A DNA stretch of 64,000 bases from positions 12,152,001 to 12,216,000 of the forward strand of contig AP026540.1 of NCBI GenBank assembly GCA_026075535.2, in the 5' to 3' direction. Numbering within the stretch: position 1 is the stretch's first letter; each line of letters opens with the position of its first letter. Position numbers and translations under genes: made by a program. This DNA comes from Tricholoma matsutake (lineage: Eukaryota; Basidiomycota; Agaricomycetes; Agaricales; Tricholomataceae). Shown here piece after piece: positions 1-64,000 of this stretch. Below the pieces are notes generated by a model, which searched no databases, was not told where the DNA came from, and saw only the letters and a program-made list of their open reading frames with translations.

Positions 1-295
1 CAAACTTGGTTTTAATGATATCTCACTTGTTTCTTGGCCGATTTGCATAACTTTTTGAATCTTTTGTTCGCATCCTGTAGGGGAACATGTGAAAAAAGTG
101 GTTATGACCGGTTATTACTGGTGTGGACTGCAGTTCAGTTATGAACCAGTCATGACTGGTTACAGTCAATTTTTTGCAGTTTTTTTTGGTCCTGGTCTGG
201 TTATTTGGCCATTTCCTTTTATAGATAACTGGTCCAGTTATCGGTTCACCCAAAAAAGGCAAAAAAACCGGACCAGACCAGACCTCGAAGCACTA
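1..295. mobile_element. 3' end of a hAT-like non-autonomous element (family C)
   Basis: The segment is full of AACCGG/CCGGTT and ACTGGTT-type motifs and ends in GGACCAGACC..GAAGCACTA. The end resembles the right terminus of the complete copy at 19763-21278, which closes with GGACCTTAAAACACTA. The left end lies outside the window, so the element is incomplete and no target duplication can be checked. Dense short subterminal motifs are usual for hAT transposase binding regions. I see no transposase here. Confidence 0.55.
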
Positions 296-2208
296 ATTTC
301 ATGCCATAAGCCCTTCTCCTATTCTTTTAGTATTCCTGCTTATCACCCTTTACAGGGATGGCAACCCACATATTGTGGAGTGCTCAAATGTGGAGCCTAC
401 ATCTGAGGGTGGAGATGACAAGTCTGATGCAAACATGGCAGATAATGAATCAGATGCCATGTGGGATGGGATAGAGGAAGATTTGAAGAATGTATGAAAC
501 TTCCGCTCCTATTTTAGTTCTGTCAATAATATCAGATGGATGCTAGTGTTTCTCAAGGGCTGCCAATGGCAACAACACTGATGCTGGTGATGCTTCGCTT
601 CTCACTGAAGATGACAGCTTATGGTCATGATCGGGGGCCTGTAAGACCCATTGCTTATGTCCATTTACAAGGGCCTTCCACACCTGCCATAAGTGTGGCT
701 AGTGTTAGCTGGTGGACGTGTCCCTAACCTTGAGCACTAGACGACTGTGTGAGGTTCGGCCTTTTTTGGGCATGGCTGACTCTGCCCGCACCACATTCAC
801 CAACATTTGCAAACAACTTCAGGAAGGCGTAAAACGGTACAGTTCATCATGGCTTTCACACAGCTCCATATGTTCAACATAATCTCTCTTCCAGCTTCCT
901 TTTACAGGCCTTGCAATTTGTCAAGTCTGGGCAATATGTTAATATGGCCCCCAAGTGGATCCCAAGCACTTATATGCACACAACTACTGCCTGAAGAACG
1001 CCATTGACTATAGGAATAATGACTGGAACCACCACCAAAAGCTCCCTTCTCTCGCCTTGTGAAGGCAGTCCCCGCCATACTCCATGGAATATGCACAAAA
1101 TCACCATTGCCCCATTTACACAGGAAATGAGAAGGGATACATTGCTTTGGGGCCTCATTCTAGACTTCCATATCATTGCTGGCTTGACCACGTCCCTTGG
1201 CTTCACATTCAGCACTTGGGCCAAAGGCCATGGAGATAGCCAAAATACATGTGCATCTTCCTGAACCCTCACACTTGTGACAGCTCAGGGCCATTGCAGC
1301 TTATGTGTCTAGCTCTACCTTAATATTGAAGTCAAATGTTTTGAAGTCTGTTTCTTCTCCATTGCTTGCCAAGAGTGCCATAGGAGGTTATGCTGCTTCT
1401 AAGGGTTTTGATGACCACAGCAAGTGAAAGCTCGTAATGCCCACACTTTATGTAATATTCAACCCTTTTGTACAGTCCCCATATATGATGGTCGTGCAAC
1501 AAGTGATAGGCTGGCATTCTCCTTTTCTGACATGGATTTCAGACATTTGTCCTCCTGGACACTGTATAAAGATGGGCCAATAAGAACTGCTGTTTGAATC
1601 TGTTGTATTGGTTGGTTACACTTTGAGCACATACCTCGTGCCCACTGGTTGTGTCTTATCGTCCAATATCCAGTTCATAATTATCTTAGCAACCCCCAAT
1701 CTTATGTAGATCGCCCATTCCACCCAACAAATGGTTTCTACCCATACACTCCTGTACATAGCTCGAACACTTCCAGTAGCTTGTCCCAAAACTTTCTACA
1801 ATATGTGTCATAGTGTTAAAAAAATGAGTTTCTAGAAATTACCCACAGTTTTTTGTCCCAAATCAGAATTGCCTTTTACAGCTGTTTCACCATGGAGGAA
1901 TCATGGAGGCAGACAACCCCTACTCACACACATCTGTTTCTGCCTCAATGACAAACTGGATTCTCGCTTTGCTTTGGCTTTAGGCCTGTGGCTTAATGGC
2001 TGCATTGGACTCTCAAATCTCAGGAATGCCTGCTACTATCACCATGTATGTAGTTTTAACAGCTTAGTACCATTGATCCAACTAACTCTGTGGAAACAGC
2101 GTAGCAGGCCCAATGTTCATTGAGAAGAATGGATCCACTTTCACCCAATCTGCCCCAGCACACCAGGTAAGTTGAAATGCACCCCAGTCATGCTGGCATT
2201 AACCACCA
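296..2208. other. no recognisable gene
   Basis: Short open frames in all six frames show no family motif. The sequence is AT-moderate and CpG-poor, like the decayed transposon tracts elsewhere in the window. Nothing could be assigned. Confidence 0.5.
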
Positions 2209-3462
2209 TTGCAGATTACTTCCAATGTAACACTGAAAAACATACACCTTTGTCCTGCTACCACCCCAATTGCTATGGCCTTCAAGCTATCCTCTCTAAC
2301 TCCTTTCTTCACCAACCCCCAAATCACACCAATTTTACAGCTTAATGCCACAGCTTGCTTAATCTTGGAACCACCCAATACTAATGGCAACTTGAACATC
2401 ATTTGCTACAACTTGAACATGGATCATGTTGCTATAAATGCAGACACCCACATAAACCACCTGACTAAATTACAACTACATCATGATGCTGCAGCTTGTG
2501 TAACCATGGAAATGCTCCATATTGATAGTGATGTGGATCATGTCCATACTCCTGCCATAATTGCAGACTCCCAGACCTACATGACTTGCCTGGCTGACTT
2601 ACAGCTATACCACATTCAATATGTGGTAACATCTGCCTTATATGCCATAAAGAAATTTATACATAATCTGGCCCCTCACCCTTATTGGTCCTTTTTCCAT
2701 GAACACCTACTTGCACTTTATACTCATGCCATACTATTGCACTGCAGCTACCAGCTAATTAGCCAATCTGCAACTTATATATATCTGTTGGCAGCTTGCC
2801 TTCAATGCAACTTCACATGTAAGCATGATTATATACCCAGACTTCTCCACTGTCTGAGACCAAGATCTTTCTTCAGACAACTCCAGACTATTACCAACCA
2901 GTCATCTCAGATATATGTACTTTCTTCTACAGGGCTGCATCACTTGCGTTACTTGCTGACTTGGCTATTTCTCATTTACAATATTTTTTTAATTTTAACA
3001 AAGACACAAGCACCCATGTCCTGGAGAGCTGTACGACCAATGAGCACCTATTACAAGCAGGCTTACATAAACATGCTACAGTTCACACACATGATGAAAG
3101 CCTTTTCAAGGTGCCATATTCAATGCCTGACTACACTTATGATTGGCCAACTGGCTCCTGTCAAAATCAAATGGTGCCAACTACACACCTTGAGTGTATT
3201 GTCTTTGGACCCACTGATCATATCCTGTTTTGCCCTCTTGTGCATATTCTTTTTTTTTGAGCTTGCAACATTGGTTACAATTTACAAACAGGCAATGCCT
3301 GTAATAATTAATTCTTCAACAACTTATAGAAACAGGCTGCCACTTAAAAGGCCTCCCACACCAGTCAGTGGGAGGTGGCAGATCCCACATGTTTACCCAG
3401 AAAATGTTGGACCCCTATGTAGTTGCCAGTGCTTCTCCCTTGAGCAGCAAGCTTGCCTATAA
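2209..3462 (+). CDS. 417-codon open frame, probably not a protein
   Basis: An uninterrupted frame lies just upstream of and overlapping the Helitron remnant, in another frame. The translation is rich in His, Cys, Thr, Leu and Ile with recurring LQLxH and similar fragments, has no recognisable domain, and is locally repetitive at DNA level. It could be a chance frame in degenerate tandem sequence, or the remains of the variable upstream part of the Helitron. I do not recognise any family. Confidence 0.15.
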   Translation: MQITSNVTLKNIHLCPATTPIAMAFKLSSLTPFFTNPQITPILQLNATACLILEPPNTNGNLNIICYNLNMDHVAINADTHINHLTKLQLHHDAAACVTMEMLHIDSDVDHVHTPAIIADSQTYMTCLADLQLYHIQYVVTSALYAIKKFIHNLAPHPYWSFFHEHLLALYTHAILLHCSYQLISQSATYIYLLAACLQCNFTCKHDYIPRLLHCLRPRSFFRQLQTITNQSSQIYVLSSTGLHHLRYLLTWLFLIYNIFLILTKTQAPMSWRAVRPMSTYYKQAYINMLQFTHMMKAFSRCHIQCLTTLMIGQLAPVKIKWCQLHTLSVLSLDPLIISCFALLCIFFFFELATLVTIYKQAMPVIINSSTTYRNRLPLKRPPTPVSGRWQIPHVYPENVGPLCSCQCFSLEQQACL

Positions 3463-4735
3463 CTTTGTACTTAACAACTCTTGTAATCGTGTCTGTAGTC
3501 AGTGCAGATGTCATCTGCATACAGCCAAAATTCCCCCTCATGCATTAGCGGATGGGCTTTGGTTAGGAGCAGTCCCAGAGCAATTAGCTGGACTTAGATT
3601 TGTAGAAAAACTTATTATTCAGTGTGTGCATGTGAATGGTTGCTTTGTTTGTGTTGCTTCCTCTGGCCTCCAGAAAATGGTGGCTCATGTTATTGCATTT
3701 GAATCTCCAGTAGCAAAAGTGTACCATACCTTACCCCCACCAGTTGAAGAACTTGATGATGTTCTGGCAGTACTGTTTACAGGCCCATGCAGGCCTACTC
3801 ATAGTGAGACTAAGCGCACTCCCTTGCTTGTTAGATGGAAGGTAGTGGCCCATGCCCTTGAATGGCTAAAAGTAAATCACCATGACTACACAGATCTGCA
3901 TATTGATTATGATGAACTTGAAAAATATTCTGAAGATACACCTCCTGTAACAATAGAATATCAACATTCACTGACAAATAAAGTAGAGGAAGGCACAAGC
4001 ACCTTTGACCAGACAACAGAAGATGGTGTTGACAATGGTGAATGCCCTTTCATAGTACATGGAATTACAGGTGAGTCATTGACAACTAAAACAGTGCCTG
4101 CTCTTAAAGGACTTGCCCTCAGACACTGGAACAATAATGGGGGTGCTTTATCTGTGAGCCATGCTGCAGATGCCCAGTCAATTTACAACAATCCCAACTT
4201 ATATCTCCAAATCTTTCCATGGCTATTTCCATTTGGACTAGGATGGATTGGTGCAAGTCCCATGTCTGACAAAGCCCACAAATGACATTTACTAATGTAC
4301 CATGATAAATGTTTCCAACGTGATATTATCTTTCCCTTCGTAGCATTTGGCCATGAACAGATCAAGGCATCAACAACTGGTGGTTTTATATTGGCAGAGA
4401 CTAAAAAATTCAACGACATTGCTGATAGACTGCTTAATGTTGATCAAAATACTTTAGCAAATATTGCAAAGTGTATGTCAGAGGGTGACATTGTACAACC
4501 AGCTAATAGTGATGAGGAACTGGGCTTTCAAGTGATTTGTGATCTTGACCATGTTACTGGAAAGGTTAGCGGCTCTATTACTAGCAAGAAGTATATGCAC
4601 AATGAAATCTGATCACTAATATCATATCTAGGTGCTCCGCTTTGGTATATAACATTGTCGCCAGCAGACAACAAGCATCCAATCTGCTTGTATTTTGCAG
4701 ACACTAAGGAAACATTTACACAGTTGTTTGTTTAG
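3368..4735 (+). pseudogene. Helitron protein remnant (DUF6570 + Helitron_like_N), broken
   Basis: Codons 60-220 match the DUF6570 region that precedes Helitron replicase in Agaricomycetes: ALADGLWLGAVPEQLAGL, FVEKLI, KVYHTLPPPVEELDDVLAVL, CPFIVHGITGE. From 4183 on the Helitron_like_N region follows: NPNLYLQIFPWLFPFGLG, MYHDKCFQRDI, EQIKASTTGGFILAE, DLDHVTGKVSGSITSKKYM, APLWYITLSPADNKHPICLY. The frame stays the same across stops at 4283 (TGA where arginine is expected, CGA>TGA) and 4610 (TGA where tryptophan is expected). Family similarity is lost after about 4735. The Rep HUH motif and the helicase are absent, so this is a dead 5' fragment. Helitrons move by rolling-circle replication; this copy cannot. 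Confidence 0.85.
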
Positions 4736-5640
4736 TTGCCAACAATTATGCGATCAGCTGTAATCATGTTTGCTCATGTGTGCTACAATAAGGATCCCCC
4801 TCCAACTGACTATAAGTTGATTACGGAACACATGATTCCCAACAGAGGCGAGTAGGAGACAGATGATCAATGATCATGCATGAAAGATAAAAACACAAGC
4901 CTGAAAAGTTGAATACAGTTGTGGATGCCCCATGGTTCTTTGTAAGGTGACAGGCTACTAAGAAGAGTAATCGAATAATTCATTGTTGTTCATCATATTG
5001 AGGTATTTTGTGTGAACCATACGATGAGCGAGATCTTTGATTTCTTCTGTAGAGGAAGGGTTGGCCGCTCCCATAAGACGTGAGACATGAGGGATAAACC
5101 AGACACTTGTATCAGCACATCGTGGTCAGCATTCAGGGCGAAAGGGGAGCAGCGGTAAAATTCAGAACTTACCTCTTGGCCAACAATTCCAATGCTGCAG
5201 TTGAATTCCTTTCGATATCATCAATCATTTCAACTGGCTCCTTGAACTTATCACGGCACTGCTGTGCGAGCTGTAGTGCAGTGGTCGGTTGATTTCCGTC
5301 CCCTATCACGGGTATGTGATTGTGGAGGCTGCATTTAGAATTAGTACCAGCTGTGATGACATCTCACTGTAGGCCTACCCCTGACTCGGATGGAGCCTTC
5401 CATGCCCGCATTCATTGGAGAGGCGCAGAGCCTGGAGAGGAAACCTACAAATGCAATCAACACCATCTAAAACGCACGAGAGAACCGATCACTAACATCC
5501 CCTTTCTCTTTCCTTCCTATGCTCTTCAACATTGTTGCTTACAGACCATTGATATATGCGGTCAAGATCATGTTGAATATCTTGATATGCCCAGTCGATT
5601 GCGAGCTATGTATGTAGAAGAAGGCACATACCTGGGATCA
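4736..5640. other. no assignable gene
   Basis: Sequence downstream of the Helitron remnant. Short frames on both strands lack family motifs. Some of it may belong to the decayed minus-strand gene that follows at higher coordinates. Confidence 0.4.
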
Positions 5641-6590
5641 TGTCAGTGAACACCACGTCTCTTGTAATGTTCACAACCAGGGTCTTGTTGAATGCAAATT
5701 CTTTGGCAGGAGTATTGTAAGAGTAGAAATGGAAGTCAATGAGGTCGGTAAGAAGGCCATATATGCGTAGATTCACAAAATCCACTTTCTCGTTTGCTTT
5801 GGCAGTGGCTGGATACCAACCAGGTGAACACTGACTAAGATATCAAGAACAAATCAGACACACCCAGAATTTCGACGAAAAGTTGTGCTACATTGTCCTC
5901 CAGAGATATGTCAAGTTTAAATTCAGCAATGAAAAAAAGGGTTCCACCAATCATGAAGATCTGGGGTAGGACAGTGGTGAGGCTGATTAACAAATCTCGA
6001 TGCAGACTAATACGAACCTCATGCTCACTTCACCTCCACTAGCATACTCAGTCTCTAACATATCCTGCTCTGGTTTGTCAATTACTCGACCTTGAAATAG
6101 TCCTATGATGCGAACAAGGTACTGGGCATATCTTAAGATCGGGAAAGCATAACAAATGGCTTTGTGGACATACCGGATCCATGATTCTGACCCTTGCCAC
6201 TTCCCTCCTCTGCGCCTGCCGCTCTTGATAGACATCTTGTGTACGCCACCCTGCCTCGAACATAATCTCATGAATGGATGGTGGGAGGCGATACACAGGG
6301 GTAACAACTCGCTCGAATCAGTTATTTTCCAGACTATCGGGGAGGCCAAATCTTTCAGCAAAATCAGACCTTTTTACACCAGAGAACGATGGGAGGCTGG
6401 TTCTGGCCTTCTTGATGATGGCAGTCTTGACTTTACCATGGTTGGCAATGTCACCTAGAAGCTTAGGAAGTTTGTCTGTTGGCAATTCTAGGAGCTTGTT
6501 GAGCCATCCTTCTTCTAGGTTGACTGACGCTGCCACCTCTTCAGTGGTGGTTACCACCTTTCGTATTTTGTTGGCTTTTTGTTTCCCCAT
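5641..6590 (-). pseudogene. unidentified multi-exon gene remnant
   Basis: Reading the minus strand from a Met at about 6590, a lysine-rich start (MGKQKANKIRK) leads to LEEGWLNKLLELPTDKLPKL and FAERFGLPDSLENN. One TGA at about 6317 interrupts the frame, which then continues as FERVVTPVYRLPPSIHEIM and RIMDP, followed by a good GTATGT donor. Further conserved-looking blocks on this strand are GRVIDKPEQDMLETEY (about 6060) and VDFVNLRIYGLLTDLIDF with NKTLVVNITRDVVFTDMIP (about 5660-5790). These look like exons of one protein but I could not link them in frame. I do not recognise the family; the TGA could be another CGA>TGA. Confidence 0.45.
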
Positions 6591-6659
6591 GTCAAGATAG
6601 AAATTAAAGCTGAGGGGTGTTTTGTTGCCAAGGTCCATGTGCCAATGTTGATTAGTTCC

Positions 6660-7600
6660 CATGCTTCACAGTGATCAATGCTGCTTCCTCCCTTCTTCCG
6701 GCTGACTATGTTTCTCAGTATGAACAACTTCCCTTGTTTCGAGCCTTTCCCCCACAATTGAGGGCTCTAGCCTGATCAAGGAGAAATCCTCTGGAAGTTC
6801 TCCTTTCCCCCAAAAGAATATGGAGGAAAGATAATGGATTAGGTAAAACATTACACAGCTGCAGAAGCAATAGAAGTAGAAAGAGATGGTGTGGAGTCAG
6901 ACAAAAATAGAGGCAAAATAGCTTCAACTTTATGCCAGTAAGATAAGAAAGCCTTGGAAGACCAATGTCCTAATTTCATGACGATCCAAGGATCAACACC
7001 ACAGAGAAGGAGGTACAGTGTTCAACGGGTCAAAGAAACAGGCGGGTCAAAGAAACAAAACACTTTCATCATATTAATCTTAACTCTTCAGTTTCAATTC
7101 TTCAACAGATACTTAGGTATACTCCTCTTGTAAGTCTGTAGGATGGCTGTCAAATTATCAAGTGCATGGGGCCCATCCTATGTTAGATCTTTTGCAAGGT
7201 TGGCAGCTTTTTTCAGCTTTCACTTGATCATTCCAAAACAGGAAGTCAATCTTGGTCATCCACCTGAAAATGTTCTAGTCACAGTAATAGGAGCCATTCT
7301 AATTTCTAGAGTCATGTTCATATGAACAGAATTTTCTCTGTAGGATCTTTTTGTCCCAGTTATGTTCATCAAGTACAGTCAGAATTTGGCCATAGAATGC
7401 TTAATACAGGATCTAACATGTTGATGGTTTGGGCATGACATGATTGTTTGTGTCACAAATTGCCTGATCAAGTCTTTTGTTTCTTTGAGTTGCCCAGAGC
7501 ACATTTTGAGTCTTTGGTGTGCCGCTTCCACACATTGACATAAAATACTCAACTGAACCTGTAGAACTCATGTTTTATCCTAAATACATCTTCATGTGTA
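6660..7600. other. no recognisable gene
   Basis: Only short frames are present. No repeat boundary, RNA gene or conserved domain was found on either strand. Confidence 0.4.
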
Positions 7601-7601
7601 C

Positions 7602-8560
7602 TCACAATTTCAAACAGGTTGTAGTGGGAGTGAATGGAAAAGAGACTATTATTTTTGTTTCATTGGCCCATTGAACACTGTAGGTTGTTCCACTAATACA
7701 AAAACCATGACCAAGCAGAGACTCCAAGCCAGCAGATCTCCATATCTCACAACAACGACTCATGAAATGTTCTCGCATCAAATATGCCCACCCAGCTGTT
7801 GTTTGATAAGCAAAGAGCAGAGCATCTAAAGGTAAAGAGCAAGAAAGGTGAAGATGATGTTCAAAGGCTGAGACAGGGTCGACCAAATCCGAGTATTTCA
7901 CTGATTTGATCCAGTCTCCAGCATGCTGCCTGGTCTTGGAATATGGGATCTTGAATGTAAGAAAATGTTGGCCATTAGCTGCAACTCCTCTTTTCAATAG
8001 ACACCCCCAGGTGACGTTCCGAGTAGTGTCAAAGGAAGAAGTTGATTTTGGAAGCAACTCTCCAAGTCTTGTACAATCCCAAAAAGCTTTACAAGCAACC
8101 ACCCATACAGCCGCATCCCGAGTATTTGAAAGATCAAAGTGATGACACAGAGAGAGCATATGATCAAAAGTAACAGGGGTTGCGAGGAGTTTTGGTAGAA
8201 GAAATAGGAGCTAGTTTGGATGCTCCCTGTTTTGCTTGCTTCAGAATCTGTCCTCCAGCCCAAGGAGCACCATTCACAGAGTGCCACAACTCCAAACCTG
8301 AAAGCCAAGATTTGACAGTCCCACCTGCAACAACCCCAGCACCAGACTCAGCCACAAACATCACCAGAAGCATCTCACTCACAGGCATATGCAAAGATTC
8401 GGAAATGTGGTGGCAGTTGCAAAACTGGGTGAATCACAAGAGACCAGCACCATAATTATGGCGAGAATCATGGTCGATGGATGAGGCAATTAGATGATGA
8501 AAATGAATGATAGTAGATTGAGGAAAGTCATTCAATAAAAGACAATCAGAATCGATACCA
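7602..8560 (-). pseudogene. tyrosine recombinase (basidiomycete DNA breaking-rejoining type), broken
   Basis: The N-terminal SAM-like core-binding domain reads NYGAGLL*FTQFC, then MPVSEMLLVMFVAESGAG and GTVKSWLSGLELWHSVNGAP (about 8470-8200). After a +1 frameshift near 8178 the catalytic domain continues with DLSNTRDAAVWVVACKAFW, RLGELL (catalytic Arg I), KIPYSKTRQHAG, HLHLSCSLPLDALLFAYQT and GHGFCISGTT. The family HxxR box is altered to HGFC, so the second catalytic arginine is gone (CGN>TGN). The distal Tyr region has decayed. The in-frame TGA falls where the family has Arg in GLLRFTQFC, again CGA>TGA. Related proteins in Agaricomycetes belong to mobile or captured recombinases; this copy is inactive. 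Confidence 0.8.
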
Positions 8561-8605
8561 AAGGGAGTATGCCAAGAGGTAATATGTTCATAAGCAAAAA
8601 TACAT

Positions 8606-10250
8606 ATGGGGACAAAGCAGAGACACAGCGGGCAAGTTCTGAGGCAGTTGAGTTCTAGTTCAGGGGAGGCTGGCCCATCTCAGGCTGGACTTGGCAAGTG
8701 CAAGCATTCTCTGAGCAACATGAACCCTGGTTCAAGAGCTTTGCAAGCAAAGAAAGCCCACAAGGCCTTCACAAAGCAACCCAAGAAGCCCAAGAAGCCT
8801 AGTGATTGGCACATGAGAAAAGGAGAGGTACCAAAGGAGGCTGAGAAGACAAAGGTGCACATTCATTGTATTCAAGCACTTTAAAGTCTAAATCACTTTC
8901 AGGCTGCACTTGAGCTTCATCTATGTGTCCTTTGGGGCTTACCACACCAGACTACTCTCCCCCCCAATGTCACAGAAGATGACAAAGTACCCTTCACCCA
9001 CTGCTTTACCTCTGAAGCATAGTTGTGGAACTCTGTCACAGCCAGTCTTGACGACAACTCGGCTAGCATTCAGGGCACCCAAATGAAAGTGTGCGAGCTC
9101 CTTAACTCTATCTCAGACTCAGTTGGGATTATTGCCAACAATATCAAGTGCCCCATCTGTTGCTCATGTTGAGGTTGGTGGCATGCCTTGGGCTTCAACA
9201 GTGGGCACCTGATGTCTTGGGTAATGATCCGGAGTCTATGTATAATCTCCTTCATGAGCACATTGCCCTCAAGACATTTGAGCAGGTCTCGGGTGCATTT
9301 GGATACTCTCACATGGGAACGAACCTGTTGTGTGTCAACAATTTTGCACTTATGCATAAACTTTATTGAAGCTTCATTTTCTTATATATGCATGGTATTG
9401 CCAAGTCAGAGGCAAAGAATCCAGGAAGTATTGCAAAAGCAAAGCAGATGACCAGAGTATGGAAACAACATAGTGTGGTATGTAATTCCTGGAATTCTGT
9501 ATATGCCATTTGCAGATTGTATTTACTAATAAACTTTGATAGCTTGCTGATAGCAGGATGGACATGTTCAGGGCACGTGGTTTCAATAAACACATTGTGG
9601 CCTTGGCTAGAGAGAATGAGGCCCATTCAGATGATGAGTTGGCCAAAGGGAATGCTGAGTCAGTTGATGCAGTGTACCACATCAAGGAGAAGGAGGGACA
9701 TTCAACAAAAGTTACTGCATTCTTTAGAAAGGCTGATCAAGAGCGCAAGCAGATGAACAGAAGCAAAAGAAGACACCCTAAGTAGGCCGATCTTTGTTTT
9801 TCTTTTTACATTTGACTGATTCTATTTATCTGTAAACTGGAGCGATGCCGTGAAGACCCCCCCCCCCCATGCCAAAGTTATCTGAGCTCACTGCTCTCCC
9901 AAAGAAAGTCCCAATTGATTGGTTTGATCCTATCTATTGGAACAATCTTTCTATCTGTGAGTGTGCCCAATATGTCAAGAATGGTACTTATGTTGCTCTG
10001 CCACCTGCAGAGCTCTGTGCCAGCTGGGATGAGTGTGAGAAATGGAAGAGTATGCCAGAGAAGGAGTTTATGGCCAAATATGGTGATGAAGTGCAGGCAG
10101 AATACAAGCTACCTATGCCAGATGAATTGGAATGACTTGAGCAGCAGGATGATGAGGATGATGAAGATGAGCCAGATGTATCAGGTGAGGGGTCAGGTGA
10201 TGAGGGGTCAGGTGATGAGGGGTCAGGTGATGAGGGGTCAGGTGATGAAT
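8606..10250 (+). pseudogene. uncharacterised repeat-family protein (VPIDWFDP family), copy 1
   Basis: Blocks in order: a basic N-terminus (about 8606-8830); QAALELHLCVLWGL with PPNVTEDDKVPFTHCF (8900-9005); WAPDVLGNDPESMYNLLHEH and TFEQVSGAFGY (9190-9315); RARGFNKHIVALARENEAH, HSDDE and KVTAFFRKADQERKQ (9565-9760); PKKVPIDWFDPIYWNNLS, WKSMPEKEFMAKYGDEV and YKLPMPDELE (9895-10130); acidic tail. The blocks fall in several frames separated by stops, a 12-C homopolymer at 9862 and possible introns (GTATGT at 9478 with TACTAAT near 9526), so this is a decayed gene. The same block order is found at 34801-36116, which makes it a multi-copy family. Function is unknown to me. Confidence 0.65.
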
Positions 10251-10251
10251 G
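10181..10251 (+). repeat. 15-bp minisatellite (GGTCAGGTGATGAGG)n
   Basis: About four and a half units encode repeated Gly-Ser-Gly-Asp-Glu at the acidic end of the VPIDWFDP-family copy. The period is a multiple of three and keeps the frame open. Confidence 0.9.
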
Positions 10252-10387
10252 AGATATGGGTGTTGTTTAATACATATTTTGGTTAATGGTGGTAATTGAT
10301 TTACTTACCTCTTCATATTCATGCTTGCCAAGGTCACTTAATGTATTTCAAGTTAATACCATCTTTTCTATTTATCCAAAGCTATTG

Positions 10388-10545
10388 TTACAATCTGAGA
10401 CACATGAGAGACAGATGTAGGGCAAAATGGATGTGGGGAAAATCTACAACCTTATGAAAGACAAGTGCTGCAATCCGAGACATGTGAGAGATATGGATGT
10501 AGGGTAAGGCAGATAAAGGGAAAATCTATGACCTGACAAAAGACA
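10388..10545. repeat. 80-bp imperfect tandem duplication
   Basis: CAATCTGAGACACATGAGAG at 10391 recurs as CAATCCGAGACATGTGAGAG at 10471. Both copies continue with ATGTAGGG, GGGAAAATCTA and AAAGACA at matching spacing. Confidence 0.8.
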
Positions 10546-11050
10546 GCCATACAAGTAGAGCGCAATATGTGCACAGAGCAAGTGAGCCATGTGGCAACAT
10601 ACAAGGGTGGAATGGACTTGGCTTCAGCTACACAAGTGTGGTGAGCTGTGCCTCCCTGCACTTATGTGTGTCCATAACTTCAAGGGTGTTGCGCACAAGA
10701 TGAGCAAGCTAAGAACCAATGCACGGGATTACAAGTTGCAAGTTGGTGTCAATCGAGTGCGATTATCAGACTAAGGTATTACAAACAATACTATAGACTT
10801 AAATATGCAGAAACAGAACATAGGTAGTATGCTAAAGATAGTGCAGAACGGAATAAAGAAGTAGAAGTGGAACAAGATTTCAAGTTGGAAAGAAGTCAGA
10901 ACAGGAAAATGAAGCATAGAATGAAGGCATAATTGCGGTTATAACAGCTATTTACACATTGCCAGGGATGCAAAATTATTGGCACCCTCTGTTGGGAGCC
11001 CAACATACAACCAGGACCTTCCTTCCAATACCATAAGTGCCTGCTGGCTG

Positions 11051-11302
11051 TTAAGACTATAGGTCTTTAACTCAGCCTTGGCTTCATATGTCACAGTTGG
11101 ATGCTTTCCAACTATATCAGTATCGCACTAGGAGGCTTTCCTAGTGTATCGGGCTTCTGGCTTTCACTTGGGTACTTCCTCAAGTCATTGCGGCTATCCA
11201 TACTCAGAGGCTTTCTGAGTAGACCGTTGGTTCGTGTATCACAGTTGGAGGCTTTCCAACTGTCAAGTTCAAGTTATCACAGCTAGGGGCTTCCTAAGCT
11301 GT
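11051..11302 (+). repeat. array of six or seven hairpins with a conserved AGGCTTT loop
   Basis: Successive stem-loops: TTAAGAC/GTCTTTAA (11051-11069); AGTTGG-ATGCTTT-CCAACT (11095-11113); CACTAGG-AGGCTTT-CCTAGTG (11126-11146); ACTTG/CAAGT, imperfect (11166-11185); TACTCAG-AGGCTTT-CTGAGTA (11201-11221); ACAGTTGG-AGGCTTT-CCAACTGT (11241-11263); ACAGCTAGG-GGCTT-CCTAAGCTGT (11279-11302, one bulge). The loop is constant while the stems differ and stay complementary. This indicates selection on structure, or a structure-dependent copying process, rather than simple tandem duplication. Confidence 0.85.
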
Positions 11303-11405
11303 CGAGTGTTCTGGTTGAGTCTAAGACCATTGATTGAATTAGGTCAAGCTGAGGAATACAGGCAGTATTACTACAGCTTATATATGGTTCAAAGATACCT
11401 ATTGT

Positions 11406-11441
11406 CCAATCGGAATGCAGGATCGTTATCAAGTATAAATA
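11406..11441 (+). promoter_or_regulatory. CCAAT box and TATA box of the LTR-like element
   Basis: CCAAT at 11406-11410 and TATAAATA at 11434-11441 lie about 24 bp apart in the right order for a plus-strand core promoter. They are downstream of the hairpin array, so the array would sit upstream of the start site if this promoter is used. Confidence 0.5.
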
Positions 11442-11755
11442 GAAAGAACAATAGAAAAGACAGGCCTCATGCCTAGCATGAGGTGTCCGATGTTATGGAT
11501 CCGACATCAAGGATCTGATGTCAAGGACATGCTGCAGTGCAGCATGTTGATTGTGAGTGTCCGACGTCATGGACCTCATGTCAAAGGGCTGTCATATCAC
11601 AGCATGCATGGGAGTGGGTTTGGGTGCATGGAGTCACCATACGTCAAAGCGTCTCCCGTTGGAAGTGAGTCGAGTTGAATGAGAAAAATTAAAGTACCCG
11701 GTCTTGCCAGCATACATCTGGTCGTCGTGGGTTACGATAACAGAAAATCGTAACA

Positions 11756-12030
11756 CTGGCTGCTGGACAGTTGTGACATGAGTGATAATATGGCTGTATG
11801 AATGGTGCCTGCCTCTCCTCTTGTGTAGATAGTGATTGATGTGAGCAGACTCTTATAAAGGTGTGCATTATTCCCTCCAGTGGAAGGCTCCAAATGTTTT
11901 GAATGAATCCTGTATCATGAGCCTGTGTCAATGGATTGTAGAACTTTATAGCACTGTTTGCTTTATGTGACTTTTCACAACTGAATGTGCACTCATCACA
12001 GTGCACCTGCAAAAGATGCTGGGCTTGCAA
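11756..12030 (-). pseudogene. CACTA (Tnp2-type) transposase C-terminal fragment
   Basis: The minus strand encodes SAIKFYNPLTQAHDTGFIQ then NIWSLPLEGIMHTFIRV and QSLSTQEERQAPFIQPY. This lines up with the C-terminal part of the longer Tnp2 copy at 44400-47137 (HIQFYIPTCGDTIETGYIEE, IWELPLEGLWQTFFFVRQH, PYTVEP). It stops abruptly at the edge of the LTR-like segment. No other part of that transposase is nearby. Confidence 0.65.
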
Positions 12031-12039
12031 GACTTTGCA

Positions 12040-12330
12040 CTCCCCCCCGTATTCCTATCAGAGTCCTAGCAGTCCGAGTTTTCTGATAGGAGTCCAATAG
12101 GAATCTGATCAGAATGTATCTTGATGACCATGTACTCTTATTTCCAAGAAATTCCTAGTAAATTCTGAGTAAAGTCCTATGCAATTCCAACAGGTAGTCG
12201 GAATACTACACCATTTCAGAAGACTTAACTTTGGTGAAAGTGCTTACAAAATAAATGGGCAACCTTGGGATATATAAGCCACATGACCACCAAACAAGTG
12301 CTCAACCAGTTGAGCCACAGGAGCATTAAT
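12040..12330 (-). mobile_element. tRNA-derived SINE, copy A
   Basis: On the minus strand a tRNA-like head starts near 12325 with GCTCCTGTGGCTCAACTGG, whose TGGCTCAACTGG is a good RNA polymerase III A box. A degenerate B-box-like CAAGGTTGCCCATT follows. The body to 12040 carries repeated TAGGACT, GGAATT and TTCCTATTGGACTCCTAT motifs and ends at a homopolymer (CCCCCCC on the plus strand). The same head-plus-body layout recurs at 15600-15800, which argues against coincidence. Confidence 0.55.
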
Positions 12331-12359
12331 AAACATGTAATATAAAGTCCATTTATAGC

Positions 12360-12826
12360 ACTTAGGGTTACTTCACTTATTGAGCCCTCACGTCTTTGCG
12401 AGGGAGTATATAACTAATATAGATTTAAAAAAAAACCCCATGCAAATGCGGGGGGGAGAATTAATTATACTATTTAATTATACTATTTTAAATTCTACAA
12501 AAAAAACCCACCCCCCCACAAAAGGGGGGGGGAGGGGGTGGTGGTGCGTCGCATTGGCTGTCTCATCAGCCCTGTCCTGTCGTTTCCCCTCCCTCTCATC
12601 TCCGTCGTGTCTCACCTCCCTCACCTTGCCTCCCCCATGGCTTCCCTCCCCTCCCTCGTCTCCCCTCCATTGTCATTCCACCCACTGTCCACCCCACAAG
12701 CAGTTGCTTGCAAGGCTGGTGGTGCGTGGTGCATCGTATGTTGGTGGCAGTGTTTGTCCATCGTCCCCTCCCTCCCTCCCCCTCCCCTTGAACACCCTAT
12801 GAGCAGATGCTCGTAGGCGTGCATGG
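12360..12826. repeat. GC-rich hairpin repeat segment
   Basis: A CT-rich, low-complexity tract with homopolymer C and G runs. It holds two copies of the dispersed palindrome (CAAGCAG-T-TGCTTGC at 12696; TGAGCAG-A-TGCTCG at 12800). It is interrupted on its right side by the hAT-A insertion and resumes at 14752. No convincing coding sequence. Confidence 0.6.
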
Positions 12827-12834
12827 GGTGGGTG

Positions 12835-14743
12835 TAAGGCTCCAACCATTTAGTTTATGTATACTCCTCAAAGGCCATGTATACATAAACAGTTGTCTAA
12901 ACCACATAACCATCTATATACTGTTTAATAAACAGATATACACTTGATATACACAGTTGAAAGACTAACATTATTGTTTCCTTCCTTTATCAACATAACC
13001 ACTGAAAACAATAATTATATTAGGGTATATGCAATGCTGATAGGTGTCATTGAGCCACCAAATGGGTTCTATAGACATGTAAATTATGAAAAATGGCTTT
13101 GCTTGGGCATGAATCACTGAGGATGGTTGTAGAATAGCCCCTGAACCAATAGAAACTGTAGATTTACTGAAAATGTGTGTTATGCTGCTAAGAAGGTTGC
13201 CAAGGGAAGTTGTTGACATGTCATCAGCAAGTTGGGTATGATGTGGCATGGTTTCTTGTCAACATTGTGTCAACACATACAAAATATTGAAGTTGCCAGT
13301 GTTCCATGGGTTCAAAATCACAGCTAGCCTAGTAAGAAGCATAGGAATTGCATGCAAGGAAGTCTGTATACTATACAGTGATGAAATTTTCTGTGAAAAT
13401 TGCTTGGGAAAAAGAACTGCACATGATGGAAAATTACCATACATTGCAGAAAGAGGTCAACCAAGGGGCTGAGAAAAAAAATGCAAGTGGATATGTGTTT
13501 AGAGAATACCAGGGGTAACCCTGGGTAAAAATTCTCTACCCTTACTCTTACCCTCCAAAACCCTTACCCCTTCACCAGGGTAGGGGTTTCTGGGGGTGAG
13601 GGTAAGGGGTATGAAGGGTACAAGAGGGACACAATACCCTTGACCATGACCATGACTGAAAGAGACTGGACTAATGGCAAGTTAAAGGACTGACCCTCAT
13701 ACATATCTCCTTCAATTCCACTCCCTGGTTCATCCAAAATGGTTCAGAACTGAGAAAGATATGACCCAATCCATTTTCATACCACAATTTTGTCATGATT
13801 AGAGTAACTTTGATAGTACTGCTTATATATAACCTGTGCCACAAAAATACTGAGGGCAATTGGACATCATCCAAGGCATTAAAATAACACACATAAACAT
13901 TTGCACCATGTAGATTTGATTCAATTAACATCCCTGACAAGTAGCAACAAATTCTGAACTACACTGAAGCCAGGCGTGACTTCAGATAATGTACATTTGT
14001 GTTGCCCATAACTAGATTAGATCTTGATGAAATCTCTTAACACTTGGACCAAACACTGTGGAATTACAATGTCCATCTGCCTATACCTCAGTCTGATGGT
14101 CCAAGTAATAGTTGCCAAGATACCAATGGTATAACAAATTTCATGACAAAGAACCAGTCTTAATCAGTCCTTTTTTGGTCTATTAACCAAAGTAGACCAG
14201 TTCTAGCTGGTCTGGTTCCCCAATGCCTGTGGTGGTCCTAGACCAGTTACAGTCTCAGTCTACATTTTTTAGGGTAAAAAAACTCTGGACTGGACTATTC
14301 TGAAGAGATATCTAGTTATGTTGAGTTTCAGTTCTCAAAATCATTAACTCCATTGCTGAAATCTCACAATATGACAGCTTTTTACTTTGAAAGGGCACAA
14401 TCATGCCCTGCCATACCCCTGCATACCCTTTCCAAGGGTAGGGGTAGGTCAAGGGTGACAACTCCTGTACCCTTACCCCTACCCTCACATACCCTTCACC
14501 ATTACTCTGGGGGTTTTGCACACCCCTGGTATTCTCTATATGTGTTTTTCCTATTCTGCCACCCCTTGTGACATCCTTGTATTCATTATTGCCATTGATC
14601 ATAATAAGCAAACTGTTTAACAATCTATATACTGTATAACTACTGTGTACACCACCTTGAGGCCCAAGCCCTATACATAAACATAAACATATACAGTATA
14701 AACCGTATAAGATGGTTATATAGATAGAACAGTTGGAGCCTTA
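12835..14743. mobile_element. hAT-like non-autonomous element A, 1909 bp
   Basis: The terminal inverted repeats begin TAAGGCTCCAAC on both sides. The element is flanked by a perfect 8-bp target duplication GGTGGGTG (12827-12834 and 14744-14751). An 8-bp duplication with short TIRs is the hAT signature. No transposase is visible and the short internal frames show no BED or hAT dimerisation motif. A second element (13500-14538) is nested inside. A third left end of the same family lies at 19088. Confidence 0.9.
13500..14538. mobile_element. hAT-like non-autonomous element B, 1039 bp, nested in A
   Basis: The TIR is TAGAGAATACCAGGGGT on the left and its exact reverse complement on the right. 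Perfect 8-bp target duplications TATGTGTT lie at 13492-13499 and 14539-14546. Inside both ends are runs of ACCCTTACCC-like subterminal motifs in opposite orientation. No coding capacity recognised. Nesting shows it arrived after element A. Confidence 0.9.
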
Positions 14744-14751
14744 GGTGGGTG

Positions 14752-15597
14752 TCACCATTGTCTCCCCTTCTGGTCATCGTCTCCCTTTCCCCTTGTCGTT
14801 TTGTCACCCTTGTCGTTCATCCCCCTCGTTGTCTGCACCCATGAACCACCCTATGGGTAGCTGCTTGTAGGCATGTCATTTGGTGCCATCGTCGTCCCTC
14901 CATGCCATTCCCATGTTCTTGCACCCCTATACACCCTGCGAGCAGTTGCTCACGGCGGTGATGGGGGGTGCTGGATGTCATTGGTGTTATGGGGGTCCAT
15001 GCACTCATGATCCACCCTATGAGCAGCAGCTCATAGGTGTGGGGTGGGTGCGTTGTCAGTTCATCAGTAATGTGGCACAAGGGGAGGGGTCGGGTGGTGC
15101 TTACCGGGCAGGTATTCCCCTTCTGGGGTCTCCTGGTGTTGCTCCCCGTGCTCCTGACCATGATTGATACCTCACATCCCATTTTGATGGGGAGGAGGGG
15201 GGTTGCCAGGGTCATCATTGGGTGTGGGTTTAGCTAGTGTCAGTCCGTCATTAGAACCTAGAAACAAAACAAATCAGTTAGTTAGTTTACAAAAGTAAGA
15301 AACGAATGAAAAAAAAAAACTTACTATGGGCCCAAACGATGATTGCATCATTTGGGTGTCGTTCAGCATTGAAACCAGTTGTTTCCAGTCTTGGGGGCTC
15401 ATCTAGAGATGAGGGTGAAGTGGGAGTGGTGGGAGTTGCTGGGTTGAGGTGGTTGAGGTGGGGGGGATGGAGGTGGCATGCTTGTCATTGTCATTGGTGG
15501 TAGTGGTGGGAGTGATGAGCTGGCAGGTGTGATGACGCAGCTATGTGCTTTGTCATCACACCACAGGAATGGTATGTAGTGTAGTATGATCACTTAC
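14752..15597 (-). repeat. GC-rich hairpin and intron-like repeat, minus orientation
   Basis: Contains three copies of the dispersed palindrome (14847, 14933, 15016). Read on the minus strand it also has a GGGCCCAAACGATGA/ATCATTTGGGT inverted repeat (about 15327-15357) followed at once by an intron-like module, GTAAGT..AACTAACTAAC..TTTCTAG (15258-15324). A second intron-like module (CAG|GTAAGTGATC..CACATAG) lies near 15539-15597. The exon-like parts are low complexity and match no known protein. CATCCCATTTTGATGGGGAG near 15175 recurs almost exactly near 21470. Confidence 0.6.
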
Positions 15598-15599
15598 CT

Positions 15600-15800
15600 G
15601 TAATGACTGTTTAGCCTAATGGTATTGTTGTCAGTTTAGGCTTACATAATCTTCTGCAATGTCAAGGGTTCAATTCTGGTGTGTGTGTTGACTTTTTCAT
15701 ACTATATTACTAAGCAAGGCTGTTTTCATTCCTATTGGAATCCTATGTTGTCTGATGTCTTAGCATAACTTCGGAATAGTCCTATGTGATTCCTATGACC
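15600..15800 (+). mobile_element. tRNA-derived SINE, copy B
   Basis: A box TAGCCTAATGG at 15612-15622 and B box GGTTCAATTCT at 15667-15677, spaced as in a tRNA gene with an enlarged middle. The body then shows CATTCCTATTGGAATCCTAT and GGAATAGTCCTATGTGATTC, the same motif type as in copy A (12040-12330, opposite strand). It is too degenerate for a functional tRNA. Confidence 0.6.
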
Positions 15801-16883
15801 AGCGTTTACCATGGGTTTACCCATACCCATGCTACACCCTAGTAGCAGCGTCCAGGGATCAAGAAACCCGCATAAGAAAGCAACGGTTGAGGACGAAGAG
15901 GAGGAGCCATGCCTTCCGCCTGTAACATCAGAGGAGGATCTGGGTCCTGGAGTAGTCCTTCCAATTGTTCATCTGGCAACTTCACAGTGCTTCTCTGAGC
16001 AACCACACCCTCAGCAGACAACAGGGCATTCACCAGTAATGCAACAGAGACAGCTTTCCAACCCACCACCTGATGGAGAAGATGAAGATGACTCGCATAT
16101 GACAGGACAGGACTGACATGAACGTACCGACAACGCTAGGGATGTCGACGGTGGTATCGGTATGTGCAGATACTGTCACAAATAGCCCAGCTCAACTGTT
16201 GCACAGAGTCAGAATTGCCGGACATTCTGGCTGGAAAAGTAGCTGGCATTGAACGCCAACAGGCGAAGCCAGACTCTCCCTTAGTGTTTCAATGCTCTGA
16301 ATGAAAACACTCCTCGCAATCAAGTGCTCTTACAGAACTTACATCCCCCTCGAATACCAAGAAGAGGAAGCGCAAGGAGATAGAGAGGCCAGGGGCTTTG
16401 AAAGAAAAGTGTACTGAGGCCAAGAGGCGGGAGACAAGGAAGCAAATATGCCAAGAGACAGGGAGACAGCGGATGGGGACGGGGACGGAGAGCCAGGGTC
16501 TACGGGAAGCATTAGAGGGGAGGAGCACTTTTGAGGAACAACCGGATGGCAGGCTACTGGAATTCATTGACCTTACTCTGGCGGAGGTAAAGGAAGACAT
16601 GGTGAGAGCTGTTGCCCGTTCCTCACACCACTAGGCTCTGAACGCAGAACAGCAGTCTGAACCTCATATTACTTTTGCATGGGAGGACATTCCTCCAGAG
16701 GTATGTGACTGTAAATGATGCTATTATTCCTAAGCATACCATTTTTTAGATGTTTGTGGCCCCTCAATCTCTTCCCCTGTATGGGCCTGAATCCACAATC
16801 CCATATAATTATACAGCTGGCTTTCATGTAGGTCATGTTGGCATGCATTGTCAGCCTTACTGATGTAAAAGCAGTCCAAAGCA
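15801..16883 (+). other. possible N-terminal exons of the JmjC-like gene
   Basis: Two modest open frames (15811-16116, acidic and Pro-rich; 16398-16634, basic and coiled-coil-like, ending LLEFIDLTLAEVKEDM) precede the JmjC-like core on the same strand. Agaricomycete JmjC repeat genes often have variable N-termini, but I cannot join these exons with confidence. Confidence 0.3.
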
Positions 16884-18367
16884 GTGTTGAAGTTCTTCTG
16901 TGATGTATGGAATGCAGTTTCCAGGGGATTTGCGGATGGTCTGCCCCCTCATCTACAACCCAATAGCTCTCACTCAATCTTTCATGTGATGTGGTCAACT
17001 GAATGCGCTTCTACGCCACCGGAAGTGATTCAAGATATCTTCAGCCATAAATGCATCATCATCACTGACAAGCCTATGCAAATTGTTCAATTTAAGGCAA
17101 ACAGCATGTCCACCATTTCACCCAAGCTGAGTAAAAGAATCACTATTCAGGGTCAGTAACTCAACATCGCACTTTTACTAGACTAAATACCCTCACAGAT
17201 CACTCCCTTCCTGAAGATGATGAGGGAAGGATAGCATTACGCATCAGAACTCCTGAAAATTTACTATGAAGCCACTGAGCGGGGGATGGTGGGAAGATCC
17301 TCAACGCCCTACACTTTCCACTTCCCTTGCCACCTATTGATTGCATGCCTCTGCCATCATTAGCAAGTGATGAGTATGCCTTCCGAGCGACTGCAGATTC
17401 TCAGTTCTGCAATGTCTTGTACCATCCATTTCCCTTCACTAGTTTAGCTTGGGGCCTGGCAGCGACATCGGGTGCCCATCATAAGTTCCACCTTGATGCT
17501 GATGGTTTTGGTACCCACATCAAGGTCATCAGTGAAGGGGGATGCAAATGGTGGGTCATCGCAACTCCCAAAAATCCCCAGGCACTTGCCAGCACCCTGT
17601 TGTTCACTGGGAGCTTGGGTGTTGATGATGTGGATGTGGATAACTATGATTTTGAAGCTGTGCTCCTCACGCCTGGCATGGAGCTGTGAGTCATTTTTTG
17701 CTTTTTGGATTTGGGATGATAATACAGGATGAATAGGAATATGAGGCCTGGTACATTGCATGCTGTGTTCACTCCCAAGTCCACTATCTGTTTAGGTGGC
17801 CATTTCTACAGCATCGGAACCATCACTCATACAGTCTACTCCATCATCCACACCTTTGTCGGCAGCCAGACTCTGACAAATATGGAACATGCCGCCAATT
17901 CTAGAACCCTTCTTCGCCACCTCCTTATCCATATTTATGAGGAATTGGTGGCAAGTGGGTTTTCAGCCACTCCAGAGCAGCCAATCCCAGTAGGGAATCA
18001 TCTTCCTGCATTTAATACCTGGGAAGGAGTCATTGAAATCGTCAATCTCGTCAATGTCATAGAACTTGAAGAAGTTTTGCATTGGCAGATGTATACTTGA
18101 AATGGCTTATCGTACAAAGAGCAGCAGGCCATGAAGTATTGCCATAAACTGGGTAGAGAGCTCCTGCACTGGCTATGGTGCAACTACAGCTTCAGCATCT
18201 TTGCAGAACATGCTGGATCATGGGATAAATGGAGAATCTTTTATTTTACAGGTCTTGCTAGCCAAACTAAGGCCATTTCCTTCTATCTTGAGCGGGCATT
18301 AAAGGTGAACTTGAAGCTGGAGGAAGATGGCTGTACATCTGAGCAAGTGGTTGCAGCTATTTATTGA
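16884..18367 (+). pseudogene. JmjC-domain-like protein of an expanded Agaricomycete family, decayed
   Basis: The core reads GGKILNALHFPLPLPPI, then SLAWGLAATSGAHHKFHLDA with an H-x-D (HLD) iron-binding pair, CKWWVIATPKN, an intron (17686-17727, GTGAGT..TACAG), MRPGTLHAVFTPKS and CLGGHFYS, where the His after GG fits the second metal ligand. It continues TFVGSQTLTNMEHAANSRTL and LVNVIELEEVLHW. The exon joins in frame across the 17686-17727 intron. However, at least one frameshift lies near 17270-17300 (YEATERG to GDGGKIL) and a TGA at 18098 breaks the 3' part. JmjC proteins are Fe(II)/2-oxoglutarate dioxygenases, but this expanded fungal subfamily has no assigned substrate that I know of. Confidence 0.7.
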
Positions 18368-19087
18368 GTTTTCCAAAACAACTGACTATTTTGGAGAGCA
18401 TGGCACACCATCAATGACAGTCATTCCCAACAGTTCTTATCATGGACAGATGCAAACTTCGAGGTCTCCATCAGACAACCTGTGAAGTGTTTCCCTGCAG
18501 ATGAATTTGGTTTGCATGCATTTTGTATAAACATCATTAAGCTGACTTGTTGCCAGATGATAGCATAGAGATGGGCCCACTTGAAGACAATGACAAAGAC
18601 AAAGATGAAGACCAGGACGTGGAAATGGATGGGCGCTCAGAAGGAGGTTCAGCAGAGGACTCAGCAGAGGAGAATGCTCATACGTGGAGATTGGACCTAT
18701 CTTTAGTTCCTGTAGCTCACTGATGTTTATCCTATAGCAAAGCGACAAAAGGCTAGCTGAAAGGCTGGACCCCTTACACTTCCCTATTAGGAGCAGCTTT
18801 CACCGCACATGACAGGTCTCTGAGCCTGCCATTTTTTTACAACCTCACTACATTTATGACCCTGATGCCTTCAACGTTTCAACATTGGGCAGTTGTGTAC
18901 CTTGAATATGGCTTTACTCCCAAATTACTATCCCCCATGCTTTGCAATCGAAATCTGATTTCAAAATCCTTCCTGATACAGTTGTACAACAGAGTAAGTA
19001 CTAGAGGTAGTGATGATTGAGAAAGTTGAAGACTAGCAAAAAAATTACTCTCGTACTAGTACAAGTTGATTCAGACATGGCACTGGC
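18368..19087. other. 3' flank of the JmjC-like remnant
   Basis: Around 18570-18715 the plus strand encodes an acidic stretch (DNDKDKDEDQDVEMDG) that could be the C-terminus of the JmjC-like protein. The rest shows no recognisable feature up to the repeat end at 19088. Confidence 0.3.
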
Positions 19088-19250
19088 TAAGGCTCCAACC
19101 GTTTAGTTTACGCTTACTCAATGAAGGTCAAGTATACATAAATGGTAGCCTAAACAGTATAATCATCTATATGCTGTTTAATAACTTCAGTATGCACACA
19201 GTTTAAAATATTAGTATTTGATGAAAGTGTTCAAGGTTTTTATTGAGCTA
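19088..19250. mobile_element. left end of another hAT-A family copy
   Basis: TAAGGCTCCAACCGTTTAG starts at 19088 and the next 140 bp parallel the left end of element A at 12835. These include GTATACATAAA and the CATCTATATGCTGTTTAATA-like stretch. No matching right end was found, so the copy is truncated. Confidence 0.7.
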
Positions 19251-19762
19251 ACTAACCTCTCTCGCATGAAGCGAGGGGCCCAAAAGTAGGGGCCACAAAA
19301 GTAATTAATGATCAAAACAAAAAAACTTGCACTTTTCACAGGGAGGCGGCCCCCATGAGCAGCTGCTCACGGTGGTGGTTGGGTGAGCTGCCGCTTCCAT
19401 GTCTCTTGTCCCCATTTTCCCTGTATGTGTTAGCATCCTTCATCTGATGCAGTGGTGGTGGTGGTGCCCATACCTTTGCTTCTGGTTGTTCGCTCTCCCC
19501 CACCATTCGTGGTTTGTCCTCTTCTGGTGGTTACTGTCTGGAAGTTGTCCCATCCCCTGTCCTGTTGCTCCCCGTTTCCACCCACGAGCAGTTGCTCACT
19601 GCGGGGGTTGGGGGTGCTGCTGTTGTTGTTGTGGTATCCTGAGCAGTGGCCACATGGTCCTCCACGTTGTCGTCTTCCTGTCATTTTCCACAGCATCAGT
19701 CCATTAGAGTGTTGGTCTTGTCCTGGTGGTTGTCCTCATCATTGTCCTCCCTTTGTCGTCAT
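19251..19762. repeat. GC-rich hairpin repeat segment
   Basis: Two copies of the dispersed palindrome (ATGAGCAGCTGCTCAC at 19355; ACGAGCAGTTGCTCACTG at 19584) lie in G/T-rich low-complexity sequence. The hAT-C element is inserted at its right edge. No coding assignment. Confidence 0.55.
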
Positions 19763-21278
19763 TAGTGTTTAAAGGTCCGGTCCATAGGACCGGGAAAAGA
19801 CCGAAGACCGAACTGAACCGATACACAGTCTGGTCCATTTTTCGATTGTGGTTGCTTACTTTCGAGCTCAGTCCGGTTGCCAGTTGCCTTGTTTTGAAAA
19901 TATTTAAAAACCATTACAAAACCGGTTGCAATCGGTTGCAACCAGTTTTCTCACAGTATATACAATGTACTATGTACCTGCTTAGAAGTAAGAAATTATA
20001 ACTAACATAAGTACTAATCATAACTATTTATCATATGGTTACACTACATTACACTACAATTACACGCAGTGGGACAAGTCGGGGTAGTTATTTGGTGGGT
20101 ACTTATATACCCTGTGGCCGTGCACAGACCATGTGGTCATGTGCTCCTGAAAAAAAGAAAAGTGGCACCATTGCCAGATGACTCCCACGACAACAAACAA
20201 CTCCCACAACTCCCATCCCATCTGTCCACCACCACCATCAACACATGCACACCACCTGCCCCAAAACCACCACCAACGAATGAATGCAAAGCAGACGGCC
20301 CAAACAATGACCAGCGTCATTTGGGCCGTCAGGTATGATTTTTTTGTTTAATCTTATTTCAATTACTAATAATTCTTTTTGTAGTGTCTCTTTTGCAAAC
20401 GATGTCGCCTAGACATGACGCAACGCACCTGGGCCCTCACCGTACCCATGCCCTACATCACTGCTGCGAGCCTCTGCTTGCAGGGTGGCAACGGGTCCCG
20501 TTTCTGGACAATGACAACGACACAACAACGTGGCACCAACATGCTGCCACGTCACAGCACCACCACGCCGCCACATCACAGCACCACCATGCCACCGTGC
20601 TGCCACGTCACAGCACCACCAGCCTGCCTGCGAGCCACTGCTCGCACATGTAGATGGAGGTGCTGACTACCATGGGGGGACAACAAACAAGAATGCGAAC
20701 AGGGAGGATGACAGGGAGAAGACAACAATGACAGCAAAAATGGGAGGGTGGCGACAGGGAGGAGACGATGAATGCCAGCACGGGGACAACAACACGGGGA
20801 TGACGGACAACAACACAAGGATGACAAATGACAATGCAGGGACAACGAACGATGGGGCTGACCATAATGAATACCCGGGACAACGTACAACACCCCGCTC
20901 TCACTGCAAACACGAGTCTGTGGGTTCTTTTTTCTTTTTCTTTTCTTTCTTTCATTGTGATGGACACACCTTACAGGTGTTGTTCGCTCTTTTTCTTTCT
21001 TTCTTTCTATTAGCAACACCCCACCGCTGCGAGCACCTGCTCGCAGGGTGTGTTGTAATTAGTTGTATTTAATATATAGTAAAATTAAAATATGTATTGA
21101 AAATTGCTGGAAAAACTGGTGGCAACCGGTTTTTCGAGGGCAACCAAACTGACTAGGACTGGTCCTAGTCGGTTCGGTTGCAGTTGCCCTAAGTTGGGCA
21201 CCAGTTGCAACTGGTTGCGGTTGCCGGTTGCCCATCTTGGGGTCAAAAAACCGGACCAAACTGGACCTTAAAACACTA
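19763..21278. mobile_element. hAT-like non-autonomous element C, complete, 1516 bp
   Basis: The left end TAGTGTTTAAAGGTCC and right end GGACCTTAAAACACTA are inverted repeats. The perfect 8-bp target duplication is GTCGTCAT (19755-19762 and 21279-21286). Subterminal regions are packed with GGTTGC/GCAACC and CCGGTT motifs. The interior holds three dispersed palindromes (20463, 20629, 21027), a GGCCCAAA inverted repeat (20294-20330) and an intron-like module (20333-20384). The segment TTATATACCC..GTGCACAGACCATGTGG at 20102 matches one arm of the 430-bp hairpin at 62155-62585. No transposase. Confidence 0.9.
20333..20384 (+). other. intron-like module (GTATGA..TACTAAT..TTTGTAG)
   Basis: A 52-nt stretch with a donor-like GTATGA, T-rich body, TTACTAATAA branch-point match and TTTTTGTAG acceptor. 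It begins 2 nt after the end of the GACGGCCCAAA inverted repeat. Related modules follow similar inverted repeats at 15258, 36421, 36677, 36986 and 37301. Confidence 0.55.
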
Positions 21279-21286
21279 GTCGTCAT

Positions 21287-21610
21287 CATTTTCGTCCGCT
21301 GTCTCCGTCATTATAATGTAATGGTGGCAGGTGCTGGGTTGGTGGATGATCTGGGGGTGGGGTGTGAGTTGTGGTGGGTGGAGATGGAAATAGGGGATGT
21401 ACCTGGCAGTCTTCAGGTCTCCCAACACCCCTCTGTGGTCTCCTATGCCCAAACGAGAGCCTCGCATCCCATTTGGATGGGGAGGAGGGGTGGTGTTGTG
21501 TTGCATGCATTGTTGGCTGTTGTCGAGCTGAAAACACTGTAGCAGTGTAACCTATGGAAAAGAACATTTTTCTAGTTATAGTTGAGGAGAAAGAAAAAAC
21601 TTACTACATA
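21287..21610 (-). repeat. GC-rich intron-bearing repeat, minus orientation
   Basis: Shares CATCCCATTTGGATGGGGAG with the segment near 15175. On the minus strand it carries an intron-like module, GTAAGTTTTTTC..CTATAACTAG..CCATAG (about 21552-21604). It follows directly after the hAT-C target duplication, so C probably inserted into this repeat. Confidence 0.5.
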
Positions 21611-21837
21611 TTTCGATGGTGGAAGCAAGGATCTGGTGACTTGTGAGAATACAAGTTATGATCTAACAAAGGAGACTATTAGTAGTGAAAAGAACCAGAA
21701 AAGGAGGAGAAATTATGTAGGGAACCTGTTAAAATATTCCTTACTATGTAGGGCAAGTTGTGCCAGTGAATATCCTTAGCTCTAGTTAGCATAGGTGGAT
21801 ATCAAGCAAGTAACAAGTCCATGATCCCTGCATCCAT

Positions 21838-22995
21838 GGCTCGATAGCAGTGTTTGTGGACACTCCAAATCCATCAAAAATAAATTCCCAAAAAGGACAA
21901 TACAAAAAAGGAAAGAGGGAAGATCGACCGACGGCACAGTAACCATGTTTGTGGTCTCGATAGCCGGTATCAAGTTCCCATGCTAGTATTGAGGCCACAT
22001 TTGGCCTCGATAGCCTAGTACCACTGCAATGTTCAGTATTCTGGGTCTGCCACCATGCTTCAAATACCACTATAGTGTCAGCTGTGATCATCCCTTTTAT
22101 TGCTACACTGAGGTCACCTCGATATGTTGTCTTGTGCTGTTCTGGATCTCAATGTCTCGGTGTCTCACTGCTCTCTCTCTATTTCTTGGGCTTATCCCCT
22201 TGTGACTTTTCATACCTGCACTCTGAGTATTCCCGCTGATGGATATTTGAAGTCTTGGGGATCTACAATATTTCGGGTCTCGACACGACACAATTTAAAA
22301 TTTTGTCGTGTGCACAGCCACCCTCTCGATGAAAATCTTCGGACCACCATATCTCCTCTGCCCTTGCCTTGTTTTCTGTCGTCTTTTTTGCTTTCTAATT
22401 AACGAGTTATTTCCTTGCAATGATTAGTCCCCATGTGTGATCCTTCAATTTAAGAAAACCATGCATCTTGTCCCTCAAAATTTCCTGTTCCACCACCAGG
22501 ATACCCTCAGTTTACCTAGTTCTTTCTGCCATTTAATCTATAACAGGCTGATACAGAGTGCTTAGTCCTGGAATTTTAGGTCCTCACTTTGCTCTCACAC
22601 TTTCCAGATTTGTTGTATTTTTGACTTTCTTGTTACACATTCATCCATCCATTATCAATCTTGTGCTTAACCCCAACTAATTACGCTGCAGAAAGCTTCT
22701 CCATCCCTCATTTCAACAGGTTTTCATCCATATGCTAATCCTATATGTGTGATGTACATATACTTTGTAATTGAAGATGTGTAGTGTATGCAAGCCAAAA
22801 TAACTAGTCTAATTCTGTATTTCACATGACAAGCACAAATATATTCATGTCCAGTGACCCACTTCATTAAATGGTGAGATGCACAGTTACTACGAGGAGG
22901 TGCTGTCAATCTTCCCTCTTTCCTTTTTTGTATTTTCCTTTTTGGGAATTTATTTTCAATGGATTTGGAGTGTCCACAAACACCGCTATCGAGCC
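21838..22995. mobile_element. element with about 100-bp terminal inverted repeats
   Basis: The left arm (21838 to about 21940) starts GGCTCGATAGCAGTGTTTG. The right arm (about 22895-22995) ends in its reverse complement, ..CACCGCTATCGAGCC. The shared arm includes TGTCCACAAACAC and the AAAAAGGACAATAC/GTATTTTCCTTTTT region. Long TIRs recall Mutator-like elements, but no 9-11 bp target duplication is visible and no transposase is encoded. Confidence 0.7.
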
Positions 22996-23066
22996 TAAAA
23001 TTGACAGTATACTGGTGTGACATATGTCACTCAATTCTGCTTTTTGACCAGGCTGTCACTATGGTA

Positions 23067-23282
23067 CAGCTGATATCATGTCGATGGGCCCCTTCACAAC
23101 GGCCTCTATTTAGTTGTTGTTTGGTTCTATCAGTGATGGAACTCTACATGCCGACAAGCCAAGTACGTGGCAAAGTTGCACCTGTATCTTGCTTCATAGG
23201 GGCTCGGCACGGGGTTCATCGCTGATATGTAGAACCAAACAAACAACAAAACAGGGGCCTATCATTGACATGATATCGGCTG
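23067..23282. mobile_element. 216-bp foldback MITE with TA target duplication
   Basis: The arms of about 75 bp begin CAGCTGATATCATGTC and end GACATGATATCGGCTG. The element is flanked by TA on both sides (23065-23066, 23283-23284), as in Tc1/mariner-type MITEs. It ends about 95 bp upstream of the TATA box of the DUF6698 gene, so it is part of that gene's upstream region. Confidence 0.85.
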
Positions 23283-23376
23283 TAATCGTTCCCGGAGCTC
23301 AGCACTCAGCACTCAGATCTCTTGTGGCCCTCAACTCAGAGTCCTGACTAGTCAGCTTCTGGACTGAAGCTTGGAC

Positions 23377-23384
23377 TATATAAA
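23377..23384 (+). promoter_or_regulatory. TATA box of the DUF6698 gene
   Basis: TATATAAA lies 48 bp upstream of the ATG at 23432, which would give a 5' leader of roughly 20-25 nt. Confidence 0.7.
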
Positions 23385-23431
23385 GGCTATGGCTGGGACC
23401 TAGCTGCTCTTCACCAGCTTGACACTTGATA

Positions 23432-24860
23432 ATGCCCGTCAATGATAAAAACAACCAAACTTCTTCTGCCATGCATCATCAACAGCAGGACAATGCACTT
23501 CATTTGGGACTGCATAAAAGGCTGTAAGCATTGTTACCATCTTTAATCTCACTAAAGTTCTCGAAACTCCTTGTGAATAACTAGCTGTATCGGCAACCCT
23601 CTCATACACTATGGGCATCACTTTGGCGCCACTGTGCATGCCTTGTGTAACATTCATGCATTAATTACTAGCGGGCTTCTGTGCAACAGTGAATGTGCAG
23701 ATGATCCAGAAGAATCCTTTACCACAGAGTAAGTGCTTCTCCCAGCCTCATATCCCCGCTGATGATTCCCACCAGACAAAGGCTGGAGTATCACATCTAC
23801 AGGACCCTTCTAAACATGGTTCCAGGTTTAGAGGAGCGTTTAGTTAACAGCTCGGACAAAGAAACGCGAATGATTGTGGATCTGGTCTGTAACAAACTTC
23901 TGATAGGCTGTGCTGCGCTAATGAAGAATCACATCTGAAGCTGCAGAAAGGTGCATCAAGTGCACAATCAGATGATACTAAAGGCCTGAAAAGCGCTGTT
24001 CTCGACTGGATCATCCCTCGGGGAGATTCACTTACTCCCCCTATTCCTCATAATGTCAAGTCAAGTTGCGGGTTTAATCATGACAAGACTGGCCAACTAT
24101 TGTGCCTGGTGGAGTTTGACTGGTCTGATGAAGAGTAAATAGTTTCTTGCCTGCTGCACAGTTGACATCTAACACACTTTGGTCAGGGTCAAGGCACAGC
24201 TGCGTAGTGGTGATATCACAGTGCCCAGTGATCAATGGCCAATCCTCTTATACAAGGAGCATAAGTATGACCCAGAGGATCCTTGGGATGGGCTCCTGCG
24301 AAGTGCCATCTTGGTCTCGGTGAGTTCTTGAGCCCTAAGTGTGCGACCTACTAATTTTTACCTTCCTGAAGGCCTATAAATACATATTCACATCGCCGAG
24401 TTCAGTTGAAAAGGAACCCAAGGCCATGCGCTCTGGAAATGCCCGTATACATGGAATGACCCAGGTCACTATGGCGTCGATCGCTTACATTGCGACTCAG
24501 GTACGGCGCTGCACTGTCTTCATCAGCTTCTCGTTGTGATTAGAGCTCTCACAGGTCAGATTCGCACTATCATCTTCCACGATGTTTACTCGGTCTGATA
24601 CGATCACAGATTCTGAGCACTTTTACAACAGCATCCTTCAATTTCTTGAGGATGCAGATGAGAACAATGAGGCGGATGCTTTGCTAATCTGGTGGAACCG
24701 GTGAGTTGCCAGCCAATCAAGCTCTAACTTTTCCTCACTGTCACCTAGCCAGATATCTCCCACCTACTCTTCTGCTCAATGTCCTGTCACCAAAAATAGT
24801 GCATTAGCAAAACTAAAGGAGAAAAGGGCTGCACTTAAGGCACGAAACCATGAGTTATAG
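23432..24860 (+). CDS. DUF6698-family protein, intact 8-exon gene (352 aa)
   Basis: Exons: 23432-23523, 23585-23728, 23776-23884, 23941-24134, 24187-24319, 24372-24500, 24555-24700, 24749-24860. All junctions are GT..AG, the exon sum is 1059 nt (353 codons with the TAG stop) and no frame break occurs. Family marks: HYGHHFGATVHALCNIHALI, NMVPGLEERLV, LKSAVLDWIIPRGDSLTPPI, WPILLYKEHKYDPEDPWDGL, IFTSPSSVEKEPKAMRSGNA, ARIHGMTQVTMASIAYIATQ, FYNSILQFLED. The start was chosen because it lies just downstream of a TATA box and opens the only frame joining exon 2. DUF6698 proteins are basidiomycete-specific and of unknown function. This is one of two clearly intact genes in the window. Confidence 0.85.
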
Positions 24861-25257
24861 TTATCTGATGTTTAGACATGTATGCCAATGAGATAATATT
24901 TCCCATCATAAATTTGCTCCCTTTTCTCCCTTTGCATCATGAGCAAGTGTTGTTACTTTCCCAGTGTCATCTGCCTGTGTTATAGTTCTTCTGCCAGAGA
25001 CAGTGTCTCCAATACTTCACAGGATATCTCTGTCTGTATACCACATATCCAGGTCATCCAGGAACTCAATAAAAGTGCAACTTGCTATTCTTCTGCTTAG
25101 ATATAGGCATTGTTCACAAGCCTCACAATTCTTATATGACTGACCTGACCTGGGGTCCTTCCATCTTTGTCTATTCTACAAAACTATGCTCACATCTCCA
25201 GATCTGCCACGGCCTTTCAACATTGTTGAGACGAATAATTCTTCTGGATTATGCAAT

Positions 25258-25715
25258 ATGGTATGTTTTCTAATATGTCTTGTAAGCCCTGAAATAATTC
25301 TGTTACAGTCAATGACCTGATTTCTTCCATCTCATGATAGGGTTCAATGTTGTTACAATTCTTCCGCATGTGAAGCACAAGTCATTTTCTTCTGTGTCTG
25401 GATGTCATCCACACTACATCCAATCCACCTGAGTTCCTCCATTTGTGACAAGTTGTCAATGGCTTTTCTGCTTGTGAAACATGGTATGCTTTCTGATATG
25501 TCTGGTGCTGTGTGTAAGCTCCGAAATACCTCTGCTACAGTCAATGGCTTGAGTTCTTCCATCTCATGACAGGATTCCTACCACTTCAATTTTGTTACAA
25601 TTCTTTGGCACATGAAGCACAAGTCATCTTCTTCTGTGTCTGCACAACATCCGCACTACATCCAATCCACCCGAGTTCCTCCATTTGCAACAAGTCATCA
25701 ATGGCTTCAAGATCT
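25258..25715. repeat. tandem duplication, unit about 223 bp
   Basis: ATGGTATG followed by CTGATATGTCTG-like sequence at 25481 repeats the block at 25258. Both copies contain TTCTTCCATCTCATGA, CACAAGTCAT and ACTACATCCAATCCACC at the same spacing. The copies differ by scattered substitutions and small indels. Confidence 0.8.
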
Positions 25716-25823
25716 TTGCAGTTGGTCCAATTATACTGGGTGATGGCCTCAGGTGGGGTTCTTCTAGGCATGGTAACAAACAGAAAGCTGGCCGTCTCTT
25801 AGATATCTTGATCACAATTCAGA

Positions 25824-26269
25824 TTTCATGCAGCTATTGTACATTTGCAGATTTAATCTGTTGCTCATGAACATTGCCTAGGTTGGCTCAATTGCATTCA
25901 TGATCCTTTCTTCAAACTATGTCTGGTTGGTGCTTCATGAAAGTAAATGGCATTATTCTACCCTCGATGAATTTGGCAAAGGCTACTGTCCTTTAAAATT
26001 CATTAGCAGCCTACCTGCAAGACTTATGGATGTGTTGGACATTTTAATTTCATGCAGCTATTGTACATTTGCAGATTTCATCTGTTGCTCATGAACATTT
26101 CCTAGGTTGGCTCAATTGCATTCATGATCCTTTCTTCAAACTATGTCTGGTTGGTGCTTCATGAAAGTAAATGGCATTATTCTACCCTCGATGAATTTGG
26201 CAAAGGTACTGTCCTTTAAAATTCTGCAGCCTACCTGCAAGACTTATGGATGTGTTGGACATTTTATAT
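25824..26269. repeat. nearly identical tandem duplication, unit 224 bp
   Basis: TTTCATGCAGCTATTGTACA begins at both 25824 and 26048. The two units are nearly identical through GGATGTGTTGGACATTTTA, differing at a few positions and by two small deletions in the second. The high identity implies a more recent event than the neighbouring 223-bp duplication. Confidence 0.9.
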
Positions 26270-26583
26270 CATACCAGCTTTTATATAGTGTAATAAAGTA
26301 TGGTCAATGTAACCGCATTTTCCTGATGTCCATACCACACAACATCGCTGGGGAACAATACATTGAACTCTCCCCTACAGACTACACATGCTTTGTGGAA
26401 CTTCGTACGAGAACTTAGCACATTGTGGCCACACTCAAACTTCAAAAACCCATGGTATCCAGATAAAATCGGGGCTTAGGTCGAAAAAAATCACCTGGAT
26501 AAGGATTTTTTTCACAAAACATATCATTAGTAGGTCCTGTGATGAGGCGTTGTTGACATGCAGTTGAACATTGTTTGGTCGCA

Positions 26584-27070
26584 GTCTGCACACTTAATCT
26601 GGAAAATTCGCTGTGAGAGAGTAATAAGAAATGAAAACAATCCCCTCACACCCGAAGAAGTAAGGAACCGATGGTATAAGATGATGGACAATCACCTCGA
26701 AATTGACTGCCGCATGACAAACCCGAGATTTGGAAAAAAGAGCCTCAAAATCAAAACCGTAATCAACACATGGAAAGGCACCCTCGAGAACGAGGAAGAC
26801 CTCCCCAGTAACTGGACAGAGGTAAGCGGGGTTTTAAGTCGGTAGGAGCTGGTCGATACGAGAAGGTGTGGGTTAAGCCACACCGTCCCGTTTAGACCGG
26901 TTGAGCCCCACACTTTGTGCGTAAATGCATTTCCTCGCGGTATATACACTCCCTATGCTACTCCGGTTTTAACTCCCCGGAACCCCTAGCGGGCAACGGG
27001 ACTGTAACGTTGTTAGAGTCCCAATGCTTCCCCATCGTGGGAAACGCTCCACCAAAAAAAAAAAAAAAAA
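26584..27070 (+). mobile_element. 5'-truncated non-LTR retrotransposon (LINE) with poly-A tail
   Basis: The insert is bounded by a perfect 15-bp target duplication CATTGTTTGGTCGCA (26569-26583 and 27071-27085) and ends in a run of about 18 A. Its start encodes the extreme C-terminus of the basidiomycete LINE polymerase: SAHLIWKIRCERVI, VRNRWYKMMDNHLEIDC, VINTWKGTLENEEDLPSNW, stop at 26845. A 220-nt 3' UTR follows. The reading frame is open and CpGs are retained, so the insertion looks young. Severe 5' truncation is the normal result of incomplete target-primed reverse transcription. Confidence 0.92.
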
Positions 27071-27085
27071 CATTGTTTGGTCGCA

Positions 27086-28239
27086 TATTGTAAGATTTGT
27101 AAGAATTTCCTTTTAGGGAAATGTGAGATGGGCCAGCTATGTAGTGAATCGCGATTCAACGATTCAAAGTTTTCGAAGTGGTGTTTGCAGTTGTTGAATC
27201 GCTCACTGAATTCGCTCACTGAATCGCCATGTTTGACCGCTACCAATGTAAGCGTTGTTTGCATTCAGGTTAGTGCTTGGGCTTGGCGACGGAATGTCGA
27301 TAGCAGGATTTTATTGCACTGTTATTCGTTGGCGAATGACAGTGTCGAAGCATGGGATGATGATGAGAGGGATCCGGGAGAACTTCGGTCACGGTGCAAT
27401 CACCAGCATGTAAGTACAACTTTTTAGGCTGGCTAAAAACTGTACATAAATTTACAATTTTAGTAACTTGCCTGAAAATTTCCCTGAAACTGTGAAACTT
27501 CCCATTTCAGGTGCTCTGAAAATATTGATTTCAGTGATTCTGAAATCACAAATTTCGACAAAGTTTTTAGTCTGCCTAAAAAGATGATATTCCTAGTGTG
27601 AATGGTATTCTGGCGAGGTTTTGGACTTATGGTGCGGACCTCGAGACAAAGGAAGCGGGTGCCAATAAGGACTTTGACAGTATTTTCACCCCGGCATGAA
27701 CCTGGCGGTGTCAATCCCTTGAGTATCCCCCTCACCTTGATCGTAAGTACAGCCAGGTTCCACGCTAGGAGCTGCCTGAGTATCAAGGGCCATGGTCATC
27801 GAGAGGAGAAATCAGCACTGCCACGGAGCCAGCAGGCTAATCGAGGGTCCATGCAGTAGTTGCCTATCGCATCTGTCTAACATCTGTCAATGGAAGGAAA
27901 CCAAACAACTGGATGAACCCTAACCTCAATGGAACACTGTCAGTCAACTCGACGACGACTCGGACAGCTGCTATGACTTAGCTTAGAAGAGTCCTCCAAT
28001 CTATGTCATGTCGTATCAGTGGTAGCATCCTCAGTGCGGCTTGTCTGCCAGGTGAAAATCCAAGGTTAGGGATATTCGGCGTATCTGGATCCTTCAACCC
28101 CTGCTATGTATATTAGTGTTATGGACAGTGTATTAGCACGGCATGCGTACAATATAGATACATTGTTTGACAAAGTGTAGATGAGAGCTCAAGAGCAAAT
28201 CAAGTGAAGTTAGGAAACCAAGACGAAATTTATGAATCA
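27086..28239. other. no recognisable gene
   Basis: Open frames on both strands around 27460-27860 show no family motif. CpG content rises toward 27.3 kb compared with the transposon tracts on the left. Confidence 0.4.
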
Positions 28240-31200
28240 TTAGAACCCCAACTGCTCGACGAAACTTTGCCATGTCGCATCCAAAACTGGCGCGGGCTGG
28301 TGTGGCTCAACCCCAGTGATATTATGACTCGCGGCCGGCGGTTGGTACGCTTGGTAATTCGGCGTCAGATAAAGACTGATATCAGGGCTCCGTAAACCGG
28401 ACATAGCGGCTGGAGCGGAGAAGTCAAGAAATAGATTATTGGACGGGGCAGCATCCATGTCAAAGCGGCTCATATCTTGTGCAATAGTCGGATGCATGCT
28501 ATCACTATTCGCATTCGAGAAGAAATGAGGTTCGATGGGTCCTGTGTGGCTCTGCCCCTGAAGTGGTTCTGTGTGTGTGATAGAGTCAGAAGGCCCGCTG
28601 TCGCCAGAATCTGGAGCGCCGGCGTCGGCCAAGAGGTGGGTCTGTCCACTGAGGCGGTCGAGCTCTGATGGAGTAATAGTTGGTGTGCTGTGGGACTGCG
28701 TTTGATCGACTGATTCATGGGCTTTACGTTGAAGGTTGCGGATAAAGTCCTGGAACAACAGAGGTGAACTAAATATAGTTGAAAGGTAGAAAACTCACAA
28801 GAAACTTAGCCACTCCTCGCGAGTGGACTGCACCTTCCTCAAATAGTTTCAAAACAGTATCCAGCTCTGCTAGAGCAGATGGTGTCATGTTTGAGGTTGG
28901 AGCTCGAGTTACCAACAAGCACATCACAATCTATGTGGGAGGGAAAGAAAATCCGTAAACATAAGCAGCAACATTGTCGTATAATCACTCACAGCCGCGG
29001 CCAGCCCAAACGACCAGGCTAAGTTAAATCTCAGGAGAGCTTGTGGGATGCGCTGCCAGGTGAGCTGCAGCCCTTCGATAATTCGCCAGGACGACCTATA
29101 AATGGCTATCACAGAGGGTATATATCGGTGCCTTGCTAAATCCGTTGGCATGTCCTTTAGAGCCTGGGTGAAGTATGGTCGGTGAAGACTCAAAATCGCT
29201 GCAATCGGGGCCTTGTAAGACACAGTATAAAAAAGAACCAGCAAATGAATCTGCCGTACTCATCTCTTTCCTGGACATACAGAGCCAGCGGTGCATATTC
29301 AGCTCAAGTGGCACAGTGGGTGCAGGAATATCTGCATCGTCGCACACTGGTCGCCAAAGAGCAGGGATTGGAAAATCTCGAATCTTGCGGTCAAGAGAGA
29401 TGATGACGGAATACGAGGGCTGCTTTGCTCCAAATGCGGTTGACATAACGGAATGTAGCAACACCGTCCATCGCTGAGACCATGAATGAACTTTAAACAT
29501 CCATGATCAGCAAGGGACGGGATAGCACGAGGCAAACGTACAGCTAATCTGCATGTCACCATCCGTAATAACGTCTTCGGTCTCTCGAGGCAATGGGCAG
29601 TCGATGTACGCAGAGGACATTATGGGGGGCCGACCGAAAAAAAAACTCTAAAGCAGAGTACACTTATTATAACTCGATGTTACAGAAACTCATACTTACG
29701 ACCCCAGTGTCAAGGACAAATAGTTGCCAGAAGAGTCGACGGCGACGTTCAATGTTCTCCTGAGACAATTTCCACCGGGAGCTATCCAAATCTGGGGTAC
29801 ACGTCTTAGGAAGAGAGACAATCGCAAACAAACTATGAACAACGCCTCACGTAGACCAATCTATAGAGCGCACAGGTCAGTGAAACTCAAGGTCACGGGC
29901 TAGAAGTATATACGCTGTGACCCAATCTAACAGCATGCCCCGCATACATCCAAGCAGAGTTCGAATTTGTATAATCGCAATCACTGTAGAAAAGATACTG
30001 GGCAACTAGGGCCTAGATTGTGACTGAACTCAGTTCAAATCAGTCAAGAAAACATGGATCCACTGACATAACCCAGAATAGACAACCGAGTTACATGGGG
30101 ATTGCAGCTGAGGGCAATGCGAGCTAAATAGCAGTATTCTTGAGATTCCGCGGAGAATGGCTGCCGATCGCTGTCAAAGAGTGCGCCAAGGGAAAAGACG
30201 CCCAACAAGACGGCTATGACATGATAGCATTGAATCGCGTCGAACGAACTGGATAAAGCATCAGATAACAGGAAATTTCAAACTTATTTGCACATACTCT
30301 GCTCGATATATAGGTTCCAGGATTTCATCGAAGAGTTCTTTCCGTGGGATAGGCGCGTACCTATATATGGATTAGTCGTTGTGTGACGGACCTGTTGATG
30401 ATGCTAGCTTGCATATATTTCCCATGTTCTCGGTATACTTCACATAGGCGGATTGCTTCAGGAAGCTGCGGAAGCAACTTGAGGAGTTCATTCCCGACTC
30501 CTTCGACTGAAGGGTCAGGTCCTAGAAGGATAGGCTCCGCAAAGCGTTTGTAAAATCGGGTCGGGGGTGTATTTGTCTTCGACTGTGAAAACGAGGATGC
30601 CTGACATAGCTTGATCAACGACTCGTATTCCATGTCCAGGGTTGATGTCTTACACTGATCAAGTACTGGAAAGAAATCAGATATGACCAACAGGACAGCA
30701 AGGAAGATAATATGCATGACTAACCTCAGCACGAGCAGTTTGTCCGAAGAATGAACTCTCCCCGCGACGTCCCAGCGTCAGTGTACCTAGAAGGCATGCA
30801 ACATGAAGGCATACATAGACTGCGCTGTGAGATTACTTACCGAATGCATCAACAAAGCTCTCATCATCGGCGGATGGTGGTCGAGATTCGACGTGTGATT
30901 CCTGTGTTGGCAAGGTATTGTGCGATAAAGAAGAGGCGGCAGGAGGGGAGAGTAAGGTTTCGTCGGAGATTATCGGTTGAAGAACTCCTGATGGTGCATG
31001 CAGAAGGGGGTGAGGATCTGGGGACACGGATGCTTGCAATATTCGAAGTGCATTCTCAAGTTCACGAATCCGAATACCCAGCCGTTCTATCTGGTCATGA
31101 AGTTCCTCTGTATTGGTAAGAACGAGGCGATTCCCTTTCCCAGGTGTGAGGGTCCCTACCATATCTTTTCAACCAGGTTAAACATTCAGGTCAAGAATCT

Positions 31201-31488
31201 GACGGACCATTCGGACAGATAGAACCACAACCTCGTGATACACACTTCTCACAGGGAACCTGGAACCTTGTGCTCAGACGACGAGACAAAGTGATTTCGG
31301 GCAGCGAACATTATTATCACATCGAAGCTTTAACCTCCTGCACTCGGCACAAGAAGTAGGCCTGAAGTAGATATGGAAGTTCGTCCGTTTGAATACTAGT
31401 TATGGTATGAAGAAGTTACGCACACTCGACCAGGTTTACGCCGCGTCTTATGGACACCGTCCGTGTTCCCTTTCCCGCTACGCTTCAT
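28240..31488 (-). CDS. Zn2Cys6 fungal-specific transcription factor, intact 16-exon gene (796 aa)
   Basis: Minus-strand exons: 31424-31488, 31310-31361, 31208-31259, 30841-31155, 30725-30786, 30413-30654, 30298-30360, 30095-30248, 29914-30012, 29851-29860, 29700-29791, 29542-29647, 29260-29490, 28993-29198, 28799-28930, 28240-28749. They sum to 2391 nt with no frame break and end in TAG. Residues 26-58 form the binuclear zinc cluster CAECRRLKLRCDNNVPC then EKCVSRGCGSICPNG. A coiled coil follows (TEELHDQIERLGIRIREL). The Fungal_trans domain shows YAPIPRKELFDEILEPIYRA, WKLSQENIERRRRLFWQLF, FFFGRPPIM and AILSLHRPYFTQALKD. The tail is Ser/Pro-rich and ends ATWQSFVEQLGF. It should act in the nucleus as a DNA-binding regulator; targets are unknown. 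Exon 10 is only 10 nt and intron 6 is GC-AG. Confidence 0.92.
30361..30412 (-). other. GC-AG intron in the transcription factor gene
   Basis: The donor is AT|GCAAGC and the acceptor CATATATAG|G. Only this splice joins EHGKYM to YAPIPRKELFDEI in frame. All other introns of the gene are GT-AG. Confidence 0.75.
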
Positions 31489-31617
31489 CAGTAACTTGAA
31501 GCAGGTCCTTGGGAAGGAGTAGAGGCTTATGGAGAGTCCGAAACTTAAGATATTGCTTTACTAGTAAGTAGGTCGCTCAACAAAAATTTGGACTTCAAGC
31601 GCTCTCGCGCCCAAACT

Positions 31618-31632
31618 CTATTTATATATAAC
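31618..31632 (-). promoter_or_regulatory. TATA box of the Zn2Cys6 gene
   Basis: Minus-strand TATATATAAATAGAG lies about 130-145 bp upstream of the ATG at 31488. It is the only strong TATA in the upstream 300 bp. Confidence 0.55.
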
Positions 31633-33344
31633 GCGTGATCGGAAACCTTTCACCCCGACTAATTAATAGGACGGGTTCTTGACCACCCGAGATCCATAAG
31701 CTTCTTGCTTGAGCTACTTAGAGCTTTACATATGACTATCATCGGAAAAGATCTTAGTCACCCCCCTGGTGGGCGGTGTTCTATTGTCTACTAGTACAGT
31801 AACCAATGTCAGAATTATAGATGACAGATCGTACATCATGATGCCAGTGAGCGAACACTCAGGCTATAGCGGCATCGGTCAGACTGCACAGGCGATTCCT
31901 CGTACTTCAGCTAGTCTGAGACTCGTATTAGGTATCGCATAGACTCTAGAGCGACATTTTGTGAAGATTTCAGCTGATCTGTTGGGGGCATTCTGTTTCA
32001 TGCACCGTCTCGGAGCGAGCACTTGGTGGAATATCATTTTTCGGAGTTGCCACTGTATGTACTATGGAGCCCACCAGTTTCAAATGCTGAAGTTTATCTA
32101 CAGCTGGTCCGACACCCCGATCCTGACGAGGTAAGGGGCTCTTACTACATATTAAAAGACTGCTCTGCAACCGATCTATCATTCGCACCGCCCACTGGCA
32201 GCGCGCGCGCCAAAAACAGTTCACTGACATACAATATTTGATACAAACGTGATCAGGCCTCATGGTCAGGGCGCACGCAATTGGTTGATGAGTTATACTG
32301 GTCTGCATGATCAGGTCACGGTATCCCAAGGATTCCGCGGTCTTGAAGAACTTCACATCCTCAACACATGTTCCGAATGAACAAATTTCACCATCAGATA
32401 GGTATCGTACTGACACTTCCATCACGATTGACCGGGCCTTCATTCCCTTTCATGAAAGCCGTCCAAACCACTTTAGATTAAGCCCAGTCCATATACCCAG
32501 GTTGGAAGGAATCGCCCTGCGAAGTCCCGAGACATGTTAAAATAAAATTTCAAGAATTTTCAACATTCAGGGGTTACCTCGGTGTTATCCTAAGAACACG
32601 TCCCTTCAAACTTGCTCCCATGTCTGCGAGTGACGAACCTCAGTCTGTAACCGATCAGGAGAGCTCGACCACTCGACTAGTGTAGCCCATAGAGACGAAG
32701 TATCCAGGATTTCGACAGCACCCCGCGGATTGCAAGTCCTCGTACCTCGGACTTGTCTTTTTAACCTGACCACAAAAGTGATACGTTAAGTCTGACGGGC
32801 GTCGGGGTTTTAAGTCTGTCTGGAGACAGGCTTATTTATTAATGGTGATTCGTTCTAGATCTGTGACCGATCCCTAGTACACGAGCAAGCGACGATGTAT
32901 ACTCGCTCCTATCCGTACGAGGGATCCGGAGTGGTCACGAGTCTAGATTCGTTCTACGTAGTTACGATGAGGATATAATCCGACTCGGACACAGTGTCAC
33001 ACGCAAGCATCACACTGATTTCTTTACTTTGACGGAACAGGCTAAATTTCACGAAGTCTGAATACGCGACCGTCGATGCTAACTGTTTATGAACAAAGGA
33101 GACCGATCTACCGAAGACGTTAGTATCTTGATCGATATCGGCCGCATCGGAAGTTTATAGGTAAGCGCATACTAAAGACCAACAGGATGGAGATGTTGAC
33201 AATTTCTTCTCGATGAAGATGATCCTGAATAACTGGTTTCTTATCAGGTATGTCTTCCCTGAGTAATTTTAATTAGAAAGTCTTTGGAGTCTGGCATACT
33301 AGTAGATACATGTACGATTCCACAAATAGCCAACTACCACCGGA
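31633..33344. other. CpG-rich intergenic sequence, no gene seen
   Basis: Frames are short on both strands and no domain, RNA gene or repeat boundary was found. The sequence keeps many CG dinucleotides (for example GTACGAGGGATCCGGAG near 32915), unlike the decayed transposon tracts on either side. Confidence 0.5.
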
Positions 33345-34565
33345 GGCATTTTCCAGCTCATGTTGTGATGACATGAGTTCATCTCATGTCTTCGGCAGAT
33401 CATCTAAGGTAGGGCCGCCAACGTCACGTGGCCAGCGTGACAATGTCCAAATACGTCAGAAATGCCATTAGAGATGGCTCTGACCGCTCCACAACAACGT
33501 TATAAGAGATTTTGCTGCACAGAAACACGATGAAATGTACAACAATCATCTAGTTATAGTTAGTTTTACGTGACATTTATTATTCAGTTCAAATTTTCAA
33601 ATTTTACATTCTGAACGTCCAAGTCACGTCAATATCCAAGTGTCGTGTCTGTAAAACTCTTCACTGGTGTCTGATTAACATGGGACGAAAGCGCAAGGCA
33701 ATACTACAAAGCCTCAAAAATCTGAAGCAGGCATTCCTTCCATCTGCCCTTGCCAAGAAATGAAGAAAGCTGGAGCTCGAGTCTGGCAGTAATTCATCGG
33801 AGAATGCTGAAAAGGAAAACAATCCAGTATGTGTAACCTTCAAACAACTAGTGCATCATTTTACTAATGAAAGAAAAGGATGCAACATCAGTATCTTTCT
33901 TGTCAATGAGAACCACAAAAAGTACTTACATGGATGGACACTGTTTCGACCTCCACATCCAAGAACATGTTGGCATCGCTCTGGGGCGCACCAGCGGCTG
34001 GAAACTCTCATCTTGCGATTGAATCCCCTTTTGGACAATATCATTCTGGTATTCCAGACTTGTCATTGGCGGCATCGAAGTCCTACTTACATGTATTTAA
34101 TCTCGCGACCATTCGGGACATGGACTCGGATGACAGCGTGTCGATAATAATTGCACGTAGTACTTACTCTGATTCATTTTTAGTACATAGATAGCCTCTC
34201 AGTAGTATATAGTAACGTTCACAATGTAGATTATTAGCTCAAAATCCTATAGTTGTTCGTATTTCTGCTCGAATTTGGATTCGTTTGACAAACCGTCGGG
34301 CAGAGAGCTACATATTGTACATTATAATAATCTTGTGCACAAAAATACGGCGCAGATGGGGTGTAAGGTTGAGTACAGACCATTTTTCTACCCCACCACC
34401 AAATTTGGACTGTGATGTCACTCAAAAGTAATGCCACGTGACGTTGGCAGCTTGTGGATGTCCCCTACCTTAGCAATGATGTGCATATCTCCAGTAGACA
34501 GCCACATGACACTGATCTGGTCACAAGGCTTCGAGACAACTGACATAAGCCATTGCCCAAAAAAG
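33345..34565 (+). repeat. dispersed repeat R1, copy 1, interrupted by an insertion
   Basis: GGAGGCATTTTCCAGCTCAT..GGCAGATCATCTA (33352-33406), continued after the insertion by GCAATGATGTGCATAT..GCCATTGCCC (34473-34565), matches the reverse complement of 47460-47614. Only about 155 bp belong to the repeat; the rest is the inserted element 33407-34470. Confidence 0.85.
33407..34470. mobile_element. Tc1/mariner-type element, 1064 bp, TA target duplication
   Basis: The ends are AGGTAGGGCCGCCAACGTCA on the left and the reverse complement of AGGTAGGGGACATCC..GCCAACGTCACGTGGC on the right. TA lies on both sides (33405-33406, 34471-34472). The uninterrupted repeat copy at 47.5 kb reads ATCATCTAGCAATGATG, proving the insertion point and the 2-bp duplication. 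On the plus strand a frame from 33680 (MGRKRKAILQSLKNLKQAFL) may be the first part of a transposase, but it stops at 33761 and no DDE core is present. Probably a deletion derivative. Confidence 0.88.
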
Positions 34566-34800
34566 GTGTTTTATTGGCAAAGATTGCATACAATTTCTGT
34601 GCTGGTAATAATAATTTGTAATCATTCGATGGTGCGGAATATCATCTCATCAGGTGATCTTAGTCGCATCGTGTCAAGACTCATTTTGTCAGGTGACCAT
34701 ATGGATCTGAAGCCTCATGCACAACATTTGTTCTTTGTCTTCTTACATCGACATATCTTCCTCACCTTCTGGTCAATAGGTCCTCTTTACTATCCCAGCT

Positions 34801-36116
34801 ATGCCACCATCAAGGTCTTCTGGACACAAGAGACCCCAAGCATCTGAATCAACTGCATCAAAGCATCTGCAGGCAAAGGGCTTTGTTCCTGGGGAAGGGG
34901 AGAGGAGTGTGAAAGAAGATATTCATCATCTGAAGAAGATAGATATACCTGATGATGCCAGTCAAATCAAAGTGCATGTTTCTTTGACTATTCTGATTTT
35001 ATCCTGAACTCTGACATGGTACAACCCAGCTTGCCCTTGAGATGCACCTTCATGTCTTAATGGGTGCCGTAACCAACACATCAGTTCCTGAGGCCCCTGA
35101 TAATCATACCTTAAACACCTTTTCACAACGTTTCACCTCTGCTGGTGAAATAAATGCTTTGCTCAAAGGCAATACCCACAATACCCGGTTTCAAGCAACA
35201 GATAAAGCGGCACTTGATGCAATCATAGAGCTTCGCAGGCGATGCAATGTGGTGCCAGACTCAAATATTGCCCTCAATATTGCTTGCATCCTGGAGCATG
35301 ATCTTCGATTGATCTTTTTGAAGGTTCACTCATTTGGTCTACCAGCATGGTGCCCTGATCTTCTTGGTGGCACACACACTTCGTTGTATAATGGAGCTTT
35401 TGAGTCAATCGCTATCTGGACTTTTGAGCAGGCTGCTACTACATTTTCTTACCAACATCTTGCTCCGAATCTTGCTTACCTCCAGAATAGACCTGTCCTC
35501 GAGAAATTATATCGCAATTTCATGTGGGGTTATATGAAGAAGCTTGCAGCAAAGGAGGCAAAAGAGAAGGGCAGTGTCTGTTGAGGTGTTGAGGAGAACA
35601 AAGCATACAAGAACCACCAATTGGTACCATTTTCAAGTTATTTTGATCTTTCAGACTTGAATCACTAAATTTCGCTCTAGCTTACTCTCAAGCGCCGCAC
35701 TTATCTGAAGGACCATGGCTGGAACCAGCATATCAGGCTTCTAGCTGGTTCATATGAGTGCATGTCTGATGATGAGAGGAACCCTGATGGTGGTTTCTTC
35801 ATTATGAGGAAGCAAGCACACAATCCCCACATCACTGACTTTCTGCACCACATCGACAATAGCTGCAAAGCAGGGAACCCTCTTGTCACTCAGCAATTGT
35901 GCTCACTATGCCACGGCCCCAATTGCACTTCCTCTGAAGAGTGATTGTCTTTCGACTGACTCTGATCCTGATTGGAAGGATATGCCCCGATGCACTTTCA
36001 TGAAGAAGTATGGGAACCATGTTCAGGCTTTGTATAAGCTTCCGACAGCCACAGAATTGGTGGCCCTTGAAGATGGCGAGGAGGAGGAGGAGGAGGAGGA
36101 GGAGGAGGAGAACTAG
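34801..36116 (+). pseudogene. uncharacterised repeat-family protein (VPIDWFDP family), copy 2
   Basis: Same block order as copy 1 at 8606-10250: basic N-terminus (34801-34970), LALEMHLHVLMGAV and FSQRFTSAGEINALLKG (35030-35170), FGLPAWCPDLLGGTHTSLYN with TFEQAATTFSYQHLAPNLAY (35330-35480), LEKLYRNFMWGYMKKLAAKE, then YLKDHGWNQHIRLLAGSYE, MSDDERNPDGGFFIM and ITDFLHHIDN (35700-35860). The end is WKDMPRCTFMKKYGNHVQAL, YKLPTATELVALE and poly-Glu (35970-36114). The longest frame (35042-35584) is open for 180 codons, so this copy is better preserved, but frame changes and stops (35582, 35942) remain. The VPIDWFDP block itself has been lost. Function unknown. Confidence 0.65.
36078..36110 (+). repeat. 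(GAG)11 microsatellite
   Basis: Eleven GAG triplets encode poly-Glu at the acidic C-terminus of the VPIDWFDP-family copy 2. Confidence 0.95.
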
Positions 36117-36360
36117 CAGGGCAAGCAGGAGCAGATGCAAGCTTAAATGGCCTGGGGCCCATCACGTCTTGTTGCAACTCACAACTTACATGGTAATAGC
36201 ATATGTCCTGCAGTAGTTATGATTGCTCTTACTCTATGTTAGTATGCCTTTATGAATATGACTATGTTTTATGAACTTTGTAAGTACGTCGTGGCCTAGG
36301 CTGATTGGTGACTAGTCAGGTTGATCATGTTTGCGTTGACTGATTGGCCACAACTCTTGT

Positions 36361-37369
36361 AAGTATTGTTCTTTCACATTCATGGCTTCAGGTAGCCTTC
36401 AACCGTTGTTTGGGCCCCAGGTAAGCTTTTTTTCTTATTTCTTCATGTTTCTTTTTACTAATCAACTCTATCTTAGGTGTTTTTATGTAACTTATAACAA
36501 CTCCACCCGAGACACCCCATGCCCAAACCCTGCACCACAACCACGGGAACGAGATGACGGGGGAACGACAAGATGACAAACAACACCAAATGAAGACAGC
36601 AACGGCGAGGTATGCGAATGCCAGGGGAACAGACACAGATGGGCCCAAACGACATCTATCATCGTTTGTGCCCTGGGTGAGTTTTTGTCATTTCTTTCTT
36701 TTTACTAATCTATTGTATTTTAGGCTATCAACATTTTGTAATGACAGACCCACACTGGGACAGGCCAGGACACCCCATGTCACCGCTGCAAGCCTCTGCC
36801 CGCAAGGTGTGTAGCAGGGTGATGACAGGCAACAAATGACATTAACAATGACAAGAGGACAATGACGAGAAAATGAGGAGGAAGGGGAAATGAAGACAGG
36901 GACAACGATGGGGAGACGATGAGATGACATGGAGGAGGGAAAGAAGAAAAAGGCCCAAGAGATGTCGATGTCTCTTGGGCCATAGGTAAGTTTTTTTGTT
37001 TGTTTCTCTTTCTTTTTCTTTTTCTTTTGTACTAACTAAATTGAACTACTGGCAACAGGGATGACAATGACAATGATTGGATGGCACCTGACACCCAAGC
37101 AACAGCGACAGACGAGCATGCGGGCACAATGACGATGACAGGAGAACGACGAACGATGATGACACCCTTGCCCCTTGCTCTCTATGTGAGGGGAAGGCTC
37201 CCTCCCACCTCTACCACCACCACTTCCACGTCCACTCCCACACCACTAAGCACTACCCACAGCTGCAAACAAGCTGATCGGACACAACATAGGCGCCTAG
37301 GTATGTTTTTTGTGCTCAATTCTTGTTTTTTACTAGCTAACTAACACTGTTCTTTCTTTTTTAGGATCT
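36361..37369 (+). repeat. GC-rich repeat with four intron-like modules
   Basis: Intron-like modules at 36421-36476 (GTAAGC..TTACTAAT..CTTAG), 36677-36723 (GTGAGT..TTACTAAT..TTTTAG), 36986-37058 (GTAAGT..TACTAAC..CAACAG) and 37301-37364 (GTATGT..CTAACTAAC..TTTTAG). The first three directly follow a half or full inverted repeat of the GGCCCAAA..TTTGGGCC type; the best is GGCCCAAGAGA/TCTCTTGGGCC at 36952-36981. A dispersed palindrome lies at 36785. The exon-like parts are Thr/Asp-rich low complexity with no family match. The Ty3 element at 37370 is inserted 5 bp after the last module, and the repeat resumes at 43613. Confidence 0.6.
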
Positions 37370-37769
37370 TGTTAGGAAACCACCCCATTACCTAATAAAA
37401 TTTCATTTTATTTATTATGTCAAATTATGCTACATGACGCCAAATGATGCTACACTTTGATAGCATGAGAATTTTATTTCGCATGCATCAAAATGTATGC
37501 GCATGTATGAGTGCGTCGGTAACAACAATGTACAATATATGTAACATAGTATATAAACCCTAAATATACGCCTAGGGGACCCCAGTTGTGTTCTCTTAGG
37601 TATTCCACCTACGTTTTCGGTGTGAAAGGCCTATCTCAACAAACTCACCTATTAATAACCCCTCACATCAAAACCATCAATTCCCCCATCACAAGCACAG
37701 ATCCCGCCCCCTTCTTGTAGAGAGAACTCGCACGGTCTTAGCTAGCAGATAGTGGGTGTCGCCCTAACA
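37370..37769 (+). repeat. 5' LTR of chromovirus 1
   Basis: A TATA box (TATATAAA, 37550-37557) lies 34 bp before AGTTGTGTTCT (37584-37594), which would be the start of the transcript. The LTR is 400 bp; the other copy is 43209-43607. Confidence 0.95.
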
Positions 37770-37771
37770 GA

Positions 37772-37782
37772 AGAACACAACT
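37772..37782 (+). promoter_or_regulatory. self-primer binding site of chromovirus 1
   Basis: AGAACACAACT begins 2 nt after the LTR and is the exact complement of AGTTGTGTTCT, the predicted first 11 nt of the transcript. This is the arrangement known from Tf1, which primes reverse transcription with its own folded 5' end rather than a tRNA. No tRNA-type primer site is present. Confidence 0.8.
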
Positions 37783-38256
37783 ACCCATATCAGTGCACCT
37801 TCTCTTACTTGCGCATACGTCATTGTTTCACCGTGCCACATCCGATTACTCACCCTTTTGGCACAAGCCAGAAGTACTTGTATATATGTAATCTACCTTT
37901 TCTTTCATAAGCCAATGCCAGGCCTTGCCTTACATTGCGACCACCAGTGATCAAGAGGCAGCGCTCATCATTAGGACAGCTGCAACCAGACAACCGATCA
38001 GATCTGGTTTAGTTACGATTTACATTACTCTATTCAGACGACTATTTTAGTTACAAGCTGAATTCAGTGATATCCCCAAGATCAGGCACTGTTGGAAGGG
38101 TTGTTGATCTGAAGTGTCAAATTAGGCGCCTGACAAACAACGAACGATTGACGAACCTCAACAAACCTTATCATGTGACCCATAAACGTTTGGAGAGGTC
38201 TCGAAGAAAAAATTTTGAATTTGTCGAAGAAGTGATTCATCACAGATTCTACAATT

Positions 38257-39357
38257 ATGTCTGAACCTTCAACTTCTAATCCCGGTCCTAATCCTGTTCC
38301 CATACCAGCACTAGAGGCAAAAATTGATGCACTCACAGCGCAAATGTCGCAATTAGTGTCAGTATTGGCAGCATCACAGCCCAGACAAGCGGAAGTACAG
38401 CCAGAGACGATAGGAGAAAGAGATGATGAGATGGAGGAGATGGTGGAGTGGATATCGCAGGAGGATGAGACGGTGGAGAAATCCGGAAATGGAAAAGCGC
38501 ACTTACCTAAGTACGCACCCCCGCAAATCTTTGACGGTACCATGGAGAATACAAAATCCTTCATCAGCTCTATAGTATTGTACATCCATGGGAGGAAGCC
38601 AGAGGTTCATACAGCCAAGTCTAGGATTATGTCTGCTCTCTCATACATTCAGGGGGGGAAAGCACAGTTCTGGAGAAATGAGGCTATTAATCAAATTGCC
38701 ATGGGAAATAAACCATTTGCAACCTTCAAGGAATTTCTGGAGAGATTGGAGGCACAGTTTGGAGACCCTAATCCAAAGGTGACAGCCAATGCTAAATTAA
38801 AAACCATGCACCAAGGTTCTTTAATGGCAGATGAATTTATTTTGCAGTTCAAAGCAGAAGCTTTGCAAACGGACATGGGAGAAGCTGCGTTGGTAGAGTT
38901 TTTGAAAGCAGGATTAAATCCCTCCTTATTCAAGTCTATCTACCGACTACCTTCTATGCCAGAGAAATTGGACGAGTGGTGTAATTGGGCAATGTGCCTT
39001 GACCGGCAATATCAGCAGGAACAGGCAGAGTCAAAGTTGATGTACGGAAGTAGTAAATTTGGAAAGTCATCTGGAGGAAAGTCCGAGAAAGGAAAGGCAC
39101 CTCAGGCGCAAGCTCCAAGGGCACAGCCACCGGCCATGGCAGTGACACCTATAGTTACGGAGTCAGCAGCACCAGCAGAGGCAATGGAGGTTGATCAAGC
39201 AGGAAGATGAGCCCCACTTAAATGTTTTAACTGTGGGCAGTTAGGACACATTTCTAGGAATTGTAGGCAGAAAAGAAAGATAAGGGAAGCTACAATCAAG
39301 GAGGTAAAGCCAGAGGAAGGCAAGCAGAAGAATTTTTTGGAAGAGTCCCAGTGAAGG
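38257..39357 (+). pseudogene. gag of chromovirus 1, one premature TGA
   Basis: Coiled-coil N-terminus (LEAKIDALTAQMSQLVSVL), Ty3 gag core (PPQIFDGTMENTKSFISSIV, ALSYIQGGKAQFWRNEAI, FKEFLERLEAQFGDPNP, VEFLKAGLNPSLFKSIYRLP) and, after an in-frame TGA at 39208, the CCHC knuckle CFNCGQ-LGHISRNC. The TGA sits at a basic position before APLKCFNC and is best explained as CGA>TGA. Without it gag would be about 365 residues. pol follows in another frame near 39345, the usual layout for a gag-pol frame switch. Confidence 0.9.
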
Positions 39358-42300
39358 TTTCCCCATTGGTGACCCAGAATCGTTACAATGTATTAGTATC
39401 CGAGGAAACCCAGAGTAAATCAGAAAAGGAAATCGAGGAGGAGTATAACTGTTCTGAATCATGTGACAAAAAGGAGTACAACTGTTGTCAATCATGTGAC
39501 AAAGAAAATTGCTGAGCACTATTTCCGAAATCCCCTAAATTCTTTATTCGCTCTGCGCGAATAGAACCCGAAATCACCTTGACTGTGAGATTGAAGACAG
39601 TGGACACACATGCAGCTATTGATGTGGAAGCATTGCTTGATAGTGGTGCTACAGGATTATTTATTAATTGATCCTTAATTACCGGAAACGGTATTAACAC
39701 ACGCAAGCTGGTGCAACCTATAATGGTGTACAATATTGACGGAACAGTCAATCGTGGAGGAACTATCAAGGAGGAGGTGACTATGGTACTAAAGTATCAG
39801 GAGCATCAGGAGTGAGCCATATTCGAAGTGTGCGATCTTGGGAAAACCAATCTAATAATAGGATGTCCATGGTTACGGAAGCATAATCCCGAAATTGATT
39901 GGAAAACTGGGAAAGTACAAATGACTCATTGTCCTAAGGAATGTAATGTGTATGGGAGGAAGATGAAGAAGGAAAAAAGGAAAAAGAGAGAGAAAGAACG
40001 TCCGAGAAAGTATTCTGTTATGATGGAGGAAGTGGAGGATGAGGAAATGCCAAATGGGGAAGTTCCGATCATGATTGAGAAAGAAGAGCAGAAGCAAACC
40101 TTTAGAACAATTTGTGGAGGACAGTCATGGGACAAGAATATTGTGAAGGTGGAGAAGCCAGTGGAGGAATGGGTGCCAAAAGTGTATCATGAACATCTAT
40201 CAGTGTTCCAGAAGAAGGAGTCTGAGCGAATGCCAGTGTGGAAGCCATGGGATCATGTGATTGAGATGAAGCCAGGGTTTGTGCTGAAGAAGTCAAAGGT
40301 ATATCCATTATCTCTGATGGAACAACAAGAAGTGGATGCATTCCTGAAGGAGCAATTGCACAAAGGATACATATGACCTTTGAAATCACCGCAGACGTCA
40401 CCAATATTCTTCGTGCCAAAGAAAGACCAAAGGAAGAGGATGTGTACAGATTATAGGTATTTGAATGAGTGGACAGTGAAGAACGCGTACCCCCTGCCAT
40501 TGATCTCAGAAATAATTGACAAGGTGGGAAAAGCCAAGGTCTTTACAAAATTGGATTTACGATGGGGATACAACAATGTATGAATAAAGAAAGGAGATGA
40601 GTGGAAGGCAGCATTTGCCACGTGTCGAGGATCCTTCGAGCCACTTGTCATGTTTTTTGGGATGACTAATAGTCCCCCGACCTTTCAAAATATGATGAAC
40701 GACATTTTCAAGGATGTAATAGACAAAGGCATGGTAATAATATTTATTGACGACATTCTGATATTCACAGAGGATGAAGAAAATCATGAGGCAATAGTAC
40801 AGGAGGTGTTATGGAGGTTGGTGGAGAATGATCTATTTTTGAAACCAGAGAAGTGTGTGTTTGGGGCAAGCGAGATTGAGTTCCTAGGATTATTGATTGG
40901 CCCTGACGGAATCAAAATGGATCTGATCAAGGTACAGGCGATCACAGATTGGCCTGCGCCCACCTGTGTCAAGGAGGTTCAAGCCTTCTTGGGACTCACA
41001 AATTATTATCGTCGCTTTGTGCACAATTTTTCTAAAATTGCCGCACCCTTACATAACCTTACACGAAAGGGAGTAGTATGGAGGTGGGGAGAGCAGCAGC
41101 AGACAGTGTTTGAGGAGTTGAAGAGGAAGTTTGTGGAGGGACCAATATTAGCCCCAGTAGATTTCACATGCCCTTTGCGAGTGGAATCCGATGCATCCAA
41201 TTTTGCTACTGGAGCGGTATTATCAATGCTGTGCGAAGATGACAAATGGCATCCTTGTGCATACTTGTCAAAAGGGTTGAATGATGTGGAGAGGAATTAT
41301 GATGTGCATGACAAAGAGATGTTGGGGATAATACGAGCATTGGAGGCATGGAGGCATTATTTGGAGGGATGTACGCATCAGATTGAGATCTGGACGGATC
41401 ATCAAAATCTGCAATACTTCATGTCCACTAAAAAGCTTAATCGCTGGCAAGCACGTTGGGCACTATTCCTATCACGTTTCAACTTTCACTTGGTCCACAA
41501 AGTGGGAAGCTTAATGAGGAAAGCAGATGCATTATCCAGATGTATTGATCATAAAAGGGGGGTGGAGGAGGACAATAAAAATGTTACCTTACTCAAACCC
41601 GAATACTTTCGCATTTGCGCTATGCGTCAAGGGCATCTATTAATAGATAGCTCGGAAATGGAAATGTTGTCTAAAATTAGACAATGTTCGGAAATGGACG
41701 ATGAAGTAGTAGAAGCCATGAAAGCTCTGAAGGGAGAGAAGAAAGGTAATATCAAAGGAGATGAATGGGCTGAGGAACAAGGGTTGGTGTTGTTTTGAGG
41801 AAAGGTGTATGTACCGAAGGATCAGGATTTGCGAAGGGAGATCGTCCAGTTACATCACAATATGCTGATTGCCAGACACCCAGGAAGATGGAAGACGTTG
41901 GAATTAGTAATGAGAAATTATTGGTGGCCCGGAATTTTGAAGTATGTGTTGGGGTATGTGGATGGATGTGATACGTGCATGAGGGGGAAGAAATTTCCAG
42001 AGAAACCTGCAGGAAAATTAATGCCAAACCCTGTACCTAAAGCACCGTGGCGAGATATATCTGTGGATTTTATTACCGGATTACCTGAGGCTCAAGGGTA
42101 CGATGCAATATTCATAGTATGCGACCGCTTTACAAAGGAGGTCCATATTATTCCTACTACTACAGAAACCTCATCATTGGGCTTGGCATGCCTCTATCTA
42201 AATCAGGTATGGCGGTTACATGGGTTACCCGATACTGTTATCTCTGATTGTGGACCACAATTTGCTTCCGCGTTTGAACAACATATTGAAAATTCAAACT

Positions 42301-43197
42301 AAATTATCTATGGCATATCACCCGCAGACTGATGGGCAGACAGAGAGAATGAATCAGGAGTTGGAGCAGTACCTACGTATGTTTGTCAACTACCAACAAA
42401 CTGACTGGCCCAAATGGTTGGCAATTGCCGAATTTTCCCACAATAACAAATTCCATTTGGCTACTTGTATGTCACACTTTTTCGCAAATTATGGATATCA
42501 TCCTCACATGGGAGTAGAACCCAGAAGGGAAGTCAAAGTACAGTCGATAGAAGACTTTGTATCTAAGATGCAAAAGGTACAAGAGGAAGCAGAGGCGGCA
42601 TTGAAGAAAGCACGTGATGACATGATGCAACACATGAATCGTACTCGAGCACGCACTCCAGAGTACAAAGTTGGTGACTTGGTATGGCTAAGTACCAAGG
42701 ACCTGAATATTCCACGACCTTCGAGGAAACTTACGGAAAAACAAGTTGGCCCATATGCGATCTCTAAAGTAATCTTGCCTAATGCGGTAGTGCTAAAATT
42801 ACCCCGATCATTCAAGATTGATCCCGAGATTAATGTATCCCGCCTATGCCCTTACCGCCCGCCCACTATTCCTGGCCAACAAACTACTCCGCAACCTCCA
42901 ATAATAGTAGAAGGTGCTCCAGAATACATAGTTGAAGAAATTCTAGACTCACGTCTTCGACGGAACAAATTGGAGTTCTTAATAAAGTGGAAAAACTATA
43001 CCGACAAAAATAATTCGTGGGAACCCGAAGAGAATTGTAAGCGAGCGCGTAATGCAATCGCCCAATTCTTTAAACATAATCCGAATGCTCCGCATCACAT
43101 TGCGAGAATGGTGTATGAGGGGATGAAATTCCGGCCTTACCAAAATTTCACAGAGGGGACAAATGTAATATTTTCTCGCCTGGAAGTCGAGGCATAA
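39358..43197 (+). pseudogene. pol of chromovirus 1 (PR-RT-RH-IN-chromodomain), inactivated
   Basis: Protease: LLDSGATGLFIN (39635). [32 protein letters not shown], active site FIDD (40747). RNase H: VESDASNFATGAVLS and EMLGIIRALEAWRHY. Integrase: zinc finger HH..CDTC (41850-41980), D in DISVDFITGLPE, D in VISDCGPQF, E in MNQELEQYLR. C-terminal chromodomain: VEEILDSRLRRNKLEFLIKW and NSWEPEENC (42930-43040). In-frame TGAs at 39669, 39813, 40374, 40581 and 41796 all replace family arginines. There is one frameshift near 42270 inside the integrase core. The RT catalytic pair is intact but the protein cannot be made. Confidence 0.93.
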
Positions 43198-43206
43198 AAG
43201 GGGGGT
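43195..43206 (+). promoter_or_regulatory. polypurine tract of chromovirus 1
   Basis: AAAAGGGGGGTA directly precedes the 3' LTR at 43209, the expected plus-strand primer position. Confidence 0.85.
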
Positions 43207-43208
43207 AA

Positions 43209-43607
43209 TGTTAGGAAACCACCCCATTACCTAATAAAATTTCATTTTATTTATTATGTTGAATTACGTACATGACACCAAATGATGCTACACTTTGATA
43301 GCGTGAGAATTTTATTTTGCACACATCAAAATGTACATGCATGTATGAGTGCGTCGGTAACAACAATGTACAATATATGTAACATGGTATATAAACCCTA
43401 AATATACGCCTAGGGGACCCCAGTTGTGTTCTCTTAGGTATTCCACCTACGTTTTCGGTGTGAAAGGCCTATCTCAACAAACTCACCTATTAATAACCCC
43501 TCGCATCAAAACCATCAATTCCCCCATCATGAGCGTGGATCCTGCCCCCTTCTTGTAGAGAGAACCCGCACGGTCTTAGCTAGCAGATAGTGGGTGTCGC
43601 CCTAACA
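43209..43607 (+). repeat. 3' LTR of chromovirus 1
   Basis: 399 bp, collinear with the 5' LTR. Most differences are transitions, several at CG positions (for example CGCATGCATC versus TGCACACATC). Confidence 0.95.
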
Positions 43608-43612
43608 GATCT

Positions 43613-44040
43613 AAACTACAGGTAATGACGAGCAGCAGGGTTTGGATGATGGAGAGGGGTGCTGGGATACCTGCACAGTACGCACCTACGCACCCCCGAA
43701 TCTGTGCTATGTCACGCTAACCCCCCCCAAACTCACTGAAACAGGCATTGTACCAACCCCAGCACCTCACAACCATGAGGGACCACCCAGCACTGGCTTC
43801 TACGCCAGCATGCAACTGCTCACTGGGTAGATTGTGGGTGCTACAACCCTACGACGGCGTTGGACAGCGCCAGGATGCCAGCATGACCCACCAGCCACCT
43901 CCAGTCTCACGAGCGACTGCTCGTGGGGTGGATCATGGCTCAAATGGTGCCGATGATGACAGCACAGCCCAGCACCCACCCCCACTACTGATGACACGGC
44001 GGGCGACTGTGCTCTCTCCATAAATACAGAGGCCACAGGG
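43613..44040 (+). repeat. continuation of the GC-rich repeat after the Ty3 insertion
   Basis: Carries two more dispersed palindromes (43808, weak; ACGAGCGACTGCTCGT at 43909). No coding assignment. Confidence 0.5.
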
Positions 44041-44399
44041 TCATCCCAACACTCCTGCTCACTCAGTTTGACAAACCTAATGCATAGATAATTGTCACTA
44101 ATTACTTACTCACTAATACATATTCTAATCTATGTTTCTTGTGAGTCTGCATTGCAATCGCGTCCACCATCATATATGATCATATGATGAGTCACAGCAA
44201 AAGTAACATCATGTGATGTAGTTGAGTATGAGTGAGGTCTATCTTAAGACAAATGAGGCTATGTAGTTCTTCGGTACCCTCCCATTGCTGGGAGCCTGTG
44301 TGCACACCAATATTACTTTTTTGACTCTCATGTAATTATTATGTTTCCTATCTACGTTTACGGTTGAGTGACCAATTAATGAGCATAACATCCTTCTTC
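44041..44399. other. no recognisable feature
   Basis: AT-rich spacer between the GC-rich repeat and the CACTA remnant. No gene or repeat end seen. Confidence 0.4.
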
Positions 44400-47137
44400 A
44401 ACCCATATGTGCCAACAGGGATTGTATAGGTAGCAAGGTGGCAAATGATATGCTGTGGTTCAAGAATGTACACAGTGTTTGATAGCTCACAACTGACAGC
44501 CTTTGATTGCAGCCTTGAGCAAGGCTCAACTGTGTATGGTGTCTTTCTTTGCTGAGCTGGTGAGAGTGGACGATGTTGACGAACAAAGAAAAATGTTTGC
44601 CAGAGACCTTCAAGGGGAAGTTCCCAAATTTCCTCAATATATCCAGTCTCGATGGTATCTCCACATGTTGGGATATAGAACTGAATATGGCTGTTTCCTG
44701 CATGGCTATTGTTGCGGCTGTATGTTCAATCCTCAAAGACCACTTGGCAAGGCTGTTGAACAGCAGGAGGGAGCAGGAGGGTGCTAAGAGCATAAGGTCC
44801 ACCAGTGAATACTGAATTGTAGTCCTGGCCAATGACTCTCAGATATTGAAGAAGAAGGTCATAGTGCCTTCGATCAAGGGGCTTTCCACTTGCATGAGCA
44901 GCAGCAACTTCAGGGCCATTGAGGTTGTGTGTTGGCCGAGCAGTGGGGTGAGTGCTTGGTTGTAAAATCTCAGCCAATTCAGAAACATTGGCTTGGAGGT
45001 TGTTATTGTGAAGGAGTGCATTTAAGCATCCACGATGAGCACTCTGGTGAAGCATTGTCAACTCCATATCCTCTGTTCAAAAAATACTACTTAGTGAAAG
45101 TACATTTGAGAAATTGAGGACTTACGAAGGCAGCAGTTTGTTTTGATTTGCCCATAATCTCCATTCATCCTTTCACCAGGAAATTCACTAAGCAGAGCTA
45201 GTGGGCCCCAGAATTTAAGTAGTGCCCCATTGTGCATAGCATAGTGGTGGTTGGGCATTGAGTGAAATACAGCACCAAAAAGGTGCTGCATAGAAGAGCA
45301 GTAATTAATGTAGTGGTCCATATAGGCATCTGCTTCAGCATTGCTGACAGAATAGCCTGCAATTATATTTGTTGCACAGACCAATTCACAAAAGTTCTGT
45401 AAAAGTTCCTGTTGTACCTCAGTGCCATTCCACCAGAGTGCTGGAATGACAAGAGGAAATATGATGGAGAATAGAATGAGGAGCTCATGAGCTTTTAAGC
45501 TTCCATGACTGGCTTCACCAAGATTGGTGGGAGGCCGTTGAACCCAAGTAGGAAGCTGAATATCTGAAATGCATGCTCAAATAATAGCCAGCTCTGTAGG
45601 TGTAAAGTGAAATGCACCAGCAATAGACACAGGCACTTCTTCATCTTCATCATAGTCATCAGAAGGAAGAGGCACAGCATTTGAACTGGGAGTAGGAGTA
45701 GAACTGGAGGTAAAAGTAGAAATGTTTTCATCATCAACATCCATATTGTCCAAATACTCTGCAAGACCTGAAGTGCTGCTGTGTTGACTTGCACTATCAT
45801 CTTCAGAGTAATTGGATAAAGTCTCTGCATCTGTGTCATCATCATTAAGTTGAAGGGTTGCCAACAATTTGATTGCAGCCTTAGTTTGACCAATGCCCCA
45901 CAGAACTTGAAAATGATACTGAAGGATTCCTTCAAGAAAATTGTGCATGAATCCTAAAATGACATATTGAACAGGATCCCAGTAAGGAAGATCATGGAGT
46001 GGTGTCCACCGTACACCAGTTTCTTTAGTCATAGCTGTTTTAGCCTTGATGGTCACCAGATTGCACCACTCCTGAGCTTGAGTGTGAACTTCAGTTCCAC
46101 GCCGCAGTTCCCAATGATGGTAATCAAGATCCTCAATGTCATTGTGGTGACATTTACAGAAGGAACAGAATAGCCCAGCAGCATGAGAAACAAATCCAGA
46201 CACTTTCCAAATGGCTTGCAAATCTGCAAGCAGTGGAATAAGTCATGCTGCTACTGCAGTGCCCTGTGGGTTGCGATCTGTAGGTAAGACCTTTCCTGGG
46301 AGGTCTAAGTCTAAAATCATCTTCTTGATAGGCTCCAGAACATGTGGTATTGTCCAAATGGTTGGGGCATGTGGAGAGGGAGTCATTCCAATAGTAAATG
46401 TGTTTTCACAAAGGAATCTGATGGAGATGGGCAAGTTCAAACAGTATAGGATAATGGCACCACATGATACTACTTTGCCTAAAGATTTGTTAATTTTCAT
46501 CTACACCCCAAAATTAACAGACATACCTGCAATTTTATTGGTCAAAGGATTAAACCAGTCAATATATAAAGCAAAAACAAGGTGGTAAGGTGATTGAAGA
46601 AAAGGGTGCAATGAACTCCAGGCAGGGCTGTCATATATATCATGCATCCATCCAGGATTGAACACCCCTTGAGATTTTGCAAAAGTCTGATACAAATGGT
46701 CCTCAATTTGAGAATGAGAGAGTTGTGTGTATAGATCAGTGTTACAAGGCCTGGACTTTGGAGAGCAACACCAGTTACATCGTGATGGACCACCATTAGG
46801 ATATTGCTTGAAGCACTTGGGGCAGCAAATGACCTGCTCAATTGTAGGATCTAGCTGACATCGGGAATATACAGTCCGTATATCCAGTCGCATCTTGAGT
46901 TCTGTGAGTTCTGAGGTCTTGATATCAGCAGCAGCAAGTGCAAGTTTAATGAGCCTCAGAGTAGTGAGGATGATGAACTTGAACAGGCACAATAGAATAT
47001 TGGCAGTATCTCTACTGATTCCAGACTGAAGGGAGAGCCAAGCAACAATGAGACAGCATAGATCAATGACAGGTGTAACAGCTATAATCCAAAGCCTAAA
47101 TTGTAATTTAGTAAATGTAAAAACAGTGTTTGCATAC
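44400..47137 (-). pseudogene. CACTA/EnSpm transposase (Tnp2 type), decayed
   Basis: On the minus strand the blocks run: CPKCFKQYPN..CNWCCSPKSRPCNTDLY zinc-binding region (about 46820-46730), IYDSPAWSSLHPF and YIDWFNPLTNKIAG (46640-46530), intron 46479-46526, SCGAIILYCLNLPISIRFL, GFVSHAAGLFCSFCKCH, GVRWTPLHDLPYWDPVQYVI, FMHNFLEGILQYHFQVLWGI (46480-45900), an acidic linker, ISDIQLPTWVQRPPTNLGEA, NHHYAMHNGALLKFWGPLAL, LLSEFPGERMNGDYGQIKTN, intron 45073-45125, DMELTMLHQSAHRG and a C-terminal part to 44400. A further intron near 47098-47137 fits. TGAs near 46243 and 45577 replace arginines, and the C-terminal part is frameshifted near 44726. CACTA TIRs were not found. Confidence 0.85.
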
Positions 47138-47459
47138 CTTGTGTAAGATCTACACATTGAGCAGCCTGAGAGTGTGACTCAGCATCAATAATGGTGGACC
47201 TTGCTGGAAGTGGATCATCCTGGGGATCATGTTGATCTCAAATTTCATGTTTTCTTCATATCTGTGAACTGACAAGGCGGCCAGGGACATTTTGGCCATG
47301 GGAGTCCAAATATGTCAAGTGAAAACAGACACTACAAGTGCAGACAACTTTGCGAGGCATGGAGAATTGGTGTTGTGGTTATCACTGGCAACAGGAAATC
47401 AATGTAATCAACGTGTGAACAAGTTCTGGCATTTTCCACGAGTGACTAATATAATCATG

Positions 47460-47614
47460 ATTTTTGGGGCAATGGCTTACATCAGTTGTCTAACTTGTCT
47501 TGGATCAGTGTCATGTGTCTACTGGAGGCCCCATATGCACATCATTGCTAGATGATCTGCCAAAGATATGAGATGAACTCATGTCATCACAACATGAGCT
47601 GGAAAATGCCTCCA
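47460..47614 (-). repeat. dispersed repeat R1, copy 2 (empty site)
   Basis: The reverse complement matches 33352-33406 joined directly to 34473-34565, with ATCATCTAGCAATGATG uninterrupted. It serves as the pre-insertion allele for the element at 33407-34470. Confidence 0.85.
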
Positions 47615-48491
47615 GTGTACTATCATAGGTCACCCTAGGTACTCGGCCACTTTGATATTTAAAGATTGGTCTGTAAGGAAATTGAGAAAGTATATGTTAA
47701 AATCTCTTGATGATAGGTCAGGGAAGTGATGTACCTAACGTTCATTGACGATCATGCTACACTGAGATATGATGTGATCATGTAGGGTGTTTTGCCGTAT
47801 TTGCTAAGGAACTGATGTGGCCCAATATGGTAATAGCTCCAGCTGACATCCATTGTATACATGCATCAGACCAACCACTCGTCATATCCACTTCAATTAC
47901 TTGTGTTGCACCACCTCCAACATCCTGAGCCTGCTTGCAAGAGTGCTTGATGGATTTTCAGCCCCTGTAAACATATCAAATGTACACAGTCATTATGCAC
48001 TTGTAGTCCAACATGCAGCCTCAAGTTTGATGGTACATTTCCTCCACACCTCTTTCATTCATATGACATATTTTTAGGAATTATTTGTTGTGTGATACAT
48101 GTTCACATACATCAAGCTTCCTACTTCTGCATGTCTGCAAGTGCAAATGAGGTTTCTCTGCTAGGATGATGCTGTGGCAAAAATGGGATTCCAGGTGCGT
48201 AGCTTGACTATTAAACTCAATCAGAATGCCTTCTCAACATGCATATACTTGGTGTTTTTCATATCTGCTTGCTTGCTTCTGGGTGATGCTCAGGCAATTA
48301 TTCATAACAAATTCACATGTGTAAAACATCTGCAATGTCTTCATACATGTGAACTATGCATTTTTATGGTCATTCCTTGCCCCTTGACATACTGCATCAG
48401 TTTATAACATAAATACATATGTTTTTGTCAAATGCCACACCAAACCCAACTCTGAGAGTACTGAACTACTAGTCTGTCATTACTACATCAT
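47615..48491. other. no recognisable gene
   Basis: Short frames only on both strands; no domain or repeat end identified. Confidence 0.4.
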
Positions 48492-48940
48492 GCCAGAGCC
48501 TATTGCACCTCCTTCCACTGACATTCTTGAGCTTCCCCAAGAAGATCACATACAGCTCGCCATCTTGGTCATCAATGAGGCAGGCAAGAAAGCCAATGGC
48601 AAATCCCTACTGTGCATAAGGCTGCCAGCCTCTATGATGTACCTTGCAGCACACTTGGAGACCATTTGAAGGGCCTCCCTATGTGTGCTGAAGCGCATGT
48701 TGATCAGCGAGTCCTTTCAGTAGCTGAAGAAGAGATCATTGTCAAATGGGCAAAGGTGCTTGGTTGCTGGGGAGTACCAATGACATATTTTACTCTTACT
48801 AAATATGCTTCTGAGATCTCTGGAAGACACATTGGTGAGTCATGGCCAAGAGATTCCTTGCTAGGCACCCAGAACTCAAAGTCAGGGCCCAGGAGAAAAG
48901 GCTTCACCAATTGGCAACACAGACAAAGTTCCTGATGCAC
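48492..48940 (+). pseudogene. pogo/CENP-B-type HTH transposase N-terminal fragment
   Basis: From the ATG at 48492: ILELPQEDHIQLAILVINEA; a frameshift near 48610; HKAASLYDVPCSTLGDHLKG (first HTH); QRVLSVAEEEIIVKWAKVLG, GVPMTYFTLTKYASEISGRH (CENP-B-like second HTH), IGESW; a 1-nt frameshift near 48848; then RFLARHPELKVRAQEKRLH. These match the DNA-binding half of fungal pogo/Fot1-like transposases. The DDE catalytic domain is missing. The context is transposon debris, so a host CENP-B-like role is unlikely. Confidence 0.7.
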
Positions 48941-49659
48941 TAAGTGTTACAACCATATGACATGAGTTAGAACATCTCATGATCAACACTGGGGTCTCAA
49001 ATGCAGAAGGTGACAATGTGGTTCAGTCTAAGCATGATATGGCAGGTCCTTCAATGGGTTTTCTGGGTGACGAACCAAGCTCTGAGCTAATGGTGGGCCA
49101 AAATGTTGCATCCAGCGAGTTACAAATGAGGTGTAGTAGACAGCTTGCTATGAAGAAAAAATAGCATACAGCATCATTTTTCATGTAAATTAGACTTTCC
49201 ACTGTAGATATAAATGCATTTGAACATTGAGAACTTGAATGTTGTGCATTGGGTGAAGCAGGGAGCAATTTTATCTTAGTTCCCATGGCTGGCCAAGTTC
49301 CTAGGTTTGCCTAATTTGGGACCCTTGCCACAAAAATATTCACTGGACCAGCATCACTTTGCCTAAAAATATAAAACTTACATCCAGACCTTGCAAACAT
49401 CCTGGTTGATGCCCAGGTAAAGTGACAGGGCATTCTCCTGGCTGTACATAGAGTTGCTGTGTCAGAAACCCTTAGGTGGTTGAGTACCTGACCTTTGATA
49501 GTACCAATCATGGCCATTGAAGTTCACAGAGCTCAGGCTTTGGATGCCCATTGCTGTGATTGGCATACATCTGATTGCACATGTTATGAGTAAGCATTCA
49601 AGTATCCCACCATGTGTAATGATGTGTCTTACAGTTTCAAAGGTGAATAATGAATTCTT

Positions 49660-49957
49660 GATGGAAAATTGTAACTGAATGCTATTGGCCCAGCAGATTC
49701 TCTGCAACACATGATTTTTGGAAAATGCTGTTGCTGGACTTGTGCAGATTTTCAGTGAGTGTTTGCTTGAGCATTGCACATAGCCTTTTGGTAGCCTTCT
49801 TACATAATACAGTTTTCACATTGATACTGAGTCTGTAGGAGACAGTCAGACTCCAAAGCATGGTAAAAGTTTTTTTCAGACCACAACTTTAACACACTAT
49901 CATATTACTGTGTGACTCAAGCACAACTGGCAAAACTTGTAAATTTGGTCATGTTTA
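49660..49957 (-). repeat. dispersed repeat R2, copy 1 (uninterrupted)
   Basis: Its reverse complement (AACATGACCAAATTTACAAG, CTTTTACCATGCTTTGGAGT, GTCTGACTGTCTCCTACAG) matches 60498-60563 plus 60961-61170. This copy lacks the MITE present in the other. Confidence 0.85.
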
Positions 49958-49959
49958 TA

Positions 49960-50437
49960 GTTTGATTTATTTCCAATGGGAGATCTTCTGCAAGCCATTC
50001 CTCGACAACCATGCCACATTTTGGCATGATTCTGTAGTCTATCTTATGCTACTAACTGAGCTCTAGAGCTCCACACAATATATTTATTTTTAGTTGATCT
50101 GTGAAAATTAGGTTGACCCCTGCCAATTATATGTATGTGCAAACAATATCTCAAGAGCTAATGGCTCAAATTTGCATGGGACATCCTCACCTAGATTACC
50201 CTTGACACTGTACCACTCTCAGCTTGTTTTTCTGAGCATTAGTTCTTGAGATATCGTTTGCACACACACATAATTGGCAGGAGCCAACCTAATTTTCACA
50301 GATCAACTAAAAATGAATATATTGTGTGGAGCTCTAGAGCTCAGGAGCATAAGATATACTACAGAATCATGTCAAAATGTGGGCATGGTTGTCAAGGAAT
50401 GGCTTGCAGAAGATCTTCCATTGGAAATAAATCAAAG
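49960..50437. mobile_element. foldback MITE, about 478 bp
   Basis: Arms of about 195 bp: left TTTGATTTATTTCCAATGG..CTCAAGAGCTAATG (49961-50162), right CATTAGTTCTTGAGATATCG..CCATTGGAAATAAATCAAA (about 50239-50436), with a spacer of about 75 bp. TA occurs on both flanks (49958-49959, 50438-50439), so it may be a Tc1/mariner-type MITE. It lies next to repeat R2. Confidence 0.8.
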
Positions 50438-51005
50438 TACTGTCAAGGCCAATTTCCCTGACCAGATTTCCAATCGTTTTCTGCCACCCTTCCCAGCTGC
50501 CTTGCATCACAGCCCACCTCCTATCAGCAACACTGCCTAGAGATGAAATTCTCTTATTTCCAATTTGATGAAACAGTTTCAGGATATTTGCCTTGGAGGC
50601 TGGTTTGCAATTATCACAGCCTCAGAAACTCAGATCGCCTCTGGACTTTGGTATTCAAGCTAGCTACTTTTGTCTTGTATTAGCCAGTTTGTAAATCAAC
50701 CAAGTCACCCACTTAATTCCAACCCAATTACACTCCAAATATTCTCTTAAGTTTATCTTGAACTTTAGCTCATCCTCTCTGGGAATTCCTTCTGATCTTC
50801 CTCTTTACCCTTGTCTTGAAATCAGGACACTTGATGAGGAGAAGGGCACAACTTCTTATAAGTTGAAGCCAAGTCCTTTCTGTCCCCACACTTGGTACAG
50901 CACTTCAAGTAAACCTTGCCCCGGAATCCCGTCACCTACCATCTGGGTACAACCGGAAATCTGACAACTTCCTTCCTCCAGCTCAGAACTTAACAAGTAC
51001 AAACA
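50438..51005. other. no recognisable gene
   Basis: Spacer between the foldback MITE and chromovirus 2; no coding or repeat signal recognised. Confidence 0.4.
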
Positions 51006-51198
51006 TATGGTGACCTGGGGCTTGACCCCACATTTGTATATATTATATCTCATTGCTGTTGACCTGGCTGGCCCCTATAAAGGGACCAGCCTTCTATTTA
51101 CATAAGCAATCTTTTTTACCACTACCAATACATGAAATATATACATTATTCATCTTCTTTTGGTGTGTGATATAAGGAGATCCCCTTGACTCACTACA
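51006..51198 (+). repeat. 5' LTR of chromovirus 2
   Basis: 193 bp with a TATAAA at 51076-51081. Differences from the 3' LTR are few and mainly transitions (for example CCTGGGG versus CCCGGGG). No clear self-primer complement was found next to it. Confidence 0.92.
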
Positions 51199-51549
51199 CT
51201 TTTTTGAACACCAAAACTCGTATAGAGTTTCGCTCGACATCACCACAACCCTGAACTTCTCCCGCAAAGGGTGAAAATTCCCCAACACAATCAGCAATGG
51301 AAGCAAATCCATCGCTAGGACCCAACTCAAGCACCCAGCACTCGAATCAACATTTTCTTTTTATTGCTTTTCGCCCACTGCTATGACCAAAAATTTTTGT
51401 TACTCAAGCACCCAGCACTCAAATCAACGTTTCCTTTTATCGCTTTTTGCCCACTGCTATGACCGAAATTTTTTGTTCCCTACTGCTAAAGACCAATATC
51501 AACCCCATCAGCCAGGGCAAGAGCCAGAAACAAGACCAAACCTGCTTCA

Positions 51550-53820
51550 TTGCAGGTCGCACAAAATTTGAGCATACCCCAACCACTCAAGGCACATACA
51601 GGCACCTCGAGAAATTTACTGTCTCCTACAATACAGGCAGTGAATCTCGAAGCGCATATATCCACTACAAGAGCGATCAATTCCTCTGTGCTCAGACTTC
51701 ACACAGCCTGGGTGACGGTCGAGGATGACAGCAACCTTGACTCAAAGAAATCTAACTTGTCGAAAAGTAGTCGACAAAGCGCCCGGTCAACCCCCAGACC
51801 TAATCCGGGGTTACAAGGACTCTCACCTCTGGATGAACTAACTTCAGAGTCCCTGAATAACTGGGTCACCCCCATTAATTATATCAATCTTCCCCAACAA
51901 TGTCTGGAGTATACTACACCCAGACTATTGTCTGCCCAATGGCCAGAGTTAGCCCCGTCAGTGCTGCCGATGCTGATGGACGAACACGAAAGACTACGTC
52001 GGCATGAAGAGAAGAAACCTCTCAAGAAACCTAGAGAGGATGAGTCGGATGAAGAGTTCGGAGCTTGGCATTTTGCTCAGCTTGCTACCGATATCCTTGG
52101 CTGTGCCAGGGATGCCCAGGACTTCAAACCTGTTAAGTTGGAAACCCAACTTAAAGATCTGGCATTTGCTTATGCCAGACAATGTTCCCGTAGGTCTGTA
52201 TCCAGACCTTCTACTCCTCATACAGCTGAACATGTGGAGCAGCAACTGTCCCCTTCCCAGGAATGTGTTAACCCACGTCCAACCACGCCAGTAACACCAG
52301 TCAAGGTACCTTCCAAAAAGAAGGTACATTACATTGACAACAATAAATTAGTCCTCCAGAGGATACGCGATGGCGATATCTGGGATGGACAACCCACATC
52401 GATTCCTGATCAAGGGATTCGTTTCGACAAGGATGCTAATCCTTGGGATAAGAACAGCAAAAACTCTTGCCATGATAAGCGAGAGAAAGCCCCACCAGGA
52501 GGGTCCAAAAATCCTGCGCAGAGTCATGCAGGCAAGAACAGGCCACCAGATGGCGACAGTTCTGGTGACGATGGAGATGAAAGTAGTACTGACTCGTTGT
52601 ATAGCACCTCGAGTAATGAAAACAGCAAACACTCTTCCCCAAGTGAGGAAGAGATTGCTAATAAGACCTTGTCTCACCACAGACGAGGTAGCTGGGCACA
52701 GCATTCATCTAGTCAATCCTCGTCTAGATATTCTGTATCTTCCCGTCCCGATTCCTATCGAGGAAAAGGTTCCCTTCGACCCTCAAAATACTTGAGGGAC
52801 ATTCATACGAAGATCTACAGACAGATCGACAGCAAAGTCTCTGTCTTGACTGAAGTTTCTACCACTAGTGGTAAGAATGGTCTGCATGTCCCAAATCCGC
52901 CTAAGTATGGTGGATTACCAGACACCAAAGGCTTCGAACGATGGCTGAACGCCCTCCTTTGTTGGCTGAAGGTGAACAAAGTATGTGGTCCAGATCTGGA
53001 CTCAGACCGTATTGAGTATACGGCGATGTTCCTTGAGAACACCGCCTTGACTTGGTTTGAGGACAGTGTTGACAGTGCATACTGTCAACGAGCTGCCTGG
53101 ACTTTCAAGGAGGTCATAACTGGCCTATACGACCGGTTCGTGCATGAGAATGCAACCCATGATGCGACCGACAAATTTTGGCACATCAATTATAACGCCA
53201 AAGAAGGCGTTATGGGTTACTACCACAAACTGGAGTGCTATGCAACCAGAATGATCCAGGCACCAGATCCTTTCACCTTCAAGACCCAGTTGGTGACTGG
53301 GTTGCCCAACAACATCATATCCTTTGTACTGGACAAAGGATGCTCCACTGAGACTAGCTCAGTGGGAGATATTTTGCACTACGCCTGTCAGGCGGAGGAA
53401 ATTGGAAAAATGAGAAAATGCTTCAATGAAAAGAAGCATATCATGGAATCCACAAAGTCAAAGACATCCTCTTTGACTAAAGCTCCCAAAATGGAGGATC
53501 CTTCTCCTGAAAGATCTAATGGATGGTCGCAAGAACATTACATTAAACACGATAAAAATTATCGTGATAACTCTAATCCATCCAGTTCAAAATATCCTGA
53601 CAGAGACCACCGAAGCTACGGCGATCAAGATCGCCATTACAAGGAGCATCGTGATACATGACATCATTCCCCTGGAAGCAAACCTTCCAGTTCTAATGGA
53701 AACAAACCAGACAAGAAGTCTGGTGAAAGCAAGGCCCCACTTGCTACAACTGTGGAGGCCCTCATTACTCCACAGATCCTAAGTGCCCAAAGTATGGGCA
53801 ACAAAGACCAACAGTGAAAA
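51550..53820 (+). pseudogene. large gag of chromovirus 2, nearly intact
   Basis: The frame is open from about 51550 to the TGA at 53659 (703 codons). The first 400 residues are acidic and Ser-rich with no known domain. The capsid-like core spans residues 440-620: PPKYGGLPDTKGFERWLNAL, EYTAMFLENTALTWFEDSV, FKEVITGLYDRFVHENATH, GYYHKLECYATRMIQAPDPF, LVTGLPNNIISFVLDKG. After the TGA (arginine position, HRDT*HHS) and a 1-nt deletion near 53734, the zinc knuckle CYNCGG-PHYSTDPKC follows. The true start could be upstream of 51550, because the region from the LTR to 51550 holds no stop-free alternative that I could favour. Confidence 0.85.
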
Positions 53821-54788
53821 TGTATGCTGCTAGAGAAGAATCAGGCTCCTCGAATGATCGACCTGCTACTCATAGTAGTAGCAAAGATTGTGACAAGCAC
53901 AGTCCAAGCCCTAAAAAGAGCTTGGACTCTTGATCAGCAACAAAAGAGAGATTCACCGCCACACACAGTGACTCAGAAGGCATTTCTCCCTCGGAGTATG
54001 GTTCAGCCTTATCTGAGGAGATCCCTTACAGATTGCAGTACAGCTCTGAAGGCGAGCTGTATAACATCGAGTCTGACACTGGGTGTATTCCCTGTGATGA
54101 TTCAGGAACTGAATGCTTTGGTGTGATCAGAGAAATTCTCTTGGAGTATGACTCCAATAGCTGCCTGTCTGCCCAGTCAGTGTCTGACTCTGAGGAAGAC
54201 TCAGAGAGTGAGACAGAGAATAAACATCCATCATTCTCTGAATGGCTTGGCATCATGATGGACGGCCTTTTCAAGAACAAGCCACACTTTAAAGGTGCGA
54301 CTACTTTGAGGAAATCCTCGAAGAAGATTAAACGTCCTCCTCAGACTGAGTAGGATAACAAATGCTTTGTTGTGAAGATGATGCTTCACAATCTCAAAGC
54401 CTACGTACTGCTTGATTCTGGCTGTACAACCAATTCCATCTCGCCAGAATTCACTATGTCAGCGAACTTGAAGGCTCATGGTTTGGAAGAACCTGTGCCT
54501 TTGCAATTGGGCACTGTGGGCAGCCGTTCGAAGATAAACTTTGGACTCTTCACCAATTTTGAGATCGGTGGAGTGGTAAATACCCACTATTTTGATGTAG
54601 TTAACATTGATAGGTATGATGCCATTCTGGGAACCATGTTTATGAGGAAGCACGGTATAGTCCTAGACTTTGAACGCGATGAAGTACACGTTAAAGGAAA
54701 GTGCCTTGATACAGTAATCGAGGGCCCTAACACCTTCATGCAAGCCAGACAGCATGCAATGCAGCCTCAACCTCCAAAGAATGAGTGA
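53821..54788 (+). pseudogene. linker and aspartic protease of chromovirus 2
   Basis: An acidic Ser-rich linker (54033-54353) is followed, after a TAG at 54351, by a retropepsin-like domain: YVLLDSGCTTNSISPEF with the catalytic DSG, then FTNFEIGGVVNTHYFDVVNI and YDAILGTMFMRKHGIVLDF. The domain itself reads through intact for 138 codons to the TGA at 54786 (arginine expected). Confidence 0.82.
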
Positions 54789-56786
54789 CTCCGTAGCGGG
54801 CACCCAACCCCTAAAAAAGTAAAAGACCTGGACAAAGTTGTCCCGAGTTCTACACAGGCCCAGCCTCCCTCTGTGAAACAGAGGAAGGCAGAAATCGAGG
54901 AAGTGGATGATGTTGAGGCTCAACATCGTCATTCAGGCTTGAGAGTATCGGACCCCATATTGCTGGGGCCTGACAAGAAGCCTGAAAGTTATAACGAGGA
55001 CGAATTAGAAGAGTTTGTCTGAGAATTCACTCAGGATCGATTTCTCGCAGGCCCTAAATTCGAACCTTTTGGGTTCGACCCTTCCATTCCTGCGGTGCTA
55101 CCACCAGAACAAGTCAATGACTTGAACAACGTTCTCTTCACAATATGCGAAGACTTGGCATCCAAGGCCTACTCAAAAGGTCCTCTCTCCAAGAAAGACC
55201 TTCCACGTCTTTGAGAAGAGTGGAAACATTCTTGTCAGGATATCCTCAGCAGAGTACCTGACAAACTACCTCCCCTTAGGGAGATAAACCATCACATCCC
55301 ACTAGTGGACAAAAAGAAGAAGTACAATTACTATCTTCCAAAGTGTCCAGACTCGATGAGGAAACCCCTCTCCGAGAAGGTGGCGGAATACTGCAAAGCA
55401 GGGTGGTGGCACCCTGCTCGAGTGGAGCAAGCTGCTCCAATGCTAGTGGTGCCAAAGAAATCAGGAGCACTTCGCACTGTGATTAACGCCATGAAGAGGA
55501 ATGCGAATACGGTGAAAGATGTTACACCATTTCCTGATCAAGACATGATTTGTCTTGATGTTGCTTGAGCTACATATCACTTGAAGATAGATCTCTCGGA
55601 TGCTTATGAGCAAGTCCAAGTGGAACCAGATGACGTCTGGAAAACTGCCTTTTTGACAGTTCAAGGGGTATATGAAAGCCTGGTTATGCAACAAGGCGAC
55701 TGCAATGCACCATCAACCTTTCAAAGGCTGATGAATTTAGTCTTCCGAGATTACATCAGAATATTTGTCCATGCGTACTTGGACAATATCTTCGTGTTTA
55801 GTAACTCGATTGAGGAACACCAGAAACATCTGGAGCTAGTATTCAACAAACTACATGAGCATGCTCTGTACCTTCATGCAGAGAAGTGCAAGCTCTATGC
55901 TGAAAAGGTAGAGTGCCTAGGTCATATGATTGACGAGCATGGGATGCATGCAGACAGTGACAAGATGGCCCATGTACAAGAGTGGAAGACACCTCATAAC
56001 TACCACGAAGTCCAGAGATTCTTGGGACTTGTGCAATATCTGGCTCATTTCTTGCCAGATATCAGTGCTTATACTAGTCTGCTCTCTGCGATGACTAAAA
56101 ATGGCACCTCGTTTCTATGGTGGCCGTTACATGATCACTGCTTCCAGATGATTAAAGACATCTGTTGCACAACACTGGTGCTTAAGCCGATCGACCCAAA
56201 GTTGCCTGAGCCAATCTGGGTGATCTGTGATGCCTCAGTCTTTGGGACTGGTGCGATGTATGGTCAAGGACCTGAGTGGCAAACTTGCCGCCTGGCAGGT
56301 TTCTTATCCAAGAAATTCTCAGATGCTCAAAGGAACTACCGTACCTTTGAGCACAAAACCATTGCTATACTTGAGGCCCTCCTCAAGTGGGAAGACAAAC
56401 TGATCGGTAGACAGATCCACGTCGTCACCGATCACCAAGTGCTGAAATTCTTCCAAACCCAGTGCAGACTTTCTGCTAGGCAGATGCAGTGGATGGAATA
56501 CCTATCGCATTTTGACTTTGACATTAGATATGTCAAAGGGAAACTAAACAAAGTAGCGGATGCTCTGTCCTGCTACTACCAATTTGACTCTTGGGACGAC
56601 GCCCCATTAGTCCAACACTACATCTTCGCAGATGTGCACCTCGATCCTAACCACGAGGACCTCCCATGGGATCGACATCTCGAATTAAAGAATCAAGTAG
56701 TTGAGACTTGCTCTGCTGCTGCTCAGCAGAAGCAAGTTGTGAACAGCTTAGAGCTCTTTGGGAACTTATCGAAGAGTGGGATGTAG
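54789..56786 (+). pseudogene. RT and RNase H of chromovirus 2, catalytic site mutated
   Basis: Same frame through TGAs at 55018, 55212 and 55567. RT blocks: GWWHPARVEQAAPMLVVPKK, LRTVINAMKRNAN, HLKIDLSDAYEQVQVEPDD, QQGDCNAPSTFQRLMN, and the active site YLDN at 55780 in place of YLDD (GAT>AAT inside a former CG). RNase H: VICDASVFGTGAMYG, HKTIAILEALLKWEDKL, VVTDHQVLKFF, ending KGKLNKVADALSCYYQ. The frame shifts near 56735 into the integrase. Even without the stops the polymerase would be dead. Confidence 0.92.
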
Positions 56787-58400
56787 CCGCAGCCAGAATG
56801 ACTGTGAATACTGAAGGTGCAGGTCCATCTTCTTCTGGACAGCCACAATTGGAGGAAAACCCCTCGATTTACGCATCTCTGATTAAGGGACCTGATTTTC
56901 GTGTCCATATGTCAGAGTTGGATCCTCTGAATGACGACATCCAGAGAGGATTTGTCAAGGACCAAGTTTTCAAGAAGATTCTTGAAAGTCCAGGAGACCA
57001 CCCAGATTTTAGCATCTGGAACAGTTTCATCTGGAGAAAGAACCAAGGTGGTGAGGACATCTTGTGCATTCCCACCTCCACTTCCAAAGGTACGACCCTG
57101 CATGGTCATATAATTGAGCAGGCCCACAGTATTGTGGGACATTTCGGGCCAGTCAAAACTTCGGAGTACATCCGACGTTGGTATTGGTGGCCTCGACTTC
57201 AGTGTGAAGTCGAGAAATACTGTGATTCTTGTGAGTGTTGTATACGCTCAAAAGGTGAATACCATTCCCCACAAGGCAAATTGCACTCACTCCCCACTCC
57301 CTTGAGACCATGGGAGTCCATTGGGATGGACTTTATTGGACCCTTCCCAGAGTCCGAGGGTTTTGACTACCTTTGGGTGATCATCTGTTGTCTGTCTTCC
57401 ATGGTTCACCTAGTACCGGTGAACATGACGATGACCGCATCACAACTATCTCCCATCTTTGTAAAGGAGATTGTCCATTTGCATGGACTACCTGGCTCAA
57501 TCATTTGTGATCGAGACTCTAAATTCATGTCCAAATGGTGGCATGAAATCCACTGTATCTTGGACGTCAAGATACTTATGTCCACTTCATTCCATCCTCA
57601 GATGGATGGAATGATGGAACACGCAAATCGTTCAATTGCTCAGATTCTCTGAGCGTTCGTTGCATCCAATCAAAAAGATTGGGTAAAATTCCTCTCTCTC
57701 GTAGAGTTTGCCATAAACTCTACCATTAACAGGGCAACGGGGATGGCCCCATTTGAAATCAACTATGGATTCTTGCCTCGTATGATGCAAGAACTTCCTT
57801 CTACAGAACATGTTCCTCCTGGAGTGCGTACATTCGCAATGAATGCCCTGCAAAACATGGCAGTGGCCCATGATAGTATCATTGCTGAAAGAGTGTTTCA
57901 GTGACACTACGCTAATAAACATCGGCGCGAAGAGCCTGACATCAAACAAGGAGATTTTGTCTATTTCTCCACAAAAAACCTGGCGCTGCCAAAAGGGCAC
58001 GCTAGTAAACTATTGCCTAAATTTGTAGGACCATACAAGGTCCTACAAGCCTTCCCCGAGACATCCAACTATGTGTTGGATCTTCCTACAGAACTGAAAC
58101 GCCGGCATATTCACCAGCATTTCCATGTGAGCCTACTAAGGCCTCACCATCCTAACGACGATGTGTTGTTTCCCAACAGGCGTTATCCCGATGCATATGA
58201 CTTTGGTGCCCCAGATGACACCAAATGGTATGTCAAAGAGATCACGGCACACAAGTGGTGTGGCCGTACCATCCAGTTTGAAGTTAAGTGGAGTCTGGGA
58301 GACACCACTTGGGAACCTTTATTGAACTGCAATGATCTTGCAGCCCTAGACGCTTATCTGGCACTAATGGGTGCCAGCAGGAACTCCTGCGCATTGATGG
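56787..58400 (+). pseudogene. integrase and chromodomain of chromovirus 2, broken
   Basis: Zinc-binding region (57115-57245): HGHIIEQAHSIVGHFGPVKT and YCDSCECC. Core: D in GMDFIGPFPESEG, D in IICDRDSKF, E in MMEHANRSIAQIL. TGAs at 57650 and 57902 replace arginines (AQIL*AFVA, VFQ*HYANKH). The C-terminus has KFVGPYKVLQAFPETSNYVL, FHVSLLRPHHPND and a chromodomain, WYVKEITAHKWCGRTIQFEV then KWSLGDTTWEPL (58225-58320). Chromodomains steer integration toward heterochromatin in related elements. Confidence 0.9.
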
Positions 58401-58518
58401 ATGTAACGACTTGGAAATTTCCAAGTCACGTTGCGGCTTCCCGACACATTTCACGCTCCACAACTTTACATTGTGCAGAGATTCAATTTTTTTTTCTTCA
58501 TCGCTTGGTACACTTACC

Positions 58519-60300
58519 ATGGCGAGTTTTCCTCCAGACAAAGATGACCCCATGGGGGGTGATCACATCGACAAACCTAGCCAGACTTGATGTTACCAGG
58601 ACGGCAAACTGGAGACCAGCTCCCAAGCTGCATGGCCAAGTTCCTGCATCCATTCCTCAGAACACTGAGGAATTTGATAACTGGTCCTGGATGGCCCACA
58701 CCTCCGGGAACTACCCAATGTTGGAACAAATGCGCGAGTACATGCAGTTCATCAATGATACTGCTCCAGAGGCTTGAATGCCCCTGATGACCTATGCCCT
58801 TGCCCACTGGAGATTACCTGGTTGGCTCCCTGTTCAGATGCAGTCAGCGCAAGGATTATGCCGACTCAATGACCCTACTTACCTGGAGCAACCCTCGCTC
58901 CACTCTGCCGAAACGTGGGCGCAGTTCATGCACCAACACCTGTACCAGTGGCGATCCCACCCTGGTACCCTGATGGACGAACAGAGGGTCTCCCTCCCAC
59001 ACGTCAGGGGACAACTCCTGCTTTGTCAACAGATTCCTTCAGGGCTATCCCCTGAAGCTAAACTACTTCTCTACCTTCATACTGCAGAGGTACTAGTCAC
59101 GCCAGGACTGTACCGACAGATTTGAGAGCGCAAACGCCTCCCACTGTCCCCCGTGCGCTGTCGGCAGCCCATGCCAATCAGCACCAATTCAACTTCCCTC
59201 AAGGACATCATATGACACCTCACCACCATGGGAGTCTCAGATGAGGAAGTCCGAGAAGGTTCTCACTATGCCATCGGCTGGCTTACAGCAATGGCTACTG
59301 CCAACTCCTCCCATTCGGAAGAGTCTTCCACCGCTGCCAATATTGTAAGACGTCTGCGGCAACATTCCAATGCCCATTCAGAGGACGCTCCTCTGATGTC
59401 TGGGCCCCGGTGGTGGATCGCCGGGCCTAACGACGTGGCCCTTCGAGAGCCACAAAGAAAAAGAAAAAGAGATTCCACTGCCCAGTCCTCCAGATTCTCC
59501 GCTGGACTATCTGCATCTCTGCACACGAGCACCTCTCGCATGGACAACCAACCTCCTGCCCACGCTGGGCCTTCTTACCTGTCCGGCTGGCATCTACCTC
59601 CTCCAGAGGTATATCCCCTGGAGAACAATCCGACCTCAGGATGGTCCGGGTCTCCCCTCATCGTCAAGGCAACTCAAGGCCAGAAGAAGGCCTTGAAGAG
59701 AGCAAGGAGAGTTGCTGTCGGCATCCCTCCGGATGGGCACAAGAAGCCCATTAGCAAATTCACTCCCATCGCGTCTACCAAGCCATGAAAAATTAGAGAC
59801 CCTGACAACAATGGTGATTCCACTGACTCCGTCTCTTCATCCGATGATAAAGCTTTCACCATCAACAAGGACTGTTTCCCTCTTGATGAAGGGCAGACAA
59901 CGGATGCCTCTGCTCTGGGGAACACCCCAGAGGCCCCCATATCCCAATTGTCTTCATTGGCATTGACCAACAACATGACCATACTTTCCTCTGCGCCTGA
60001 TTACAAGCGTGAAGTACCCATACCTATCACCCCGGAGGAAGTTAGGTGTATGTTAGTTGATGCCAACCTCCCTGAATCCTCATCGACCCTCGATGAGTCC
60101 ACATATCATCATTGAGTCTCGACAATACCCACATCCCCAACGACCCTACTAAATGAGGTCGTCACATTTTTTAATAAACAAATGAATTGATTCTTTTTGT
60201 CGTACCCCGACGATACCCACATACCAGATGATGCTCTCTTTGAGATCATCTATTTACTCAAAACATTATGCTTCTCCCCTGGACGAAGCCTAAGGGGGAG
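58519..60300 (+). pseudogene. extra 3' ORF of chromovirus 2, function unknown
   Basis: Downstream of the chromodomain a coding-like frame runs to the polypurine tract. It may start at MASFPPDKDDPMGG (58519) in another frame. From about 58600 it reads IPQNTEEFDNWSWMAHTSGN, YMQFINDTAPEA, TYALAHWRLPGWLPVQMQ, WAQFMHQHLYQWRSHPG, LSPEAKLLLYLHTAEVLV, GVSDEEVREGSHYAIGW, PRWWIAGPNDVALREP, YKREVPIPITPEEVRCMLVD. The frame never changes across TGAs at 58775, 59123, 59212, 59786, 60114 and 60187, each explicable as CGA>TGA. That pattern suggests a once continuous protein of about 550-600 residues. No transmembrane or env-like segment is evident. I do not recognise the family. Confidence 0.6.
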
Positions 60301-60302
60301 GG
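60290..60302 (+). promoter_or_regulatory. polypurine tract of chromovirus 2
   Basis: AAGGGGGAGGG lies directly before the 3' LTR start TGTGGTGACC at 60303. Confidence 0.85.
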
Positions 60303-60495
60303 TGTGGTGACCCGGGGCTTGACCCTGCATTTGTATATATTATATTTCATTGCTGTTGACCTGGCTGGCCCCTATAAAGGGACCAGCCTTCTATTTACAT
60401 AAGCAATCTTTTTTACCACTACCAATACACGAAATATATATGTTATTCGTGTTCTTTTGGTGTGTGATATAAGGAGATCCCCTCGACTCACTACA
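60303..60495 (+). repeat. 3' LTR of chromovirus 2
   Basis: Begins with canonical TGTGGTGACC, showing that the TA start of the 5' LTR is a G>A change. Ends TCACTACA, followed by the AAACA target duplication. Confidence 0.93.
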
Positions 60496-61180
60496 AAACA
60501 TGACCAAATTTACAAGTTTTGCCAGTTGTGCTTGAGTTGCACAGTAATATGTTGAAGTTGTGGACCTTAGGATACATCATGGGTTTTTGACAGGTTTTGT
60601 TCCCATGGTCAGTATATTGGCCTGGAAAAGTCAATGATTCCTCAACTAAGTGTCATAATTGATCCAAAATTGATCAAGCTATATCTCAACAAAATCTTGA
60701 CCAATTTGGATAGTTTTGGATGCATTTTGAGGTGAATAATCATGTGCCTCACCATACCAGTGTACCTGCAGGTGTGCAGATAAAGAACAGCTTTAAAACA
60801 AGCCAAAAATTATCCAAATTGGTTGAGATCTGGTGGAAATATAGCTCAATCAAGTTTGCATCAGTTTTGATTCTCAATTAAAGAGTTCATCATAAACTCT
60901 ATGTTCCATGGACTGTGGGAACAAAAAGGGCCAAAAACCCATCATGTACCCTAGTTGTGGTTTGTGAAGAAAACTTTTACCATGCTTTGGAGTCTGACTG
61001 TCTCCTACAGTCTCAGTATCAATGTGAAAACTGTATTACATTAGAAGGCTACATGCAACACTCAAGCAAACACTCACCAAAAATCTGCACATGTCCAGCA
61101 ATGGCATTTTCTGAAAATCACATGTTGTGAAGAATTGGCTGGGTCAATAGTGTTCAGTAAAATTGTAGATGGCACACAGA
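60496..61180 (+). repeat. dispersed repeat R2, copy 2, interrupted by a MITE
   Basis: Homologous to the reverse complement of 49660-49957 on both sides of the insertion at 60568-60953. Chromovirus 2 is also inserted at the edge of this repeat. Confidence 0.8.
60568..60953. mobile_element. 386-bp MITE with imperfect inverted repeats
   Basis: Left end TAGGATACATCATGGGTTTT and right end reverse complement TAGGGTACATGATGGGTTTT. The arms, about 150 bp and imperfect, also share TTTTGTTCCCA and CTCAACCAATTTGGATA-like blocks. GTTGTGG is duplicated at 60557-60563 and 60954-60960, but 4 bp separate the left copy from the TIR, so the target duplication is 7-8 bp and slightly eroded. The uninterrupted copy at 49.9 kb confirms the insertion. 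Confidence 0.8.
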
Positions 61181-62154
61181 TAACTTGAAGTTTTATAAGT
61201 AACATGTGATTTGCAGAATTCTCCTGTGGTGTGCTTTCTAGTGCATGCTTGTGCTTACCAGTTTTAGATACTGCCCTGGCACCCTCTGGGATGATATATG
61301 TCAATAATTAGCTTTGCCAGTTCACTGATGTGAATTTAAAGGATACGCAAGGTTTATGCAAGGTTATTCCTCCCACAGTTGTGATGTAGACTGTATGGTC
61401 TAAAGTCAGTCAAGCCTTCTTCCAAAGTCCAATCAATAGCCAGTATCCTTTGCCTACCAGATGTACTTCTATGAGGACAAGATCAGTTGGCAGCAGAGTA
61501 CCACATTTAAAAAGCATTATCTATTGACATTAACATCAAAGTTGTCGGTGTCTGGTGAGTCTTTGATCTTCTGCATCAGCAAACTCTGGAAATCCTTGTA
61601 GAAACTGTAGACACTGTAGATACCATAGACATCATAGTTATCTAGTAGTAACTTGGTAGCAAACCTGTAGATATGGTAGAAGTCATAATCAATTTGTACT
61701 AAGATTCTGAGAATACACCAATTCATAAACTAGTCAAACAAAATAAGTAAAGCTGCCCCACCCTGTATAGGAGATGGCAGCAGGTGCTAGGTAATGAAAA
61801 CCCACTCCTTTGCTGGAGAGCAAGATGGCAGATGTAGATGCAGGGTGGCCATTGACTAGTGGTGTCAGGTGCTGGACTTACATCCCTGTTCATCTCCCTC
61901 ACCCTATCCCCTATCATCATGGCTGAGACACACCTGCAAACCACCCTATGAGCAGATGCTTATAGATGTGGGATGGGTGTGGTCATTGTCTCTCCCTCCC
62001 TTTCCCTCTCCCTCAGCCCCCCAGTGTCATTTCCCCTCCCTACTACCTCTCTCACCTCATGGTGGGGGTGGGTGGCATCATCCCCTGTCCCCCTCCATCC
62101 TCTGCCTCCCAGTGCACCCTCATCCACCCTGAAAGCAGTTGCTTGCAGTGGTGG
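61181..62154. other. no gene; simple repeats and GC-rich segment
   Basis: Around 61600-61680 there are irregular CTGTAGA/ATAGACAT repeats. From about 61860 a GC-rich segment carries two dispersed palindromes (TATGAGCAGATGCTTATA at 61947; AAAGCAGTTGCTT at 62132). No coding family recognised. Confidence 0.45.
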
Positions 62155-62585
62155 TAATGAAATTTCAGGGCTACTAAGGCTATACTAATGAAATCTGGTT
62201 ACTAATAATGCTATACTAGTAAGAAAACACTCAAAAAATGAATGTGGAAAGATGGGGGGCAAGCCCAAGGAAAGTTGATGGGATGTGGGAGCCTTTATAT
62301 ACCCAAAAATGTGCACAGACCATGTAGTCACATGTGTGTGAACAATAATAAAAAGTGGCATCATTAAAAAGTGGCATCATGCCACATTTTATTATTGTTC
62401 ACACACATGTGACTACATGGTCTGTGCACATTTTTGGGTATATAAAGGCTCCCACATCCCATCAACTTTCCTCGGGCTTGCCCCTCATCTTTCCACATTC
62501 ATTTTTCGAGTGTTTTCATACTAGTATAGCATTATTAGTGACCAGATTTCATTAGTATAGCCTTAGTAGCCCTGAAATTTCATTA
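62155..62585. repeat. 430-bp near-perfect inverted repeat (long hairpin)
   Basis: Left arm 62155 to about 62365 starts TAATGAAATTTCAGGGCTAC. The right arm, about 62376-62585, ends with its reverse complement. The arms are about 210 bp with few mismatches and a spacer of about 10 bp. Both arms carry the sequence around TATATAAAGGCTCCC and GTGCACAGACCATGTAG, which also occurs once, without its inverse, in element C near 20102. Read-through RNA would fold into a long double-stranded stem. Confidence 0.92.
62439..62446 (+). promoter_or_regulatory. TATA box inside the hairpin (mirrored in the other arm)
   Basis: TATATAAA in the right arm; the left arm holds the mirror copy near 62295 on the minus strand. 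Each arm could drive outward transcription. A transcript crossing the centre would have to come from elsewhere. Confidence 0.4.
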
Positions 62586-62670
62586 GTATAGCTTTAATAG
62601 CCTACAAAATTCATTAATATAGCTTTAGTAGTCTATGAAATTCATTAAAGCAGTTCTAATAGTCTTTTAG
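62550..62670 (+). repeat. 31-bp tandem repeat, about four units
   Basis: CATTAGTATAGCCTTAGTAG, CATTAGTATAGCTTTAATAG, CATTAATATAGCTTTAGTAG and CATTAAAGCAGTTCTAATAG follow at 30-31 bp spacing, each with a GAAATT/AAAATT-type tail. The first unit lies within the hairpin arm. Confidence 0.85.
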
Positions 62671-62689
62671 ATTAGTTGCTTGGGTTGGT

Positions 62690-62892
62690 TTCAACCAACC
62701 TAAGTCTAATGGTGACTGGTTGTAGTCAAACCAGCCACAACTGGCTTTTTTACTTGATTAAACTGCACTGAACTGGTTTTCTGTGGTCCAGTTCAGTTTT
62801 ACTTAGTTTGTCAATTTAATTAAACTGGTTGCAGTTGCAGTTGCACTCCAAAATGGAAAAAAAACCAGACTGAACCAGACCTTCAAACACTA
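62690..62892. mobile_element. right end of a hAT-C family copy
   Basis: Dense ACTGGTT/AACCAGT subterminal motifs, ending ACCAGACCTTCAAACACTA at 62892, like element C. The adjacent 8 bp TAGATATC is not found at a left end in the window, so the copy is incomplete. It interrupts a Ty3 gag remnant, whose frame stops at this boundary. Confidence 0.7.
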
Positions 62893-63577
62893 TAGATATC
62901 ATCATCTGCCAGGCACCCTTCCAACATCTGTGCAATCTGGTCCTGAATCTCTCAATTGAAGCCCCGTCAGAACTTCACCACTGGTAGCCCACTCCCATAT
63001 CCTGCCATGTCCACCAAGTCCTTAAACTCATCAATATAATCGTCCACAGATCGATGTGCCTGATGGTAAGAGGATGACTCAAGCCGTGTCACTGCTCAGT
63101 GGTGCTCGTTGAGGGGACAAAAGTGGCGTACAAACTCTGCTCGAAAGTCACCCCAAGTGGAGAAAGATAGAGAACTAAGCTCTTTAGTTTGGTGCAGAAT
63201 ACAGTCCATGTAGAGATAGGCACGTTCAGATTTCATGTATGTGAAGGCTCAATAAAATTTTGCAGCATCCAACGAATTGATGCAACTGGAGACTGATGTA
63301 CAACTCACAGGAATTAAGGAATGAATGCCCTTGCGCACATGCACCATTAAATTTGGTGGGGGGGGGGACAGTTTGATCTGGGCATGCTCCTTAGTGGGTG
63401 CATTAGGCAGCATGTTGTTATTGGGTGCGCTTGGAGTTGTAATGGGGGGAATATTGGTTGTGGAGCTAGTCTGAAGGGTTCTGACAAAGTTTTGATCATA
63501 GATTTAAGTGAATCGATTTGCGCGCATATTCCAGTAACGTCGCTTTCAAGTGCATCGAGGCGCTCTGATGTGTCCAT
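62893..63577 (-). pseudogene. Ty3 gag remnant, truncated by the hAT end
   Basis: Minus strand: MDTSERLDALESDVTGICAQ coiled coil, a poly-C tract at 63360, KFNGACAQGHSFLNSCELYI, KSERAYLYMDCILHQTKELS, FSTWGDFRAEFVRHFCPLNE, RSVDDYIDEFKDLVDMAGYG, EIQDQIAQMLEGCLADDDI. Small frameshifts and several TGAs occur; three sit where the family has arginine (HH*AV, VKF*RGFN, GFN*EIQ) and one where it has tryptophan. It is a different gag family from those of chromoviruses 1 and 2. pol is absent. Confidence 0.82.
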
Positions 63578-63719
63578 GGCGCTAGGCAGTGCATTAGGCA
63601 AAAATGAGCAATTACTTAAGGTGGGGAAGTCTGGAACGGTGTGTAGGGAGTTGTTTGAGCTCTGGGAGGTGTTGTCTATGCTGTACCTGCCTATTTTGGC
63701 AGTGCATTTGCAATTCTGA

Positions 63720-64000
63720 GCCTTAGGAGAGAGTTTTCTACTATAAGGGCAACCTTGGAGGCCACTTAATTAGTAGACTAGCAAAGGGAAATCCAAAGTT
63801 AAAATTATGGTACATATTACAGAGAGTGGAGGCGCACCTAGCAAAGGGAAATCTGAAGAGAAAACTCTAAGACCCCTTTGCCAATGCCCAGTATATGTGA
63901 AGATTGCAAAAATAGCCTAAAAATAGAAAAGGCGGAGATAGGCAGATCAAGGCTGCCAAATGACATCATATCCAGGGGTAGATGTCGGAAAGGGTACTCT
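63720..64000. repeat. non-coding leader with a 60-bp direct repeat
   Basis: CTAGCAAAGGGAAATC occurs at 63777 and 63837, 60 bp apart. The region lies upstream of the gag remnant on the minus strand and may be its leader or LTR edge, which runs off the window. Confidence 0.45.

Follow-up and report, generated by a model that had tools for sequence, protein, structure and literature searches.

A hairpin array with a near-constant AAGCC loop in the predicted self-priming RNA leader of a Tricholoma matsutake LTR retrotransposon

The stretch of Tricholoma matsutake DNA analysed here (64,000 nucleotides, hereafter the window) contains a run of hairpins whose loops are nearly constant whilst their stems differ, raising the questions of which element and strand carry this array, whether its pairing is maintained by selection, and what such a structure might do. 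A sequence-only reading had placed the array in an LTR-like element and proposed selection for structure. We examined copies of the element throughout the T. matsutake genome (161,040,721 bases, 13 contigs), using their boundaries, coding capacity and patterns of variation to address these questions.

The host element, its coding strand and its self-primer

The array lies within a TG...CA LTR (Table 1; plus-strand ends TGTTAAGACT...AATCGTAACA) that is flanked by a CTGGC target-site duplication, and the corresponding empty target site, lacking the LTR, is present in L226, another copy of the repeat in which the LTR sits. The proposal of an LTR-like element is thereby borne out; of the limits suggested for it, 10990-11755, the right-hand end stands, but the true start is 11049, 10990-11048 being flank. 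As the right-hand target duplication directly abuts the LTR, the window copy is a solo LTR. From one outer LTR end to the other, two-LTR copies measure about 7.3 kb, with GAACA duplications flanking the C3 pair and GTTCT the C2 pair, and a purine tract (GAGAGGGTGA) precedes their 3′ LTR in the sense direction; TG...CA LTRs, target duplications and a polypurine tract together identify an LTR retrotransposon. A further LTR copy about 124 kb away (L033, C3:12286629-12287470) has a target duplication and flank identical to those in the window, which could reflect duplication of the segment or of a host repeat.

In the two-LTR copies the open reading frames for Gag, protease, RT/RNase H, integrase and chromodomain, which are partly broken and were read as they stand, run opposite to the plus orientation of the window LTR, whose sense strand is therefore minus. 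The sequence-only reading had put the array upstream of a CCAAT/TATA pair; this location is ruled out by the opposite coding strand, on which the promoter motifs precede the array. Pfam assigned Retrotrans_gag, RVP_2, RVT_1, RT_RNaseH, Integrase_H2C2, Chromo and SH3_Tf2-1 to five ORFs of one two-LTR copy, and the domain order is that of a chromovirus (Ty3/gypsy with chromodomain). No zinc-knuckle family was among the Pfam assignments for the gag ORF; a zinc-knuckle-like motif, CFVCHQTGHRVSEH, was recognised by eye in the gag ORF of L049.

On the sense strand the LTR begins TGTTAC and ends AGTCTTAACA, followed in two-LTR copies by the primer-binding site (PBS) AAAGGTCAAGCTGA. A motif within the LTR, TCAGCTTGACCT, is the reverse complement of AGGTCAAGCTGA just past the LTR, and its spacing from the TATA box suggests that the RNA starts at this putative self-primer. 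A genome-wide count of the LTR-PBS junction pattern gave 373 occurrences, against none for a control. We sampled these elements in two ways, taking 40 of 100 listed junction places by position rather than by LTR similarity (leaving out some places whose element was already sampled), and 20 elements from 116 RT matches. The primer motif was present in 38 of the 40 unselected places, the TATA box beginning 32 nt before it in 37 of these 38; primer and TATA were found in 16 of the 20 RT-chosen elements, with identical 32-nt spacing in all 16, the remainder comprising two that have the junction but no primer and two that lack the junction motif searched for. Altogether the primer motif was absent from four of 58 loci having the junction. 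Contiguous complementarity between primer and PBS in the other 54 leaders extended over 12 nt in 20, 11 nt in 14, 10 nt in 19 and 9 nt in one, and primer pairs with PBS in the predicted fold of every one of the 54.

The U3 part of the window LTR (11464-11600) also contains several diverged GACGTC/GACATC-type motifs and short palindromes, and a repeated stretch occurs in the U3 part of copies L025, L033, L039, L045 and L047; the GACGTC/GACATC-type copies are possible enhancer repeats.

Table 1. Features of the LTR and hairpin array, in window coordinates
Feature	Position	Strand	Basis or remark
Solo LTR, TG...CA, 707 bp	11049-11755	sense strand minus	genomic copies, ends, coding strand of two-LTR copies
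Target-site duplication CTGGC, left copy	11044-11048		right copy 11756-11760
TATA box TATATAAG	11377-11384	-	first base 32 nt before self-primer
Self-primer TCAGCTTGACCT, 12 nt	11341-11352	-	predicted RNA 5′ end; complementary to PBS of two-LTR copies
Long-range stem P1, 5′ arm	11313-11328	-	RNA fold and alignment
Hairpin S1, loop AAGCC, one bulged base	11279-11302	-	DNA fold and copies
Hairpin S2, 9 bp, loop AAGCC	11241-11263	-	DNA fold and copies
Hairpin S3, 8 bp, loop AAGCC	11201-11221	-	DNA fold and copies
Hairpin S4, bulged A, loop AAGTA	11166-11185	-	DNA fold and copies
Hairpin S5, 8 bp, loop AAGCC	11126-11146	-	DNA fold and copies
Hairpin S6, loop AAGCA in window (AAGCC in 72 of 93 aligned rows)	11093-11115	-	DNA fold and copies
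Long-range stem P1, 3′ arm	11062-11077	-	RNA fold and alignment
LTR-end hairpin, loop CTATA (sense strand), unrelated to array loops	11050-11071	-	DNA fold and copies

Structure of the array and conservation of its pairing

Six hairpins, each with a near-constant loop of 5 nt, make up the array, which spans 11093-11302, is enclosed by the 14 pairs of P1 and occupies the predicted RNA leader between self-primer and PBS. Where six or seven AGGCTTT-loop hairpins had been proposed, six hold, the seventh does not, and one of the six loops is clearly different. Plus-strand AGGCTTT comprises the loop GGCTT and the A-T pair closing it; S2, S3 and S5 match it exactly, the corresponding letters being GGGCTTC in S1, GTACTTC in S4 and ATGCTTT in S6. 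Four stems in the 304-nt leader region pair perfectly for 7 bp or more around a 5-nt loop, whereas 4907 of 5000 dinucleotide shuffles of that region contained no such stem and the other 93 contained one. Fold z-scores for 11049-11348 were -4.4 (RNA, plus strand), -4.3 (DNA, plus strand) and -4.8 (RNA, minus strand). Covariance models from Rfam 15 gave no match up to E=1 on either strand of 10900-11900, which rules out a known Rfam family. As P1 and the LTR-end hairpin share bases in the 11050-11077 region they are mutually exclusive, and in the modelled folds this exclusivity may constitute a switch of the leader fold.

Conservation was assessed in an alignment of 93 distinct leaders, all from the one T. 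matsutake genome, comprising the window, 39 other LTRs (L009-L047), 15 RT-chosen and 38 unselected leaders; some rows are both LTRs of a single element. One duplicate was dropped from the RT-chosen set beforehand, and two RT-chosen and two unselected loci lacking the primer, together with two RT-chosen loci lacking the junction, lie outside the alignment. The structure tested was the window fold plus S1 pair 98/110, which was taken from bulge-less copies and is missing a letter in 81 of 93 rows. Of 5824 stem cells 97.3% pair, against 27.5-41.6% when partners are slid by one to three columns, although this way of defining the structure favours it over the slid versions; for P1 the paired fraction across the 93 rows is 98.0%. 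Pairing is thus not freely lost among the copies.

Compensatory change was examined in the same alignment. Ten of 65 pairs have changed on both sides (6.7 in shuffles, a value of ten being reached in 9 of 500), and 79 cells have done so (14.8 in shuffles, reached in none of 500), as had been anticipated from the single copy; further pair types, at 35 against 37.1 in shuffles (reached in 476 of 500), were not in excess. Because relatedness among copies inflates such cell counts, we compared shared with singleton variant states. States common to at least three copies keep rather than break pairing in a ratio of 17:5, and singletons in a ratio of 10:26 (Fisher p = 3.6 × 10−4; states in exactly two copies, of which four keep and six break pairing, and slot 4, which is misaligned in one group, were left out), and four of the five shared breaks lie at a stem end or beside the S1 bulge. 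On a tree built from non-stem columns, with slot 4 included and pair-restoring changes (two inherited, four private) excluded, inherited changes keep or break pairs 32:9 and private changes 41:70. Shared variants therefore preserve pairing more often than private ones, which, with the contrast between true and slid partners, upholds the earlier proposal of selection for structure.

We next consider the molecule on which this selection acts. If it is the sense RNA, A.C mismatches should be less well tolerated than G.U pairs. The observed ratios of G.U-keeping to A.C-breaking states, 8:5 for shared and 10:12 for single variants, show no significant difference, and the P1 values on the tree, 15:1 for inherited and 13:17 for private changes, are taken as a hint only because the 15 sit in four pairs and include reversals. 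The tolerated mismatches, having no significant sense-strand bias, would equally suit a DNA-level element, i.e. palindromic sites or cruciforms just inside the transcription unit that are bound by a host or element protein, and the DNA fold yields the identical hairpins. However, a DNA-binding protein would be expected to preserve its half-site sequence rather than pairing, and a local cruciform does not explain the retention of P1, whose arms are some 235 nt apart; the P1 tree counts, within their limits, also point away from DNA, and we consider this explanation improbable. The covariation itself fits RNA or DNA, and it is the position and orientation of the array from which we infer that selection acts on RNA.

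A still less probable alternative, to which we give very little credence, dispenses with selection on pairing: template switching between the arms during reverse transcription would rewrite stems and so keep their arms matched. It would account for a C-G to G-C double change seen in 18 rows at pair 254/271, which by single steps requires an unpaired C-C or G-G; neither is seen there, the only other cells being one U-G and one C-A. The group carrying the double change has, though, diverged across the whole neighbouring segment, which would have allowed time for stepwise change, and rewriting leaves unexplained the conservation of the loops, the long-range P1 stem and the more frequent breakage of pairs by private than by shared changes. 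Neither a DNA cruciform nor a stem-rewriting mechanism is needed.

Loop conservation, modular variation and a possible docking function

The AAGCC loop is present in 86 of the 93 aligned leaders at S1, 91 at S2, 92 at S3, 51 at S5 and 72 at S6; AAGTC occupies S5 in 30 leaders, and S4 has AAGTA in 66 and AAGCA in 27. Stem sequences differ among slots as well as among lineages, S1 for example presenting one loop on ACAACTAAGG/CCTTAGTTGT, ACAACTTAGA/TCTAAGTTGT or ACAACTCAGA/TCTGAGTTGT according to lineage, and the differences from slot to slot rule out tandem duplication with unchanged stems. Non-majority letters make up 4.1% of stems, 3.4% of loops, 4.3% of P1 and 11.8% of spacers, so that variation in stems, loops and P1 is about three times below that of the spacers.

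Leaders range from 233 to 345 nt in length and from about four to seven in hairpin number. S5 and S6 together, or S6 alone, are absent from some, and 11 rows (L051, L058, L059, L060, L065, L086, L088, L089, L100, L109 and L113) contain one extra hairpin unit of about 41 nt. The stem of this unit, slightly altered in L089, equals the S1 stem of another lineage, the L034 group, and from these sequences hairpins seem to be exchanged among lineages as modules. Gain and loss occur mostly as whole units, L102 and L113 being cut within units.

These observations bear on whether the array is a scaffold and nothing more, the hairpins compacting the leader so that primer meets PBS, or impeding ribosome scanning, with the loop serving as a stable pentaloop. 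The predicted folds, which bring primer to PBS in every case, are in keeping with a scaffold, as is the variable hairpin number, which indicates that no exact number is needed. A scaffold would nevertheless have no need of one loop on several different stems, of loops less variable than spacers, or of a slot 4 that retains its own AAGTA/AAGCA version, and we judge it unlikely to be the whole explanation.

That the locus encodes a structured, self-priming leader RNA is very likely. We further favour, with rather less assurance but as the probable reading, an array that forms the structured 5′ RNA leader (R-U5) of a self-priming Ty3/gypsy chromovirus and whose AAGCC loops are docking sites. According to this model the first 12 nt of the RNA would fold back on the PBS some 300 nt downstream, P1 would close beside the primer-PBS duplex, and the AAGCC-loop hairpins would stand out from the enclosed loop as repeated docking sites, most likely for Gag, whose binding would serve genome packaging and dimerisation whilst the leader fold carried the self-primer to the PBS. 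The array would then probably function in multivalent Gag docking for packaging, or as a starting site for reverse transcription, a multivalent site being compatible with differing numbers of hairpins. Gag leads the candidate partners because of the zinc-knuckle-like motif in the gag ORF and because GACG tetraloop hairpins are linked to packaging in alpha- and gammaretroviruses (PMC516450); by this analogy we propose Gag tentatively, RT or a host protein being alternative partners of the loops.

A more specific and more speculative version, which we put forward as a possibility, is a modular same-loop docking platform for Gag or RT between self-primer and PBS, in which each hairpin can be acquired, dropped or swapped as a unit, the stems drifting through matched substitutions, and in which the alternation of LTR-end hairpin and P1 could toggle the RNA between a translated and a priming state. 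If true, the array would amount to a natural experiment on the requirements of a packaging or priming signal. The recognition of their own RNA by Ty3/gypsy and Tf1-type elements is, to our knowledge, poorly understood; this family offers hundreds of natural leader variants and a visible repeated motif from which to define the signal comparatively and test it on short RNAs, and the array suggests how a 300-nt self-priming leader can hold primer and PBS together.

Comparison with known elements and relatives

The closest parallel is the Tf1/sushi group, likewise of chromodomain-bearing Gag-RT-integrase elements, in whose RNA, as far as the excerpted sources describe it, the 5′ end is complementary to the PBS after the LTR (PMC7175516, PMC10085805). 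Tf1-type priming uses the first ~11 nt of the RNA, freed as a primer by RNase H cleavage; here 9-12 contiguous nucleotides at the predicted RNA start match the PBS in 54 of the 58 junction loci. The excerpts place a further stem beside the Tf1 primer-PBS duplex, as P1 is here (PMC10085805), and describe a ‘pretzel’ leader of three duplexes with no mention, in those portions, of a row of constant-loop hairpins (PMC7175516, PMC10085805). Two of the three duplexes have counterparts in our leaders, namely the primer-PBS duplex and P1. For the third, sought between leader nt 13-70 and the 77 nt past the PBS, 18-93 of 100 shuffles were as strong in each of 18 loci, and nine of the 18 best matches fell at one place overlapping an S1 arm; this duplex is accordingly rejected. 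Since it was not found, and since the likeness is one of layout rather than of an RT tree with named members, the element works like Tf1 but is not a proven member of the Tf1/sushi group.

Also resident in T. matsutake is marY1, a gypsy-type LTR element that is 6047 bp long with 426-bp LTRs (PMC10211490), against about 7.3 kb and 707 bp here; identity is rejected on these lengths of element and LTR. Alpha- and gammaretroviruses too possess constant-loop leader hairpins, but their GACG hairpins lie downstream of the PBS, whereas the AAGCC hairpins lie between RNA start and PBS. These GACG tetraloop hairpins are tied to packaging and perhaps dimerisation (PMC516450); the loop differs, and the analogy is one of working, with no relationship claimed. 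Among the matches listed in the open-access literature, none described an LTR leader carrying an array of constant-loop hairpins.

An RT query found no relatives in IMG/VR, and none of 103 stretches matching a two-hairpin pattern there contained, within 80 nt, a pair of AAGCC-loop hairpins with stems of 5 bp or longer. Within the T. matsutake genome, two other RT families were sampled as 12 loci of 4.7 kb that have at their end an RT sharing 46-62% identity with the query. An AAGCC-like loop on a hairpin of at least 7 bp occurred in none of these 12, and the self-priming 9-mer signature was absent from 11, the exception (L082) being chance-like; as the LTRs of these families were not delimited, both comparisons are weak. 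Of 5675 RT homologues, the 120 listed show 56-76% identity, those named being from Moniliophthora, Trametes, Sparassis and Paxillus.

Elsewhere in the window, 53270-53740 contains a second dense run of perfect hairpins, in which stems and loops are all different. Its RNA fold z-score is -7.4, and it adjoins what appears by eye to be a Gag zinc knuckle; this run is perhaps the structured coding RNA of another retroelement.
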